The notes: generated by a model not told the origin, from the letters alone. A stretch of 64,000 nucleotides of DNA from Spirochaeta cellobiosiphila DSM 17781 (GCF_000426705.1 NZ_KE384555.1:406362-470361), one strand, 5' to 3'. Counted from the first letter of the stretch, positions 1 through 64,000 are shown. Numbers and translations are program-made.

Positions 1-1081
1 ACTTTTCCGCTAAGGCAATATCACTGGCGATTTGAGCTTCTTTAACAGCCTTTTCTTTTAGAATTTCTGCCTCACGCACTTCTCTGTCTGCATTGATCTG
101 AGTCTGTTTTACTTGACCTTCAGCGATAGCTTTTTCTTTAGTTCTTTCAGAAATGGCTATCTCTTTTTTGATTTCCGCTTCAGCAATCATTCTTGACTTT
201 TGGATATTAGCTTCTTCAACTTCTCTTTCTGATAAAATACGTGCTTCATCGGCTATTCGTTTTTGTTCAGACTGAGTTAAAGAAATGCGAGAAGACTGTT
301 CCGCCTCTTTGTTCGCCACTTCCTCCTCTTGTTGAAGTCGAGCGAAAGATTCCTGTTTTCGAATATCCAGTCTATCCTTTTCTGATTCCAGATTTCTTCT
401 GGCAATCTCAACATCAGATATCTGACGAAGATCATTTTGCATCTTTTTATTTTCTTCAATAGTCTTAGTTATTTTTGTTAACCCCTGAGCATCGAAGGCA
501 TTATTCTCATCAAAATGTTCTACATTGGTTTGATCTAACCCTGTTAAGGAAACAGACTCTAGTTCCAAACCGTTCTTTTCAAGGTCTGCAGCCACTGTGT
601 TTTGTACTCTCTGTACAAAGTCAGCTCTTTGTTCATGAAGTTCATTCAAACCCATTTCTGCCGATACAGAACGCAGGGCATCCACAAACCGACCTTCAAT
701 CAATGTCTTTAAAGCATCCTGATTCTGTGTTCGATCTCCCAACGTTTGAGCAGCTATAGAGATAGCTTGACGATCCTGTTTGACCCGAACATAGAATTCT
801 GCTTCCACATCTACACGTATTTTATCTTTGGTAATGAGAGCTTGCTTTTCTTTACGAGTCACCACAAGACGTACAGTCTTCATGTTGACGTCAATGACAT
901 CATGGAACATCTTAAAGACAAAAGCACCACCATTAGAGATAACTTTTTCACCACCAGCACCAGTTCGTACAAAGGCTAATTCTTTTGTTGCCTTGCGATA
1001 CAAACGAGCTAGTATTGATATAATTACAATAACAGATACGAAAGCTATGACTGGTATGGCAATTATAAATTCCAACTTCAT
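1..1081 (-). CDS. Flotillin-family (SPFH domain) membrane scaffold protein, 3' end cut by window edge
   Basis: The gene starts at the ATG at 1081 (GGAG eight bases upstream) and stays open for 360 codons to the window edge, so its C-terminus is missing. An N-terminal hydrophobic anchor (residues about 4-25) is followed by an SPFH/band-7 domain containing VRTGAGGEKVISNGGA and VEAEFYVRV. After about residue 190 comes a long Ala/Glu/Lys-rich coiled coil with many repeated EAEI-, ERE- and KEKA-type segments, the typical flotillin stalk. Flotillins form oligomeric rings that organise membrane microdomains. The gene directly upstream encodes a YqiJ-like protein, the usual partner of the YqiK type of flotillin, and the 13-base gap suggests co-transcription. 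Confidence 0.9.
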   Translation of the reverse strand, partial: MKLEFIIAIPVIAFVSVIVIISILARLYRKATKELAFVRTGAGGEKVISNGGAFVFKMFHDVIDVNMKTVRLVVTRKEKQALITKDKIRVDVEAEFYVRVKQDRQAISIAAQTLGDRTQNQDALKTLIEGRFVDALRSVSAEMGLNELHEQRADFVQRVQNTVAADLEKNGLELESVSLTGLDQTNVEHFDENNAFDAQGLTKITKTIEENKKMQNDLRQISDVEIARRNLESEKDRLDIRKQESFARLQQEEEVANKEAEQSSRISLTQSEQKRIADEARILSEREVEEANIQKSRMIAEAEIKKEIAISERTKEKAIAEGQVKQTQINADREVREAEILKEKAVKEAQIASDIALAEK

Positions 1082-1094
1082 TTTGTTCTCCTTT

Positions 1095-1739
1095 TTATAT
1101 TTCTAGCTTCTCACAGCTAAATACACCATTTGAATATTCAATTAAAACGATTTGTGTTTTGGAAGGATAACTTTCATTATCATCCATGGGAGCCACTCTG
1201 ACATAATGGGTTTTGCCAAATTGATCAATGACCTTCGCTTCAGCGGGCATTCCCTTTTTGGCCGTTCCAATAGTGATCTCCCCTGCTTTGCCCACCAAGC
1301 TTTCTAAATCTATGGCCGTTGTTAATGTCTGAGGAATAAGCTTATGAACTAATCGTCCCAGATAATGAGTGAACAAGACTGTAGGAATCAGACTAATGAC
1401 AGAGGCTAGTAAAGAGTTGAATAAGGCATCTCTCAAACTAAAAGAGATCAATTGGATGGATAACCCAGATACGGAGAAGGAAAATAAAATGATGACAAGA
1501 AGCACCAAAAAAGGAACCTTACCAAGATTCAGCCAATCTAAGACTAGAATAGGAGTGTCAATATCTGCTTCGATATCTGGATCAATATCTATATCAGGCA
1601 GAATGTCATCAACAAACTCAGATATGGAGGCACCGATAAAGGTAGAAACCACTTCAACAACAGCAAAGATTAATAATCCAATTAATGCGAACAGAAATGG
1701 CCCATTACCAGGTAATTGGATAAAACTAAACAGAGTCAT
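1095..1739 (-). CDS. YqiJ-like inner membrane protein with C-terminal OB-fold (NfeD-like partner of flotillin)
   Basis: This 214-residue protein has three predicted membrane helices at about residues 13-36, 72-95 and 103-128. A soluble, beta-rich tail follows from about 145 (LVGKAGEITIGTAKKG, then KTHYVRV), which fits an OB-fold. The layout matches E. coli YqiJ, encoded next to the flotillin YqiK, and is analogous to NfeD proteins paired with flotillins. An acidic segment rich in Asp-Ile repeats (residues about 43-62) links helices 1 and 2. AAGGA lies six bases before the ATG. It is followed after 13 bases by the flotillin gene, so the two probably act together in membrane stress or microdomain organisation. 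Confidence 0.8.
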   Translation of the reverse strand: MTLFSFIQLPGNGPFLFALIGLLIFAVVEVVSTFIGASISEFVDDILPDIDIDPDIEADIDTPILVLDWLNLGKVPFLVLLVIILFSFSVSGLSIQLISFSLRDALFNSLLASVISLIPTVLFTHYLGRLVHKLIPQTLTTAIDLESLVGKAGEITIGTAKKGMPAEAKVIDQFGKTHYVRVAPMDDNESYPSKTQIVLIEYSNGVFSCEKLEI

Positions 1740-1795
1740 TTTATTTCCTTTTTGTTTTAATTTTTACGGATCGTATTATGTATTAGTTTCGCCTT

Positions 1796-2572
1796 CTAGG
1801 CAATCAGCTTTTCCCATTGTATCAAATCATTCAAAAGATCGGACATAACAGGCTTATAGCCTAACCCTCGTTTTTCTAAATCAACGAATCCTGTTAGGTA
1901 ACAATAGCCCAGTAAAAAGTGATCATAATATATTTCACTAGCTTCTTCTAATGGAACATTCTCTTCTGCCATAGCAGGCAATAAACTGACGACGGTATTT
2001 ACTTTTTCCAGAATCAAACCGGGAAGCATTAAGGCAGAATCCGAATCGAGTTGTTGTAAAGTGTATAAAAAATCAGAACTATACTTTTGTATTAAACTTA
2101 CACTATCAGGCAGCTCTTCACCACCAAACCAATTCAATTTTGTAGTATAGTAGGCAATGCTATCAAAATAAACATCGAGGGTATTCTCCCCTTCCACTAA
2201 ATCAAATCCTTTAATGGTCATAGCCAAGGAATGATCTGTTGCCTGAAGCATTTTCAATTCCTTAAGGAGATGAGTCATAACCCTTAACCAAATCTTCACT
2301 CCCGGATCACCAGAAGATGTTAAAACGCCCATCTTAACTGTGGAATCATCGATAAGACCATCAATAAAAGGCTGATAGTCAGGTCCACTATTTTGTTCAG
2401 GAGACCATTTCAACTTCCCGCCCTTATCTATGATAAATTGAAGAAAAGCTTTCATAAGCTGCATGAGAGGGACAGACTCGGCCTGTTCTTGGGTTATATC
2501 ATGATTTAGCAGATAAGCTACACCACCATAAGTATGGAGATTAGCTATAGCTTCTTTATAGTTTTTTTCCAT
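1796..2572 (-). CDS. Conserved-looking protein of unknown function
   Basis: I do not recognise this 258-residue protein. It is soluble in appearance, mainly helical and acidic, without signal peptide or membrane helix. The start is well supported by a GGGGGTGAAAG ribosome site just before the ATG. Nothing resembles a catalytic motif; aromatic and leucine residues are spread along the chain as in helical-repeat or adaptor proteins. It lies 56 bases upstream of the yqiJ-like/flotillin pair in the same direction and could be its first gene, so a link to the flotillin system is possible but only by position. Confidence 0.7.
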   Translation of the reverse strand: MEKNYKEAIANLHTYGGVAYLLNHDITQEQAESVPLMQLMKAFLQFIIDKGGKLKWSPEQNSGPDYQPFIDGLIDDSTVKMGVLTSSGDPGVKIWLRVMTHLLKELKMLQATDHSLAMTIKGFDLVEGENTLDVYFDSIAYYTTKLNWFGGEELPDSVSLIQKYSSDFLYTLQQLDSDSALMLPGLILEKVNTVVSLLPAMAEENVPLEEASEIYYDHFLLGYCYLTGFVDLEKRGLGYKPVMSDLLNDLIQWEKLIA

Positions 2573-2667
2573 CTTTCACCCCCTTGCTTACCTATAGTAT
2601 AATGTTAAAGACCTATTAAGAGGAGGATTTTCCTACTTTTTTTATAGTAAAAGGAAGAGAAACGATA

Positions 2668-3801
2668 ATGGCATGTCCTTGTAAGATACAAAAAGATCTC
2701 ATAAAAACTTCCCATGTATTTGATCCTGTCAGGGAAACCTATCTGGATTACAATGCCACGACAGCTCCAGATAGAGCCCTTTTAGCTTTATACCAAAATC
2801 TCTCCCTTAGTCATTGGGGACATCCCATGAGTCCCCACGGAGCCGGAAGTTCCGCTTATGAAATAGAGACACTGGCAAGGAAGCGGATAGGTGAATATTT
2901 TGATCTTGATGATAGTTGTTTTTTCCAGGTCAATAGTGGAACAGAAGGGATATATTGGGCTATTCACCTCCTTCATAAAGAATTAAACAACGCAGTTTTC
3001 TACCTATCCAAAGGCTGTCATCCCTGTGTGGAACAAGCTTTGAATGAACAAGATATTGATTTTACATTATTGGATATCGACTCCCAGGGACAGACCATCC
3101 TCCCAGACCTAGAGTTAACAAGCATACCCATAGTCATCTATTCTCCAGTTAATCATGAAACAGGGGGTATAGATTGTTGTTCACAGATTTACGATTGGGC
3201 GACCCAAAAAGGAGGATTAGTATTAGCTGATGCTGTCCAGGCGTTAGCAAGACTAAATGAAAAAGAATGGCTAATGTATTGTCATCTCTTTGTCATAAGT
3301 GGACATAAAATTCATACACCCAAAGGAGTTGCCCTTGTGGGAGGTTCCTGGATCAAGAACCACCAGGATAATCTTCCTCATTTGGGAACCAACCCTGTTT
3401 TACTAAGGGTTCTATCAGAAGGACTCTATCTTCATAAAAGTAGAAGGTTGGAGATGAATGATCAACTCAGCATGCAAACCAAGGAAATCCAGTCAATGTG
3501 GCAGAATGACAATCTCCCCCTTGTTAATTTAACCCCGGATCATCATGTCCCGGGAGTTTTACTATTAGGGCTAAGTATTCCCTGTGATATGGAAAAATTA
3601 TTTATGTTTATGGCAAAACACCGTATTTCCCTTTCCCGTTTCTGTGCCTGTCAGGGAACGATAAAAGGAGAAAGCACAATACTGAAAGAAATGGGAGTTA
3701 ATAATGATCTGGCAAATCAAAGCCTGCGTTTATCAGGTGGATACAAGACGAAAAGAGGAGATTGGTTAAACTTCACCTCCGCTCTTAAGCGATTCCTCTG
3801 A
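2668..3801 (+). CDS. NifS-like class V aminotransferase (cysteine desulfurase-like)
   Basis: This PLP-dependent fold-type I enzyme of 377 residues carries ETYLDYNATT at the N-terminus and the Schiff-base lysine in SGHKIHTPKG (K214). VLADAVQA holds the cofactor-binding aspartate. A cysteine in SRFCACQG (C328) lies where cysteine desulfurases have the persulfide-accepting residue, followed by a KEMGV segment like the RALG of NifS/IscS. Cysteine desulfurases take sulfur from cysteine for Fe-S clusters and thiolated cofactors. Unusual is a cysteine pair at the very N-terminus (MACPC). No iscU or sufU gene is adjacent, so its acceptor is unknown. It overlaps the convergent diguanylate cyclase gene by 36 bases at the 3' end. 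Confidence 0.8.
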   Translation: MACPCKIQKDLIKTSHVFDPVRETYLDYNATTAPDRALLALYQNLSLSHWGHPMSPHGAGSSAYEIETLARKRIGEYFDLDDSCFFQVNSGTEGIYWAIHLLHKELNNAVFYLSKGCHPCVEQALNEQDIDFTLLDIDSQGQTILPDLELTSIPIVIYSPVNHETGGIDCCSQIYDWATQKGGLVLADAVQALARLNEKEWLMYCHLFVISGHKIHTPKGVALVGGSWIKNHQDNLPHLGTNPVLLRVLSEGLYLHKSRRLEMNDQLSMQTKEIQSMWQNDNLPLVNLTPDHHVPGVLLLGLSIPCDMEKLFMFMAKHRISLSRFCACQGTIKGESTILKEMGVNNDLANQSLRLSGGYKTKRGDWLNFTSALKRFL

Positions 3802-4812
3802 TAAACAAACGCGATTCCGTCCTTGTCTCTTAGCATCATAAAGCCCTTTATCAGCCCTATCAATTAATGTAGTTGGGGCATCTCCGAGTTCAGCGGTAGC
3901 CACACCAATACTTATCGTTACCATTATATCTTCGAAGGGATAGGACAGGACAGTCTTTCTTAAACGCTCAGCCATCGCAGCCGCTTCCAATAGAGAAGTA
4001 TCAGGCAGTAAGGCACAAAACTCCTCCCCCCCATAGCGGGCCCATATGTCTAAGGATCGCAATCCCTCCTGGCAGGTCTCGGACAGATGTTTGAGAATAG
4101 AATCTCCCTTCATATGCCCATAGTTATCATTAATGTTTTTAAAATGATCCAGATCTATCATCAACAAAGACACAGGGGATTGATTCCTATGAAATCGATT
4201 TAATTCATGTTGCATACTTTTGATAAGCTCTCTTCTATTAGCCGCACCGGTTAATTCATCCGTAAAGGACAAAGCCTCCAACTTCTTATGGAGGATTTCC
4301 ACATGCGCATTGGATCTTAAGCTAGTCATTTTAAAAACAAGCATGAAGCTGCACATTATAAAATAAGCAGCTCCGGATACCGCTATCATGGGAAGGGAAT
4401 AAGGAAAACTCAGATAATGATTCTGAAAATAAAAATAAATCGTCCACTGTCCCAGCAAATATAAAATGGAAAGGGCACTTCCCATATGAGGACCGTGAAG
4501 ATAATAAGCAAAAAAAGGAATAAAGAAACCCCAAATGATACCAGACTGATCAATACCTCCATCACTATACAAAACTAAGGCAAAAACAAAACAAGGTAAA
4601 GTTATCAAGTAAGACATCAGCTTAACACTTTTAATCCTCTTGAATATCAAATGATTGATAAGGGTTATAAAAAGGAGAGCCAACAGAAAGTTAGCCATAA
4701 AGAACCGTTCTAAAGAAACTTCTATCAAAATAAAAATAAAAAGAAACAAGGTTATGACTAATGAGAAGTAGCCGAGTACTTCTTTCTTCTGATCTATCTC
4801 AATATTCAGCAT
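3766..4812 (-). CDS. Membrane-bound diguanylate cyclase (GGDEF domain)
   Basis: The 348-residue protein has about six hydrophobic helices in residues 13-163 and a C-terminal GGDEF domain from about 180. The active-site motif is intact as GGEEF (261-265), and a product-inhibition I-site, RSLD (252-255), sits exactly five residues before it. MIDLDHFKNIND supplies the metal-binding aspartate. It should make c-di-GMP at the inner face of the cytoplasmic membrane, with the membrane domain sensing an unknown signal. It is one of two intact diguanylate cyclases in the window. Its start is divergent from cobU with only 64 bases between. Confidence 0.93.
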   Translation of the reverse strand: MLNIEIDQKKEVLGYFSLVITLFLFIFILIEVSLERFFMANFLLALLFITLINHLIFKRIKSVKLMSYLITLPCFVFALVLYSDGGIDQSGIIWGFFIPFFAYYLHGPHMGSALSILYLLGQWTIYFYFQNHYLSFPYSLPMIAVSGAAYFIMCSFMLVFKMTSLRSNAHVEILHKKLEALSFTDELTGAANRRELIKSMQHELNRFHRNQSPVSLLMIDLDHFKNINDNYGHMKGDSILKHLSETCQEGLRSLDIWARYGGEEFCALLPDTSLLEAAAMAERLRKTVLSYPFEDIMVTISIGVATAELGDAPTTLIDRADKGLYDAKRQGRNRVCLSEESLKSGGEV

Positions 4813-4876
4813 GTACTCAAGTATAATCCTATTAACCAGGGTTTTCAGAAAAATGATTATAGTTTAGTAATTATAT

Positions 4877-5422
4877 ATGATTGAACTAATCCTCGGAGGG
4901 ACAAAAACAGGGAAAACCTCCTATGCCATTAATCAGGCCAAACAAACCAGCATCCCCGGCAACAAAGTTCTTTATATAGCAACAGCTACCCATACTGACA
5001 AGGAAATGACAAGACGCATCAGAAAACATCAAGAAAGCCGACCTCAGGATTGGTCAACATGGGAAGAACCAACCCGAATAGCCGAGAATCTTATAGAGAA
5101 AATACAAGCCTATGATGCGGCCATACTAGATTGCATGACACTTCTGATGACTAATTGGCTAATGGAGGAAGGAGAAGACCCCGATCCGCTTACAGCAGAA
5201 AAGAACATTCTTACAAAAGTAAATAAGCTCCTGGCAGAAGCAAAACAGGTCCCCATACCAATTTATATTATTAGTAATCAAGTGGAAGTTGGTTTACACA
5301 GTCCTTATTCACTTGGAAGATTGTTTCAAGACTTAGCCGGTGTGACACACCAACGGATAGCGCAACAGGCACAAAAAGTAGTCGTTATGCACGCGGGACT
5401 TCCACTGGTCTTAAAGGCTTAG
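4877..5422 (+). CDS. cobU: Adenosylcobinamide kinase / adenosylcobinamide-phosphate guanylyltransferase
   Basis: This 181-residue protein has a P-loop right at the N-terminus (GGTKTGKTS, residues 7-15) and the CobU features VLYIATA, RIRKHQESRP with the histidine that is guanylylated in the family, and the acidic ILDCMTLL strand. CobU phosphorylates adenosylcobinamide and then transfers GMP, preparing it for CobS. CobS is encoded 37 kb away (41987), and B12-dependent methionine synthase lies in between, so corrinoid salvage is likely. There is no clear ribosome-binding site before the ATG, yet the P-loop so close to the start leaves no later option. Confidence 0.92.
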   Translation: MIELILGGTKTGKTSYAINQAKQTSIPGNKVLYIATATHTDKEMTRRIRKHQESRPQDWSTWEEPTRIAENLIEKIQAYDAAILDCMTLLMTNWLMEEGEDPDPLTAEKNILTKVNKLLAEAKQVPIPIYIISNQVEVGLHSPYSLGRLFQDLAGVTHQRIAQQAQKVVVMHAGLPLVLKA

Positions 5423-5908
5423 ATTAATATTATACTTATGACTTTCATCTTCTACACTATCAACAGGTAGAATCTTAACATCAATCAGAACGTTATCAAT
5501 ATAGAACTCAAAGGTCCAATCTCCCGGAAGATCTTCCTGAGGATCAAATTTATACTTTGTCCAGAAAGACCAATAGTCATCAGGTCCCAAATCGATGTAA
5601 ACAGACTCATGAATAGAAGAAACCAGTTCATTATCTGGATCATAGATATTGAACCTATATTCATAGATACCAGTAGGAACATCTACAATACTAGCCAAAA
5701 AGATAATGCCAGTCATAGACAGATCTGCTTCAGTGATCCAGTCTAAAGGTTCATAATGATAATCTAAACCCGAGGTAAAACCGGAATCAATCTTGAGCTC
5801 TGCCAATCGGTTGACATTTAAATTCTTCAAAGCTAAACAAGAACTAAGATTAAGGCTTATAAAAACTAATAAGATAACAGTGATTGGTTTAATCTTTTTC
5901 AATAACAA
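5411..5908 (-). CDS. Putative lipoprotein of unknown function
   Basis: I place the start at a TTG (5908) because GGAGG lies seven bases upstream, directly after the stop of the preceding gene; an ATG at 5947 would overlap that gene by 26 bases. From the TTG the protein opens with LLKKIKPITVIL and reaches a lipobox LSSC, so it is probably lipid-anchored. The 165-residue product is otherwise rich in aromatic and acidic residues (for example DYHYEPLDW, DPQEDLPGDW) in beta-strand-like alternation. No family recognised. It is the last gene of the efflux/two-component block and overlaps cobU's end by 12 bases. Confidence 0.72.
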   Translation of the reverse strand: MLLKKIKPITVILLVFISLNLSSCLALKNLNVNRLAELKIDSGFTSGLDYHYEPLDWITEADLSMTGIIFLASIVDVPTGIYEYRFNIYDPDNELVSSIHESVYIDLGPDDYWSFWTKYKFDPQEDLPGDWTFEFYIDNVLIDVKILPVDSVEDESHKYNINLSL

Positions 5909-5921
5909 CCTGGGACCTCCG

Positions 5922-6413
5922 CTAATAAAGTATTCCGAACTCAACAAGACTAAATTCCACTTGCCAGGATTCCTCTGCTAACCCCCATAATACGGTTGTA
6001 GGCATAAAAGAGATAATAGGAATAACCTCATCACCTGGATCAGAGATAGAAAGCCAGGAACTGTATATACTTGCTTTGAATCCTACATAGGGCTTTGAAA
6101 AATCATCCATAACGAAAGCAGGACCGATAATATAATAAGCATTATCTCCCATAGAGAAACCTGGGAGCATAGCATTAAGCTCCAACCGGTAATGGTCTTT
6201 GTCATGGGGAGACACAAGGGTAGAAATACCACCATTTAAATAATAAAAACGGGGATTCATTTTACTGATATGAAAGCCAAGATAGTACCCACCCTCCTCT
6301 TCTTCGGAGTAATAGACACCACTTTCACTAAACAAAAACCCCCAATAGTTTGTACCATAAATTGATGCTGATAATAGCAAAAATAAGATCGTTACGTATA
6401 AAGATTTTTTCAT
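5922..6413 (-). CDS. Small exported, probably outer-membrane beta-rich protein
   Basis: The likely start is the ATG at 6413, giving a clean signal peptide (MKKSLYVTILFLLLSASIYG); a longer frame begins at 6461 but would overlap the kinase gene. The mature part of about 145 residues alternates hydrophobic and polar residues with many Tyr, Trp and Gly and ends in an aromatic residue (GILY), as in small outer-membrane barrels. No family recognised. It lies 16 bases after the histidine kinase gene and 13 bases before the lipoprotein gene, so it is probably part of the efflux operon, perhaps as an envelope partner or regulatory target of that system. Confidence 0.72.
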   Translation of the reverse strand: MKKSLYVTILFLLLSASIYGTNYWGFLFSESGVYYSEEEEGGYYLGFHISKMNPRFYYLNGGISTLVSPHDKDHYRLELNAMLPGFSMGDNAYYIIGPAFVMDDFSKPYVGFKASIYSSWLSISDPGDEVIPIISFMPTTVLWGLAEESWQVEFSLVEFGILY

Positions 6414-6429
6414 AAACCCATCATAAACA

Positions 6430-7812
6430 TTATGAGGAACTATGAATAGCTTTAGAATCATTCCTATAATTATGGGGGTAGATATCAGATTCTTCTACAA
6501 TAGGAAGGGTGATTTCAAAGCAGGAACCGCCCAGAGAGGATTTATAACAACGGATGCGACCACCAGCCATATCGAGCATATTCTTTACCATAGCCAGACC
6601 AATACCCATACCACGAGCGTTTCTTCCATTATCCTCTCTATAGAACAACTGAAATACCTTGTCCAGATTTTCTTCCTTTATCCCGATACCCGAGTCTTCC
6701 ATTTTCAATAGCACAACTTTGTTTTCTTGAAAAGCAGAAAAGAGAATCTGGTCCCCTTTATGGGAATAACGACAGGCATTATCAAATAGATTCTCAAGTA
6801 TCCTCTGATACTGGCTATCAACCCCACTAACCATCACATCATCCATGAGTATCTTATATTGAAAATCCCTGTCACGAGCATGGCTGTCATCCTGTAAAGC
6901 GGGTAGAAGATTTTGTAATAGTGGTTTTATCCGACAAAGATGACTACTGCTTTGATTATAACCATTTCGACTATACTCAATAGATTCCTGTATACGCGTT
7001 TCCAAAGTCGCTGCTTTGGTCAACATCATGGCGGCTGTTTTTTTGATGTCCTCTTCCTCTGTGATCAAGCCATCCTTAAAGGCTTCCAAATACCCCCTGA
7101 TACTAGTTAAAGGAGTTTTTAAGTCATGAGTGATAGACATCATAAACCGCTTTTCCATAGCCTTTTTGGCTTTAAGGTCCTTTGACATATTTTTAAAGGC
7201 AAATACAACGGGATCTATTTCATTATAAGACAAAGGTATATGAGGAATATCAAAGTTACCATCAGCGATTAAGCTGGATGCACTTACAAGGGCTTCTGTA
7301 GTTCTTTTCATTCGCTTAAGGACACGGAAACCCATGATTAACATAATAGAAGACACAAGAAAGAGAATGTTAAAAATCGCATCTTTGACACCGCTTCTAA
7401 GATAAAGAGGTAAGTAATCCAGGTCAAAGAAACATACCCCATCCACACCTTTGAACTTAAACTTGGTGATAAGTATTCCAGAGAAGGAACCTTCTTCAAA
7501 GTACCTTTTACCCAAATCCACATCCGATAATAAATCGGGAATGGGATAACCTAACTTATTAGCATAGACCATTCCATCAAGTGTCGCTACATATAGCAAA
7601 CCAGGCAGTAAATCAGAGGTAGTATCCTTTTCATACAGAACATCAGACAAAGGCTTAATCAAATAACGAGGGGCAATGATCTCCTTATTATCCGTGGAAG
7701 TATTCACTTGAAGGGAGGTGATAAAAGTAATCATCATTATAATGATATACACGATAGGAATGATCGGTGTTAAAAGATAAATACGAGTAAGGGTATTACG
7801 ATTTCTAATCAT
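6430..7812 (-). CDS. Two-component sensor histidine kinase
   Basis: This 460-residue kinase has membrane helices at about 9-34 and 145-166 bracketing a roughly 110-residue periplasmic sensor. A HAMP-like linker follows, then the dimerisation domain with the phospho-accepting histidine in SITHDLKTPLTS (His229). The ATPase domain shows the N box (ENLFDNACRYS), G1 (DSGIGIKEEN) and G2 (RGMGIGLAMV). It follows the response regulator gene by three bases and is surely its cognate kinase. The pair sits directly behind the RND pump and PII-like genes, which suggests control of that pump or a shared envelope or metal stress signal. Confidence 0.95.
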   Translation of the reverse strand: MIRNRNTLTRIYLLTPIIPIVYIIIMMITFITSLQVNTSTDNKEIIAPRYLIKPLSDVLYEKDTTSDLLPGLLYVATLDGMVYANKLGYPIPDLLSDVDLGKRYFEEGSFSGILITKFKFKGVDGVCFFDLDYLPLYLRSGVKDAIFNILFLVSSIMLIMGFRVLKRMKRTTEALVSASSLIADGNFDIPHIPLSYNEIDPVVFAFKNMSKDLKAKKAMEKRFMMSITHDLKTPLTSIRGYLEAFKDGLITEEEDIKKTAAMMLTKAATLETRIQESIEYSRNGYNQSSSHLCRIKPLLQNLLPALQDDSHARDRDFQYKILMDDVMVSGVDSQYQRILENLFDNACRYSHKGDQILFSAFQENKVVLLKMEDSGIGIKEENLDKVFQLFYREDNGRNARGMGIGLAMVKNMLDMAGGRIRCYKSSLGGSCFEITLPIVEESDIYPHNYRNDSKAIHSSS

Positions 7813-7815
7813 ATC

Positions 7816-8505
7816 TTACGACTGACCTTCCATATAATAACCAGCTCCGTATCGTGTTTTGATAAGATGAGGATTCGAAGGATCATCTTCCAGTTTTTTA
7901 CGAAGCCTTTGAATGTGAACGCTAACTGTTGTTATTTCGCCATATTCATTACCCCATACCCTCTTGAAGATTTCTTCCTGAGTATGAGCCTTTCCTGGAG
8001 ACTCGGCCAAATAGAAGAGCAAATCTGTTTCCCGGGGGGGGAGAGAAATCAGTTCACCCTTCTTATGAACAGTCTTATCATAAAAGTTAAGAGTTAAATG
8101 GCCAAAGGAAACACGTTCAATTTCTGAATGTTTTTCACTTTCATTCTTGCGTTTCAAATGCGCTCGTATTCTTGCCGCTAAAACAGAAGGACTAAAGGGT
8201 TTTGTCACATAGTCATCTGCTCCACCGCCAAAGCCGAGAAGCATATCCACATCTTCTTCACGGGCTGATATGATGACAACAGACACTTCACTGAATTTTC
8301 TAATCCTTTGGAGAGTCTCAAAGCCATCAATCCCGGGAAGGTTAATATCCAGAGCAACAAGATCAAAAGCTTCCTGTTCCAGCTTAAGTAAACCTTCCTC
8401 ACCGGTTTCACACCATACGGTGTCCATGCCTTCTTTTTTTAAGTAAAGGGAGATAAGATCGCCTATCTCCTTTTCGTCTTCAATGATCAGAATACGAGCT
8501 TTCAA
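7816..8505 (-). CDS. OmpR/PhoB-family response regulator
   Basis: The protein has a receiver domain with the acidic pair ED (residues 9-10) and phosphorylation site D53 (LVALDINLPG), and a conserved lysine in VTKPFSP. A winged-helix DNA-binding domain follows from about residue 125 (SLPPRETDLLFYLAE, VSVHIQRLRKKLE). It starts with TTG at 8505; GAGGAGG lies six bases upstream, which settles the choice. It is sandwiched between the PII-like gene (11-base gap) and its kinase, and probably autoregulates the efflux operon. Confidence 0.95.
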   Translation of the reverse strand: MKARILIIEDEKEIGDLISLYLKKEGMDTVWCETGEEGLLKLEQEAFDLVALDINLPGIDGFETLQRIRKFSEVSVVIISAREEDVDMLLGFGGGADDYVTKPFSPSVLAARIRAHLKRKNESEKHSEIERVSFGHLTLNFYDKTVHKKGELISLPPRETDLLFYLAESPGKAHTQEEIFKRVWGNEYGEITTVSVHIQRLRKKLEDDPSNPHLIKTRYGAGYYMEGQS

Positions 8506-8516
8506 AAAAACCTCCT

Positions 8517-8813
8517 CTAAATGAGAGAAACTGCATCTTGTACCTGGAACATAGCCAACCCCTGGATAGGGAAGTGTTTTTTCAAAGACTTCATGTGGTT
8601 AACTAAATCTTCCACCACAGCATCCTCAATGTAGAGAATGATGATATCATTTAGTTCGGGCCACACATCATCCCCTAGACAGGGGCCGGAAAAGCCCCTC
8701 CCTTTAACATCAGGAATGAGGGAATACTTAAGGTCTTCCCCAAATTCTTTAGCCACTTCTGCAAGGACAACATCAACAATGGCTCTGTTCATGAATATTT
8801 CAATTCTTTTCAT
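8517..8813 (-). CDS. PII-like signalling protein linked to RND efflux
   Basis: This 98-residue protein has the size and beta-alpha-beta pattern of the PII superfamily: MKRIEIFMNRAIVDVV at the start, a central variable loop with VKGRGFSGP, and IILYIEDAVVEDLV followed by LKKHFP near the end. It lacks the classical T-loop tyrosine and the glnK/amtB context, so it belongs with the atypical PII-like proteins found beside RND pumps in some Bacteroidetes and spirochaetes. Its first 14 bases overlap the end of the RND transporter gene, meaning translational coupling. It may bind a small ligand and modulate the pump, but this is inferred from context. Confidence 0.78.
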   Translation of the reverse strand: MKRIEIFMNRAIVDVVLAEVAKEFGEDLKYSLIPDVKGRGFSGPCLGDDVWPELNDIIILYIEDAVVEDLVNHMKSLKKHFPIQGLAMFQVQDAVSLI

Positions 8814-11800
8814 TATCTATCTCCTTTAGAGCGGCTTGCCTACTGTAGAAAAGGGCATATAAAGCGGGAACAACAAAGAGAGTTGTTACTGTGTTAAATG
8901 TAAGACCACCAACTACGGTTAGTCCCAAAGGTTGCAACATTTCAGCCCCTTCCCCTGGAAAGAAAGCCATAGGTATCATAGCCAGTACAGTCGTTAAGGT
9001 AGTCATCAAAACAGGTCGTATTCGACTTCCTCCTGCATTTACTATGGCCTCATGAAGAGGTTCACCTCTTTTTCTCAACAGGTTAATATAATCCACTAGA
9101 ATGATACCGTTATTTACAATGATACCAGCTAGCATAATCACCCCGATCATAGCAGGAAGACTGAAGGGAATTCCTGTAAGGTAGAAAGCCAGAATAACAC
9201 CGGTAAACATGGTAGGCATGGCCAAAAAGATAATAAAAGGAGCTCTCAAGCTTTCAAACTGACTTACCATAACGCCAAACACCAAAAGAATGGCGACGAT
9301 CATTACGACAAGCATCCCTCTCATGGATTCACTAATATCATCAAATGATCCACCATATTCAATCCTGACGCCATCTGGAGTTTCAAAGTTCTCGGCGACA
9401 GCCGCTTCTACTTTTCCCTGTACAAAGTTTGCTGCATATCCAGGCAATAAGTTAGCAGTAACATTGATGGACCGAACTTGATCCTCACGGGTGATCTTGG
9501 CAGGGGTCTCACTTCGCACTAATTCTGCAAAGTTAGAGACAGCGACTTTTTCTCCATAAGAGTTCATAACATAAAGGTTGTCCAAATCAATAATGGAATT
9601 ACGATCTGCTTCTTTTAGTCGTACAACGATATCAAGAGAATCTTCACCATCTTTAAAGGTAGTAGGAACCAATCCTGTAATTTGGCCTCTTAATTCTTGG
9701 GCAATACCAGAAGTACTAAGTCCCAGATCATAAGCTCTAGCTCTGTTAATTTTGAACTCGATTTCAGGTAATCCCTGGGAAGCACTGGAAGTAATTTCTG
9801 TTAATCCATTAACATTATCTCTAATGATTTGAACGATTTCATCAGCAGAACTAGTTACCAATTCCAGATCCTGTCCAATAAGACGAATCTGAATATCCGC
9901 ATCTGACTGACCCATGTTATCACTGGTGTTGGTAAAACTGAAGTCTGCTTGAGGATACAAATCAAATTGTTTTCTTAAGATATTTTTAATGGATTCTGCA
10001 TCAGTAATTCTTTCATTAAGAGGGGGAAGAACAATCTTTAAATTACCTTCAAAGGCATTGTCCCCACCGGAAGTAGCAATGACGGATTTGTACCCCTTTA
10101 TCTCATCAAAGACAACCTGTTGAAGTTGGCTCATAAGTTGTTTTGTTGTATCTAAAGAGGTTCCCGTTGGTAGAGTAACTTGCAATATAACACTATCAGG
10201 TTCAGTTTCAGGATTAAACACTAGTCCAATAGAAGGAACTAAGGCAAAAGAACCAACCAATAGAATTAAAGAGACTAAAACTGTTTTCCACTTATGCTTT
10301 GTTGTCACATTGAGCGCTTTCATATAAACATTCTGTAAGCCCTCTAATATTTTATCTATAAAAGCACTGAAAGGATTTCTTTTCTTATTTTCTGCACCTA
10401 ACTCATCCTTGGAGGTTATGCTGCTAAGAACGGGAATAAGGACCACAGCAACCAATAATGAAGAAGACAGGGACAGAATAACTGTTAAACTAAGATCTCC
10501 GAAGAATTCTCCCATTATACCCATTTGTTTTTTCATAACAAACATAGGAAGGAATACAGAGATAGAAGTTAAAATCGATCCTGTTACAGGACTAATCATT
10601 TCTCTTGTACCTATAAGAGAAGCGGTCTTGGCCAAGATTCCTTTCTTATGGTATTTGTCTATATTTTCCAGGACAACAATAGAACCATCAACAATCATAC
10701 CAACACCTAGAAGCAGACCTCCCAAGGTTAAGATATTAAAAGTCTTACCGGCAACGGCCAAACCAGCAATGGTTATCATAATCGATACAGGAATGGACAG
10801 GGAAACGATTAAGGTTGAGTTCCAACGCCCTAAGAAGATAGCCAATACGATAACAGCTAAAATAACCCCTACAATAGCTGAATTAATAACCTGATTAAGG
10901 ACCTGTTCAACTTGTACAGATTCATCACTTAAGATTTCCATATGAACATCATGAGGTAATTGGGCGTTAATATCATCTTGATTAGCTTTTACTTCTTTAG
11001 CTAATTCTACAATATTGGCCTCTTCAGTAGCCACTATACTAAGGGAGATCCCTTCTTTACCATTAATAAGAACTTCATTTTCTTCTTCAGCCCATCCCAT
11101 TGATACGTCACCGATATCACGGATGAGAACTTCATGAGTCTGACCAGACTGCCCCATATTAACACGATGGATAACAGTTCCTTCGATTTGTTCCAGATTA
11201 TCAAAAGCACCTTTTGATGTAAGTATAAAATCCTTTCCATCTGAAGTTAAGGTTCCTGCATTGAGGCTCAAATTCTGTTGGGATATCATGTTATGAACCA
11301 TTTGAAGGCTCAGATTATAAGCCCCAAGACGGTTCTTATCGATATCAACATGAACTTCTTTATCTCTGTTACCAGTAATTTCAACCTGGGCTACACCGGA
11401 GATACGTTCAAGTGCGGGCTTAACAACGTCCTCTGCCAGTTTACCTAATTCATCTATAGGCCGGTCTCCATATAAAGTTAAATCCATGATAGGGAGGGCA
11501 TCCGGATCGAATTGCCAGAGAATAGGATCATCCACATCATCTGGAAAGCCCATCTTTTTTTGTTTAACAATGGCATCCACATCATCTGCGGCATCATCCG
11601 GATCAACACCAGACTCAAACATCATGATAATCAACCCGAAGTTTTCAGACGAAGTAGACGTAAGTTTGTCCAAACCGGATATAGAACTAAGACCTTCCTC
11701 TAGAGGAATGATCACTTCATTTTCCACTTCCTCAGGACTGGCTCCAGAATAGATTGTATAGACAGCCACAACAGGAATAGAGACATCTGGCATCAAAGCT

Positions 11801-11901
11801 ACTGATAAGCTACCGGCCATCAATATTCCGACAGTAACAACAATCGTAAAGAGAGTCAGAACTGTTAGAGGTTTTTGCTGTACTCTTTCAACAAAACTCA
11901 T
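8800..11901 (-). CDS. RND-family efflux transporter (AcrB/MdtB-like inner membrane pump)
   Basis: At 1033 residues it is full length. The two repeated halves each carry a leading membrane helix, a large periplasmic loop and a membrane bundle. The proton-relay aspartate region is present (GVGMIVDGSIVVLENI), as are AGASP-type porter motifs such as YSGASPEEVE at the N-terminus. Such pumps export drugs, metals, lipids or bile-like compounds by proton exchange; the sequence resembles the drug/hydrophobe (HAE) branch rather than the heavy-metal CusA branch, but the substrate is not certain. It overlaps the fusion-protein gene by four bases (ATGA) and the PII-like gene by 14, so all three are coupled. 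Confidence 0.96.
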   Translation of the reverse strand: MSFVERVQQKPLTVLTLFTIVVTVGILMAGSLSVALMPDVSIPVVAVYTIYSGASPEEVENEVIIPLEEGLSSISGLDKLTSTSSENFGLIIMMFESGVDPDDAADDVDAIVKQKKMGFPDDVDDPILWQFDPDALPIMDLTLYGDRPIDELGKLAEDVVKPALERISGVAQVEITGNRDKEVHVDIDKNRLGAYNLSLQMVHNMISQQNLSLNAGTLTSDGKDFILTSKGAFDNLEQIEGTVIHRVNMGQSGQTHEVLIRDIGDVSMGWAEEENEVLINGKEGISLSIVATEEANIVELAKEVKANQDDINAQLPHDVHMEILSDESVQVEQVLNQVINSAIVGVILAVIVLAIFLGRWNSTLIVSLSIPVSIMITIAGLAVAGKTFNILTLGGLLLGVGMIVDGSIVVLENIDKYHKKGILAKTASLIGTREMISPVTGSILTSISVFLPMFVMKKQMGIMGEFFGDLSLTVILSLSSSLLVAVVLIPVLSSITSKDELGAENKKRNPFSAFIDKILEGLQNVYMKALNVTTKHKWKTVLVSLILLVGSFALVPSIGLVFNPETEPDSVILQVTLPTGTSLDTTKQLMSQLQQVVFDEIKGYKSVIATSGGDNAFEGNLKIVLPPLNERITDAESIKNILRKQFDLYPQADFSFTNTSDNMGQSDADIQIRLIGQDLELVTSSADEIVQIIRDNVNGLTEITSSASQGLPEIEFKINRARAYDLGLSTSGIAQELRGQITGLVPTTFKDGEDSLDIVVRLKEADRNSIIDLDNLYVMNSYGEKVAVSNFAELVRSETPAKITREDQVRSINVTANLLPGYAANFVQGKVEAAVAENFETPDGVRIEYGGSFDDISESMRGMLVVMIVAILLVFGVMVSQFESLRAPFIIFLAMPTMFTGVILAFYLTGIPFSLPAMIGVIMLAGIIVNNGIILVDYINLLRKRGEPLHEAIVNAGGSRIRPVLMTTLTTVLAMIPMAFFPGEGAEMLQPLGLTVVGGLTFNTVTTLFVVPALYALFYSRQAALKEIDNEKN

Positions 11902-12788
11902 AGGACTTCCTCTGACATGACAGAAATAGGAGCACCATTATATAAAAGGTTCTTTCCAGAAGTGATAACCTTATCCCCTTCACTTAGTCCGGATACAATT
12001 TCCGCTTTTCCTTCAGATCTAATTCCTATGTCGACCTTAACCAACTCAGCTTTACCGTCGGTGATTTTGTACACATAAGTATCTTCATCTCTCTGTAAGA
12101 GAGCTTTTTCTGAAGTGATAACAACATCTTCTTTGGATTGGGACAATAAACGTATATCAACATACATTCCCGGTTTTAACTTACCTTGATTATCGATTAA
12201 CTTAAGCTTCACAGTAGCTGTTCTGGACAAGGGATTAATAACAGGGGATATTTCACTAATCTGTACTCTCTGGGAGAAACCTGGGAGTGCGTCTGTAGTG
12301 ACAACCCCTTCACGACCGGGAGATAAACGGAAAACGTATTTCTCAGGCACCTGTAGTTCGATCTCCAGATTATCCAGGATGCCAACCTTAGCCAATGCTG
12401 ATTGAGGAGATGTCATGGCACCCTCTTCTCCTGTTACAGAAGTAACTGTACCAGTTATGGGAGAATTAACAGGACTTAAAGAGTAATTAAGACCGGGACG
12501 GGAAGGATCGATATCTGCAATCTTTTGCCCCTTACGAACATAATCTCCTACACTAACGTATATCGCATGGATCTTACCAGAAGTATCAGGCATAACAGAA
12601 ATGGTACTTTTGGCTTGCACATCACCAAAGAGGGCAATCCAATCTTGAATGGGTCCTCTCACTACATCAGTGGTTCTTACCTTAATGGCAGGAACTTCAT
12701 TTTTTGTTTCTTCTTGGACATCCTTTGGTTTACAACTCACCATAACTAAGGATGCTATGGTCAATGCTATCAACAATTGCTTTTTCAT
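11898..12788 (-). CDS. RND efflux periplasmic adaptor (membrane fusion protein), lipoprotein
   Basis: The 296-residue protein starts with a lipoprotein signal ending in VMVSC (C19). A lipoyl/biotinyl-like hairpin follows with VSVGDYVRKGQKIADID and SPVNSPITGTV, then the beta-barrel region (PVINPLSRTATVKLK, KLKPGMYVDI) and a membrane-proximal end (GLSEGDKVITSG). It bridges the inner-membrane pump and the TolC-like channel. It is slightly short because the alpha-helical hairpin is nearly absent, as in several adaptors of this type. It is 18 bases downstream of the TolC-like gene and overlaps the pump gene. Confidence 0.94.
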   Translation of the reverse strand: MKKQLLIALTIASLVMVSCKPKDVQEETKNEVPAIKVRTTDVVRGPIQDWIALFGDVQAKSTISVMPDTSGKIHAIYVSVGDYVRKGQKIADIDPSRPGLNYSLSPVNSPITGTVTSVTGEEGAMTSPQSALAKVGILDNLEIELQVPEKYVFRLSPGREGVVTTDALPGFSQRVQISEISPVINPLSRTATVKLKLIDNQGKLKPGMYVDIRLLSQSKEDVVITSEKALLQRDEDTYVYKITDGKAELVKVDIGIRSEGKAEIVSGLSEGDKVITSGKNLLYNGAPISVMSEEVL

Positions 12789-12806
12789 GTTGGCTCCTTT
12801 CTTTTT

Positions 12807-14162
12807 CTAAAACTGACCCAGGTTGTATTTAAGGTCTAAATAAGTCATCAAATAGTCATATTGACTACTGATATAGTCGAACTCAGCGGATAAGTAGTCA
12901 TCCTCCGCAGATTTTAATTCATAGTATGTTTTGGTACCTGAACGGTAAGCGACCTTCGTTAAGTCATAGGTTCTTTTGGCTAAATCCCGTCCTTTTAAGG
13001 AGGCTGTAATAGTCTGGGACTGGGATACCAGAGTACTCCTCAGGCTTTTTAATTGAACGGCCAGACCTTCTGTTGCGGATAACTTCTGGTATCCTAGAGC
13101 TTTGATTTGATCCTTGTAGCCATCAATATCCATTTGACTGGAACTAAAGGGAAGCCAGGCATCAAGGGGCATGGATAAGGTTATGGTTAATGAACCTTGG
13201 TCACTCCAGTTATCAGAATCAAAGTAGTCACTAAAACTGGAGTATTTATCTCCATCTGTTGGATTACCAAGTATGGGATTGTATCCCCATCCTAAGGTGA
13301 GGGTTGGTAAGTTCTGATAGAAGGCGGCCTTCTTCGCATTCTCTAATTGTTCTAAATTATTATCCAACTGTAGCAATGTTAATGATGAATCAAGATCCCC
13401 TTCCACTCCAGAAAGATCATCAACGGAGATTTCACCTACAAGAGTTATTTCTTGTTCCTGAGGTAATCCTAGCTTATACGTGAGGCCCTTGATACCGTTC
13501 TTAATCCCTTCATCCATTTGGGTCAAACTAGGTTTCATTCTCTCTAATCCCACCTGAACTTGAAGGAGGTCTAGTTCTGTACTGTATCCATTGTTGTACA
13601 TATTACGAACGTCTTTGAGACGTTGTTCCATTGTTTGATACTGAGATTGAAGAATAGCTCTCTGTTTTTGCAAGAGAAGGATTTGATAGAAGCTCTTTTG
13701 AACATCTAATGCCGTATCTTGCCAAGCCACTTGCCGATCCAAAGAGGCACTCTCACTGTTAAGCTTTAAAGCCTTGATACCATTTCCAATGGCAAGGTTC
13801 AGATTTAATTGAGCTGTCATCTGAGCGACTAAAGAGTCTTTAGAATCAAATGACATCACTTGAACCTTATCGAATGAATTATCTCCTGGGCTAAATGAAC
13901 TAGGGACTGGGGTTAGAGCAGATGTCGTACTAACTTCATTACTCTTGGCATAGGTCATAGACAAGTTCATAGTAGGCATAAACACATTCCATGCGGCTTT
14001 TTCTTTTTTTACAGCCGTATGTAGGGATACATCATTAGCTTTTAAGGAATAATTATTATCTTTGGCTATTTGAAGAGCATCTTCAATGGTTAGCGCCTTA
14101 GGATCTGACCAGAGTAATGCTGCCCATGTCATCATCAATATTAGGGATAGAGACTTTCTCAC
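12807..14162 (-). CDS. TolC-like outer membrane efflux protein
   Basis: I choose the GTG at 14162: GAGGAGG sits five bases before it and the protein then begins with a signal peptide (RKSLSLILMMTWAALLWS). The mature protein has the two-fold repeat of long coiled-coil helices of the OEP family: ALTIEDALQIAKDNNYSL, then NNGYSTELDLLQVQVGLE in the first half and YRSGTKTYYELKSAEDDYL in the second. It should form the trimeric exit duct for the adjacent RND pump. It is the first gene of the efflux block, about 125 bases after the end of the GH13 gene, so the operon promoter should lie in that gap. Confidence 0.93.
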   Translation of the reverse strand: MRKSLSLILMMTWAALLWSDPKALTIEDALQIAKDNNYSLKANDVSLHTAVKKEKAAWNVFMPTMNLSMTYAKSNEVSTTSALTPVPSSFSPGDNSFDKVQVMSFDSKDSLVAQMTAQLNLNLAIGNGIKALKLNSESASLDRQVAWQDTALDVQKSFYQILLLQKQRAILQSQYQTMEQRLKDVRNMYNNGYSTELDLLQVQVGLERMKPSLTQMDEGIKNGIKGLTYKLGLPQEQEITLVGEISVDDLSGVEGDLDSSLTLLQLDNNLEQLENAKKAAFYQNLPTLTLGWGYNPILGNPTDGDKYSSFSDYFDSDNWSDQGSLTITLSMPLDAWLPFSSSQMDIDGYKDQIKALGYQKLSATEGLAVQLKSLRSTLVSQSQTITASLKGRDLAKRTYDLTKVAYRSGTKTYYELKSAEDDYLSAEFDYISSQYDYLMTYLDLKYNLGQF

Positions 14163-14287
14163 TATATCCTCCTCATAGTTATCGCGTATACATAAAGTAA
14201 TCAAGAAGAGCCATAAAAACCATAAACGGTCAATAAAGGAATTTTAAACGATTTGTTTATCTTAATACTTAGATAAAATGAGCCTGG

Positions 14288-15556
14288 TTATAGGAATACT
14301 TCCACGATCATAGGATAATCCTGAATGACTAAACCCAGGGCCGTGTATGTAATAGGCTCAGCATTAAGAATATCTCTAGCTTTAGAGAGGTTCCTCTCAG
14401 GATAGAGGCCTTTGACTTGTCCCATATTTAGAAAGGCTATCACCCTTCTTCCTACAAGGTCCCAACTCAAGCGCAGGACTCCCTTCACTGTAGTCCAATC
14501 AAAACTTAAGGTATAATCCTCTTGTTCGATACTTTGTTTTATTTTCAGTAAACGATGAATAAAAAGGCTTTTATCTAACGCCGGATCACGGGAGAACAGG
14601 TCTTTTTCAAAAAGGGAGGGAACCTTTTCACAAGAGTATTCCTGCCCCCCATAAATAAGAGGAATACCTCTGTTAAGAATGAGGAAGCTCATCCAATTAT
14701 CCCAAAGCCGTCCTTCTTTTAACAAAGCTCTGGACCGGAGTTGATCATGGTTTTCAATGAATCGCAAACGAAACCGACCAGGAGTCCTATGACATTCCTG
14801 ATCCTGGATAAGCTCCATATAACGATCCATCTTATCACCATTATCAAGAGCCCTCCGCCAACAGGGATAACTGTCATATTCGTAGAGAGCATGAAAATAC
14901 TGATAAAGCTCAGCATCAGTAGAAAAAGGGATACCTCTTTCTGATAAAAAGGATTTAAAGCTTTCATCAATTGATTCACCTATCCATATGAGTTGATCAT
15001 TTATAAGAGAACAGGCCTGATAGGCTGATTTCCAAAAGGACAGAGGAACCAGAGAGGCCACATCACAACGAAATCCATCAATACCCCTGTTTACCCAAAA
15101 CAGAAGAACATCAATGAGATATTCCTTCACCCCCCTTTGTGAATGGTCCAAATCAATGACATCACTCCATTCTGTAATCCGGGATCTAATCTGACCCTTG
15201 TCATTACAATGAAAATATTCAGGATGAGTTTGATAGAGAACGGAATCATAAGAAGTATGATTGAATACAATATCCATGATCACCCTTATCCCCTTATTAT
15301 GGGCCCTACTTAGGAACTCCTCAAAATCGGCCATACGTCCATATTCAGGATTTATTCCATAATAGTCCTGAATAGAATAGGGACAACCTAAAGAACCCTT
15401 TCGATTTTTCTGACCAATTGGATGAATGGGCAAGAGCCAGATCGTATCAATACCCATATCTTTTATTCGTTTCAAATCGGGAATACAACTTTGAAAAGTA
15501 CCTTCAGGGGTGTGATTTCTGAGATAGACAGAATAAATAGCCAGAGGTGGTTTCAT
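14288..15556 (-). CDS. GH13 alpha-amylase-family glycoside hydrolase
   Basis: This 422-residue protein has no signal peptide, so it should act in the cytoplasm on imported maltodextrins or related alpha-glucans. The conserved regions are all visible: region I DIVFNH (95-100), nucleophile in GFRCDVAS (D165), acid/base in WIGESID (E194) and the third carboxylate in ENHDQ (D271). The short B-domain and the C-terminal beta domain fit small GH13 enzymes such as neopullulanase- or amylosucrase-like hydrolases; the exact substrate cannot be assigned. AAGGG precedes the ATG. Upstream lie two copies of a palindromic element that may control it. Confidence 0.9.
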   Translation of the reverse strand: MKPPLAIYSVYLRNHTPEGTFQSCIPDLKRIKDMGIDTIWLLPIHPIGQKNRKGSLGCPYSIQDYYGINPEYGRMADFEEFLSRAHNKGIRVIMDIVFNHTSYDSVLYQTHPEYFHCNDKGQIRSRITEWSDVIDLDHSQRGVKEYLIDVLLFWVNRGIDGFRCDVASLVPLSFWKSAYQACSLINDQLIWIGESIDESFKSFLSERGIPFSTDAELYQYFHALYEYDSYPCWRRALDNGDKMDRYMELIQDQECHRTPGRFRLRFIENHDQLRSRALLKEGRLWDNWMSFLILNRGIPLIYGGQEYSCEKVPSLFEKDLFSRDPALDKSLFIHRLLKIKQSIEQEDYTLSFDWTTVKGVLRLSWDLVGRRVIAFLNMGQVKGLYPERNLSKARDILNAEPITYTALGLVIQDYPMIVEVFL

Positions 15557-15625
15557 ACCCTTAACAATACTTCAAGCCAGTGTCCGGGTAAATAGATACA
15601 TTTTACAGTAGTGGTTTTGAGATTT

Positions 15626-15658
15626 TGCTTATTGAAAACAATTGGAATTCAATAAGCA
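15626..15658. repeat. Hairpin element copy 1 upstream of the GH13 gene
   Basis: A perfect 11-base inverted repeat, TGCTTATTGAA and TTCAATAAGCA, encloses an 11-base centre. It lies about 70 bases upstream of the GH13 start codon, between glnS and that gene. A second, related copy follows ten bases further on. Could be an operator or an RNA hairpin. Confidence 0.75.
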
Positions 15659-15667
15659 GAGGCTCTG

Positions 15668-15704
15668 TTTGCTTATTAGAAACAAATGAATTCCAATAAG
15701 CAAA
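15668..15704. repeat. Hairpin element copy 2 upstream of the GH13 gene
   Basis: A perfect 10-base inverted repeat, TTTGCTTATT and AATAAGCAAA, is extended inward by GAA/TTC after one mismatch. The TGCTTATT arms and the GAATTC-like centre are shared with copy 1, so the two are duplicates that have drifted while keeping the pairing arms. Confidence 0.75.
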
Positions 15705-15717
15705 TAAAGAAACCATC

Positions 15718-15742
15718 ACAGTCCTTTTACTCAAAAGACTGT
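15718..15742 (-). terminator. Possible hairpin terminator after glnS
   Basis: ACAGTC/GACTGT arms with TTTT/AAAA inner pairing and one bulged base form a stem just after the glnS stop. On the minus strand only a weak, interrupted T-run follows, so terminator function is doubtful. Confidence 0.35.
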
Positions 15743-15776
15743 AATGGCCCTGTATATTCAGTAGTTAATGACAGAA

Positions 15777-17474
15777 CTAGCCTTTAAGCTTCTTCTGAAG
15801 TTTGGCCCAGGAATCAGTCAAACCTACAGTTCTGTTGAACACAAGATGGTCGGGGGCAGAATCTTTATTATCAATGACAAAGTACCCCTTACGCATAAAT
15901 TGAAAACCTTCTCCAAGAGCAGCCTCTTTAAGAGCGGGTTCCAGAACACACCCTTTAATAGATACCAGAGATTCAGGATTAAGGAAATCTTTGTAGTCCT
16001 CACCTTCTTCCAGATTAAGCATATTTTCTTTGGTAAAAAGCTTATCATACAATCGAACCTCAGCAGGAACACCATGTTCCTGAGTTACCCAGTGGAGCGT
16101 CCCCTTTACTTTACGTTTATCCGGACTGTCTCCTCCTTTAGTTTCAGGATCATATGTACAGAGAATCTCTGTGATCTGTCCGGACTCATCCTTAACGACA
16201 TCAGTACAAGTGATGTAATAAGCATGCTTTAATCTCACTTCCTTACCAGGGCTAAGTCGGAAATACTTCTTAGGAGGTTCTTCCATGAAGTCATCCCTTT
16301 CAATGTAGAGGTTACGAGTGAAGGGAACTTCACGGGTTCCCCCATTGGGATCTTCGGGATTGTTATCACAGGTTACCATTTCTGATTGGCCTTCAGGATA
16401 GTTGGTGATGGTCACCTTAATGGGATCAAGAACAGCCATTCGTCTCTGGGCTGTCAGGTTTAATTCATCCTTAATACAGAACTCAAGAAAGGCATGGTCA
16501 ACCATGGAATCAACCTTGGATACTCCTATCTTCTCACAAAAACTTCGAATCGCTGAAGGGGTAAACCCTCGTCGTCTCAGACCAGAGATAGTAGGCATAC
16601 GGGGATCATCCCAACCTTCTACTATATTTGTTTTCACTAACTCCAGAAGTTTTCTTTTACTTAGAACCGTATAAGTAATGTTGAGAGGGGCAAACTCGAT
16701 CTGTCTGGGATGGTGAATGCCCGGAACCTGATCGATAAACCAGTTATAAAGAGGTCTGTGATTCTCAAACTCTAAAGTACACAGGGAATAGGTAATCCCT
16801 TCAAGAGAGTCTTCAAAACCATGGGCCCAATCGTACATGGGATAGATACACCACTTATCCCCCTGACGATGATGAGGAGTCTTACTAATACGATAGAGGA
16901 CAGGATCTCGCATATTCATATTTGGACTGGTCATATCGATCTTAGCCCGCAGAACAGCAGAACCTTCTTCATACTCTCCCGCTTTCATTCTGTTATATTT
17001 ATCAAGATTATCTTCAGGGCTTGTATTGCGGTAAGGACTTTCAATACCCGGTTTAGTAGGCATACCTCTCATGGTAGAGATTTCCTCTGGTGTGGAAAAA
17101 TCCACATAGGCCTTTCCGTCTTTAATCAAAATCTGAGCATATTCATCAAAGGTTTCAAAATAATCACTGGCGAAGAAAAGGCGATCTTCCCAATCAGCGC
17201 CTAACCATTTAACGTCTTCCTTGATGGAACGAACGTATTCGTCTTCTTCCTTTGCAGGGTTAGTATCATCAAAACGGAGATTGAACTTGCCTTCATATTT
17301 GATAGCTGTTCCGTAGTTAAGAGTGATGGACTTTGCATGTCCTATGTGTAGGTAGCCATTAGGTTCTGGTGGGAATCGTGTGTGCACCTTACCTTGGTTG
17401 ATCCCCTGCTGTAGATCTTTATCGATGATCTGATGGATAAAGTTGGTTGGTAACGTGTTTTCACTGTTTTCCAT
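15777..17474 (-). CDS. glnS: Glutaminyl-tRNA synthetase
   Basis: This class I synthetase of 565 residues has the signatures PPEPNGYLHIGHAKS (HIGH at 43-46), FNLRFDDTNP and a KMSKS equivalent in VLSKRKL. The GlnRS/eukaryote-type GluRS beta-barrel anticodon domain is at the C-terminus. It charges tRNA-Gln with glutamine directly. Length is typical of bacterial GlnRS. GGGAG precedes the ATG. It follows the dGTPase-like gene by 100 bases in the same direction. Confidence 0.97.
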   Translation of the reverse strand: MENSENTLPTNFIHQIIDKDLQQGINQGKVHTRFPPEPNGYLHIGHAKSITLNYGTAIKYEGKFNLRFDDTNPAKEEDEYVRSIKEDVKWLGADWEDRLFFASDYFETFDEYAQILIKDGKAYVDFSTPEEISTMRGMPTKPGIESPYRNTSPEDNLDKYNRMKAGEYEEGSAVLRAKIDMTSPNMNMRDPVLYRISKTPHHRQGDKWCIYPMYDWAHGFEDSLEGITYSLCTLEFENHRPLYNWFIDQVPGIHHPRQIEFAPLNITYTVLSKRKLLELVKTNIVEGWDDPRMPTISGLRRRGFTPSAIRSFCEKIGVSKVDSMVDHAFLEFCIKDELNLTAQRRMAVLDPIKVTITNYPEGQSEMVTCDNNPEDPNGGTREVPFTRNLYIERDDFMEEPPKKYFRLSPGKEVRLKHAYYITCTDVVKDESGQITEILCTYDPETKGGDSPDKRKVKGTLHWVTQEHGVPAEVRLYDKLFTKENMLNLEEGEDYKDFLNPESLVSIKGCVLEPALKEAALGEGFQFMRKGYFVIDNKDSAPDHLVFNRTVGLTDSWAKLQKKLKG

Positions 17475-17574
17475 AATGGGACTCCCTTATTTCGAAAAAA
17501 ATATATAAAGCCACATGATAATGAAAACGATTCAGAGATTCTACTATTATGAACAAAAATGTTTATACCAAAGA

Positions 17575-18708
17575 CTAATAGCGATTAAATTGGGTATTGA
17601 ACTTCTCTGGCAGCATGATTTCCTTGATCGCATCCAATGCAAAATCATCAGTCATTCCTGCGATAAAATCAGGAAGGAGCATGTCCCAGCTTTTATCGTC
17701 TTCCCGGTAAAAGTTTTGCATCTTGTCCACGTAGTGGGCAAAGCGTCCTGCATAAGCATTATTTTCCTGACTATACCCTTCAATGTCTGTACCATAATGC
17801 TGCCATATTTCCTGTAGATATTGGTGCAGAGAGTTCAGTATTCGTCGGAAGTAACGATGATAATCGGATAAGACAGGATTCTTATAAATGTTCTGATAGT
17901 TAAAGTCTTTCATTTCCAGGAAGGCATCATACTTCTCCTGGCTGAATCCGATCTCCCCTTCTTTAAGAGAATAAGAAATGAGATCATTAGCTAGGGTATC
18001 AATAATAGTGGAGTTTTTAGAACCTAAGACTTTCGCTGCTTCTTTGGGAATATCTTCAGAATTAACCAGCCCCAGTCCTATGCCATCTTCCAGATCCCGC
18101 CCCAGATAAGCGATCTTATCACTCATACGAACAACAACACCCTCCCATGTAGAAGGGATTTGATCTCTCTTGGTAATGGCGGATAAGTCCTTAATGGTGA
18201 AGTCTGGTTTGAGAGTTTTTTCAAACTTTTCTCCACAGTGATTGATGATCCCATCCCGGACCGCATAGGTCAAATTAAGCCCCTGACCTTTGTGGATCAG
18301 TTTATCAACAACCCGGAGGGAATAGATTTCATGACGGAATCCTCCCTGCCCAGACATGAGTTCTCCCAAAATGGTTTCACCCACATGACCAAAGGGAGTA
18401 TGACCTAGATCATGCCCCACTCCAATAGCCCAGGCCAGGTCCGATTCCAGATCCAGAGAACGGCAGATTGTAGCAGCAACAGTGGCTACATGCATAACGT
18501 GTTCTATTCGTGTACAGATATGATCATTCTTGGGAGCAAAGAAAACCTGGGTTTTGTGTTTGAGACGCCTAAAGGGATTAGAATGGATGATAGCTGTTGT
18601 ATCCCTAAAATAGTAGCCCCTTAGGTCATGGCGATCTTTTTCCCTTTCGTTTTTACGTTTTTTTAAGGTTTCTTCTTCAATTGGATTGGAAAAAAATAAA
18701 TTTCCCAT
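17575..18708 (-). CDS. dgt: Deoxyguanosinetriphosphate triphosphohydrolase-like protein (HD domain)
   Basis: The 377-residue protein has the dGTPase N-terminus with SNPFRRLKHKTQVF, the HD-domain metal ligands in TRIEHVMHV and GVGHDLGHTPFGHVGE, and a further aspartate in VVRMSDKIAYLGRDLED. The family cleaves dNTPs to deoxynucleoside and tripolyphosphate and so controls dNTP pools. Its substrate range here is unknown; the short, Dgt-like type-2 form is widespread. GGAGG lies five bases before the ATG. The gene is divergent from the TPR cyclase with a very small gap. Confidence 0.92.
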   Translation of the reverse strand: MGNLFFSNPIEEETLKKRKNEREKDRHDLRGYYFRDTTAIIHSNPFRRLKHKTQVFFAPKNDHICTRIEHVMHVATVAATICRSLDLESDLAWAIGVGHDLGHTPFGHVGETILGELMSGQGGFRHEIYSLRVVDKLIHKGQGLNLTYAVRDGIINHCGEKFEKTLKPDFTIKDLSAITKRDQIPSTWEGVVVRMSDKIAYLGRDLEDGIGLGLVNSEDIPKEAAKVLGSKNSTIIDTLANDLISYSLKEGEIGFSQEKYDAFLEMKDFNYQNIYKNPVLSDYHRYFRRILNSLHQYLQEIWQHYGTDIEGYSQENNAYAGRFAHYVDKMQNFYREDDKSWDMLLPDFIAGMTDDFALDAIKEIMLPEKFNTQFNRY

Positions 18709-18756
18709 TAGTACCTCCCGATGATTTTAGGGTATCCTGTTCACAATATAAGAGTT

Positions 18757-21700
18757 ATGGACCACAAAAAGAAGCACAATTTGGCTATATTACAAGATCG
18801 ACTCTGGCAAGAGGCTTCCAAAGGGAGTTTGCGTTGCCTCTTGTGCCATACGGTAGGTCCAGCCCCCCTCTCAACCCCTTCTGATATCTCCCCCCTATGG
18901 AGATCTGAAGAAGATTATGTTGATCAAATATTACCTTATGAACCTTTTTTTACCTGGATACGAAAAGCTTTTGAATATAAATCGATCAACGAATGTGCTC
19001 AGATCATGGATGAGTTATATCTGTCTGAAGATCATAAGGAAATCCTTCTGAATCATATCATGGGTACAGAATTGGTAAGAATCGAAGCTATATTACTGGA
19101 AGAATCTGAATATCAAAGGCATATCTTATATGATAATATCTGGACATTACTCATCTATGCCGTAGGGATTAAGCATCAGGCTTTTTCTTTACATAATCTC
19201 CAAAGCCTGCCTTTGTCAACATTACACTTTTTAATATATATCTTAAAGAATAAGAGAGATTATCCTTTTTTCTTTCTCCTGTATTCAGATATGAACAATA
19301 TTGATCTGACGGAACACCATAAAAAGCTTATCGAAAAAATCACTTCTTTATTAGAGGAAAAAGATTACATTCTTCATATCAAGACAACCTCCATTCTGTC
19401 CACGGCCAAGAAAGGAACCACAGGAACTGTGAAAAACTATTTGGCTTCAGGTAAAAATAGCCTGGCCCTCTTGGCTTGGGAAGATAGTATCTATTGGTAC
19501 ACAGCCCTAAAGGATATACTGGAGACAGAGAGAGTTCTCAATAAAAGCTATTACTGGAAAGAGACCATGATAGGTCTAGGTATTGCTTATCTATATCTAG
19601 GTGATTATAACTCCTCCTTTCACTATATACAGCATCTGCACAATATTCTTAGTAATTCTAAAGATGCGGCAGAAAGGGCAATGCTCTATCAGTTATTAGG
19701 GACATGTTCTCACCATCAGGAAAAATGGATTCAAGCAGAACAAATGCTGCGTTTAGCTTATGAATCAGCTCTTAAGTCTCAAGACAATAAAACGATTTTC
19801 CTAATCCATTATTCTTTTCTCATTCTGGAAAACGATCATCCCTTTCTGGAAAAGAAGGAATGGCAGGAGTCTCTGGATAATGTCCTGAACAACGCCATCA
19901 ATCTGGGCTATCATAATTCTTATATAAAAATAATGATGCAACATTACCGATATGATTTGGCCGGTTATGAAGCAAGAATCAAGTCAGCCATTAAATTAGC
20001 AAAAATCCGTAAGAATTATTATCGATTAACCATGGCTTATCATAACTTTGCAAGAGCCTATGAACAAAAGGGAAAGGCAAAGAAGGTCCTTAAATACTAC
20101 GCTTTCAGCCTGGATATGGTTAGTAGACACAACATCCCAAGTGCCATGCCCATCGTCAACAACAGTTATGGTTATTACTATCTTAACCATGGTCAATTTA
20201 AACAATCTATCAACCTTTTTATGGAAACACTGGAAAGCCTTAAAGAAGGAGAACTCTTTCCGGAAATCGGCCTTACCCTTCTAAATATTGGACAGAACTA
20301 TCTCCTGGCCGGTTATCCTCAAAAAGGGGCCGAATACTTCGAATACACCCTGGCCATAATGGAATCCTTTGGAATGTTATCTATCAAAAACCATTCAAAA
20401 GCAGGGATTCAGATTCTTCTGGCACTGTGTTATCTAAAGACAAATCAAAAAACAAGAGCCTGGCAATTGTTTTTAGAGACCCAGAACCATCATTGGCATC
20501 CAGCATGGGGGGATCAGGAAGGGTATTTTATTAATCTGCTGGTCCATGCCTTGTTCGAATGGGAAGACGGTAACGAAGAAGAGGCCCGGTATGCTATGAA
20601 AAAAGCGCAATCCTATCTGGAAGAGCACACCAGGATAGCCCCCTGTTTACGCCCCTACTTTTACTTGGAATATGGACATTTCAATCGACAGTTTAAAGGT
20701 CATAAAGGAGAAGCCCAAAGAGCCTATGGACAAGGGTATGAAATCTGCAAGCTCACAGGTAATAACTACTACAAAGAGATATTTGAAAACCAGATCCGTG
20801 GACGTTATGCTATCACTCCAGCCTATCAGCTTTTGGGTAAAGATATGTCTTGGCTACAAAAAAAGATTGAAAAAGGGAAAAACGCAACGACTCTTCAAAG
20901 ACGGACCCAGGAAATAAACTTTTTGACCTTACTTTCTGATATTGTGGAACGGCAAAGCACTCCTCAAAAGATTATACACCAGGCTCTGGAAACCCTTTAT
21001 TCTAATTTTCCCTTTACTGCTGTTTATTATCATGAAAGGAGAGGGGAAAACTATCAACTTGTTCATCAGTATTCCAGTTTGTTTAATGTAGATATTTATA
21101 AGCTTAGTCATTTTATTGATGACCTGATAAACAAGGACCATCCTGTCTTTTCCACCCATATGATGCCCCAGCATTGGAAAAGCCTTTACCCCTCTGATTA
21201 TGGCATCATCAGTTTACCTATATTGTTTTATCAAGAAATCCATTCCCACATATTATGCCTGGTCCCCCTTCAATATTATCCCCTTCCCAAGGAAGAATTA
21301 AAGATATTATCTATTGGAACCCAAATGATAAATCAGGCTTTAGAAAAGGTTTATTACAAGAATAAAGTCTTTGAGTTACAAAGTCGTTTTGAAAGACATA
21401 GCAAAGCGGATCTTTTAACCCATAAGGGAAACTACTATACCCTGATAGATGATCTGGAAGCAGAAATTGCCAGAGAGAGCAGACAAAATCCTGATATGCG
21501 GCATACCTTTAGTCTTATGGCTATTGATTTAGATAGATTTGAATATTTTAATGAGACCTTTGGTCATCATGTTGGAGACAATCTTTTAATTGAGTTCTCA
21601 GGATTATTAGAAGACACAGTGAGGGAAATGGACAAGATCTACCGGCTACAGGGAGATGAGTTCATCCTTCTCATTCCTGATACCTATAAAGAAACAGCCC

Positions 21701-21942
21701 AGACCATTGCCCATCGTATCCAGAGAAAGCTAATGAGAAAAAATAGTTTTCAGGACAAAATAGAAGAGCTATTGGAAGAAAAGATCATCATTCCTGAAAA
21801 GAATAAGATGTCCTGTTCTGCGGGCATCATTGATTCCAGGGAACATGAGTTTCATCCCAATGTAGCTGACATCCTTATAAAAGAAGTTCATGACAATCTT
21901 AAACTGGCCAAAACAAAAGGGGCCAATACAGTAGTCATTTGA
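18757..21942 (+). CDS. Large TPR-repeat protein with C-terminal GGDEF domain
   Basis: The protein has about 1060 residues. The central 600 residues consist of helical TPR-like units (for example MLYQLLGTCSHHQEKWIQAE, YHNFARAYEQKGKAKKVLKYY). A GAF-like region (about 730-880) precedes a C-terminal GGDEF domain. The active-site motif reads QGDEF, with the first glycine replaced, and an I-site REMD stands five residues before it; MAIDLDRFEYFNETFGHHVGD supplies metal ligands. It is probably an active cytosolic diguanylate cyclase governed by protein contacts. The frame is open from 18721, but the ATG there has no ribosome site and would almost abut the divergent dgt start, so I prefer the ATG at 18757; this is uncertain. 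Confidence 0.88.
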   Translation: MDHKKKHNLAILQDRLWQEASKGSLRCLLCHTVGPAPLSTPSDISPLWRSEEDYVDQILPYEPFFTWIRKAFEYKSINECAQIMDELYLSEDHKEILLNHIMGTELVRIEAILLEESEYQRHILYDNIWTLLIYAVGIKHQAFSLHNLQSLPLSTLHFLIYILKNKRDYPFFFLLYSDMNNIDLTEHHKKLIEKITSLLEEKDYILHIKTTSILSTAKKGTTGTVKNYLASGKNSLALLAWEDSIYWYTALKDILETERVLNKSYYWKETMIGLGIAYLYLGDYNSSFHYIQHLHNILSNSKDAAERAMLYQLLGTCSHHQEKWIQAEQMLRLAYESALKSQDNKTIFLIHYSFLILENDHPFLEKKEWQESLDNVLNNAINLGYHNSYIKIMMQHYRYDLAGYEARIKSAIKLAKIRKNYYRLTMAYHNFARAYEQKGKAKKVLKYYAFSLDMVSRHNIPSAMPIVNNSYGYYYLNHGQFKQSINLFMETLESLKEGELFPEIGLTLLNIGQNYLLAGYPQKGAEYFEYTLAIMESFGMLSIKNHSKAGIQILLALCYLKTNQKTRAWQLFLETQNHHWHPAWGDQEGYFINLLVHALFEWEDGNEEEARYAMKKAQSYLEEHTRIAPCLRPYFYLEYGHFNRQFKGHKGEAQRAYGQGYEICKLTGNNYYKEIFENQIRGRYAITPAYQLLGKDMSWLQKKIEKGKNATTLQRRTQEINFLTLLSDIVERQSTPQKIIHQALETLYSNFPFTAVYYHERRGENYQLVHQYSSLFNVDIYKLSHFIDDLINKDHPVFSTHMMPQHWKSLYPSDYGIISLPILFYQEIHSHILCLVPLQYYPLPKEELKILSIGTQMINQALEKVYYKNKVFELQSRFERHSKADLLTHKGNYYTLIDDLEAEIARESRQNPDMRHTFSLMAIDLDRFEYFNETFGHHVGDNLLIEFSGLLEDTVREMDKIYRLQGDEFILLIPDTYKETAQTIAHRIQRKLMRKNSFQDKIEELLEEKIIIPEKNKMSCSAGIIDSREHEFHPNVADILIKEVHDNLKLAKTKGANTVVI

Positions 21943-23382
21943 TCAACTGAGAATATGTGATTCCAACCAGGCCCCATAGTCCTTTAAATCAGCCAGAACT
22001 TTTTTTGACTTCCCTTCAATAGTTTGATCACCTAATAAAGAGGCTATCTTTCTTTTAAAGGTATTCATGTTATCAGCATCACTCCATTCAGGAGCCAACA
22101 AACGACCAGCACAGTAGCTTTTCCAGCGTTTTTGCTGATCTTCACTCATTAGATGGGGATAATTACGACCTATGTAACGTCTTAATAACTCGGGACCGCG
22201 AGCATCCTGAAAGTCTGGTTTATAGCTGGTCAGTTCCTCCATACTCATCTGGGGAATACGATCAAAAACCTCTCTATCATGATCCCCAAAGAATCCCCCC
22301 TGGTATATTTGTAAATCAGGATCATTATGATGGGGTAACTGACGGCCACTGAATACTTGCCTGATCTTTATGAGGATATCTGGATGCTTTTGAATGAGGC
22401 TGAAGTGCTCCTTAATCATAGGAATGTTCAGACCTAAAGCCTGAGCTCTCCTATCCTCCAGAGTATTGAGTGGAGCTATGGCAGGAGATCGGTTTGTATA
22501 GACGCCTTTAATGGGGATCCTTTCTTTGTCCCCTAATTCTACCTGAGGGGTGAAGATTCGATATTTTAGTTCTTCCACAGAAAGGTTAATGAGTAATTCC
22601 GGATTCTGTCTTAGGTCAAAGCAATGGATCAGGTTATTGTTATCAGGATCAGCGGTTATAGGAACAATCACAGTGGAACAGGCACCGCTTCTGGTAAACA
22701 TTCCTGAAGTGTGGACCAAGGGCTGGGGATTTTGTAAATTCAGATAACGCCTGACAGCATCCTTCTTCCTGAGAGAATAGTAAAACTGAAACAATTTTGG
22801 TTGTTTGTCATGAATGAGTTTAGCAAGAGCCACTGTTCCATACACATCAGATAGAGCATCATGAGCATGTTCATGACTGATATTATTAGCCTTAGTAAGT
22901 TCTTCCAAACGGAAGATGGGTCGGCCTACATCATCATAGACCCAATTAATACCTTCCGGTCTTAAGTCATGGGTCATTCTAACCAGGTCGATGATATCCC
23001 ATCGGCTATTGCCCTGGGAATACTCCCTTTTATAGGGATCAATAAAATTACGATAAAAGAGATTACGAACAAACTCATCATCAAAACGAAGGCTATTGTA
23101 ACCCACAGTACAGGTTCCTGGGGTACTCATTTCCTGGTGGATTATTTTGACAAATTCCGCCTCTATCAGTCCTTTTTCACCGGTAACTTTGGGAGTAATA
23201 CCTGTAATTAAACAGGCCCCCGGATCAGGTAGATAATCAGGAGAGATACGGCAATAGACGACAGTAGGTTCTTCTATAATCTCAAATTTGTCATTAGTTC
23301 TTAATGAGGCATATTGGGCTATTCTATCCCAGCCGGGATGTCTTCCAAATGTTTCCAGGTCATACCAGAGAAGGCTTTGCAT
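21943..23382 (-). CDS. sbcB: Exodeoxyribonuclease I
   Basis: The 479-residue protein opens with the DEDDh exonuclease motif LWYDLETFG (D8, E10). FDDEF holds the second carboxylate and HEHAHDALSDVYG the histidine and last aspartate. The rest matches the SH3-like and helical domains of ExoI (ELLRRYIGRNYPH, NTFKRKIASL). ExoI degrades single-stranded DNA 3' to 5' and assists mismatch repair and recombination. The family is best known from gammaproteobacteria, which makes its presence in this background notable. It is convergent with, and directly abuts, the TPR cyclase gene. Confidence 0.94.
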   Translation of the reverse strand: MQSLLWYDLETFGRHPGWDRIAQYASLRTNDKFEIIEEPTVVYCRISPDYLPDPGACLITGITPKVTGEKGLIEAEFVKIIHQEMSTPGTCTVGYNSLRFDDEFVRNLFYRNFIDPYKREYSQGNSRWDIIDLVRMTHDLRPEGINWVYDDVGRPIFRLEELTKANNISHEHAHDALSDVYGTVALAKLIHDKQPKLFQFYYSLRKKDAVRRYLNLQNPQPLVHTSGMFTRSGACSTVIVPITADPDNNNLIHCFDLRQNPELLINLSVEELKYRIFTPQVELGDKERIPIKGVYTNRSPAIAPLNTLEDRRAQALGLNIPMIKEHFSLIQKHPDILIKIRQVFSGRQLPHHNDPDLQIYQGGFFGDHDREVFDRIPQMSMEELTSYKPDFQDARGPELLRRYIGRNYPHLMSEDQQKRWKSYCAGRLLAPEWSDADNMNTFKRKIASLLGDQTIEGKSKKVLADLKDYGAWLESHILS

Positions 23383-23441
23383 TCCCCTAGAATACCGATA
23401 GATGGGGAATCGAACAAGACCGCTTAGTGACTTATTCTGTA

Positions 23442-23789
23442 CTAATAGGTTTCATAGAGAATCTCCAGAACCTTATCCTCTTGCAAACGTTCCCTATGTC
23501 GAGCTATAGAGAGAACCTCGCTTTTTCCATCATCAACAGACTGGCTTACTTTGATCAGGGAGCCAACCCTAAGATGATTTACCCAAACTAGCTCTGGGTA
23601 GTTATCTTTCAGATAGGATAAGAGAGAATGATCCATCCTTTTTCCATCCCAAGCCACACGAATACTTAATTCCGATAAGAGTTCCACCTTCATATCAAAG
23701 CCCTTCCAGAAGCGTATTTCGTCCTTAATGAACCCGTTTATGCTTTCCCGAGTTCTAAATCCCTTAATCCATAGATAGTTTGTTAACAC
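23442..23789 (-). CDS. Small protein of unknown function
   Basis: This 115-residue protein starts with GTG at 23789; GAGG seven bases upstream supports it. The N-terminus has WIKGFRTRESINGFIKDE, the middle a beta-rich stretch VELLSELSIRVAWDGKRMD, and the C-terminus is basic-acidic helical. No family recognised and no signal peptide. It lies 59 bases upstream of sbcB in the same direction and may be co-transcribed with it. Confidence 0.6.
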   Translation of the reverse strand: MLTNYLWIKGFRTRESINGFIKDEIRFWKGFDMKVELLSELSIRVAWDGKRMDHSLLSYLKDNYPELVWVNHLRVGSLIKVSQSVDDGKSEVLSIARHRERLQEDKVLEILYETY

Positions 23790-23861
23790 TTTTCATCCTC
23801 AATATTGATATTACTAATTCATTTTTGCTAACCTAAGCAAGTAAGAAAAAAGGAGTTATTT

Positions 23862-25502
23862 ATGGCGATTCATGAATTGGCCGGGAAAACAGTTCCCCCT
23901 GAGTTACTAACAAACATTCCCCGATTGATTAGCGATTATTATACCATTCAACCAGACCCTACCCAAAAAGAGCAATTAGTTGCCTTTGGAACTTCAGGGC
24001 ATAGAGGGGTGAGTAGTGATGGAACCTTTAACGAAGAACATATTTTAGCGATTGTCCAGGCTATTGTTGATTACCGCAAAGAGCAGAATATCAATGGCCC
24101 TGTTTTTGTGGGAATGGACACTCATGCCTTGAGTGAAGCGGCTTTAACAACAACCATTCAAGTACTAAGTGCTAATAAGGTGGAATGTTATATCCAGGAA
24201 GGTTTGGGATATACTCCTACTCCTGTTGTCTCCCATGCTATTCTTACTTATAACAAAGACAGACAGGACGAATTAGCAGACGGAATCATTATTACACCAA
24301 GCCATAATCCTCCTGATAACGGTGGTATCAAATACAACCCGACAAATGGGGGACCTGCAGATACGAATATTACCTCATGGATAGCAGATAAGGCTAATGG
24401 ATATTTAAAAGCAGGGGTTTCAGCCATTAAAACTCTTGGGAAGGAAGAAGCTTTTAAAGCCAATACCACCATCAGTTATGACTATATGATGCCCTATATA
24501 AAGGACCTCAAAAACATCATTGATATGAAGGCCATTCAAAAAGCAGGTTTAAAACTGGGTGCTGATGCCATGGGAGGAGCGGGCTTAGCTTATTGGGAAC
24601 TGATCGCAAAGGAATATGATCTTGATATGGAAGTGATCCATAATCATCCCATGCCAGCTTTTGAGTTTATGTCTGTGGATAAGGACGGCAAGGTGAGAAT
24701 GGATTGTTCTAGTCCTTATGCGATGGCAAGTCTCATCCATCTGAAGGATAAATACGATCTAGCCTTTGGTAATGATCCAGACTTTGATCGTCATGGTATT
24801 GTTACCAAATCTGCGGGCCTTATGAATCCTAATCATTATCTGGCAGTAGCTATCCAATATCTTTTTAATAATAGACCCCAATGGAAGAAAGATACAGCAA
24901 TAGGAAAGACTTTAGTTAGTTCTTCCATGATTGATAAAGTAGCTCAAAAGCTGGGAAAGGATCTCAAAGAAGTACCTGTCGGTTTCAAATGGTTTGTTTC
25001 CGGGCTTATCGATGGATCCTACGGATTCGGAGGAGAAGAAAGTGCTGGTGCCAGTTTTCTGAGATTTGATGGGACTGTGTGGTCTACAGACAAAGACGGG
25101 ATCATCCTTTGTTTACTGGCTGCTGAGATATTAGCCGTTACAGGTAAAGATCCTGGTGAACATTATCAAGACCTTATTAAAGAATTTGGATCCCCCCTCT
25201 ATCAACGTAATGATGCCCCCGCTACTTTGGAAGAAAAGGCTAGACTTAAAAAGCTTAGTCCAGATCAAGTTCAGGCAACAGAGCTTGCTGGGCATAGGAT
25301 TATTCAAAAGTTGACAGAAGCCCCGGGAAATGGGGCCGCCATTGGAGGCTTAAAAGTGGTCACAGATAAAGGCTGGTTTGCCGCACGTCCATCTGGAACG
25401 GAAAACATTTACAAGATATATGCCGAAAGTTTTGTGGACCAGAATCATTTAGATAGGATTATTCAAGAGGCTACCCAAATAGTAAAAGAAGCACTCCATT
25501 AG
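23862..25502 (+). CDS. pgm: Phosphoglucomutase (alpha-D-glucose phosphate-specific)
   Basis: This 546-residue member of the phosphohexomutase superfamily has GTSGHRGVS near the N-terminus and the phosphoserine loop TPSHNPPDNGG. The metal-binding loop is GNDPDFDRHG, the sugar-binding loop GGEESAGAS, and the phosphate-binding loop ARPSGTENIYKIY. Length and motifs match the E. coli Pgm type. It interconverts glucose-1-phosphate and glucose-6-phosphate, linking glucan breakdown (the GH13 enzyme in this window) with glycolysis and nucleotide-sugar synthesis. AAGGAG stands six bases before the ATG. Confidence 0.97.
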   Translation: MAIHELAGKTVPPELLTNIPRLISDYYTIQPDPTQKEQLVAFGTSGHRGVSSDGTFNEEHILAIVQAIVDYRKEQNINGPVFVGMDTHALSEAALTTTIQVLSANKVECYIQEGLGYTPTPVVSHAILTYNKDRQDELADGIIITPSHNPPDNGGIKYNPTNGGPADTNITSWIADKANGYLKAGVSAIKTLGKEEAFKANTTISYDYMMPYIKDLKNIIDMKAIQKAGLKLGADAMGGAGLAYWELIAKEYDLDMEVIHNHPMPAFEFMSVDKDGKVRMDCSSPYAMASLIHLKDKYDLAFGNDPDFDRHGIVTKSAGLMNPNHYLAVAIQYLFNNRPQWKKDTAIGKTLVSSSMIDKVAQKLGKDLKEVPVGFKWFVSGLIDGSYGFGGEESAGASFLRFDGTVWSTDKDGIILCLLAAEILAVTGKDPGEHYQDLIKEFGSPLYQRNDAPATLEEKARLKKLSPDQVQATELAGHRIIQKLTEAPGNGAAIGGLKVVTDKGWFAARPSGTENIYKIYAESFVDQNHLDRIIQEATQIVKEALH

Positions 25503-25510
25503 AGGTTTTT

Positions 25511-25539
25511 TTGATATTACTGCCGATAGGGAATATAAT
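25511..25539 (+). promoter_or_regulatory. Sigma-70-type promoter of the outer-membrane protein gene
   Basis: TTGATA (25511-25516) and a perfect TATAAT (25534-25539) are separated by 17 bases and lie upstream of the GGAGGAG ribosome site of the gene at 25561. Confidence 0.8.
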
Positions 25540-25560
25540 AATACTTACAGGAGGAGATTA

Positions 25561-26577
25561 ATGATGAAGAAAATCACATTAATTATGCTTATAGGACTAA
25601 TTACTAATTTAGGTCTATTTGCTCAATCAGAGGATTTCGATATTGATAAGTTAAAATCAAGCCTTGAGGACTTGAATGATAACCTATCTAATGCAATTCC
25701 ATTTGCTGCAACTTTAGGAAATACATGGTCTGATTCGTATATAGGACAATTCCCACATTTTGGGGTAGGTCTATTCACAGGGGCAGTACTAATACCTGTT
25801 GATGGTTTTAATGATGTCTTGAAATCTATTGATAGTAGTGCGAGTATCCCATCTGAAGTCTCAGTACTTTCTGGTGTTCCCTTTCCCGTTTTAGGTGGAG
25901 AAGCTAGACTAGGAGGACTATTTCTGCCATTTGATGTTGGACTAAAGTTTGGGGTATTAAACGTATCTATAGATAAAGCAAAGATAAATTATACAATGGT
26001 AGGAACGGACGTTAGATACCCTCTACTGAAAGGAAATGCACTAATACCAGCTGTGTCTGTGGGATTAGGATATAACTACCTTAGTACTGATTTGTCAATA
26101 CAAGGTCTATTAGATGGTGACTATACCATTATCGATACCAGAGGTAATAGTTCCTTACCACCACAAGCACAACATGCGTATATCCTAAAAGATCCAGATT
26201 TTGATTATGGTTGGTCAAGTCATGTATTTGAAGCTAAAGTTCAAGCGTCTAAAGGTCTATTAATCTTTACGCCATATTTGGGCTTAGGAGCATCTTATGG
26301 TATATCTACGATTGGAGGATCTATAGCCACCACAGTTGTTGATGAAAACGGTAATAAAGTATCACAAGATGACATTGATAAGGCTGCGGAAGCGGCTGGT
26401 GTATCCAGCTTTAATACAGATGGTATAAATGTTGATTCTGACCTAACAGGCTTTGCTTTCAAAATATATGGGGGATCCAGTATAGATATGCTTATTATCA
26501 AGCTAGACTTTGGGGCAGCCTATAATATTGTTAGTCAAGATATTGCGGGACAAGTAGGATTACGTTTACAACTGTAG
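25561..26577 (+). CDS. Outer-membrane beta-barrel protein of unknown role
   Basis: The 338-residue protein begins with a signal peptide (MMKKITLIMLIGLITNLGLF, cut near AQS). The mature chain is glycine-rich with alternating strands, several of which end in aromatic residues, and finishes QVGLRLQL, as expected for an outer-membrane barrel. A segment with DIDKAAEAAGVSSF is a soluble loop. The pattern resembles uncharacterised barrel proteins of spirochaetes. It has its own strong promoter and terminator, so it is a single-gene unit and perhaps abundant. GAGGAG lies before the ATG. Confidence 0.78.
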   Translation: MMKKITLIMLIGLITNLGLFAQSEDFDIDKLKSSLEDLNDNLSNAIPFAATLGNTWSDSYIGQFPHFGVGLFTGAVLIPVDGFNDVLKSIDSSASIPSEVSVLSGVPFPVLGGEARLGGLFLPFDVGLKFGVLNVSIDKAKINYTMVGTDVRYPLLKGNALIPAVSVGLGYNYLSTDLSIQGLLDGDYTIIDTRGNSSLPPQAQHAYILKDPDFDYGWSSHVFEAKVQASKGLLIFTPYLGLGASYGISTIGGSIATTVVDENGNKVSQDDIDKAAEAAGVSSFNTDGINVDSDLTGFAFKIYGGSSIDMLIIKLDFGAAYNIVSQDIAGQVGLRLQL

Positions 26578-26601
26578 ATTTAATACCTATTTCAATAACA
26601 G

Positions 26602-26639
26602 AAAAAGCTTTGGGCTCCTTGTGGGTTCAAAGCTTTTTT
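26602..26639. terminator. Bidirectional rho-independent terminator
   Basis: AAAAAGCTTTG pairs with CAAAGCTTTTTT around a 15-base loop. It serves the rightward outer-membrane protein gene and, through the A-rich left arm, the leftward hemerythrin gene whose stop codon overlaps it. Confidence 0.88.
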
Positions 26640-27498
26640 ATTTATATCCTCTTCTATGGAGATAGGCCTTGTATTCCCTATCTTTTTTTAAGATGTGATT
26701 CATAGTCCAGTCCTTAAGAAACACCAAAATAGAATCACTTATGTCTCGTTGGTGCAGTGTCAGGGTTGTTTTAAAACTTTTAATCTTCTTATTAAAAGTT
26801 TTATGATCCTCCAGATGACTTTCTTTAGAAGGATATTCAAGCTCTTCCATTTGCTCTTCTTCATAAGAAAAGTACTTGCCACATTCTTCAAGCATGGTAA
26901 TAATTTTGGGTAGGAGGAGAAGAGATCTCTTTTCCGAAACACCTGTTTTTCGAAGATCTTTAATCTGAGCTAAGACTTTAGCTATTTCCCTGTGTTGCTC
27001 ATCAAGGCTTTTTATTTTCCCCGGAGGAAGGGTTTTACTCTTCATACTCCTGCGAGGCTGGGAAGTAGCCTTTACATCTATTGTTTTAAAAAAATCCTTA
27101 GATAAAAGAATCTTATGTTCTTCAAAGTACCTGACATAGTCCATATCCGCCTGTTGGATATGATTAGTGAACCACTGCTCAATATAACGAGTAATCTTAT
27201 CTATGGTAAAAGCCTCTAGCTTCTTACTGATGCCCTGAATCCTTATTAAGAAATCTGTGTGCTCTTGAATGTGCTTACTACTCCGGGGATACTTAAATTG
27301 CTCAAACAAGATAGCTTCTGCTTTGAAATGAATCTGGACTGCTTTGGTAAAATGGCTTAGGGCTTCACTAAAGCCAGAATCTGTTACTTCATGATAAGCA
27401 CAGAGCTTCTGGCCGTATTGAAAGATCTCTTGATGATGGGCATCAAGGGGAATGATACCTAAAGAAAGGCTATTAATGTCCCAATCCAAATTACTCAT
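26638..27498 (-). CDS. Tandem hemerythrin-domain protein
   Basis: Two hemerythrin domains fill the 286 residues. Domain 1 (1-135) has all iron ligands: H21/H22, H57 and E61 in IHFKAE, H76 and H80 in HIQEH, and H113 with D118. Domain 2 (160-286) has H169, E213, H228, H232, H268 and D273, but the ligand matching H57 is a tyrosine (YFSYEE, Y209). Hemerythrins bind O2, NO or iron at a di-iron centre. The unequal second site suggests different chemistry or a structural role. The gene follows the nucleotide cyclase gene by 44 bases on the same strand, so an oxygen- or redox-linked signalling pair is possible. Confidence 0.92.
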   Translation of the reverse strand: MSNLDWDINSLSLGIIPLDAHHQEIFQYGQKLCAYHEVTDSGFSEALSHFTKAVQIHFKAEAILFEQFKYPRSSKHIQEHTDFLIRIQGISKKLEAFTIDKITRYIEQWFTNHIQQADMDYVRYFEEHKILLSKDFFKTIDVKATSQPRRSMKSKTLPPGKIKSLDEQHREIAKVLAQIKDLRKTGVSEKRSLLLLPKIITMLEECGKYFSYEEEQMEELEYPSKESHLEDHKTFNKKIKSFKTTLTLHQRDISDSILVFLKDWTMNHILKKDREYKAYLHRRGYK

Positions 27499-27542
27499 AC
27501 TAGAAAAGTCTATTTAGGAAATGCCTCTTGTCAACGTCTGAT

Positions 27543-28463
27543 TCAGGGAGAAAACATCTTTGAACAATAGGCTGTCTCACCTTCAAACTTACCTGCAGAG
27601 GAGAAGCTGGTTTGATAAGTTTTAGGGAGTTCTTTAAGAGTTTTTCCAGATATGGCGACTTGTCCTTCCGGGCAGAACTGCTTTTCCAAATGGCAAGCAT
27701 AGTTAATGACTTCTGAGACAATGGTTCCTGTTTTCATAGAGAATGTGAGCTTTCCCGAATTGATCCCAAAGCGAAGAGCCATCTTATCTTTGATAGGATA
27801 TTTGGGATCTAGTAAAAATAAGGGTAAAACAGATTGAAACTCCAGGGCAAAACGAACCGCATTATACGCATGGTCCTTCATAGCAAAAGCAATAAGCCCG
27901 CCATCCCCTGCCCAATGCCAGATCCTCCCATTATAGGAATGCATACGTTTACGAATCTCCATCCAGAGGGATGAGTAAAGCTTTTTCATTTTGCCATCAC
28001 CATATTTTTTTACTAAAACAGAGTTCTTACAAATATCGATACTAACAATAGTCACAGGATAGGATTTACCATCCTTTAAAGCTCCCCAGTTTACCATGTC
28101 ACCAGGATCTTCTTTAGTTTTTACCATCTTTCGTTTGGATAGGGAGTACACCATTCCTTCCAGACTCAATCGTTCTAATAAACCTTCAATTCCTTGTAAC
28201 TCAATAGGCTTTTGTTGAAAGTTCAGTCCATCGATTTGAATTAAGAATTCGATCAATTGGGAGGTTTTGTTTTTCGACTCTACATAGTCCACAAGAATCT
28301 CAGCGGCTTTTCTATCAGATATTGTCACAATGGTACGAGTGTCTGATACGTCATGCAGGTCAAAACTTCTAAAGAGAGCTTTTCCTATTTCTGTTATATC
28401 ATTGCTTTTAAAATTTATATTAAGAATTTCGATTAATTCTAATCGTAATGCAGAATCCAACAT
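27543..28463 (-). CDS. Class III adenylate/guanylate cyclase with N-terminal adaptor-like domain
   Basis: The ATG at 28463 has GGAG eight bases upstream; a longer frame to 28529 lacks this. The C-terminal half (about residues 135-300) is a class III cyclase domain. It shows the first metal aspartate in VSIDICKNS, the second in HWAGDGGLIAF, and a helix-strand close with VAISGKTLKEL. The N-terminal 80 residues are helical (LRLELIEIL, ITEIGKALF, RKAAEILVDYVES, LIEFLIQIDG) and resemble death-like effector-associated domains, which recruit partners by like-with-like contact. No membrane helices. It should make cAMP or cGMP in the cytosol; the specificity is not clear from the sequence. Confidence 0.85.
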   Translation of the reverse strand: MLDSALRLELIEILNINFKSNDITEIGKALFRSFDLHDVSDTRTIVTISDRKAAEILVDYVESKNKTSQLIEFLIQIDGLNFQQKPIELQGIEGLLERLSLEGMVYSLSKRKMVKTKEDPGDMVNWGALKDGKSYPVTIVSIDICKNSVLVKKYGDGKMKKLYSSLWMEIRKRMHSYNGRIWHWAGDGGLIAFAMKDHAYNAVRFALEFQSVLPLFLLDPKYPIKDKMALRFGINSGKLTFSMKTGTIVSEVINYACHLEKQFCPEGQVAISGKTLKELPKTYQTSFSSAGKFEGETAYCSKMFSP

Positions 28464-28572
28464 TTTTGTTACTCCATATTGTGGTAATACTCTACCTTGC
28501 ATAGACAAGCAAATCAATAGGGTTGGCAATATAGCCCCGCTTATCTTACATTAGTTAGTAAGGAGAGATTTC

Positions 28573-29745
28573 ATGTATCAACTAATAAACAAAATCATGC
28601 CATACCCTTGGGGAAGTACAGACGGAATATCCCATGTCACGGGAACTGCGAACCCAACAGGGGAGCCTATGGCTGAGATGTGGATGGGAGCTCATCCTAA
28701 AGGTTCAAGTACCGTTCTAACAGAGGACGGAGAAATTCCTCTTAATGAGTTTATAAACAATAATTCTGCCAAAATATTGGGTGACTACTATGTTTGGGAA
28801 TATGGCCAAACCCTACCCTATTTATTTAAAATTCTAAGTGCTGCTCAACCCTTGTCTATCCAAGTACATCCAACTTTACCTATGGCTATTGAAGGGTATG
28901 CCAAGGAAGAAGAAAAAAATATAGATGTCCTGGCTCCTAATAGAAATTATAAAGATCCTAATCACAAACCAGAAATGATGCTGGCACTGACCACCTTCTA
29001 TGGACTATGTGGTTTCAGACCTATGGAAGAAATCCAGGCAGATTTGTCAGAGCTGGACCTGGAAAACAATAAGGAAATTAAAGCCCTTCATACAGCACTC
29101 CTCTCGGGAGGATATAAGGGCTTGGTTCAACAGTTATTATCCTTTGATGACAAACAATCAGCAGATCTTATAAGTTCTGTTGTGGCATCCTGTCAAAAAA
29201 AGTCTGATGAATTGTTTAAATGGGTACTGAAAGTTCACAACTTTTTCCCTAATGACACAGGTTTATTATATCCCCTTATTCTTAATCTTGTTCAACTGGA
29301 ACCGGGAGAGGCTTTATTCTTACAACCGGGGATTCTCCATGCCTATTTAGAAGGAACCGGTTTGGAATTAATGGCTAACTCAGACAATGTCCTTCGCTGT
29401 GCTCTTACCTCTAAGCATATAGATCCACCTGAACTAATTAAGAATACCATCTTTGAGTCCTACTTGCCTCGGCCTCTTCCCTTTGATCAAGAAGGACCTG
29501 TGACAAGCTTTAAATCGCCTTCCAAGGAATTTCAATTATCAAAAGTAGACATCAATTCTGAATGGGAGATGACAAAGATTAGTGGACCTGTTATATGTTT
29601 AGTAACAGAAGGTGAACTTGACTTTTCTAATAATAAAAAGACAATACATCTAAACAAAGGAGAAACGCTGCTATTAGCGCCCTTTGACGGTCCTGTGAGT
29701 ATTACTGGTCAAGGAGTGTTCTATAGAGCAGCTATACAGCATTAA
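28573..29745 (+). CDS. manA: Mannose-6-phosphate isomerase, class I
   Basis: This 390-residue type I phosphomannose isomerase has the zinc-binding cupin motifs PYLFKILSAAQPLSIQVHP and HKPEMMLAL. The signature region around FLQPGILHAYLEGTGLELMANSDNVLR carries the last metal ligand and catalytic arginine. It interconverts mannose-6-phosphate and fructose-6-phosphate, used in mannose breakdown or GDP-mannose supply. AAGGAGAG precedes the ATG. The following prenyltransferase gene starts directly after its stop, so both are co-transcribed. Confidence 0.96.
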   Translation: MYQLINKIMPYPWGSTDGISHVTGTANPTGEPMAEMWMGAHPKGSSTVLTEDGEIPLNEFINNNSAKILGDYYVWEYGQTLPYLFKILSAAQPLSIQVHPTLPMAIEGYAKEEEKNIDVLAPNRNYKDPNHKPEMMLALTTFYGLCGFRPMEEIQADLSELDLENNKEIKALHTALLSGGYKGLVQQLLSFDDKQSADLISSVVASCQKKSDELFKWVLKVHNFFPNDTGLLYPLILNLVQLEPGEALFLQPGILHAYLEGTGLELMANSDNVLRCALTSKHIDPPELIKNTIFESYLPRPLPFDQEGPVTSFKSPSKEFQLSKVDINSEWEMTKISGPVICLVTEGELDFSNNKKTIHLNKGETLLLAPFDGPVSITGQGVFYRAAIQH

Positions 29746-30645
29746 ATGACCTTAAAAACCTTTTTAAATATTGTGGAGATTCGAACAAAAATCGTTAGTG
29801 TCTCCACACTGCTTATCAGTACTTTATACATACTGTTTTCCACAACAAGACTATCCCCTCTTAAATTACTCCTTATGGTAATTGCTTCTCTAGCTATTGA
29901 TATGGGAACAACAGCTTTTAATACCTATTTTGATTACACAAAAGGAGTAGATCATATAAAGACAAACCAGGAAGCGGACAAGGTCCTTATTCATGGTGGA
30001 GTCAGTAAATGGACAGCTTTCTGGACAGCCTGGATTTTGTTCCTTATTGCCGGTTGTCTTGGATTGATTTTAACATTTTTGACAGGATGGCCTCTCCTCA
30101 TGGCAGGAGGAATATGTATGTTAATCGGGTATTTCTATACAGCAGGGCCCCGACCTATCTCGTCTACTCCCTTTGGAGAGCTTTTTGCCGGCGGGGCTAT
30201 GGGAACTGGGATATTCCTGATTAATATCTATATACAAAAGGGTTACCTTACAGGATGGGACCTCTTATTCTCCATACCATCGACACTTATGATAGCTTCC
30301 ATATTAACAGTCAATAATACCTGCGACAGAGAAGGGGATATACAAGCAGGAAGAAAGACCTTATCTATCCTATTAGGCCCCTCCAAAAGTGTTATACTTT
30401 TGTTCACAGAAGTGTTATTGGCTCATATTCTCTTACTATTCATTCTGGGAAGCCACAATTTGTGGATGTCTATACCAGTAGTCTTTGTCTTAATATGGGA
30501 AATATATGATCTAATCAAAATGAAGGGAAAAGGATTTAACCATACAAGAAAAGGTCCTTCTATGGGAGGAATCACCAAAATATTTATGAAATATACCTTT
30601 GGGTACTCTACTGGACTTATTCTTCTTTTACTAGGAATTCTTTGA
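29746..30645 (+). CDS. UbiA-family prenyltransferase (MenA-like)
   Basis: The 299-residue integral membrane protein has about eight helices. It shows both Asp-rich prenyl-diphosphate motifs: N59-x3-D63-x5-D69 in NTYFDYTKGVD and NNTCDREGDIQAGRKT. The sequence around the second motif resembles MenA (1,4-dihydroxy-2-naphthoate prenyltransferase) more than UbiA. No other menaquinone gene is nearby, and fermenting spirochaetes often lack quinones, so the acceptor aromatic is open. It starts immediately after manA's stop (TAAATG), which implies reinitiation. Its last 29 bases overlap the convergent flavin reductase-like gene. Confidence 0.85.
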   Translation: MTLKTFLNIVEIRTKIVSVSTLLISTLYILFSTTRLSPLKLLLMVIASLAIDMGTTAFNTYFDYTKGVDHIKTNQEADKVLIHGGVSKWTAFWTAWILFLIAGCLGLILTFLTGWPLLMAGGICMLIGYFYTAGPRPISSTPFGELFAGGAMGTGIFLINIYIQKGYLTGWDLLFSIPSTLMIASILTVNNTCDREGDIQAGRKTLSILLGPSKSVILLFTEVLLAHILLLFILGSHNLWMSIPVVFVLIWEIYDLIKMKGKGFNHTRKGPSMGGITKIFMKYTFGYSTGLILLLLGIL

Positions 30646-31129
30646 TCTCAGCAAAATACAATCGATGACTGTCTCCATGAGAATAGTATTGTTCTTGAAT
30701 GGAAGGATCTAGAATACGAGCTCCTTCCATATCAACACTACCTCTGACGGTACAACCAATAATGGTATTCGCTTCCTCGAAACCAATATAGCCTTTTGAA
30801 GTAATAAAGGAAGTTAACCCAAGCTCTGCCATTTTATTCCATTCTCTACCAGACCGGGAACCACATTGTTGAGAGATGTCTTTATATTCTGGATCAAAAA
30901 AGCAAAGAGATAAGGTTAACTGATCTTCAACAAACTGATAGGTGTATCGACTGGGTCGAATAAAAATATAAGCGATGGGCTTATTCCACAAAACGCCAAG
31001 CCCTCCCCAACTAGCTGTCATAGTGTTCCAGCCCTCTTTGACTCCTGAAGTAATTAGGCTCCAATCCGTCCCGAAGGCCTTAACAGGACTTTTACTCCAT
31101 ATTTTGGGTTCTGTACTAATCCAACTCAA
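30617..31129 (-). CDS. Flavin reductase-like FMN-binding protein
   Basis: The protein has the split-barrel FMN-binding features of the flavin reductase/flavoredoxin family: WSLITSGVKEGWNTMTASWGG, KPIAYIFIRPSRYT and a late GCTVRG strand. I place the start at a TTG (31129) with AGGGGG six bases upstream; the reading frame extends seven codons further to another TTG at 31150 without a ribosome site. About 170 residues is normal. Its electron partner is unknown; proximity to the prenyltransferase might hint at quinone or flavin redox metabolism, but the genes are convergent. Confidence 0.85.
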   Translation of the reverse strand: MSWISTEPKIWSKSPVKAFGTDWSLITSGVKEGWNTMTASWGGLGVLWNKPIAYIFIRPSRYTYQFVEDQLTLSLCFFDPEYKDISQQCGSRSGREWNKMAELGLTSFITSKGYIGFEEANTIIGCTVRGSVDMEGARILDPSIQEQYYSHGDSHRLYFAEIKEFLVKEE

Positions 31130-31237
31130 GCTATTCCCCCTATGTGTCAATTCATGTCTAAACTATAATTCACACTTTAGGGTATTGCGAATATTTTTCT
31201 TTTGACATTTAGGATAGAATAGAAGTAAATTCGTTGT

Positions 31238-31486
31238 ATGTTACAAGATAAGATTGACCAATTAGAGCAAAAAATCAGTAAAACCCAGCTCCCTCCTCAT
31301 GAGAAAAAAGACCTTCAAGATAGCATTGATATGATCAAAGGCGATTTATCTCAAATAACAGATCCTACTGGCGATGTAGAGGAAACGAGTCTCATAGCCT
31401 ACTTCCGAAGACTGGAAGCAGCTCATCCAGACTTAACGAAAGCCCTGGATAAGGTTTGCCAATCCTTATCAGATCTGGGAATATAG
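31238..31486 (+). CDS. DUF4404-like small coiled protein
   Basis: This 82-residue helical protein has DKIDQLEQKI at the start and a conserved-looking end, AYFRRLEAAHPDLTKALDK followed by LSDLGI. The end matches the DUF4404 pattern of an EAxHP-like motif followed by a terminal LxxxGI. No known function. It ends seven bases before the convergent metH stop. Confidence 0.72.
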   Translation: MLQDKIDQLEQKISKTQLPPHEKKDLQDSIDMIKGDLSQITDPTGDVEETSLIAYFRRLEAAHPDLTKALDKVCQSLSDLGI

Positions 31487-31493
31487 ATCATTC

Positions 31494-34400
31494 CTATTCT
31501 GCTAAAACGGAAGCGAGCCATTTCTTTGTGTCCTCTATATTCTCATTACGTCTGTGTGCGTAGTCAAGGATTTGTTCATGGGGAATCTTTCCTACACTGA
31601 AGTATTTAGAATCTTCATAACTAAAGTAGTATCCTGATACAGAAGCAGCAGGTGTCATCATACAGCTCTCCGTTAAGTGGATATCCGCCCTTTTCTCTGC
31701 TTCAATCAATGTAAAGAGAACTTCCTTTTCTCTATGATCTGGGCAGGGTGGATAGCCTGGAGCTGGTCTTATACCCTTGTATTTTACCTTTAGTAAATCC
31801 TCATAAGACAGATTCTCATCAGGAGAATATCCCCAGTATTTGGTTCTAACTTCTTGATGAAGCTTTTCAGCAAAAGCTTCGGCTAAACGATCTGCCAGAA
31901 TTTTGAGAAGGATTTCATAATAATCATCCCCTTTTTTATCCCAAGTGTCTAATGTCTCTGCCATGCCAATACCGGCGGTAACAGCAAAAAAACCTAAATA
32001 ATCGGGAATCCCGGAATCAGCTGGGGATAGATAATCGGCTAAGCTCAGATAATAGGGTACATCTTTTTTGGCCCTTTGCTGACGAAGCATGGGAATCCGA
32101 CCTATCTCTTCTTTCTGATTCTCTGGATCATAAATAACCATATCATCCCCCTCAGAGTGAGCAGGAAACAGACCTATGACACCTCTAGGGGATAATAGCT
32201 TTTCCCTGGATATTCGCTTTAACAGAGCATCAGCATCCGCTTTCAGTTTTCGAGCTTCTGCCCCATAAGTGGGGTCATCAAGAATATCTGGATATTTCCC
32301 TTTTAACTCCCAGGCTAAAAAGAAAAAAGACCAGTCTATATAAGGAATGATTTCTTCAACTCTGACATCAAGAAAACTGGTGATTCCCAGGTTATTAGGT
32401 TTTGGTGGAGTATAGTTATTCCAATCAGGGACATAACGCTTAGTTCGGGCTTCAGATAAGCTTATGAAATCTGCTGCAGAACTTCTCTGAGCTCTATTAC
32501 GTCTAACCTTTTCCTGACTATTACGGATCTCAGTAATAGCTTCATCCCTGCGAGTGTTACTCAATAAATCACTGACAACTTTAACAGCTAAAGAAGCATC
32601 CTGGACATGAGCAGCCAGGCCTGTATATTCAGGGGCGATTTTCACAGCTGTATGAACTGCACTTGTGGTAGCACCACCGACAAGAAGAGGGATCTTATAC
32701 CCCCGTTCTTCCATTTCTTTTGCAACCCCGACCATTTCTTCCAATGAGGGTGTGATCAGTCCAGATAAGCCAACAACATCTACCTTTTCTTCCTGTGCTT
32801 TGGCCAAAATGTCCTCTGTGGGAACCATAACACCCATATCGATCACTTCATAATTATTACACTGGAGGACAACACCTACAATATTTTTACCAATATCATG
32901 AACATCACCTTTAACTGTCGCCATAAGGATTTTACCTTTAGTATGGCCTTGACCAGCACTTTCCTTCTCCACATAAGGGAGTAGATAAGATACGGCTTCT
33001 TTCATAACCCTGGCACTTTTAACGACTTGAGGAAGGAACATTTTTCCAGAACCAAAGAGATCTCCCACAACATTCATCCCATCCATGAGAGGCCCTTCTA
33101 TGACATCGAGAGCCAAAGCACTATTCACACGGGCTTCTTCTACATCCTCTGCAATGTAAGTAGATACCCCTTTAACCAGGGCATGAGTTAATCTTTCGCT
33201 CACTGGTTTTTCCCGCCAGCTTAAATCTTCAACTCTAGCTTTTCCTCCCTCCCCTCTGTACTCTTCAGCCTTATCGAGGAGATTATCTGTGGCATCAGGA
33301 TTTCTATTTAGAACAACATCTTCTACGAGATTCATGAGCTCTTCAGGAATATCATCATACACGCCTAACTGGGTAGGGTTTACAATACCCATATCCATTC
33401 CAGCCAATTGAGCATGATACAAAAAGACCGTATGGATAGCTTCTCGGATAGCATCATTTCCTCTAAAGGAAAAGCTAACATTACTGACTCCACCTGATAT
33501 CAACGCACCGGGGAGTTCTTTTTTGATATATTTAATGGAATTAATGAAGTCAACAGCATAGTTAGCATGCTCTTCAATTCCTGTAGCAATGGCAAAGATA
33601 TTAGGATCAAAGATGATGTCATTAGGCTCAAATCCTACTTGGTTGACCAGAATGTCATAGGATCTACGACAGATATTCTGCTTTCTTTCTAAAGTATCAG
33701 CCTGTCCTTCTTCATCAAAAGCCATGACAATGACCGCAGCTCCATAATTCAAGACCTTCTTAGCATGCTCCTTAAAGAGCTCTTCACCCTCTTTAAGACT
33801 GATAGAATTCACAATTCCTTTACCTTGAACACATTTCAAGCCTGCTTCAATGACAGTCCATTTAGAACTATCAATCATAAAAGGAATACGGCAGATATCT
33901 GGTTCGGAAGCTAGAAGGTTAAGGAAGATCTTCATTTCGTCCTCAGAATCAAGCATGGCTTCATCCATATTGATATCCAGGATTTGAGCCCCACCTTCCA
34001 CTTGATCCCTGGCTACATCCAGAGCTTCTGAATATTTCTTTTCCCGTATAAGCCGGGCAAATCTACGGGAACCAGTCACATTTGTTCTCTCACCAACATT
34101 CACAAAGAGGCTTTCTTCATTGATAATTAATGGTTCAAGACCACTTAATCTTGTTGCTTTTGGTAAATCTTTGCTTTGTCTTGGGGCATATTGACTTACA
34201 GTCTCTGCAATAGCCTTTATATGAGTGGGAGTGGTGCCACAGCATCCACCAACAATGTTAAGGAGCCCCTTGGAGGCCATTCGTCCTAAAACTTCCGCCA
34301 TGTATTCAGGAGTATCATCATATTCCCCTAGTTCATTAGGTAATCCTGCATTGGGATGCATACTGATATAGCTATCACAAACCTTAGCAATATCCTGGAC

Positions 34401-35159
34401 ATAGCGGATCATTTGCTCTGCCCCCAGAGCACAATTGAGACCGACACTAAAAGGCTTGGCATGACGAAGACTATAATAAAAAGCCTCGGGAGTCTGTCCT
34501 GATAAGGTTCGTCCCGCATTGTCTGTGATTGTTCCTGATACCATGATAGGTAATCGTAATTTTCTCTCATCAAAAACATTTTCAATTGCCATTAAAGCCG
34601 CCTTGGCATTGAGAGTATCAAAAATAGTCTCGACAAGAAGGAGATCAACACCCCCATCTATAAGAGCGCCAACGGCTTCTTTATAACTATCCAAAAGCTG
34701 ATCATAACTTATACTTCTATACCCTGGATCATTCACATCAGGACTCATGGACAGTGTCTTATTAGTAGGACCTAAAACACCTGTAACAAACCTCGGTTTA
34801 TCCTCAGAGCTAAAGGCATCTGCCGCTCTCCTGGCAATTAAAGCTCCTTGATAATTAATATCATAGACCAGGGATTCACAATGATAGTCAGCCTGACTGA
34901 TAGAAGTCGCATTAAAGGTATTAGTCTCCAGAATATCAGCACCAGCTTCTAAGAAGGCTCTGTGGATATCTTCAATAACCTGTGGTTTGGTTAAATTGAG
35001 AATGTCATTATTACCTTTGAGGGGAGATTTATGATCCTTAAGAAGGGTGCCCTTAAAATCCTCTTCATTCAGCTTATATCCTTGAATCATAGTACCCATG
35101 GCACCATCAAGTATTAGTATCCGATCAGATAAGATCTTGTTTAGCCGTGAATTATTCAT
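31494..35159 (-). CDS. metH: Cobalamin-dependent methionine synthase
   Basis: All four modules are present in 1221 residues. The homocysteine-binding barrel has zinc ligands GLNCALGA (about 240) and GGCCGTTP (about 305). The pterin-binding domain (about 330-620) contains [11 protein letters not shown]. The cobalamin domain has DVHDIGKN with the cobalt-ligating histidine (about 751-758), and the SAM-binding activation domain reads [12 protein letters not shown] to the end. It transfers the methyl group of methyltetrahydrofolate to homocysteine. GGAGGG precedes the ATG by six bases. The upstream gap to lplA is only 67 bases, too short for a cobalamin riboswitch. B12 supply is presumably by salvage through CobU/CobS of this window. 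Confidence 0.97.
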
Positions 35160-35226
35160 AGAAAGCCCTCCTAAGATGGAACTATCTTGACGTATTAAGT
35201 TATTTTATTCAATCTTAAGTTGAAGA

Positions 35227-35913
35227 TCAGAATAGGCTTTTGATTTGTTCTGCAAAGGCTTGCTTCATAAGACTATACAATTCGAATCGCTCAGGAACTG
35301 GAATAAGATCATTTAGGGCCACTATGGTTTCTTCTGAAGGAAGGTGTATTGCCCTAAAAGCCTCTTCCCAGCCCTTCCAATCAAAGCCGAGAGGAATAGA
35401 TCCATGCTGGAATATTAAATCCCGACTCCTCTTTTGGGCATTCCCCCCTATCTTGCGACCTTGAATGAGAATATCATACTCTTCTCGCCCTTCAAAACAA
35501 GTCCAGGTTTTAGCACCCAGTTCAAAGTTTTGGACCTGTTCATCCTTTGCATAATAGGCATTTAGTCCTAACAAAGAATAAAATCTAATAATAAATCCAG
35601 TTATGCTTTCATAGGCTTTTTTGACTGTTTTTGGATTACCTAAATCACTGGGGGCACAAACAAGACTATAGGTTAACTCATTGTGATGATAAATAGCCCC
35701 ACCGCCTGTCATACGTCTAACCACAGAAACAGGGAAATCTTGTTCTACATTCTGAAACCTGCCAACACTAATGGTAGGAGGACTCCACCCATAAAGACGG
35801 AATCTTGGAATATGATCTATGGAATATTCATCTATCATTTGCTGATCAAAGTCCATATTAAATTGACCCAGACTGGGGTTATGCTCAATTATTTGCCATT
35901 CTTGTTTGTTCAT
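35227..35913 (-). CDS. Lipoate-protein ligase A family protein
   Basis: This 228-residue member of the LplA/LipM/BirA-like fold carries VVRRMTGGGAIYHHNELTYS, the lipoyl/ATP-binding signature, and RKIGGNAQKR with the catalytic lysine. The C-terminal accessory domain of E. coli LplA is missing, as in LipM-type octanoyltransferases and short ligases, so either ligase or octanoyltransferase activity is possible. It lies between metH and the methyltransferase, all leftward. A weak ribosome site precedes the ATG. Confidence 0.85.
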   Translation of the reverse strand: MNKQEWQIIEHNPSLGQFNMDFDQQMIDEYSIDHIPRFRLYGWSPPTISVGRFQNVEQDFPVSVVRRMTGGGAIYHHNELTYSLVCAPSDLGNPKTVKKAYESITGFIIRFYSLLGLNAYYAKDEQVQNFELGAKTWTCFEGREEYDILIQGRKIGGNAQKRSRDLIFQHGSIPLGFDWKGWEEAFRAIHLPSEETIVALNDLIPVPERFELYSLMKQAFAEQIKSLF

Positions 35914-35970
35914 AACAGTAAGATACTAGTAGTATTATGGGTATTCAAGGTATATATCAGACCACAATTG

Positions 35971-37683
35971 TCACCCATTAAATCTAAGTTGAGCAATGGC
36001 TTCAACTTCTTTAAAGCTTTCCTGAAGGTCTTCCCATTGAGAACCTGAAAAGGATTTAACAAGGTCATCCATGGTAGCTTCAAAAACATCACGGTACTTT
36101 TTAAAGGCGAATTTCCTTAAGACCTGAACGAGTCGTTTCTTTAATGTTTTGTGATAAGAAATGTGACTGGTCATTAACAAAGCTTTAAGGACATAGCATT
36201 CTTCCTGATGGTCTTGACAGCTCACTCTTTGAACACGTTCCTGTAAGTCTTTCAGCTCCTCCAGAGTTAATGTCTTTAAGTCTGGTTCCTCTGCTATTTT
36301 ATAACTCAGGACACATTTTAATAAGGGAAGCTTAGGGTGTAGTTTTATCTGGTCCTTTTCGTCCGTAGGAAATTCATCCTTCAATCGGTTGGGCACCATA
36401 GGGTTCCTGAGGGACTGGGCAATATTCCGTTCCAGTATGAACCGATCTATTGAAGCTTTGTCATACTTTCCCGGCCGTTCTTTGCAATCTACAGCAAGGA
36501 GAATTTCCATATTATTATTCTTACGTTGAAGAGACTGCTTCCCCCCCCTGTAAAGAATGTAATCCTTCAGATATAACTCTGTTTTCCCTTTCTGGTTTAA
36601 CATTTCATAGAGCTGTTCAAAAGGAATGATTCCTTCCGTATTATAACTGAGTAATATCCATCGGGAGTCGATCTTATCCAATAGATCAGCAAAGGCTTTC
36701 GGTGCTGTTTTCCTGTAACAGAATGGACTTTTGGTTTTTACCCAATCTTTTCTGATTCCCGCTTTTTCCTTTAAACGGCCCTCTTCATTTAGGGAAAGAG
36801 GAACAGGTTTTTTATCCCATAAAGCTACCGTATTCAGGATATGATAATTACTCCCATATTGGTGGGTGTTATAAGGAGGGTCTAAATAACAGATATCGCC
36901 AGAATATTGTCTTACAAAATCTTGTGCATCTAATCCTGATACGAAGGAAGAAGCTTTACTATCAGTAAGATAGGGGATCTCCAATTCCATAGCTTTCATA
37001 ATCCTGGAGAGAGCATCCTTACCATGACCTCCAAAGCCTTTATGAAAAGCTTTAAAAACCCCATTTGTATTAGAATGGGTGGATACTTCATAGATTAAAC
37101 TGGATAGAAGTATTTCCTTTTCCTTGAGAGCTATACCTTGCTGTTCCCCAGGATACCATTCTTCTATTTGTTCTCTGACTCTATCAATAAAGAGACCATT
37201 CTCTGCTGTAAAAAACAATCGTTCAATGTGATAGTCTGCTGACTCCGTTACTTCTGGAGCATAATAACGACTCATATAGGGAATCACATCATTAGTTAAT
37301 TGATTCAGATACTGGAAGACCTTTTTAATGCCCCCTTTATCTTGATAGAATGATTTTAACTCTGATTTGTTTACAGCTAAATGAGCCCGATTAACAATCT
37401 GTGCATAGAGTTCCCAATCATTGGCATAGACCTGGAATCCAAGATAACGGGCTAAACGTGATACGGCTCCTGAACCAGCAAAGGGATCAAGGAAGGTCAT
37501 TCCCGGTCTAAAATGCAGAGTGTGAAATACTTCTGTCAAAAACCCCTGTAAGGCTCTCTTATTGCCAATGTAGGCTATGAGCTGTTTTGTGAGGAAGGGG
37601 TCATCTGGTAAATTCCCCTCGGGGAAAGTCATTTTATGCCACAAGCGCTTTGAATGCTCCTTATAGGTATTGCTGAATTTCAT
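35971..37683 (-). CDS. Orphan N6-adenine DNA methyltransferase with C-terminal extension
   Basis: The SAM-binding motif I FLDPFAGSGAVSRLARYLG (64-82) precedes the catalytic motif IV DICYLDPPYN (DPPYN at 268-272), the order of Dam-like enzymes. From about residue 400 to 570 there is an extra charged, helical domain (ECYVLKALLM, KYRDVFEATMDDL) not needed for methylation. No restriction endonuclease, specificity subunit or mobility gene is nearby, so it looks like a solitary methyltransferase with a regulatory or repair role. Its target site cannot be read from the sequence. The start codon is only 23 bases from the divergent murE start. Confidence 0.88.
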   Translation of the reverse strand: MKFSNTYKEHSKRLWHKMTFPEGNLPDDPFLTKQLIAYIGNKRALQGFLTEVFHTLHFRPGMTFLDPFAGSGAVSRLARYLGFQVYANDWELYAQIVNRAHLAVNKSELKSFYQDKGGIKKVFQYLNQLTNDVIPYMSRYYAPEVTESADYHIERLFFTAENGLFIDRVREQIEEWYPGEQQGIALKEKEILLSSLIYEVSTHSNTNGVFKAFHKGFGGHGKDALSRIMKAMELEIPYLTDSKASSFVSGLDAQDFVRQYSGDICYLDPPYNTHQYGSNYHILNTVALWDKKPVPLSLNEEGRLKEKAGIRKDWVKTKSPFCYRKTAPKAFADLLDKIDSRWILLSYNTEGIIPFEQLYEMLNQKGKTELYLKDYILYRGGKQSLQRKNNNMEILLAVDCKERPGKYDKASIDRFILERNIAQSLRNPMVPNRLKDEFPTDEKDQIKLHPKLPLLKCVLSYKIAEEPDLKTLTLEELKDLQERVQRVSCQDHQEECYVLKALLMTSHISYHKTLKKRLVQVLRKFAFKKYRDVFEATMDDLVKSFSGSQWEDLQESFKEVEAIAQLRFNG

Positions 37684-37706
37684 AAGCCTTGCTAATCTAA
37701 AGCCTC

Positions 37707-39221
37707 ATGGAAAAGTCAGTAGTAGATATAATCAAATCAATAAAGATAATTCACATCCAAGGTCCGGAAAATACTTTGGTTAACTCATTAATATATGATT
37801 CAAGGGATGTTATCCAGGGAAGCTTGTTTTTTGCTTTAGAAGGAATACATACCGATGGTCATAAATATGTAGAGCAAGCTTTGGAAAAAGGGGCTACAGC
37901 CGTTATCCATTCCCAGGAATTAGCTTACTATAACCCGAAAATTCTCTATGTAAAAGTACCTAATACACGAAAAGCTTTATCACCCCTCGCTTCAGCCTTT
38001 TATGATTATCCATCACAGAAACTCAAAGTCTTAGGAGTTACAGGAACTGACGGAAAAAGTACGACTGTTAACCTTTGTCACCAATTACTCCAATTAGCAG
38101 GTAAAAAGTCAGGGCTTATCTCAACAGTACAATTTCAAATAGGCGATAATATTGAGAAAAATGCACTTCGTCAATCTACACCGGAAGCCTCTGAGATTCA
38201 TAAATATCTTTATCAAATGCTGGAAAATGGTAAGGAATATGCAGTGGTTGAATCTACAAGTCATGGACTGGCAGAGAGTAATAACCGTTTAGGGGATGTC
38301 GATTACGACGGAGTAGCCTATACTAATGTTACTCAGGAACATCTAGAATTTCACGGAACCCTTGAACAATATAGGAAAGACAAAAGTCGCCTCTTTATGT
38401 TCTTGGACAAATCCACAAATAGTGAAAGCTTTGGTGTAATAAATCTGGATGATCCTCATCATGAACTATTCAAAAGCGCGACGACTCATAAAGTATTCAG
38501 CTATAGCATTAAAGATTCAAGTGCAGACTTGTTTGCTTCCCTTGTAAAAGAAGATCCTTCAGGTACAGATCTAAAGATTGTTTGGAAGGGAGAATCGTCC
38601 TCTTGCCGATTAAACATTCCCCAGTCCTTTAATGTGGAGAACCTCTTAGCTTGTTTGCTATTAGTGTCAGGGATTCTAGAAATCAATCCCTTGGATTTAA
38701 TACCATTTGTACCAAACTTAGAAGCGGTCAAAGGAAGAATGTGCCCCATTAAAGCAGGACAGGACTTTCATGTTATTGTGGATTATGCTCATACTCCGGG
38801 ATCTTTTGAAAGGGTGTTTCCCGATGTCAAAAACAAGACCACCGGTAGATTATTTTTGGTTTTTGGTTCGGCTGGTGAACGGGATCTGGAAAAGAGACCC
38901 AAACAGGGAGAAATAGCCAGCAGATATGCTGACAAAATCTTCTTAACGGATGAAGACCCTCGTCTGGAAGATTCCATGAAGATCATCAAAGATATTCAAG
39001 CGGGATGTCCCCATCTTATTGAAAATGAACAAATATTCCTGATTCCAAATCGAGAGGAAGCTTTTAAAAAGGCCTTTTCACTCGCTAGATCAGGGGATAC
39101 CATATTATTGTTAGGAAAGGGTCATGAAAGTAATATCATTCAAAAAGATGGACCTCACCCATGGGATGAAATCGAAACGGCTTATTCTGCTCTCGCTTCT
39201 ATGGGTTATACAAAGTCATAG
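37707..39221 (+). CDS. murE: UDP-N-acetylmuramyl-tripeptide synthetase
   Basis: This Mur ligase of 504 residues has the ATP loop GVTGTDGKSTT, the UDP-MurNAc region RQSTPEASEIH and VESTSHGLAE, and the family's VTQEHLEFHGT. The C-terminal domain has VDYAHTPGSFERV and FGSAGERD. The motif that senses the third peptide residue reads DEDPRLED, not the DNPR of diaminopimelate enzymes. Many spirochaetes have ornithine at this position, so ornithine addition is plausible but not proven. There is no ribosome site before the ATG. It heads a five-gene coupled run. Confidence 0.95.
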   Translation: MEKSVVDIIKSIKIIHIQGPENTLVNSLIYDSRDVIQGSLFFALEGIHTDGHKYVEQALEKGATAVIHSQELAYYNPKILYVKVPNTRKALSPLASAFYDYPSQKLKVLGVTGTDGKSTTVNLCHQLLQLAGKKSGLISTVQFQIGDNIEKNALRQSTPEASEIHKYLYQMLENGKEYAVVESTSHGLAESNNRLGDVDYDGVAYTNVTQEHLEFHGTLEQYRKDKSRLFMFLDKSTNSESFGVINLDDPHHELFKSATTHKVFSYSIKDSSADLFASLVKEDPSGTDLKIVWKGESSSCRLNIPQSFNVENLLACLLLVSGILEINPLDLIPFVPNLEAVKGRMCPIKAGQDFHVIVDYAHTPGSFERVFPDVKNKTTGRLFLVFGSAGERDLEKRPKQGEIASRYADKIFLTDEDPRLEDSMKIIKDIQAGCPHLIENEQIFLIPNREEAFKKAFSLARSGDTILLLGKGHESNIIQKDGPHPWDEIETAYSALASMGYTKS

Positions 39222-40212
39222 CTTAGCCTTTGGACAGGATACTCAGTATTTTGGCTTCAGCAAAACAGATCAGGGGTATGAAATTCTAACAAACAGGGGC
39301 CCCTTCCTGATAGATGAAAAGGGTGATATTACAGAAAAGGGCCTCTTACTGAATGAGGAAGCTCGTCGTCAAAACCTTTCCTTCGAAAAAATAGGACAAT
39401 CTAAACTGGAGTTTATTCTCGATCAACAAAGATACCTTTGGGACAATAGTCTTTTTATCTATAAAAATTATCCCTTAACAACTAATGAAGTAACCTTAGA
39501 TAAGGTTCATTTCCAATGGAAACACCAAACAGAAGATAAGATAGTATATCTTCCCTTTCTAAACTTATCTGATCAATTAGTTTCATGGGATAATGAGAGA
39601 ATAATTATCTTGCGCCTCGGAAAACTCTATGCCATTGATTGGCAAGGTAATATTCTTGACCATAAAGAAGTAAATAATTATGACTTTCTTGCTGACTATG
39701 ATACGGATCATAAAGAGTGGTTTGTACTCTACAAAAGCACTCAAACCATTGTTAGTGACAAAGGCAGTTTAGACATTAGTCATAGATTAGATATGACCTT
39801 GCCAAGACTAGAAACATGGAATGAGGTTATAAAATTATCCTATAAGAAGCTCAACTATCCACTTAGCTATAATCTTCTTCTACAAGGAATCGATAATATC
39901 AAAAGGGAGGTAACCAATGGACAACTGGAGCCCTCTACAACCTCCTATTACACACCATGGTCTTATTTAAAAACAAAAATAGAATTCAGTTTTAATGCTG
40001 GCGATTACATAATAGAAGATAAAGATACCCATTGGATTATTAATTTTCCTGAGGATAATTTACCCTTAAGTATCTTGATGAAATCAACGGGAAGTCAAAC
40101 AAAAGAACGAAAGATAGAACAAGCCACATTTGAGATTAGTAAAACAGACAGCCCAATGTTTATTGTCATTAAGACACAAACAAATGAGTACTGGGAATCC
40201 TTTACTCCCTAA
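39166..40212 (+). CDS. Exported protein of unknown function, start inside murE
   Basis: The likely start is the ATG at 39166, which gives a classical signal peptide (KRLILLSLLWVIQSHSLAFG, cut before QDTQ). It overlaps the last 56 bases of murE in another frame; an in-frame ATG exists further upstream (39124) but would put charged residues before the signal. The mature protein of about 325 residues is beta-rich with repeated WD-, YAIDWQG- and WF-type strands as in beta-propellers, but I cannot name a family. Sitting between murE and ddl, it may belong to cell-wall or envelope assembly. Confidence 0.75.
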   Translation: MKSKRLILLSLLWVIQSHSLAFGQDTQYFGFSKTDQGYEILTNRGPFLIDEKGDITEKGLLLNEEARRQNLSFEKIGQSKLEFILDQQRYLWDNSLFIYKNYPLTTNEVTLDKVHFQWKHQTEDKIVYLPFLNLSDQLVSWDNERIIILRLGKLYAIDWQGNILDHKEVNNYDFLADYDTDHKEWFVLYKSTQTIVSDKGSLDISHRLDMTLPRLETWNEVIKLSYKKLNYPLSYNLLLQGIDNIKREVTNGQLEPSTTSYYTPWSYLKTKIEFSFNAGDYIIEDKDTHWIINFPEDNLPLSILMKSTGSQTKERKIEQATFEISKTDSPMFIVIKTQTNEYWESFTP

Positions 40213-40249
40213 GCTTGCCAAATCCTTTCATGCATGCTAAAAATTCAGA

Positions 40250-41323
40250 ATGAAGAAAAAGAATATTGCCCTCTTATATGGTGGCAAAAGCGGTGAACAT
40301 GAAGTATCACTCAGATCAGGTGCTTCTATTGGGTTAAACTTGGATTTGAATAAATATGACCTAACCCTTATTGGAATCAACAAACAAGGTTTTTGGTTCC
40401 TACAACCACCCTTAGATAAAGATAAAGTACAACAGACAAAGAAACTAGAAGTTAGAGAAGAGAACAAACTATCCATATTCCCTGGTGAAGGCATCTATTT
40501 AGGAGAGGACAAGCTCCCTATCGACTTTGTCTTTCCCATTGTCCATGGGACTTTTGGTGAGGATGGCCGCCTTCAAGGTTTATTGGAAATGGCTGGTCTG
40601 CCCTATGCGGGCGCTGGTGTACTAGGTAGTGCTATAGGAATGGATAAAGATAGGGTCAAAGCAGTGTGGACCGAAGCAACCCTTCCTGTAGTTCCCTATT
40701 TAGCCTTCTACCAGTATCAAAGTGCCGACTCAAAAGCAAAGGCTGTAAAAGACTGGGGATTCCCCCTCTTTATCAAACCAACCTGTGCTGGTAGTTCTGT
40801 TGGTGTGTCGAGAGCTGATACAGAAAAGGAACTGGACCAAGCTGTAGCAAAGGCTTTTCAATTTGACCGAAAAATCATGATAGAACCATGTGTTAATGCC
40901 CGGGAAATCGAATGTTCTGTACTAGGTAATGAACTCCCTGAAGTTTTTGTACCAGGGGAAATCGTACCCACAGGTCACAGCTTCTATGATTATGAAGCCA
41001 AATATATCGATCCAGATGGAGCTACTTTACTGATACCTGCTCCTTTAACAGAGACTCAAACGATAGAAGTAAAGCAATTGGCTTTAAAAGCCTACAAAAC
41101 AGCCCAGTGTAGAGGTTTTGCAAGAGTAGACTTTTTCCTGGATAAAGAAACAGAGACCTTTCAATTGAATGAAATCAATACCCTGCCCGGTTTTACCGAA
41201 ATAAGTATGTATAGCATGTTGGCAAAAGCCTCAGGTGTAGAGTATTCCGATCTATTAAATAGAATCATTGAAGCGGGAATTGCTGTATATAATGAGGAAA
41301 AAAACTTGATCTATAGTCTATAA
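40250..41323 (+). CDS. ddl: D-alanine--D-alanine ligase
   Basis: This ATP-grasp enzyme of 357 residues opens with ALLYGGKSGEHEVSL and carries FPIVHGTFGEDGRLQG, PLFIKPTCAGSSVGVSR and FFLDKETETFQLNEINTLPGFTE, the last with the metal ligands. The Ddl type with an extended N-terminal region fits. It makes the D-Ala-D-Ala dipeptide for peptidoglycan, the natural companion of MurE upstream. The substrate-contact residues of the last loop (NTLPGFTEISMYS) are those of D-Ala rather than D-lactate ligases as far as I can see. Confidence 0.95.
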   Translation: MKKKNIALLYGGKSGEHEVSLRSGASIGLNLDLNKYDLTLIGINKQGFWFLQPPLDKDKVQQTKKLEVREENKLSIFPGEGIYLGEDKLPIDFVFPIVHGTFGEDGRLQGLLEMAGLPYAGAGVLGSAIGMDKDRVKAVWTEATLPVVPYLAFYQYQSADSKAKAVKDWGFPLFIKPTCAGSSVGVSRADTEKELDQAVAKAFQFDRKIMIEPCVNAREIECSVLGNELPEVFVPGEIVPTGHSFYDYEAKYIDPDGATLLIPAPLTETQTIEVKQLALKAYKTAQCRGFARVDFFLDKETETFQLNEINTLPGFTEISMYSMLAKASGVEYSDLLNRIIEAGIAVYNEEKNLIYSL

Positions 41324-41330
41324 TTACTTT

Positions 41331-41990
41331 ATGGATGTAGCCAATACAGTAGATCTAAACCTACTTAAGGGGATATTGGAAAACACCCAAACCCCACTCT
41401 ATGAATCACAATTGCTTAATAAAGTGTTCACAGACCCTGTGAACACTTTTGATGCTCTGGAACTATATCAGTGTCATTTCCTTTTATTTCATAATCTATA
41501 TAAACTCCAAACAGAATATTATAAGGAAAGTAAATACCTTCATATACATTTCATGCGTATCAATCTTTTGCACTTTCCCCAGAAAGGAAATTGCCGGCAT
41601 TATGATGACAACCTGGGAGCATTTTGTAATACCCCCTGTGAAGGCTCCTATTGTGATTTTCATGGTCAGCAGTATGATGATATATCATTAGAAAGACTGT
41701 CTCTCAAATATTTTTATCTGGATCCCAGTAACTATGATGCTTTAACAAAGGAAACAGCTGAAAGCTTTCTACGGGGGACATGGGAAGTCCTGGCCAATTA
41801 TGAAGCCATTGAGAAATCAAGGAAACTACTTGAGCTACCCCAGTGCTTTGATGATATTATGCTTAAACATCAATTTAGGAACTTAACAAAATTATGTCAT
41901 CCTGATGTCAGTCCAGGAAAGGAAGAAAGGTTTAAACGAATCAATAATGCCTATAGGCAATTGTTGCGCTATGTTGAATCAAAAAAATGA
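41331..41990 (+). CDS. DnaJ-related protein with C-terminal J domain
   Basis: In 219 residues an N-terminal DNAJ-related region (LKGILENTQTPLYESQLL, LELYQCHFLLFHNLYKLQ) is followed by a short J domain at the C-terminus with the HPD tripeptide (190-192) in LCHPDVSPGKEERF and INNAYRQLL. Between them are four cysteines (88, 99, 103, 108) spaced like a small metal site. J domains stimulate DnaK; the target here is unknown. It starts seven bases after ddl and overlaps cobS by four bases, so it is co-translated with both. Confidence 0.85.
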   Translation: MDVANTVDLNLLKGILENTQTPLYESQLLNKVFTDPVNTFDALELYQCHFLLFHNLYKLQTEYYKESKYLHIHFMRINLLHFPQKGNCRHYDDNLGAFCNTPCEGSYCDFHGQQYDDISLERLSLKYFYLDPSNYDALTKETAESFLRGTWEVLANYEAIEKSRKLLELPQCFDDIMLKHQFRNLTKLCHPDVSPGKEERFKRINNAYRQLLRYVESKK

Positions 41991-42760
41991 ACAAACTTCT
42001 GTTAGCTATACAATTCTATACACGGATACCCATTCCTTTTGCTCTCAATTATTCGAAGGAAGAAACAAAACGAGCTACAAAATACCTTTCCCTCATAGGC
42101 TTAATACCTGCATTGGTAATGATTCTTACCTATCATATCTCATTAATCATATTAAATACCTGGTCTTCCTTAATACTCTCGTTAATAACATCAACTCTAG
42201 TCACAGGAGCTTTTCATGAAGATGGGTTCATTGATAGTCTAGATGGATTAGGCGGTGGTTGGACCAAAGAAGATAAGCTCAAGATCATGAAAGACAGTCG
42301 GGTGGGTTCCTATGGACTCATAGGATATGTCCTTATGATCTTGCTAAAACTATCATTGTATGCACAGATTAAGGAAAACATCCTGGCTTATTCCTTTATT
42401 TTAGTTTCAGTTTTAGCCAGACAAGTACCCATCACCCTCACACGTTTCTTGAATTATGTTCGAGGAGATGAAACCAGCAAAAGCAATCAATATATAGATA
42501 AATTAAGCTTCGTAGATCATGGAACAGCATGGGTCATAACAATACTAATCTCCCTGGGAGCCTGGCAGGTTCTACTGAAAGGCCAACATTTTCTGTTGCT
42601 GCTTCCTATTATTACTTTGATAGTTTTGATTATCCTGATTGCTTTTTATTACAAGAAACAACTAGGAGGATATACGGGAGATCTGCTAGGAGCTTCAGAA
42701 CAGATATCCGAGATATACATACTGCTTAGTATCATAAGTATCACTCATTTCTTTTATTAA
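41987..42760 (+). CDS. cobS: Adenosylcobinamide-GDP ribazoletransferase
   Basis: The 257-residue membrane protein shows QFYTRIP near the N-terminus, the acidic signature GAFHEDGFIDSLDGLGGG and KDSRVGSYG, all typical of CobS. Six or so helices follow, and GGYTGDLLGAS near the end completes the pattern. It joins GDP-cobinamide with alpha-ribazole in the last steps of B12 assembly, using the product of CobU (4877-5422). The four-base overlap with the DnaJ-related gene is unexpected functionally. It is convergent with the hydrolase gene, overlapping it by 20 bases. Confidence 0.94.
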   Translation: MNKLLLAIQFYTRIPIPFALNYSKEETKRATKYLSLIGLIPALVMILTYHISLIILNTWSSLILSLITSTLVTGAFHEDGFIDSLDGLGGGWTKEDKLKIMKDSRVGSYGLIGYVLMILLKLSLYAQIKENILAYSFILVSVLARQVPITLTRFLNYVRGDETSKSNQYIDKLSFVDHGTAWVITILISLGAWQVLLKGQHFLLLLPIITLIVLIILIAFYYKKQLGGYTGDLLGASEQISEIYILLSIISITHFFY

Positions 42761-43676
42761 GATCTGTAATCCAGGTATAAACATCCTGATAGACCGCTTC
42801 TTTAAACACCTCATTCAGAATCTCATGACGTCCCCCATCATATAATTTGAGTGTAACATTCCGGACACCATTGTTTTGTAGAAATTGTTTTAGTCTGGGC
42901 AGCCCCTTACCATGTTCTCCTAAGGGATCATCCGCTCCTCCAATTATCATAATGGGAAGATGGGAAGGATAGGATTTTACAGTTCCTTTCTTACTGATCA
43001 GAGTTACTAGTTGACTCAATTCATGAAAAAAGCCGGAGGTGGGCAGGGTCCCACAATAAGGATCTTTTATATATTGTTCAACGACTTCTGGATCAGAGCA
43101 AATCCAATCAAAGTCTGTCTTAACATTCTCATACTTGCTGTTATAGTTAGTGAAAGCCATTGTATTAAGAAATTTGTCACGCCTATAACCATGATCCTTT
43201 AGACGACGGAACTTCGCAATTATCATGCCTAACCATCCACGAAGCAAATCCGGCGCACTGGAACCACAAATGATGGCACCTGCAATGGTATCACCATATG
43301 ACTTTAAATACGCTCGTAGTATAAAAGAACCCATACTATGACCTAAAACATAGAGAGGCAAATGGGGATGCCGGTCTTTTATCCACTGGGATACTTCATA
43401 TTCATCATGAACCAGATTATGAGAGTCACCACGATTAAGATGGCCCAACTCCCCATCCTCTGAAACAGAGTTACCATGCCCTCGATGGTCATCAGCAACA
43501 ACTACATATCCCTTTGAAGAAAAATACTCACCTATGGCCGTATATCTTAGACTATGATCTCCCATTCCATGAATAACTTGAAGAATACCTTTGGCTTCTC
43601 CCTCATTAGGCATCCACACATTAAGATTAAGTTGAGTGCGGTCTGTAAGGGTGATTTTTTGATTTTTTTCCATCAT
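42741..43676 (-). CDS. Alpha/beta hydrolase (monoacylglycerol lipase/lysophospholipase-like)
   Basis: The 311-residue protein has no signal peptide. It shows the oxyanion turn VIHGMGDHSLRY, DHRGHGNS, the nucleophile elbow LGHSMGSF (S114), the acid aspartate in IIGGADDP and the histidine in YDGGRHEILNE. The set is typical of the serine hydrolases that cleave lysophospholipids or monoglycerides. The exact substrate cannot be given. Its start lies just beyond the pectinase terminator. Confidence 0.88.
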   Translation of the reverse strand: MMEKNQKITLTDRTQLNLNVWMPNEGEAKGILQVIHGMGDHSLRYTAIGEYFSSKGYVVVADDHRGHGNSVSEDGELGHLNRGDSHNLVHDEYEVSQWIKDRHPHLPLYVLGHSMGSFILRAYLKSYGDTIAGAIICGSSAPDLLRGWLGMIIAKFRRLKDHGYRRDKFLNTMAFTNYNSKYENVKTDFDWICSDPEVVEQYIKDPYCGTLPTSGFFHELSQLVTLISKKGTVKSYPSHLPIMIIGGADDPLGEHGKGLPRLKQFLQNNGVRNVTLKLYDGGRHEILNEVFKEAVYQDVYTWITDLNKRNE

Positions 43677-43715
43677 ATGCTAACAATACTCAGGGGACAT
43701 TCTCAGGTCAATGGC

Positions 43716-43757
43716 AAAAAAAAGCTGTTGCCAAGCTTCATGAGCTTTAGCAACAGC
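43716..43757 (-). terminator. Rho-independent terminator of the pectinase gene
   Basis: GCTGTTGC pairs with GCAACAGC, with an inner AAGCT/AGCTT stem, and on the minus strand eight T residues follow (A-run at 43716-43723). It lies 22 bases after the pectinase stop codon. Confidence 0.92.
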
Positions 43758-43779
43758 CCTATCAATATCTAATGAATGA

Positions 43780-46700
43780 TTATGGTTTCCACCCTTCTAG
43801 AACTTTATCTTTGGTATATTCTGAAGCTTGTTCTTTAGTCAACTGAGGTCTTGAACCATTAACACCAGCCCCATCTCCTTTATTGTTGTATTCATAGAAT
43901 CGGGCTTCTTTCCAGCTAAAACCTGACATATCTGTCCAGGGTTCAGACTTGATATGAGCACCTAATTTGCAGTCTCGGAAAACAACAGAAGCAATAGCAT
44001 TTACACTCCCACCCGGATGCCATGGACGACCTAAATGAACAGTGCCATCCTTAGCAGAACTGGTTAGATCACAATCTATAAATAGAAAGCCATATTTCCG
44101 ATCTTTAGGAGTACTGGCGGCTGTGATGTAACCATTATTCTCTGATGAGCCTTTATCTACAGATATGATCTTACAATCTTTAAATACAGCCTTAGCTGCA
44201 CCAAAGATAAAATCGATATCCCCCTCAATAATACAATCTTCAAAATATTGTCTACCAACATTGGCATATAAAGTATCCTGATTAGCGACAAGACGACAGT
44301 TATCAAAGACCATCATATCCCCTTCAGATTTAACAGCCACGGCTTGTTTGTCTTTAACTGTAGAACTTGCCTCATCAAAACTATTTTCAAAGGTTAAGTT
44401 TTTAGCCAGGAAGTGACTTCCCAATAGAAAGGCCGTAGAACTACCACTAGTTCCTATAGTGCCCCCCCTGCCATTGTCTTTACCAGAGTAATTATCGTAA
44501 GTGATGATGGTCTTATCTCTATTGGCACCAATCAAAGATATATATCCCTTATCTCGAGGAATAGTGATGACCTCTGTATACGTTCCTTTGCCTAACTTAA
44601 TTGTGTAGGGAATGGTATTTCCAGCAGGAACAGAATCAATGGCGGCCTGGATAGTGGGATAATCCCCGGATCCATCTGCTTTAAGACTAAGTTGAAGACT
44701 TAACTTCCTATCATAGCTAGTCACTTCCTTAACAGCATTAATATCTAAACTCTTAGCACCAAAAAGGCTCTTTGACTTAGTGTTCACAACTTCAGCATAG
44801 AACTTACCAGGATAGTATCCATAAAGATCTACGACTTCTAATAATCTCTGAGGCCATACACCAGCCCAGGAATAACCATACTGTCGTTCTTCCTCGATTT
44901 CCTGAATACTATGTTTGATCACCCCATCTCTACCAGAGAAGATAGGTTCCATGGTTTTAACATCATAAAAACGATACCAGGTGCTTCCCTTAGGATCGTC
45001 AACAAAGAAAACCTTGTTCTTGTCACCGGCTCGATAAGATTTTCCTTCAACCTTTGCCTCTTTGAACCATTCAATAGCCGCATCGACAGACTTCTGAATC
45101 GCTGGAGTCTGGTTAGGTCTGGACATTAAAAACTTAACAATCCCAACTGATTCAAAACCAGAAATGGAAGGATGTTCATAAGCACGGGCACCTCTTGGTT
45201 CATAAGTGACCGGATCGTGTTGAGCACACCATGCGGTTAATTTACCATCAACTTTAATCTGTGCTTTCAGAATATAATCGATAGCCATATCCATAGAGTC
45301 TTGTATTTTGGCTCTGTCCCCATCACTGACAATGTTAGAATCAAAGGGGTAACGACTATTGATAATGTCATCGAACATGTCAAGAACATTGATCATAGCA
45401 CTATCATTAAATGTTACATAATTAGAGTAATATGTCGTACCACCTGGAAGATCTCTTTGAGGATAAACCTGAGGAAATCCACCAGTGTCATACTGCATAG
45501 TTAATAGGAAATCTATAGCCTTTTGAACGGAATCCTTTAAGTCTTTTTCCTTTGTTTCTCTATAGATTTCTGAAATGTAGCGGATTTCTTTAATAGTTGC
45601 ATCATTGTCTATAGTACCGATTTCTTTACCATCAGTACCAAACCAATGTCCTTTCACTTCCTTACCATCCCATGGTCGGGTCGCTGCTTCAGGGTTATTT
45701 TTACCCCATCCCCCATTGTCCATCTGCCAGGTAATAAGATTTCTAGCTTGAACCAAACCTTGTTTAACATCTCCATTAAACTTTGGTGTCACTTCTTTAT
45801 AAGACAAAGATAAAGGAGAATTCAGTTCATAGAGAACGACCGTATTTCCGTCTTTATCAGATCCGACAGCCGCTTGCTTTGTTAATAAATAAGTTAGTTT
45901 AGGATCTAATGATGTCCAAGTCCCCTTGGCGGCTGTAATGATAACATCATGGGGATCAAACTCTAAGAATCCACTATCGATTGTCACTAAAACAAGACTA
46001 TCTGTGATCGTTTGAGAAGCAATAATTTCAGGAGCTCCTGTCATCTTTAAGGTTCTGGATCGTTTATCGATAAAGAGACCTTTATCATCCAACAAATCAA
46101 CCATCTCCTTAGATAGCATCTCTTTTATTCCTACAATAGGAAAGTCTATCTTCTGGGTATCACTATCCACTGATCCGCCAATGATCTTTAAGTGATCTAT
46201 ATTACCACCCCCATCAGATCCAATAGCTGTCACAAGAATAGTGTTTTGTCCCCCTTTCAAAGAAGTTAAAGTATTAACAGTTTGCCAATTGGCCCAATCT
46301 CCAGTCCCTTGGAACTCAAGAGATTTTTCAATAACCTTCCCATTAACTTTCACCTCTAGAGGTCTATTACCTGAAGCATGGGCATATCTAAACTGCAAGG
46401 TATATTCCCCTTCACTAGGAACATCAATATTCCACTCGATGGTTCCACCAGGTTGGTTTGGACTAAAGTCCAGGAATCCATCTCCTGTATAACCAACATG
46501 TTTAGTATCAATGATAGTACCTGAGCTTTTAGCAGATTCTGCTTCATAGATAGCAGAATAGGAGGTGTTAGGAATAATTTTCAAATGATCAATATTCCCT
46601 CCCCCTTCAACGCCGATGCCTGTCACAAGAATCTCATTAGTTCCTTTTTTTAAAGAAGATTTGGTACTCACTGTTTGCCAGTTAGCCCAGTCTCCAGTGC

Positions 46701-47703
46701 CCTGGAACTCAAGTGATTTTTCAATAACCTTCCCATTAACTTTTACTTCCAAAGGTCTATTACCAGAAGCATGGGCGTATCGGAATTGCAGTTTATACTC
46801 CGCCTCTTCCGGTACATCTACAGTCCACTTAATAGTGCCCCCCGGTTGATTTGGTGTAAAGTCAACAAAACCATCACCGGTATAACCTACATGTTTCGTA
46901 TCGATTATGGCACCTGTTAACTCAGCGTTTTCAGCTTCGTAAGTCATCGCAGTACCGACTGAAGCAGGCTTAACAACTGTTGAAGACGTTTTAACAACTG
47001 TATCTTCAACAACAGGGGCGGGAATTTCTTTAGGAGTATAGAGAACAGGAGCTATACCAGCTACAATCTTGATATTATCAACATAATGAGGAGTCACACT
47101 TGATCCTGGAGTATAGGCATCAAAGCGTGTTAAATCTGTAGCAGGAGCTTGAAAAGGAACACCTTCTGCTTTCATTTTACCATTAACAAAAACATTGGCT
47201 CGTTGGTTAGGAATATCAGCAACAACTTCCACTGTATACCATTTTCCATCTTCTACTGGTTCAAGAGCCTGATAGCTTCCATCAGGCAACTTATAACTAA
47301 TGTTTTTATTCTTGGTCTCAATTCGAATGGCAGCTTTATCGGACTCTGCTGTTCCAAATAATCTAATAACCTTTGCCGTATTACCCTTTTTGGGTTGCAT
47401 AAAATCGATGAATGCAGTTACTGGCTCTGTTTGACTGGGAAAGACACCTTCAATCTTGATGCTCTTATTGCCCCTGTCATCAAGAAACAACATACCACCA
47501 CCAGACAGGGAATCTTCCACAACGGATATGTTTCCCTTTTCAAATGATAGTATCAAATCTTTAGGTTGTGATCCTATTTCTTCATTATCAAAATCTGCCT
47601 TAAATAGATAATTGGCCTCTTCTATTCCTTTATTTGATAAACATGAAGAAATCATAAGAATCACCAAGAGCAAACTAAAGGCTCCCAAAATTTTTCTTCT
47701 CAC
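43780..47703 (-). CDS. Modular pectinase lipoprotein: LamG-like, two CBM35-like, PL10 pectate lyase, CE8 pectin methylesterase
   Basis: This 1307-residue protein has a lipoprotein signal (VILMISSC, C21), so it is surface- or envelope-anchored. Order: LamG-like fold (30-215), Pro-rich linker, two tandem CBM35-like modules (254-377 and 384-508) that share long identical blocks, an unassigned beta region (515-640), a PL10-type pectate lyase (about 645-965: WQMDNGGWGKN, DNDATIKEI, FPQVYPQRD, FNDSAM), and a CE8 pectin methylesterase (1003-1300). The CE8 part has QAVAV (1120), QDTLY (1142), GDIDFIFG (1161) and LGRPW (1224) with both catalytic aspartates. One chain can thus bind, demethylate and cleave pectin. 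GTG start with GGAGG ten bases upstream. Confidence 0.93.
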   Translation of the reverse strand: MRRKILGAFSLLLVILMISSCLSNKGIEEANYLFKADFDNEEIGSQPKDLILSFEKGNISVVEDSLSGGGMLFLDDRGNKSIKIEGVFPSQTEPVTAFIDFMQPKKGNTAKVIRLFGTAESDKAAIRIETKNKNISYKLPDGSYQALEPVEDGKWYTVEVVADIPNQRANVFVNGKMKAEGVPFQAPATDLTRFDAYTPGSSVTPHYVDNIKIVAGIAPVLYTPKEIPAPVVEDTVVKTSSTVVKPASVGTAMTYEAENAELTGAIIDTKHVGYTGDGFVDFTPNQPGGTIKWTVDVPEEAEYKLQFRYAHASGNRPLEVKVNGKVIEKSLEFQGTGDWANWQTVSTKSSLKKGTNEILVTGIGVEGGGNIDHLKIIPNTSYSAIYEAESAKSSGTIIDTKHVGYTGDGFLDFSPNQPGGTIEWNIDVPSEGEYTLQFRYAHASGNRPLEVKVNGKVIEKSLEFQGTGDWANWQTVNTLTSLKGGQNTILVTAIGSDGGGNIDHLKIIGGSVDSDTQKIDFPIVGIKEMLSKEMVDLLDDKGLFIDKRSRTLKMTGAPEIIASQTITDSLVLVTIDSGFLEFDPHDVIITAAKGTWTSLDPKLTYLLTKQAAVGSDKDGNTVVLYELNSPLSLSYKEVTPKFNGDVKQGLVQARNLITWQMDNGGWGKNNPEAATRPWDGKEVKGHWFGTDGKEIGTIDNDATIKEIRYISEIYRETKEKDLKDSVQKAIDFLLTMQYDTGGFPQVYPQRDLPGGTTYYSNYVTFNDSAMINVLDMFDDIINSRYPFDSNIVSDGDRAKIQDSMDMAIDYILKAQIKVDGKLTAWCAQHDPVTYEPRGARAYEHPSISGFESVGIVKFLMSRPNQTPAIQKSVDAAIEWFKEAKVEGKSYRAGDKNKVFFVDDPKGSTWYRFYDVKTMEPIFSGRDGVIKHSIQEIEEERQYGYSWAGVWPQRLLEVVDLYGYYPGKFYAEVVNTKSKSLFGAKSLDINAVKEVTSYDRKLSLQLSLKADGSGDYPTIQAAIDSVPAGNTIPYTIKLGKGTYTEVITIPRDKGYISLIGANRDKTIITYDNYSGKDNGRGGTIGTSGSSTAFLLGSHFLAKNLTFENSFDEASSTVKDKQAVAVKSEGDMMVFDNCRLVANQDTLYANVGRQYFEDCIIEGDIDFIFGAAKAVFKDCKIISVDKGSSENNGYITAASTPKDRKYGFLFIDCDLTSSAKDGTVHLGRPWHPGGSVNAIASVVFRDCKLGAHIKSEPWTDMSGFSWKEARFYEYNNKGDGAGVNGSRPQLTKEQASEYTKDKVLEGWKP

Positions 47704-47733
47704 CGTACTTTTGCCTCCATTTATTTGTAAAAA

Positions 47734-47768
47734 TTGTGATTAATTACAAATCGACAAATAGAATTTGT
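47734..47768. promoter_or_regulatory. Palindromic operator-like sites over the pectinase promoter
   Basis: A near-perfect 16-base palindrome TTGTGATTAATTACAA (47734-47749, one mismatch) and a perfect ACAAAT-TCT-ATTTGT palindrome (47754-47768) overlap the -10 and -35 region. A further ATTTGTAA at 47723 pairs with TTACAAAT at 47744. The sites fit a dimeric regulator. Confidence 0.55.
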
Positions 47769-47771
47769 GAA
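47743..47771 (-). promoter_or_regulatory. Sigma-70-type promoter of the pectinase gene
   Basis: On the minus strand TTCACA (47766-47771) and TGTAAT (47743-47748) are 17 bases apart, each one mismatch from consensus, giving a leader of about 30 bases. Confidence 0.6.
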
Positions 47772-47800
47772 GGGTACAATACTTGGTAATGATACAATTA

Positions 47801-49762
47801 CTACAAATGCCCATTAAGACGGGGAGCAATGAGAGGAATTTTTAAGGAAAAGGTCGTTCCTTCACCAATACTACTTTTATAATCAATGGTGCCGCCCAGT
47901 ATGTTTGTTGCCCCATTATAGACAATATTAAGGCCCAGACCTGTTCCCCCAGATCCCATCTTACTTGTAAAGAAAGGATCAAATACTTTTGCACCGTAAT
48001 CAGAAGGAATACCTTTTCCATTATCTGCAATTTGGATTTCAATCCACTGATCCTGTTCATCCTCATTATTGGGAGTAGAGATTCTTTGTGTTTTAATAGT
48101 AATAATACCCGCTTCTTCTTCATCCCAGGCGTGAATAAGCGCGTTTGTTATAAGGTTTGTGATGATTTGCACAACCACACCTGGAAAGCTATCCATGTAG
48201 ATACCTGAAGCATAATCGATTTTTATATGGTGGGAAGTTCTCTTGATTGTTGGTTGGAGTGTCAACAAGACATCATCGATGATATCAGATAAGGAAAACT
48301 GTCGTCGTACAGAACTGGTTTGGTCACTAGCAACATGTTTAAAACTCTTGATTAGTTCAGCCGCCCTATGAATATTCTTATCGGCTATATCCAGGCCTTG
48401 ATCCAAATGATCAATAAACCTATCAAGATCAGATTTCTTCAAGCCCTGAGTTATTAACTTAGTCATGTGCCGATGTTCATCCTTGATACTGGAGAGAGCC
48501 ATAATAGCATTACCGATGGGAGTATTTAACTCATGAGCCACCCCGGCAACAAGACGTCCGAGAGCAGCCAGCTTTTCTGACTGTATCAACACTTCCTGTA
48601 CACTATTCAAATGATCTAGGGTATTTTGCAATTCGACGTTACTGTCCTTTAGCTCCTTGGTTCTTTCTTGAACTCTACGCTCCAGGGCCTGATTAAGATC
48701 TCTCAAAGCTGTTTCTCTCTCTTTGATCTTTTGATACATTTCCCTCATGTAGCGATTCAAATCCTGGAACTCTTTAACTGAAGTTTTTTGTATTAATTCC
48801 GGTTCCTGTCCATTGGCAATCTGATCAGCCTGGATTCTAAGGAGCATGATATTCCTGGTAATCTTCTCTGACCAAAAGGGGAAAGCTATCATCCCGATTA
48901 GAAAAAAGGATATGGCCAAAAGTAAAATATCGACGAGAGTATTGTAAATGAATACATTGTGAAGACCAGCAGGTATACCAAGTAAAAAAAGCCAACCAAG
49001 TTTTTGAGATAAAGAATAATTAACAAAATAATGGGAGTTCTCAAATTTAACCTGCTTATCTAAAGGCATCCCCCTACTAGCCTCCTCCATAAAAGGAACT
49101 GTCCTAATATTAATAATACCGGCACCACCTTCAAAGTTACCTGTATCAGCAACCAGCTCACCACGACGATCTATGACCCAAATACGGTCATTACGATTGC
49201 TTATCGTATTGAGAGTATTCAATAGACTTCTCAAGGATAACTCAGCAATAACAACCCTATTATCGAGAAGGAGTGCCGCCCCCACAGAAGTATCCCCGGA
49301 TAAAGTAGAGATAAACTTATCGCTCCATACAATTTGATTATTCTCCTTAATAGAGTTGTACAAAGGAGTATAAGAAAAATCGATTCCCAGGAAATCAGGA
49401 TTAATGGAAGAAAGGGGACTATGAGTGCCGACGGCCAGGGTTTTACCATTTTCATCAAGGATATACATGGCTCTAATTAAAGGAAGGGATTTGATAGAGT
49501 TATCAAGCAAAAGACTAAAACGGTACAGATCCATAGACTTACTGACCCGCCCAATAATATTCATACTGCCTTCAACATAACTCAGTTGTTCTTCTACTCT
49601 ATGGGATAAATCTTTCACACGGACAAAGGCCTTATCCCGTTCTTCATTCATAATAGCATCACTTCGAAAAACAAAGATCGCCGTACCCGCTAGTATTATA
49701 GTGGCAGAGGATATGCAAAAAATTAGAAAAAGAAAAAACAAGCGAAAACTATAATTCTTCAT
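47801..49762 (-). CDS. Sensor histidine kinase with periplasmic CACHE-like domain
   Basis: The 653-residue kinase has membrane helices at about 8-32 and 275-297 around a 240-residue periplasmic sensor of double-CACHE type (LPLIRAMYILDENGKTLA, DRIWVIDRRGELVADTG). HAMP (298-350) and a coiled coil follow, then HisKA with His410 (VAGVAHELNTPIG). The ATPase domain has ITNLITNALIHAWDE, IADNGKGIP and GTGLGLNIVYNGAT. It overlaps the binding-lipoprotein gene by four bases (ATGA) and the receiver-EAL regulator starts the operon. This suggests one pathway from periplasmic ligand to c-di-GMP breakdown. Confidence 0.94.
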   Translation of the reverse strand: MKNYSFRLFFLFLIFCISSATIILAGTAIFVFRSDAIMNEERDKAFVRVKDLSHRVEEQLSYVEGSMNIIGRVSKSMDLYRFSLLLDNSIKSLPLIRAMYILDENGKTLAVGTHSPLSSINPDFLGIDFSYTPLYNSIKENNQIVWSDKFISTLSGDTSVGAALLLDNRVVIAELSLRSLLNTLNTISNRNDRIWVIDRRGELVADTGNFEGGAGIINIRTVPFMEEASRGMPLDKQVKFENSHYFVNYSLSQKLGWLFLLGIPAGLHNVFIYNTLVDILLLAISFFLIGMIAFPFWSEKITRNIMLLRIQADQIANGQEPELIQKTSVKEFQDLNRYMREMYQKIKERETALRDLNQALERRVQERTKELKDSNVELQNTLDHLNSVQEVLIQSEKLAALGRLVAGVAHELNTPIGNAIMALSSIKDEHRHMTKLITQGLKKSDLDRFIDHLDQGLDIADKNIHRAAELIKSFKHVASDQTSSVRRQFSLSDIIDDVLLTLQPTIKRTSHHIKIDYASGIYMDSFPGVVVQIITNLITNALIHAWDEEEAGIITIKTQRISTPNNEDEQDQWIEIQIADNGKGIPSDYGAKVFDPFFTSKMGSGGTGLGLNIVYNGATNILGGTIDYKSSIGEGTTFSLKIPLIAPRLNGHL

Positions 49763-50859
49763 GGAGCTAATATATATTCTTTGTCCTTTATCTGAACAAA
49801 TACTGGATGACGCCTCATATCGCCATTAACATCAAATTCAATACTTTGTTGAAGTCCTTCATAGGGACCTCCACCCACGATAGTATCCTTTAGATTTTCC
49901 CCTTTTTTCTGATGTAATAAAGCATCAGCAATGACATATACCGTTTCATATGCCATGACACCAGAAAAACTTGCCTTCTGATTGAAACGCTGTTCATAGT
50001 TATTGAGAAACATAACAAACTCAGCACCTTGATTGAAAAAATTAATATTTTGCAATATTTCCATTCCTTCAACACCAGAACCACCCAACTCGATAAGCTG
50101 TTCGGTACCAGCCCATTCCGCAGCAATAATAGGTATTGTATCATCATATTTGCGAACCTGTTGAGCTATTCTCGCACAATCTACAGAATTGGCTATAAAC
50201 AGTAGGCAATCAGGATCATTATCGACTAAATCTGTAACAAGGGAATAATAGTTATTAATCAGTTGTGAGTTAAAATATTGTAAAGACAGAATCTCTCCGC
50301 CTAATTCCTCATAACGGAGTTCAAACTCATCATACCAACTCTTAGAAAAAGTAAAATTTTGTTCATCAGCAGCTATCTTTATTCGATCATAGCCCCTTCT
50401 TGATACCATAAAATCAGCATAAGCTCTGGCATTCACCCGGGTGGAGGAGTTCATAAGTATGATGTAATCATCCTTACCTGCTAGTTTCATAGCAGAAGCT
50501 GTGGGCGTGATAACTAAAGTTTTTTGTGGACTAGCCACAGACACAACAGCTTCTACCATAGCTGTACTAAAAGGACCGACAATAGCAACTACCTTTTCAT
50601 CCACCAGTTCATGGGCTGATTTCTTAGCAATATCAGGATCATTCCCATCATTTTTAATGATTAAATTGATAGGCTTACCATTAACACCACCATTGGCATT
50701 GATCTCTTCAACCGCCAGAATAGCTCCATTCCTGCCAGCTTCTCCCAGATCTGCATTACCACCGGAAAGGCCGCTAATAAAACCAATACTAATAGCTTTA
50801 TGGTCCTGACAACTCCCTAGAATCAGGAACATAAAGGGTAAGAGCCAAAAACGTTTCAT
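49759..50859 (-). CDS. Periplasmic binding lipoprotein (LivJ/Peripla_BP_6 type)
   Basis: The 366-residue protein has a lipoprotein signal ending in LILGSC and the leucine-binding-protein fold: ISIGFISGLSGGNADLGEAG, AVEEINANGGVNGKPI, VVAIVGPFSTAMV and FSGVMAYETVYVIADAL. No ABC permease or ATPase gene is adjacent; instead it is translationally coupled to the histidine kinase and preceded by the regulator gene. It therefore looks like a sensory binding protein that presents an amino-acid-like or related ligand to the kinase, rather than a transporter subunit. Confidence 0.9.
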   Translation of the reverse strand: MKRFWLLPFMFLILGSCQDHKAISIGFISGLSGGNADLGEAGRNGAILAVEEINANGGVNGKPINLIIKNDGNDPDIAKKSAHELVDEKVVAIVGPFSTAMVEAVVSVASPQKTLVITPTASAMKLAGKDDYIILMNSSTRVNARAYADFMVSRRGYDRIKIAADEQNFTFSKSWYDEFELRYEELGGEILSLQYFNSQLINNYYSLVTDLVDNDPDCLLFIANSVDCARIAQQVRKYDDTIPIIAAEWAGTEQLIELGGSGVEGMEILQNINFFNQGAEFVMFLNNYEQRFNQKASFSGVMAYETVYVIADALLHQKKGENLKDTIVGGGPYEGLQQSIEFDVNGDMRRHPVFVQIKDKEYILAP

Positions 50860-50868
50860 CTTGCTACC

Positions 50869-53097
50869 TCACTTTCTATTGTCCAACCATACTAGTAAAT
50901 CCTTCAACACAAGAGGTTTACTCAAATAAAAACCTTGAACCTCACTACACTCTAATTCATTCAATCGATCCAATTGATCCTTCGTTTCTACGCCTTCCGC
51001 GAGTATTTTTACAGAGAGTTTCTTACCTAAGGGGATGACAAGATCAACAATTCTAGTACCGTCCTCATCAGTGTTTAACTTTTGAATAAAACTCCTGTCT
51101 ATTTTAATTCTATTAATCGGCCACCTATCAATAGTAGCCAGAGAGGAATACCCTGTCCCAAAATCATCAATAGCAATACTAATACCTCTATTGCGGATTT
51201 CCTTTAAAATGCTCAATACATGATCAATCGCCAAAAGAGAAACAGATTCTGTTATTTCTAATTCAATACATGTGGGATCAATATGAGTACTAGCAATAAC
51301 CTTATCCAATACATCCAGAAAATCTGGATGCTTGAATTGAACAGCAGACACATTTACGGCCATTTTCATATCAGGATAACCCGCGTCATGAATTCGATTT
51401 AAGTCTTCAAGAGATTGTCTTAATATCCATTCACCAAGCTTTATGATTAATCCAGACTGTTCTGCCAAAGGGATGAATTGTGATGGGGGGATAATATCAC
51501 CATTGGGTTTTCGCCAACGGATCAAAGCTTCAAAACTATAAACATGATCACTCCCGATACAGGCTTGTGGCTGATAAACCAGATAAACCTGTTCTGTTAG
51601 AATGGCTTGTCTCAAGTCATGAAGGAGTTGATTCTTTTCCCGAACAAAAATACCAATATCATGGCTATAAAAAATCACCTGACGATGTTCCTTGGACTTC
51701 TTAAGAGAAAACAGAGCATTATGCAATTGATTGGAGCCATCCCCCTGATGAATAGATAAATAAGTGGCACCAATAGAAAAAGTTATATTACGTCGACCTT
51801 CTGCTGTGACGATTTCTATAGTATTAAGCTGAATAAGAGCTTCCTGATTCAATTCACTTTCTGGACCCACTAGCCCAAATATATCCGCAGAGATACGGGA
51901 TAAATAAACTCGGGAAGTAAAAATCTGTTTAAAACGATCGACTACAGCCTTTAAAATCTCATTACCATAATCATGTCCCAACAGGTCATTGATCTCACTG
52001 AACGAAACAATATCAAAGAGAGCTAAAATAGAAGGATTTTCTTGAGAGACCTTGATCCTTTCTTCAATTTCTCCTAACAAGGCAGCCATATTGGGAATAC
52101 GCAAAACCTGATCTTCCCAGGCCTGCTTTTTTAAACGATTGACAAGTTCAATATTACTCGCACTTAAGGCTATGTTAGTACAAAAAACTTCAAGCAGATG
52201 ACGATCAACGTCCTTCAAAGGTCTGGGAGAAGCAATATAAACAGAATACATACGCCCCCCGGCTTCTTTAAAAAATACGGTAATACTATCCTTTTCCAGG
52301 ACAGTCTTTTGATCCGTCATAGCTTTTCTAATAGATTTAACGATCTTACTATCATCGATCTGAGAGATGTTACAGTGAATAAAGCGGCTATAATCACCAG
52401 CAGCGGCAATGATAACCCAGTGCTCCTTACTCCCTTCCCCACTATAAGGTTCCTGGAGCATTCCTGGAAGAATCCCCGAAGCACAAACGATACCTTCAGG
52501 TGATAGATTAAACAAACTGGCCATCTGGGAGATCACCCCTTCGGCAAAGGCATTCAGCCCCTGTTCAGCAATGAACTGATTACTGGCTAAAACTATCTTC
52601 TCTAACCCTTCCCGGCTATTCTGAATTCGTCTCAATTGTTCCCAGGATCTAATAGCCGTTGTTATTGTGGTTATAAGCTTGGATCTGGTTAATTCACTTT
52701 TAGTCTTATAGTCATTAATGTCGTATTTGGTAATCGTTTCCAATTCAGGAACATGGCCAGGTTGACCTGTTCTTAGGATGATCCTAACATCCTCCCTGCC
52801 AAGATCTTCTCTAATGACACGAACAGCATCTAATCCAGCACTATCCGTTTCCATCACCGCATCAAGAAGAATGATGGCAATATGAGGGTGTTGTTTCAAC
52901 ATTGTGATCGCATCAGCAGCAGAATAGGCGTGGTGGAATAATAAAGTTCTCCCAAATACTTCATACCCGTCCAGAGCATATAAAGTAGCGTCATGTACAT
53001 CCTGATCATCATCAACAATCAGGATTTCCCATACTTCTTTATACTCATCAACAGGAATATTGTCTTCATCGGCAAACACAAAGTAATCATCACTCAT
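50869..53097 (-). CDS. Response regulator with receiver, DUF3369, degenerate GGDEF and EAL domains
   Basis: This 742-residue protein starts with a receiver domain (phospho-site D79, IILLDAVMETDS). A DUF3369-type linker (about 175-330) is next, then a GGDEF domain whose active site is lost (near residue 400, ISADIFGLVGP in place of GGDEF). The C-terminal EAL domain is intact: FEALIRWRKP near 521, ELEITESVSL, IDDFGTGYSSL and RIKIDRSFI. It should be a phosphorylation-controlled c-di-GMP phosphodiesterase, with the GGDEF module perhaps an allosteric GTP site. GGGGGG lies before the ATG. Nine bases separate it from the binding-protein gene. Confidence 0.93.
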   Translation of the reverse strand: MSDDYFVFADEDNIPVDEYKEVWEILIVDDDQDVHDATLYALDGYEVFGRTLLFHHAYSAADAITMLKQHPHIAIILLDAVMETDSAGLDAVRVIREDLGREDVRIILRTGQPGHVPELETITKYDINDYKTKSELTRSKLITTITTAIRSWEQLRRIQNSREGLEKIVLASNQFIAEQGLNAFAEGVISQMASLFNLSPEGIVCASGILPGMLQEPYSGEGSKEHWVIIAAAGDYSRFIHCNISQIDDSKIVKSIRKAMTDQKTVLEKDSITVFFKEAGGRMYSVYIASPRPLKDVDRHLLEVFCTNIALSASNIELVNRLKKQAWEDQVLRIPNMAALLGEIEERIKVSQENPSILALFDIVSFSEINDLLGHDYGNEILKAVVDRFKQIFTSRVYLSRISADIFGLVGPESELNQEALIQLNTIEIVTAEGRRNITFSIGATYLSIHQGDGSNQLHNALFSLKKSKEHRQVIFYSHDIGIFVREKNQLLHDLRQAILTEQVYLVYQPQACIGSDHVYSFEALIRWRKPNGDIIPPSQFIPLAEQSGLIIKLGEWILRQSLEDLNRIHDAGYPDMKMAVNVSAVQFKHPDFLDVLDKVIASTHIDPTCIELEITESVSLLAIDHVLSILKEIRNRGISIAIDDFGTGYSSLATIDRWPINRIKIDRSFIQKLNTDEDGTRIVDLVIPLGKKLSVKILAEGVETKDQLDRLNELECSEVQGFYLSKPLVLKDLLVWLDNRK

Positions 53098-53169
53098 GAA
53101 GCCCCCCTATAACACAGCATAATGGAAGAATTATGACAAAACAATGATATTATACCCACAGAAGATCTG

Positions 53170-53205
53170 TCCCTCTGTTAATCTCTCAGACTTACTGAGG
53201 AGGGA
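53170..53205 (+). other. Nested hairpin in the leader upstream of the chemoreceptor gene
   Basis: TCCCTC pairs with GAGGGA outside a CTCAG/CTGAG stem closed by a five-base loop, with an unpaired stretch on the left side. It lies in the longest intergenic gap (53098-53336) between two divergent genes. Nothing else in the gap is recognisable apart from the ribosome site of the chemoreceptor. Confidence 0.35.
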
Positions 53206-53336
53206 GGATTGTATCTAACTAAAGTTATCCTGAGAATGATAGTATTAACTTCACAGGGACAAACCAACTTGCATTCACTCCTTTTATAAACATAATCTAA
53301 TGAGTACGCAATAAATAATAAGGACAGGATAATACA

Positions 53337-55421
53337 GTGAAGTTGGATATACGGAAAAATATATTAGTCATTAACAGTTTTATTCTAATCCTTATGCTAG
53401 GGGTCTCGTTTTTATTACTAAATGGTATCTTTACAGCCAAACAGGAATATGGGTTCTTCCTCGATACGATCAATCTAAAACAAAAGGATTTACTCCGTTC
53501 TGAAGAATTACTTACCAGAGCTGGTATGATACAGAAGGATTTTCTCCTAAAACCATCAGAAGAACATCTGACGCAATTCAATGAATACCTATCTCAATCA
53601 CATAACTTGTTGACGCAAATCTTAAAAATGGAAGAAAGGCTCACAGCCCAATGGAAGAGCTATACAACAAGGTCCGATACTTACAATCAACTGACACAAA
53701 AACTCAATGACTACCAAGAAAACTTCAAGGCTCTTTATGATCTACAGGTTCAAAAAGGGTTTACAGAAGATTTGGGACTTAGGGGGTATTTTCGTAATGC
53801 AGCCCATGAACTGGAAGCCATAATCGAACAATATAATCGGGATGCACTAATGATCCAGTATCTCATGATCAGACGACATGAAAAAGATTATCTTCTACGC
53901 CTAACAGATAAATATGCAGATCGTAATAAAGAGGCGACCTCTGAGATCTTGAACAGGATTTCAGAAAGTAATCTTCCTTTAAGTGTTAAAAATGAGATGA
54001 ACACATCCATTAAGAACTATCAGCAGGGAATGGAAGATATCATTAACATCAATCAAAAAATCGACGTAACAGAAGAACAACTTACAGAAAGTCTCGTCAA
54101 TCTCATACCGCTTTTCTCCAAGGAAGAACAATTTACAACTCAAATCTTAATAGATAAGAGAACGGAACTGGATCTGTCCCTTGCCCAATATAGTCGAGTG
54201 GGACTCATAATAATAATTGTCGCTATCGTCATTGCCCTATTGGCTGTCATTAGACTCTATACCCTGATATCCCATCCTATCAAAATCATAATGAAAGAAG
54301 TCAGTAACCTTGCTGAGGGTGATTTAAGAGATCCTCATACTTATTCCCGACCAGATGAAATGGGTCACATAAGTACAGCCCTCTCTCAAGCTACCATATC
54401 TCTTAGAGAGCTCATCCAGCAAATAGGAACCATCACAGAGACAAGCCTGCAATTAAGTTATCATATTACCGATTCCACAACAGAGACGTCCTCTTCGATT
54501 ACAGAAATCAGAGCAACCGTCGACTCCATCTACAAACAAATAACAAAGCTTAGTCAGGAAGTAAGTGAAAGTTATGAAGATTCTCTTCATATTAATGATT
54601 CAGTCAATAACCTTAATAACCTGGTAGCGGAACAATCGACTGCAGTTATCCAGGCCTCTGCTGCTATCGAACAAATGATGTCCTCTATTCAAAATGTGTC
54701 AACGATAACAAAACAGCGCTCAGAAGGATCTCAAAAATTAGAAGAATACACCCATGAAGGATCGGATCTCATTAATGCTTCTAATGCCTCAATCGACAAA
54801 GTAGAACAAATGACAGACAGGATCGTAGACATCATTGGAGTCATAAACAACATTGCCGCCAATACCAATCTATTAGCTATGAATGCGGCCATTGAAGCAG
54901 CCCATGCGGGAGAATCGGGAAGAGGTTTCGCAGTAGTAGCTGAGGAAATCCGAAAACTGGCGGAATCCAGTAGTGAGAATGCCAAGCTCATAACAACCCT
55001 GGTAAAAGATATTAATTTGGCCATCAAAGAAGCTGCCAACTCCTCTCAAAACAGTATTGATTATTACAGCAAAATACAAAAGGAGGTTGTATTCCTAGTT
55101 CAATCCCTCATGGAAATATCTTCTACTATGTCTGAAATGTCGTCAGGAGGCAAACAAGTTCTCACCGCTTCAGGAGAGCTCAAGGATTCTGTCACAAAGA
55201 TATCAGAAGAAACGCAAATCATTGTAGATAGTACCCACAATATAAGCAAAACCCTTAACATGGGACAAACCTTGTCCCAGCAAAATCAGCAAGGAATCAA
55301 TGAAATACTCCAAGGTGTTGATGAAATACAAAACGCGACATCAAGCCTCACCTCCCAGAGCCATACCAATGATAGTAACCTCAAGGAGCTCCAGGGCTTT
55401 GTATCCAAATTCAAAACATGA
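53337..55421 (+). CDS. Methyl-accepting chemotaxis protein with HBM-type sensor domain
   Basis: Start is a GTG with AGGA seven bases upstream. The 694-residue receptor has membrane helices at about 8-31 and 288-308. Between them is an all-helical periplasmic domain with the HBM signature RRHEKDYLLR (179-188). HAMP (309-361) and a signalling coiled coil follow, with the conserved tip NLLAMNAAIEAAHAGESGRG and FAVVAEEIRKLAES (about 505-545). HBM receptors sense small organic acids in other bacteria; the ligand here is open. It is divergent from the sensory operon with the EAL regulator, linking chemotaxis with c-di-GMP control of motility. Confidence 0.95.
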   Translation: MKLDIRKNILVINSFILILMLGVSFLLLNGIFTAKQEYGFFLDTINLKQKDLLRSEELLTRAGMIQKDFLLKPSEEHLTQFNEYLSQSHNLLTQILKMEERLTAQWKSYTTRSDTYNQLTQKLNDYQENFKALYDLQVQKGFTEDLGLRGYFRNAAHELEAIIEQYNRDALMIQYLMIRRHEKDYLLRLTDKYADRNKEATSEILNRISESNLPLSVKNEMNTSIKNYQQGMEDIININQKIDVTEEQLTESLVNLIPLFSKEEQFTTQILIDKRTELDLSLAQYSRVGLIIIIVAIVIALLAVIRLYTLISHPIKIIMKEVSNLAEGDLRDPHTYSRPDEMGHISTALSQATISLRELIQQIGTITETSLQLSYHITDSTTETSSSITEIRATVDSIYKQITKLSQEVSESYEDSLHINDSVNNLNNLVAEQSTAVIQASAAIEQMMSSIQNVSTITKQRSEGSQKLEEYTHEGSDLINASNASIDKVEQMTDRIVDIIGVINNIAANTNLLAMNAAIEAAHAGESGRGFAVVAEEIRKLAESSSENAKLITTLVKDINLAIKEAANSSQNSIDYYSKIQKEVVFLVQSLMEISSTMSEMSSGGKQVLTASGELKDSVTKISEETQIIVDSTHNISKTLNMGQTLSQQNQQGINEILQGVDEIQNATSSLTSQSHTNDSNLKELQGFVSKFKT

Positions 55422-55424
55422 AAG

Positions 55425-56393
55425 TTATTCTTCTTTGTCCTTTATATTCAGAATTTCATCAACAAAATTATTGAACAATTCATCCACTTTTCCTTGAGAA
55501 TTACGGTACATGTCTTTCATATCCTTTCTCAAGTCCAATAATCTTAACTTCAAATGATCCTGAACATCATACATAGAGTCTGATGTAGTATGGAGACCTT
55601 TTAATATTCTCATCAAATCTTTTTTTAGGGACACCTTATCACTATGATAGCCAAAGTTCTCAATAGGCCGTAAGAATTTCCAGTTACCCGTATTATGAAC
55701 CACCCGAATCAATTCTCCATTGGCATAGAAACGACCGTCCCTGATCTCCAACTTCGCTTGAGCTGTAGCAACAACATAGTTATAAGTTCTATCCACAGGA
55801 ACAAAACCATTCTTATAAAGTAGATAATTAACAACTATCTGATCAGGACCGAATTTTGTTTTTTCCTTTATCATGGCATAAAGGGTTTTACCCAATTCTT
55901 CCATCTTATGAGCTGGTCCAATGAAGAAACCTGCATTAATCATCTCTTTACCGGTCAGAGTCTTCTTAATGGCGTCTTTGTCTTGCCTGGAAAAGAACTC
56001 ATCTGTCAGAAAAATACTAAAACCACTCTTCAAGTCTTCCACGACAGCCCGGAACTCCTGTGGTTGTTCCTCAATAAGAGGTTCCAGACTATCCTGAAAG
56101 ATAATATCACCACCATCACTTACAATAACCTGATCATATCCGGGATGCTCTTCAAGATAATGAGCCATATCTCTAAAACGGATATTCACAACGTGTCCAT
56201 CCTTCTGACAGGGAATGAGAATCACACCATGAGATTCCAGGTAAAAACGCTGAGCTATTGATAAACCATAGTCCAACACAGCTACATCAAGTTCAGTCAG
56301 GTCATTAGTTTCCTTAAGGGATTTAAACCAATGCTCTATAAGAAAATCACCGTATTTTTTGTCAGATCCAGTAATAATGACATTTTTTTTCAT
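55425..56393 (-). CDS. Glycosyltransferase-like protein (GT-A fold, GT8-like)
   Basis: The 322-residue protein begins with KKNVIITGSDKKYGDFLIEHW and shows a DxD-type motif VSDGGDIIFQDS, then MINAGFFIGP and VVHNTGNWKF, which together resemble GT8-like or capsule-type nucleotide-sugar transferases. The C-terminus is helical (LKLRLLDLRKDMKDMYR). No membrane segment. It is the last gene of the leftward sugar-importer run and is 75 bases after the HAD gene, so it may be a separate unit. The family assignment is tentative. Confidence 0.65.
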   Translation of the reverse strand: MKKNVIITGSDKKYGDFLIEHWFKSLKETNDLTELDVAVLDYGLSIAQRFYLESHGVILIPCQKDGHVVNIRFRDMAHYLEEHPGYDQVIVSDGGDIIFQDSLEPLIEEQPQEFRAVVEDLKSGFSIFLTDEFFSRQDKDAIKKTLTGKEMINAGFFIGPAHKMEELGKTLYAMIKEKTKFGPDQIVVNYLLYKNGFVPVDRTYNYVVATAQAKLEIRDGRFYANGELIRVVHNTGNWKFLRPIENFGYHSDKVSLKKDLMRILKGLHTTSDSMYDVQDHLKLRLLDLRKDMKDMYRNSQGKVDELFNNFVDEILNIKDKEE

Positions 56394-56468
56394 ATAAACC
56401 TCTAAGTTCTTCTGGTGATATTAAGTTAAAAATATAGATTGAGGAAGTCAAGATTACCCGATCCAAAG

Positions 56469-57149
56469 CTATTTGTATCCATCAAATAAAAGGAGAGAAT
56501 CCAGGGGCTTCGCCGGATAAGGAGAGGTAACAGTATTAATCAAAGCTACTATGGATTGAGGAAACATATGCTTCATCAGATTAGCATTGGCCGGTTCGTT
56601 TTCCACAGCTAGAACAACATCACCGATCTCTCCAATAGCTTCCAGAGCAATCTTCTTATATTCCAGATCAGCTGACAAAAAATCAGGTTTAAAGAAAAAG
56701 TAAGTGTTCGTGGTAGTAGGAAGAAGATTCGCTTCAAAGGAGTAGATAGTCCCCTCCTTCATTTGTGGAGCATCACGTCCTGTTAGGTACACAAGACTAT
56801 AATCATGTTCAACAAACCAATCGAGGACTTTCTTCACCCCAGGATAGGGACGATCATGTTTGACCCAGGCATTAGAAAAAAACCTTTCCCGCCAAAAGTC
56901 CAAAACCAGCATCTGCATCGTATCAGTCAAATCAGTATGAAGGGATACCGCATCGAGGATACTCCAACCGATATCACAAGGTTCAATCAAAGACATAAAA
57001 GGAGACAGAAAGTCAAAATAAAAAGCTGCTTCCTCAAGTATCTTATAATTACGATAACAAGTGTCCATTATCGTACTGTCTATATCAAAAATAGCGATCT
57101 TGTTTTTACCATTAAGATCCAAATGCTGTTCCAACCAGGGGATGTCCAT
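56469..57149 (-). CDS. HAD-superfamily hydrolase
   Basis: The N-terminal motif IAIFDIDSTIMDT holds the nucleophile and second aspartate; LVYLTGRDAPQ is motif II and LAVENEPANANLMK probably motif IV. I prefer the ATG at 57149 (AAAGAG upstream); the frame is open to a GTG at 57197 and a TTG at 57179 has GGAG at a good distance. The family includes sugar phosphatases and the like; the substrate is unknown. It follows the unknown 160-residue gene directly and lies downstream of the ABC importer, perhaps acting on the imported compound. Confidence 0.82.
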   Translation of the reverse strand: MDIPWLEQHLDLNGKNKIAIFDIDSTIMDTCYRNYKILEEAAFYFDFLSPFMSLIEPCDIGWSILDAVSLHTDLTDTMQMLVLDFWRERFFSNAWVKHDRPYPGVKKVLDWFVEHDYSLVYLTGRDAPQMKEGTIYSFEANLLPTTTNTYFFFKPDFLSADLEYKKIALEAIGEIGDVVLAVENEPANANLMKHMFPQSIVALINTVTSPYPAKPLDSLLLFDGYK

Positions 57150-57162
57150 AATAACAAGCTCT

Positions 57163-57645
57163 TTATTCTGAGGATTCAAAAGTATATTCTCCTTCACTTA
57201 CAATGATAGCGTGCTTTGTCCAGAACTGCAGAGATTCATCAATCTCTTCTAACTTTAATTGGGGATCATGGATCTCCCTGGGAGCCTTCTGACCGGGATA
57301 GAGGGTATGAATGTAAAAGACATCCTCTAACAGATACCCCCATAGACATAAGGTGGAAGTCAAAACCTTATCTCCCAACATTAGATGAGAAGGAATGCTT
57401 CTGTTTTTCCGATAAGCCCAAAAGCTTTTAGTATCAGCCCTATCTACAGTACCTAAACCAGTATACCCACAGTCTTTATCCAAATATAAATCATCATGGA
57501 ACCACAGAGCTTCCTGTGTATCCTTCTGATGGGAAGCCCAATTATCCATACGTTCCTCAATATCAGATAGTAATTCATTGAGAGGAACAACAAAATCACT
57601 GGCATGAGCGTCTATATGATCAAAATCAATCCATTTCCATTTCAT
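57163..57645 (-). CDS. Protein of unknown function in the sugar-importer run
   Basis: This 160-residue protein has no signal or membrane segment and is rich in Asp, His and Trp (MKWKWIDFDHIDAHASDF, LWFHDDLYLDKDCGYTG). No family recognised. The start is supported by GGAAAG four bases before the ATG. It is nine bases after the second permease gene and 13 before the HAD gene, so it is clearly in the same transcription unit and probably takes part in handling the imported substrate. Confidence 0.68.
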   Translation of the reverse strand: MKWKWIDFDHIDAHASDFVVPLNELLSDIEERMDNWASHQKDTQEALWFHDDLYLDKDCGYTGLGTVDRADTKSFWAYRKNRSIPSHLMLGDKVLTSTLCLWGYLLEDVFYIHTLYPGQKAPREIHDPQLKLEEIDESLQFWTKHAIIVSEGEYTFESSE

Positions 57646-57654
57646 AATTCTTTC

Positions 57655-58476
57655 CTATTTGATACCTGAGTTCATGTAGCCTTCCATAAAGCGCTTCTGG
57701 AAGATAAAGAAAAGGACCAATAAAGGCAAGGCGACAATCAGAGTCGCAGCCGACATAAGCCCCCACTGGGCTCCCACTTCCCCTAATTGGGTAAAGCGAA
57801 CAAGTCCAGCCGTCAAAGGACGGGATTTATCGCTTTGGGTAATAATCATGGGCCACAGCAAATCATTCCAATGCCAATTAATGGTCGATATGGAAAAAGC
57901 CACCAGAGAAGACTTGGCCATAGGAAGATAGACATGCCACAGAATTTGATACCAGTGACAACCATCCACTAACGCGGCATCACCATAGTCTTTAGGAATA
58001 CCCAAAAACGTCTGGCGCAGGAGAAAAGTTCCAAAAGCACTGCCCCAGAAAGGCACAGCCATAGCCCCTAGAGAATCATACAACCCCAGAACCCTGATGG
58101 TTTGAAAATTCGGAACCAGTAAGGCCACTGTGGGGATCATCATCTGAGTCAAAATCAAAACAAATAATATCCTATCCCCTTTGAACTTATAAAAAGCAAA
58201 GCCAAAAGCAGCTAAACTACTAAACAGCAACTGAACAACTAAGACCATCAAAACCATGAGAACAGTATTACGAAAATACAACCCAAAAGGAGCCAGAGAA
58301 AGGGCCCGTTTATAATTTGCCAAGCTCAGGGCAGAACCGAACCAGACCTGGCCTCTTGTAAAAGCTTCCATAGGAGGACGCAAACTGGCAATAAGGGCCC
58401 ATACCACAGGAACAGACCATATCACAACCACCACTAAAGCAGGGATCCACAGGAATAACCACTTATTCTTAGTCAT
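57655..58476 (-). CDS. Sugar/polyol ABC transporter permease (UgpE/MalG type)
   Basis: I start at the ATG at 58476 (GGAG six bases upstream), overlapping the preceding permease by eight bases. The 273-residue protein has six membrane helices and the cytoplasmic EAA-type loop DAALVDGCHWYQILWHVYLP that contacts the ATPase. The C-terminal end (MEGYMNSGIK) is typical of MalG/UgpE proteins. It pairs with the permease upstream. Confidence 0.94.
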   Translation of the reverse strand: MTKNKWLFLWIPALVVVVIWSVPVVWALIASLRPPMEAFTRGQVWFGSALSLANYKRALSLAPFGLYFRNTVLMVLMVLVVQLLFSSLAAFGFAFYKFKGDRILFVLILTQMMIPTVALLVPNFQTIRVLGLYDSLGAMAVPFWGSAFGTFLLRQTFLGIPKDYGDAALVDGCHWYQILWHVYLPMAKSSLVAFSISTINWHWNDLLWPMIITQSDKSRPLTAGLVRFTQLGEVGAQWGLMSAATLIVALPLLVLFFIFQKRFMEGYMNSGIK

Positions 58477-59353
58477 GGATAACTCCTTTTCTCTCATTAA
58501 AAAGGAGGTTGGATATGGTAAATACCAGAAGAAACAGAATAAGAATAACTGTTATAGCAGAAGACTTGCCTACATTAAGATTCTCAAAACGTTCCTGCCA
58601 TAGATCATAGAGTAATAAACTACTCTTGTTGCTAGGGCCTCCTGAAGTGATGACTATCACATGGTCTACCATTCTAAAGGCTCCCACCATAGCGATAGTC
58701 GAAACAAACAGAGTGGTTCGTCTCATTAAAGGCAGGGTAAACTTGAAAAAAACAACAAAGGGATGGGCCCCTTCCAATCTAAGCGCTTCATAGACATCTT
58801 TAGGAAGATTCTGGAGACCTGCCAAAAAATAAATCATATAAAACCCAGCATCCTTCCAGAAAGCCACAATCACCAGACTAAACAAGGCTAATTGGGGATT
58901 ACTGGACCAATTCTGAGGCCCTCCATAACCGAGGGATGAGAGGAAACTATTAAATAACCCATACCCGGGGGTAAAGAAGAACAGCCAAATCGTCGCCGCT
59001 GATACAGCTGGCAAAATCGTAGGATGGAAGATAGCAATCCTGAAAGGAGCAAACTTCTTAGGACGAAGCCAAAGGGCAAACAAAAAGGAGACCACAATGG
59101 TGAGGGGAACCAAAATAATCGTATAGACCAAGGTATTAACAATGATCTGCTGAAAATCAGCACTACTAAAAAGTTCATGATAATTCCCTAAACCATAAAA
59201 CCGGGGAGTCCTGTATTTTAGGATGTTCAAGCGGTGATGATAAAAACTACCGATAACACTGGCAATGGTGGGATATATAGTAAACACTGCTACAAATACT
59301 AATGTAGGTGCCACTAGTAAATAAGGGAGAAGTCCCGCTCTTTTTTTATGCAT
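58469..59353 (-). CDS. Sugar/polyol ABC transporter permease (UgpA/MalF type)
   Basis: The 294-residue membrane protein opens with AGLLPYLLVAPTLVFVAVFTIYP, the usual start of UgpA-type permeases, and contains six helices and the EAA loop YEALRLEGAHPFVVFFKFTLPLM shortened by one turn. AGGAG precedes the ATG by seven bases. It follows the binding protein after a hairpin and overlaps the second permease gene. Confidence 0.94.
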   Translation of the reverse strand: MHKKRAGLLPYLLVAPTLVFVAVFTIYPTIASVIGSFYHHRLNILKYRTPRFYGLGNYHELFSSADFQQIIVNTLVYTIILVPLTIVVSFLFALWLRPKKFAPFRIAIFHPTILPAVSAATIWLFFFTPGYGLFNSFLSSLGYGGPQNWSSNPQLALFSLVIVAFWKDAGFYMIYFLAGLQNLPKDVYEALRLEGAHPFVVFFKFTLPLMRRTTLFVSTIAMVGAFRMVDHVIVITSGGPSNKSSLLLYDLWQERFENLNVGKSSAITVILILFLLVFTISNLLFNERKGVIHD

Positions 59354-59374
59354 GCAAAGGCTCCTTATAACAAT

Positions 59375-59402
59375 GAAAAGTCCAGAGGTACCCCTCTGGA
59401 CT
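59375..59402 (-). terminator. Attenuator-like hairpin between binding protein and permease genes
   Basis: AGTCCAGAGG and CCTCTGGACT form a perfect 10-base stem with a four-base loop, and on the minus strand four T residues follow. It lies 14 bases after the binding-protein stop. Such hairpins raise the level of the binding protein relative to the permeases by partial termination or RNA protection. Confidence 0.82.
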
Positions 59403-59416
59403 ACTATCTAAATAAA

Positions 59417-60724
59417 TTATTGAAAATCCACTAATGCAGCGTCAGCTTCTTCCTGAGCCTTAGCCATAGCTTCTTCGGGAGTCATTTCTCCATTGAAAGC
59501 CGCCTGGATATAATTGTGGAAAATACTTCGTACCTCTCCCAAGTTCTGAAGAGCCATTTCCTTACCAGCCTGAGCTAAAACATTTTGGACATCTAATACT
59601 TGGGGATGGTCTGCCACATAAGCCTTCATAGCCTCTTCTTCCATGGAACTCTTACGGGAAGCAACATAACCAGTTGCTATAGAGAAATCAGCAGCCCGAG
59701 AGGGTGCCGTCAGGAAGAGGGCAAAATCAAAAGCAGCCTTCTTCTCAGCTTCTGACATACCGCTAATCATATAAATGTTACCCCCTCCAGGAACGCTGAA
59801 ATAACCGCCTTTTTCCCCTGGGACTCCCATAACACCAACTTTGAACTTAGCCTGACTAAGAACACCGGACAAACTACCGGAACTCTGAACAATCATAGCA
59901 GTATTACCAGATACAAAATTAGGAACGACATTTCCCCAGGACACCTGTACCCCTTGAGGCATAGCACCATAATCAGCTGATAAACTATTATAGTATTTGA
60001 TGGCTTTGATCACATCAGCATTATCAAAGTACACTTTGTCGTCTTCATCACCGACGATGTTTTGTCCCGCACCAATAGCTAGAGGCTGGAACACCCAGTA
60101 AGGCCAACCAGTAGGCCATTCCAATCCCCATCTCGTAACACTGTCCCCTTCTTTGACTGTTAAAGCCTGGGCTGTCTCAGCCAAAGACTTCCAGTCCTTA
60201 GGAACAGCAAGTCCTTTCTCTGCTAACAAATCGGCATTGTAATAAAGAACCACAGCACTTCTTTGAAAAGGAAGACTCCAAACATCATCCATATAGTAGG
60301 AGTTCTCCATAAAAGCAGGAAGGAAGTCTTTCATTTCTGAAGACTTTAGCTTCTTCGTATAGGGAGTCATGGGCTCAATGTATTGGGCATTAGCCAGATC
60401 AAATAGATCAGTAGCCAACATCACAGCTAAAGAAGGAGCCTCACCACCACCATCAATGGTAGTCTGGATCATCGTTTTTACATCCGTATAACCACCAGAA
60501 TAAATCAAATCAATCTTCACATTGGGATGTTGATCCATATATTCCTTTGCATAGCCATTCAATAACTCTGTTATGGGAGCATCCACTGCTATAGGGAAGG
60601 CCATACTGATGATGACAGGTTGATTTGAATCTTCAGTTTTTTGTCCATTACCAAAGATATTCCAAGTAACACCGCTCAATAACATAAAGACGGTTAAATA
60701 GATCACGATTCCTTTTTTCGGCAT
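59417..60724 (-). CDS. Extracellular solute-binding protein of a carbohydrate/polyol ABC importer (UgpB-like)
   Basis: The 435-residue protein has a hydrophobic signal segment, then the family-1 binding fold: WSLPFQRSAVVLYYNADL, KDWKSLAETAQALT, IVQSSGSLSGV and TAPSRAADFSIATGY, followed by an UgpB-type end. The first ATG (60727) is only two bases from GGAGG, so the second, at 60724, is the better start. The arrangement binding protein, two permeases, without ATPase suggests a shared MsmK/UgpC-type ATPase elsewhere. Substrate could be glycerol-3-phosphate, a glycerol-phosphodiester or an oligosaccharide. Confidence 0.92.
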   Translation of the reverse strand: MPKKGIVIYLTVFMLLSGVTWNIFGNGQKTEDSNQPVIISMAFPIAVDAPITELLNGYAKEYMDQHPNVKIDLIYSGGYTDVKTMIQTTIDGGGEAPSLAVMLATDLFDLANAQYIEPMTPYTKKLKSSEMKDFLPAFMENSYYMDDVWSLPFQRSAVVLYYNADLLAEKGLAVPKDWKSLAETAQALTVKEGDSVTRWGLEWPTGWPYWVFQPLAIGAGQNIVGDEDDKVYFDNADVIKAIKYYNSLSADYGAMPQGVQVSWGNVVPNFVSGNTAMIVQSSGSLSGVLSQAKFKVGVMGVPGEKGGYFSVPGGGNIYMISGMSEAEKKAAFDFALFLTAPSRAADFSIATGYVASRKSSMEEEAMKAYVADHPQVLDVQNVLAQAGKEMALQNLGEVRSIFHNYIQAAFNGEMTPEEAMAKAQEEADAALVDFQ

Positions 60725-60748
60725 CATATCCTCCTTTGCCGTAATTTC

Positions 60749-61597
60749 TTATTTAATACCCCGACCCCACTGGTTTCGGGATTCTTCCAACTGATTAAGA
60801 GACTCTTTAATATGTTCTTCATTGTGGAACTCATAAGTGAGTAGTAACAAATGGGCAAAATGCATGGGTAAGGCCATACTGTTTTTAAAATTAAGCTCCC
60901 CCCTGGATATATGGAAAAAGAACTTCGCCTTATCCACATAGTCCGGATGGATGGTTCCGGATATTAACGTTACTGAAATGTTTCGCCTATCCAAATACCC
61001 TAGTACCTTCCGCAACCAAATATCATCATCGTTATAATGGAAGATAATCACCATATCCCCGGTATGGGCCGGGTGAAGATTATCCAGCCAATGGGCATGA
61101 TCCTGGCTAAGCAATTGAGCCTGAAAACCATAACGTCGTAATCGCTGGGCCAGATAGTCTGCGGGATATTTACCAGTACCCTCACCTACTATAAATAAGG
61201 AAGATCTCTCATTAAGATCCTTGATAAAATCTTCCAATCTATGCCTGTCAAGGCTCATTTCCATCCGTTCCAGAGAACGAATCTCCACGGCTACAGCTTC
61301 TGTAATAAGTTCATGGGGAGTCTTAATACGGTCATACACATTCTGACTAGCCTTAAAGGAATCGATTTGAGAAGCAAAAAAGGAGTCTACCCCATTCTGC
61401 ATACTCCTGTAATCTTTATATTCAAGTTTTCTAAAACAATTAATAATCACAGGTTTACTTACAGAAGCGGCTTCCCCTAATTCTGATAAGGTGAGGCGTA
61501 CCGCTTTATCAGGATTCTGATTAATATAAGTAATCAGCTCTTCCTCTGTTCTACTCAATAATCCTTCACTTTTTTTTAATCGTTCTAACCAGGACAT
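60749..61597 (-). CDS. RpiR/MurR-family transcriptional regulator
   Basis: An N-terminal helix-turn-helix (about residues 1-80: LTLSELGEAASVSKPVIINCFRKL cut short here, with the recognition helix around SKPVIIN) is joined to a C-terminal SIS sugar-isomerase-like domain (residues 115-265: SLFIVGEGTGKYPADYLAQ, GDMVIIFHYNDDD). Such proteins sense phosphosugars. It is 21 bases upstream of the binding-protein gene, the first gene of the run, and so probably controls the importer and itself. GGAG is five bases before the ATG. Confidence 0.92.
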   Translation of the reverse strand: MSWLERLKKSEGLLSRTEEELITYINQNPDKAVRLTLSELGEAASVSKPVIINCFRKLEYKDYRSMQNGVDSFFASQIDSFKASQNVYDRIKTPHELITEAVAVEIRSLERMEMSLDRHRLEDFIKDLNERSSLFIVGEGTGKYPADYLAQRLRRYGFQAQLLSQDHAHWLDNLHPAHTGDMVIIFHYNDDDIWLRKVLGYLDRRNISVTLISGTIHPDYVDKAKFFFHISRGELNFKNSMALPMHFAHLLLLTYEFHNEEHIKESLNQLEESRNQWGRGIK

Positions 61598-61722
61598 GAA
61601 TACTCCCCAGGACCTATCTAGTCAATTATTCCATATCATAATGACTATCTACCTTTAATTTATCTCTCTTATGGGATCATAAAGTCAATCTGTTAGGATT
61701 TAATTAACCTTTTGTTATGACT

Positions 61723-61750
61723 TTTACAAAGTTTTCACTTTTTCTATAAT
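61723..61750 (+). promoter_or_regulatory. Sigma-70-type promoter of the DUF1275 gene
   Basis: TTTACA (61723-61728) and a perfect TATAAT (61745-61750) are separated by 16 bases, 26 bases before the TTG start. Confidence 0.72.
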
Positions 61751-61776
61751 GGTTTTTATAATAATGAGGTTATCCA

Positions 61777-62430
61777 TTGCATAAAGCTCACGAACATTTA
61801 ATGATTGGCGTCTTCCTATCCCTTTTAGGAGGTTTTCTTGATGCCTATACCTATGTCCTAAAAGATGGGGTGTTTGCTAATGCCCAAACGGGGAATCTGG
61901 TCTTACTCTCCCTATCCGTTCTCAGTGGTCACTTATCAAACATTATCAAGTACTTAATCCCTATTTTAATGTTCGCCCTGGGGATCTTCCTTTCAGAAGT
62001 CTTAAAAGGGCATAAACGATGGCTGGAAAATAACCAGGGAATCAAGTTAGTCATTCTCTTTGAGGCTATTCTTATTGTGATTATTGCCCTCTTAGGTCCC
62101 TGGGTGAATCATTCTGTCATCAACTCAACCATTTCCTTTCTGGCAGCCGTACAGGTCGCTAACTTTAACAAGATTAAAGGAAGCCCCATTGCCACAACTA
62201 TGATAACCGGGAATCTGCGAAGTACCATGACAGGTCTGGCTCACTATCTACAGACAAAGGATCGGCAATATATAGAACAAGTGGGAACCTACCTAGTGGT
62301 TATCTTAACCTTTGCTCTGGGAGCGGTCTTAGGGGGAAGTTTAAGTCATCTTTGGCAGGACAAGGCCATACTCGTAGGCCTGGTTTTTCTTCTGGGAGCC
62401 TATATAATCCTGTTAAAAGAAGAAAAATAG
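61777..62430 (+). CDS. DUF1275 (YoaK-family) membrane protein
   Basis: The TTG start at 61777 has GAGGT six bases upstream. The 217-residue protein has six membrane helices and the family hallmarks GGFLDAYTYV, ANAQTGNLVLLS in the first half and TTMITGNLRSTM in the second. The family is conserved but not functionally defined; a transport role is proposed by fold only. Nothing in the neighbourhood tells what it handles. It is divergent from the RpiR gene. Confidence 0.92.
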   Translation: MHKAHEHLMIGVFLSLLGGFLDAYTYVLKDGVFANAQTGNLVLLSLSVLSGHLSNIIKYLIPILMFALGIFLSEVLKGHKRWLENNQGIKLVILFEAILIVIIALLGPWVNHSVINSTISFLAAVQVANFNKIKGSPIATTMITGNLRSTMTGLAHYLQTKDRQYIEQVGTYLVVILTFALGAVLGGSLSHLWQDKAILVGLVFLLGAYIILLKEEK

Positions 62431-62480
62431 CAGAATATGACCATTCTTCGATATTTTTATATAGATATATATAACACCTC

Positions 62481-62508
62481 TTGTAAGAATTGAACCATCT
62501 GCTATACT
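62481..62508 (+). promoter_or_regulatory. Sigma-70-type promoter of the lipoprotein gene
   Basis: TTGTAA (62481-62486) and TATACT (62503-62508) are separated by 16 bases, about 50 bases before the ATG. Confidence 0.65.
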
Positions 62509-62558
62509 TCTAATAGTGTACTAACACATATTTTCAAAGATAAGTCTGGAGGAAACTT

Positions 62559-63257
62559 ATGCAGAAAAAATTATTTTTCTTGTTACTAGCATTTCCCTTG
62601 ATAATGATAGGTTGTTCTAAACCTGCGGAGTCAAGTAATGCAACTACTAAAGCCGTATCCGATGGAAGTGAAGACTTAGTAATTGATTACCAAGTAAATC
62701 TTTCCATGGATGACCCTGCTAGCCATTTTAACTGGAAAGGAAATGTCCGATATATGGCAGCTGAAGACAAAGCTGACACAGTATCTGGTGCATCAACCGA
62801 AGGTTCTACTCACCTATTTATGATGTATCTATACGATGTTGAAGGGAAACCAACAATGTCTACTGGTCTTCGTGGATTATTTCTTTTCGGTGTAAATCCC
62901 CATGCTCAGGCTATTCATGATAACCTTAATGCTAGCAAAATGGATGATGGATCTATTGTAGTACAATTTGTTCATAGAGGAACTGCTTACCGATTCACAA
63001 CCGATTCCAAGGGTGTTCTTTCCCTTCCTGATGGAAGTATCGAATACCGATCTATCGGGACTCCTCAGGAGTTAAAATCTGAATTCTCAACAGACGGAAC
63101 AGCAGCTGGTGTTGATTTTGACAAAGTATGGTCAACTGGTGTAAAGAAAGAAGGTCCTTCTCCTGAAGCTATGTACTTCTGGGATGGTGACTTAAAATTC
63201 ACTCTAGAAGGCGACATTCTTACTATCAACGGAGTATTAACTTCTGTTGAACAATAA
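62559..63257 (+). CDS. Lipoprotein of unknown function
   Basis: The 232-residue protein has a lipoprotein signal ending in LIMIGCSKP. The mature part holds a beta-rich region with repeated WKGNVRYMA, STHLFMMYLYDVEGK, and a C-terminal DGDLKFTLEGDILTING, suggesting a compact beta-sandwich. No family recognised. It has its own promoter and a strong terminator, so it is a single-gene unit. GGAGG stands six bases before the ATG. Confidence 0.78.
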   Translation: MQKKLFFLLLAFPLIMIGCSKPAESSNATTKAVSDGSEDLVIDYQVNLSMDDPASHFNWKGNVRYMAAEDKADTVSGASTEGSTHLFMMYLYDVEGKPTMSTGLRGLFLFGVNPHAQAIHDNLNASKMDDGSIVVQFVHRGTAYRFTTDSKGVLSLPDGSIEYRSIGTPQELKSEFSTDGTAAGVDFDKVWSTGVKKEGPSPEAMYFWDGDLKFTLEGDILTINGVLTSVEQ

Positions 63258-63286
63258 TAAATATCGACTTTAGTCGAATTTATACT

Positions 63287-63318
63287 AACAGCTGTGAAGT
63301 ATCACAGCTGTTTTTTTA
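63287..63318 (+). terminator. Rho-independent terminator of the lipoprotein gene
   Basis: AACAGCTGTGA and TCACAGCTGTT form a perfect 11-base stem with an AGTA loop, followed directly by six T residues. Confidence 0.95.
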
Positions 63319-63396
63319 TAAAAAAAGGGAAAAAAGTCTCAAAATTTTTCTCGATATTCCAAATTCAGGTGAGAAGTAGTAGTTAAGGAGAACCAT

Positions 63397-64000
63397 ATGA
63401 AAACTATTAACTATTATCTACGCCCCAATTATCTACCCACAAGATCCAGCAATAATTATTGTGCAAAGGTTCAATACAAAGACACACTGAACCAACAGGA
63501 CCTTATCTATAAGATGTCCCATCACAATACCACTGTGACCCGACAGGATATCCTGGCAGTACTGGATCTGCTGAATGAAGTAGTCCGTGAACAACTTCTA
63601 TTAGGTCATTCCCTGGTGACAGATTTATTCAAAACCAGAACCAGTATACGAGGAGGCTTTGCTCATAAAGAGGAATGCTTCCAAAAGGACAAACATGAAG
63701 TACTCATCCATATAAGCCCTTCTACCAAGATTAGAAAATCTTTTACCAGGGAACTCAAAACGGTCAAAGTCGAACAGCTGGCTAAACATCCCAAAGTTAA
63801 TATGATCTATGATTATATAAAGAAGAGCTTCGGTCCTTATTACACAGCAGGCGGATTGGTTGAACTGAGAGGACATCATCTGCAACAAAAGGGTGAGCCT
63901 CAAATCCTCCTCATAGACAAAGGGCATAATATCCTTACAGATGATATTGTCATCTACAAGGTCACAAAGGTAAGAATCCTCTGGATGCTACCTAATACAC
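63397..64000 (+). CDS. HU-like DNA-binding protein (DUF4469 type), cut by window edge
   Basis: AAGGAG six bases before the ATG supports the start; the frame is open for 201 codons to the window end. The first 110 residues resemble the HU/IHF-type DNA-binding domain known from Bacteroidetes-like proteins (TINYYLRPNYLPTRSSN, HNTTVTRQDILAVLDLLNE, DLFKTRTSIRGGF). The second part (from about 145, GPYYTAGGLVELRGHHL) begins a DUF4469-like beta domain. It probably binds DNA as a nucleoid protein; whether chromosome-structural or regulatory is unknown. Confidence 0.82.
   Translation, partial: MKTINYYLRPNYLPTRSSNNYCAKVQYKDTLNQQDLIYKMSHHNTTVTRQDILAVLDLLNEVVREQLLLGHSLVTDLFKTRTSIRGGFAHKEECFQKDKHEVLIHISPSTKIRKSFTRELKTVKVEQLAKHPKVNMIYDYIKKSFGPYYTAGGLVELRGHHLQQKGEPQILLIDKGHNILTDDIVIYKVTKVRILWMLPNT

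Follow-up and report, generated by a model that had tools for sequence, protein, structure and literature searches.

We analysed a stretch of 64,000 nucleotides from Spirochaeta cellobiosiphila DSM 17781, in the following called the window, and found in it an efflux operon whose core unit consists of a TolC-like protein, an adaptor, an RND pump and a PII-like protein. In our favoured reading, which we hold with moderate confidence, this is a BesCAB-type tripartite pump with two control layers encoded in one gene row, and two small exported proteins at the end of the row (s1 and s2) are passengers. One layer would act on the operon promoter through a built-in two-component system, the other on the pump itself through the PII-like protein.

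Organization of the operon

The original prediction had described eight consecutive genes separated by gaps of at most 18 bases and by overlaps of 4 and 14 bases, and the open reading frames and junction coordinates bear this out. All eight frames lie on the minus strand, in the predicted order, and run from 14162 down to 5411:

12807-14162, minus strand: TolC-like outer-membrane efflux protein, 451 aa, GTG start, ribosome site GAGGAGG (PF02321 OEP, 136 bits)
11898-12788, minus strand: periplasmic adaptor, 296 aa, a hairpin-less, BesA-like lipoprotein (RND_mfp, 171 bits; HlyD/RND adaptor family)
8800-11901, minus strand: RND pump, 1033 aa (ACR_tran, 761 bits; solved relatives MdtB, MexB, AcrB and others)
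8517-8813, minus strand: PII-like protein of the PG0541 family, 98 aa, proposed cytoplasmic pump subunit (NF045581, 84 bits; PII fold; RND linkage)
7816-8505, minus strand: OmpR-family response regulator, 229 aa, TTG start behind GGAGG (Response_reg and Trans_reg_C; conserved in six-gene operons)
6430-7812, minus strand: membrane histidine kinase, 460 aa (HisKA and HATPase_c)
5922-6413, minus strand: s1, small exported protein, 163 aa, probably outside the conserved unit (signal-peptide-like start; coding-like codon usage)
5411-5908, minus strand: s2, small putative lipoprotein, 165 aa, TTG start, probably outside the conserved unit (lipobox-like LSSC; GGAGGT ribosome site)

From tolC onward the junctions are a gap of 18 bases to the adaptor gene, overlaps of 4 bases between adaptor and RND genes and of 14 bases between RND and PII-like genes, and gaps of 11 bases (PII-like gene to regulator), 3 bases (regulator to kinase), 16 bases (kinase to s1, if s1 starts at ATG 6413) and 13 bases (s1 to s2). 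A longer s1 frame from ATG 6461 would overlap the kinase gene. We placed the tolC start at GTG 14162 behind GAGGAGG; TTG 14204 lies upstream of the predicted -10 element. When the region was scanned, promoter-like matches (30 versus 26.6 expected by chance) and terminator-like matches (11 versus 6.9) were near or slightly above chance level, and the scan gave no coding-strand terminator-like site inside any gap between the eight genes. At the downstream end, the 3' ends of s2 and of a convergent cobU-like gene overlap by 12 bases (window 5411-5422), so that there is no room for a terminator between them. Upstream, an alpha-amylase-like gene on the same strand (window 14288-15556) lies 125 bases before the tolC start, and the conserved promoter described below sits in this gap. 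Judged from its sequence, the predicted operon is real and well bounded.

The pump core

The best solved relative of the adaptor is BesA (4kks, E 3.2e-40), and the alignment of the two is ungapped at the hairpin site. Adaptors without the hairpin are the rule at PG0541-RND loci, where at least 90 of 96 distinct adaptors carry a relaxed hairpin-less signature; a strict signature had found only 60 of 110, was too narrow and was replaced by the relaxed one. The best subfamily score of the RND pump is that against the multidrug RND permease NF033617 (630 bits, below the cut-off of 1250), and it exceeds the score against the heavy-metal family CusA/CzcA TIGR00914 (420 bits, below the cut-off of 701). 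The pump hence passes no subfamily cut-off.

The PII-like protein and its linkage to the pump

Against the PG0541 family of 'transporter-associated' proteins (NCBIfam NF045581) the PII-like protein scores 84.4 bits over residues 2-91, with a cut-off of 45 bits. Its AlphaFold model (pLDDT 88), built from 39 homologues, has CPII as top structural match (Z 11.8, rmsd 1.8 over 84 residues), and further matches are PotN, GlnK (Z about 10.4), SbtB and a DUF3240 protein (Z 10.2). On the evidence of this model the protein belongs to the PII superfamily by its ferredoxin-like fold, and the PII-like label of the original prediction was right in this respect. At the sequence level the family profile matches CPII weakly (E 0.0016). 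A Pfam profile search gave the window protein no match to canonical PII (PF00543) above the Pfam cut-off, and another PG0541 protein of the same genome barely passes the P-II cut-off (28 versus 25). Since nothing could be learnt from comparing the PG0541 alignment, as a profile, with one GlnB protein of this genome, the PII assignment rests on the fold and on weak sequence matches. Positions G38, G40, W51, P52, N55 and G85 are invariant in the family, and a WPExN motif lies where the loop equivalent to the PII T-loop ends. In a by-eye comparison the basic residues that hold ATP in GlnB were not recognisable, and we therefore propose no ligand; ligand sensing by the PII-like protein is assumed.

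PG0541 genes are present in 36 of 60 and in 237 of 395 genomes of the class. Of 114 distinct loci, 111 have the PG0541 gene immediately after the RND gene, mostly overlapping or abutting it, and in the other three it is fused to the RND C-terminus. The expectation that the PII-like protein belongs with the pump thus holds in its general form at all 114 loci. The three fusions (L134, L135 and L136) are open frames of 731 residues (cut by a contig end), 1137 and 1158 residues with an intact PII motif, and they form one clade in the RND tree. One of them is followed by regulator and kinase genes.

The C-terminus of AcrB-type pumps is cytoplasmic, so that a domain fused to it sits in the cytoplasm. 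RND pumps are moreover trimers. As far as is known, the transporters under PII control seem to function as trimers (PMC10710835), and hence a PII trimer docked on the pump trimer would be the most economical reading. The PII-like protein is probably a cytoplasmic pump subunit that adjusts pumping. Most PG0541-RND operons have no adjacent two-component genes, and therefore control at the level of the promoter and control at the level of the PII-like protein are separable. By gene neighbourhood, the PII-like protein goes with the pump and not with the two-component system, and this putative pump subunit is far more widespread than the window operon. The literature searched contained no study of a PG0541 protein acting together with a pump.

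Kinases are among the many known partners of PII proteins. It might thus be thought that the PII-like protein makes no contact with the pump but modulates the kinase or the regulator, or that it acts as a free cytoplasmic sensor of a metal or metabolite. The latter would parallel PII-NG, which lies next to CzcABC in Geobacter and has been proposed as a cytoplasmic cobalt sensor (PMC7726332). We consider this unlikely, because nearly all PG0541-RND loci have no two-component genes next to them and still keep the PII gene at the pump gene, and because three natural fusions tie the protein to the pump.

The same genome carries a second TolC-adaptor-RND-PII operon (L064, G000:C25:122800-142700), upstream of which lie divergent regulator-like and other genes. 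PG0541-RND pairs were also seen in metagenome bins labelled Lentisphaerae and 'bacterium' (L168, L178), in both of which long Ala/Gly/Ser-rich stretches occur near the adaptor N-terminus.

The two-component system and six-gene operons

Conserved order in relatives had been named as a check of the original prediction, and when it was run the first six genes proved conserved whereas the last two did not. Ten further genomes of the class show the order TolC, adaptor, RND, PII-like protein, regulator, kinase. Besides the window, the loci with regulator and kinase genes behind the PII gene are L071, L072, L075, L081, L117-L121 and L124; L122 and L123 break off at contig ends. The genomes fall in four GTDB families (f1, f6, f23 and f26). 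Named members of the set include Ca. Marispirochaeta associata (L177) and Ca. Thalassospirochaeta sargassi (L164), the named copies being from Spirochaetales and similar spirochaetes, and a phylum-wide search added no further six-gene operons. In a quick tree the RND proteins from these operons fall into a single clade (13 rows, SH-aLRT 100), in which the branch of the window is long. Regulator genes at L154, L051/L052 and L134, which lie elsewhere in the RND tree, are probably separate gains.

Among the six-gene operons the response regulator is conserved, and the kinase orthologues are divergent in their periplasmic part. A model of the kinase sensor (pLDDT 70) gave no structural fold match, which is not evidence of a new fold. 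The regulator scores 150 bits against BaeR (cut-off 380) and the kinase 133 bits against BaeS (cut-offs 500-603), both below the thresholds. The comparative data support the view that pump, PII-like protein and two-component system have been inherited together as one unit, and a self-contained circuit of six genes is the best reading of them.

A conserved promoter upstream of tolC

In the gap upstream of tolC we noted three elements:

14245-14259, minus strand: inverted repeat TAAAC-AAATC-GTTTA, the box of the six-gene operons and proposed binding site of the operon's own regulator
14220-14238, minus strand: in-phase half-site-like repeats CTTTA (+11) and GTTTATGG (+22), from a gapless alignment of upstream regions
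14194-14199, minus strand: -10-like hexamer TACTTT, 24 bases after the conserved ATG of GTTTATGG (TAnnnT with the same spacing in 11 of 11 operons)

Written as TAAAC-N4/5-GTTTA and with at least 9 of 10 matches, the box is found in 8 of 9 six-gene operons (7 of them perfect) versus 2 of 77 other PII-RND operons. One of these two, L154, has a regulator gene, and the other, L123, is a member of the six-gene clade; L118 has only a degenerate box (8 of 10). The sequence TAAAC-AAATC-GTTTA is the only exact match in the 64-kb window, where 0.11 would be expected, and there are 7 distinct exact sites of the box in the 3.95-Mb genome. Counted from the inverted repeat in the alignment of upstream regions, the half-site-like pentamers recur at +11 and +22, and 8 operons have a TAnnnT hexamer at +50. 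An insertion is common to L120 and L123, in which the final part of the promoter is kept. In 11 of 11 regions, L122 included, 24 bases separate the conserved AT(G) from the -10-like hexamer, a spacing that played no part in anchoring the alignment. The conserved-column score was 20.0, whereas 5000 misaligned controls averaged 7.5 and reached at most 14.3; this score is descriptive, since the box columns were chosen after inspection. Box and two-component genes have essentially one origin, so that their correlation is not independent evidence, and the tree holds too few independent pairs for an independent test of it. A direct repeat, TTTATGG-N2-TTTATGG, had also been considered upstream of tolC; with 2 mismatches allowed its count was at chance level, and it was replaced by the conserved box.

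From these elements we think that the built-in regulator probably binds the inverted repeat and activates its own operon. Alternatively, the box might be the site of another, unlinked regulator, and the two-component system of the operon might control other genes. Each genome has other exact box sites, and OmpR-family regulators bind direct repeats more often (PMC7380067), which would fit this second explanation. However, the box tracks the regulator-bearing operons (8 of 9), it is absent from operons that have no regulator genes, among them the second PG0541-RND operon of this genome, and some OmpR-type regulators, AgrR for example, do bind inverted repeats with in-phase direct repeats (PMC7380067). 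Hence an unlinked regulator seems improbable to us, and we retain autoregulation as the preferred reading of the promoter.

The exported proteins s1 and s2

The codon usage of both s1 and s2 is coding-like in frame and above all 500 shuffles, and s2 starts at TTG 5908 behind GGAGGT and has a lipobox-like LSSC. Searches against protein families gave no convincing match for either protein, and in 395 genomes neither has a counterpart next to the operon. Both are almost without homologues in these genomes: all remaining matches are weak, one of s2 at E 8.6e-6 (29% over 96 residues) and the others at E 0.005-0.009. The s1 query had one additional residue at its start, which is of no consequence. 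A match to a complement receptor was spurious. In other lineages the kinase gene is followed by a phosphatase-like frame, by a POTRA-like exported protein or by nothing on the same strand. The POTRA-like (BamA/TamA-like) exported protein, recognised by eye, stands directly behind the kinase in L071 and L075 (family f6).

The original prediction had read all eight genes as one self-contained circuit. Of this claim the six-gene part stands, as one inherited unit with the same order in ten other genomes, one RND clade and one conserved promoter, but conservation of all eight genes was rejected because s1 and s2 have no syntenic homologue. That the exported proteins are nevertheless sensor or effector parts of the circuit would agree with the narrow gaps of 16 and 13 bases, the good s2 ribosome site, the signal peptide or lipobox and the coding-like codon usage, but it is very unlikely, as no other six-gene operon holds a counterpart, unrelated genes follow the kinase there and homologues are nearly absent from the 395 genomes. 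The two proteins look translated and occur only here, and probably they are lineage-specific passengers.

Proposed mechanism

In the two-layer model, the first layer, which we derive from the conserved DNA, would begin with the kinase sensing an envelope signal and phosphorylating the OmpR-type regulator. The regulator would then bind TAAAC-N5-GTTTA and the in-phase half-sites just upstream of the -10 element, and so switch on the whole operon, its own gene included. In the second layer, suggested by gene order, natural fusions and fold, a trimer of the PII-like protein would sit on the trimeric pump at its cytoplasmic face and tune its activity to a cytoplasmic ligand, in the way that GlnK acts on AmtB and SbtB on SbtA. 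The model is supported by the PII-RND linkage (111 of 114 loci and 3 fusions), the PII fold, the six-gene clade, and the promoter box and its rarity in its own genome. It gains further support from the resemblance of the promoter layout to the AgrR operator and from the fact that PII proteins are known to control trimeric transporters.

A wider proposal, for which we see about even chances, is that PG0541 proteins belong permanently to RND export pumps as trimeric subunits and gate them from the cytoplasmic side in response to a ligand, from free-living spirochaetes to Lyme-type Borrelia, where the protein would be the product of a fourth bes gene, and that in one clade they have been joined to an autoregulated two-component promoter. 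Control of RND pumps is mostly thought to consist of gene expression and a few small membrane proteins. If indeed the proposal were true, RND pumps would be under fast post-translational control, of the kind that GlnK exerts on AmtB. The inseparability of the PII-like partner from the pump gene, with fusion of the two in some cases, points to such fast cytoplasmic control, exerted by a metabolite or ion. With the fusions and the Borrelia orthologue at hand, the idea of pump control can be tested directly, and the conserved promoter offers a precise and checkable operator candidate for the built-in two-component system.

Comparison with known systems

The AgrR operator of Cupriavidus metallidurans is similar in that an OmpR-family regulator acts on an inverted repeat with an in-phase direct repeat (PMC7380067); it has been footprinted, with type II activation and positive autoregulation (PMC7380067). 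The half-site is ATTACA there and TAAACA here, and AgrR belongs to a silver response, its binding being proven whereas ours is predicted.

For the PII-like protein, GlnK-AmtB and SbtB-SbtA are comparable, as in both a PII trimer regulates a trimeric membrane transporter and the genes are linked (PMC10710835). They differ in serving uptake and not export, in belonging to other PII subfamilies and in that contact is proven there and inferred here. In Geobacter sulfurreducens (GSU2134-2137) PII-NG shares with our case that a PII-superfamily gene and an RND exporter are in one operon (PMC7726332). However, there a PF00543 protein heads a heavy-metal operon, whereas the PG0541 protein of the window has no PF00543 match and stands behind a pump that scores below the CusA/CzcA cut-off.

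In E. coli and its relatives the genes of the RND pump MdtABC are activated by BaeSR, an OmpR-type regulator paired with an envelope-sensing kinase (PMC4107485). The regulator and kinase of the window do score against BaeR and BaeS, but below their cut-offs, and the window operon differs further in its single RND gene, its PII-like gene, its gene order and its operator.

The closest parallel to the pump core is offered by BesCAB of Borrelia burgdorferi. The order TolC-adaptor-RND in one gene row is the same, the adaptor BesA lacks the hairpin (PMC3807786) like that of the window, and in Borrelia and Borreliella loci, too, a PII-like gene lies directly behind the RND gene besB. We saw the bes operon followed by a PG0541 PII-like gene at L191, L194, L197 and L205. 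In the part of the BesCAB-defining paper considered here three genes are given and the gene behind besB is unnamed, and one complementing fragment took in 457 bases behind the genes (PMC2279261). The Borrelia locus differs in that it lacks the regulator and kinase genes and the TAAAC-N5-GTTTA box. The window system can be read as a BesCAB-like pump combined with BaeSR-like control.
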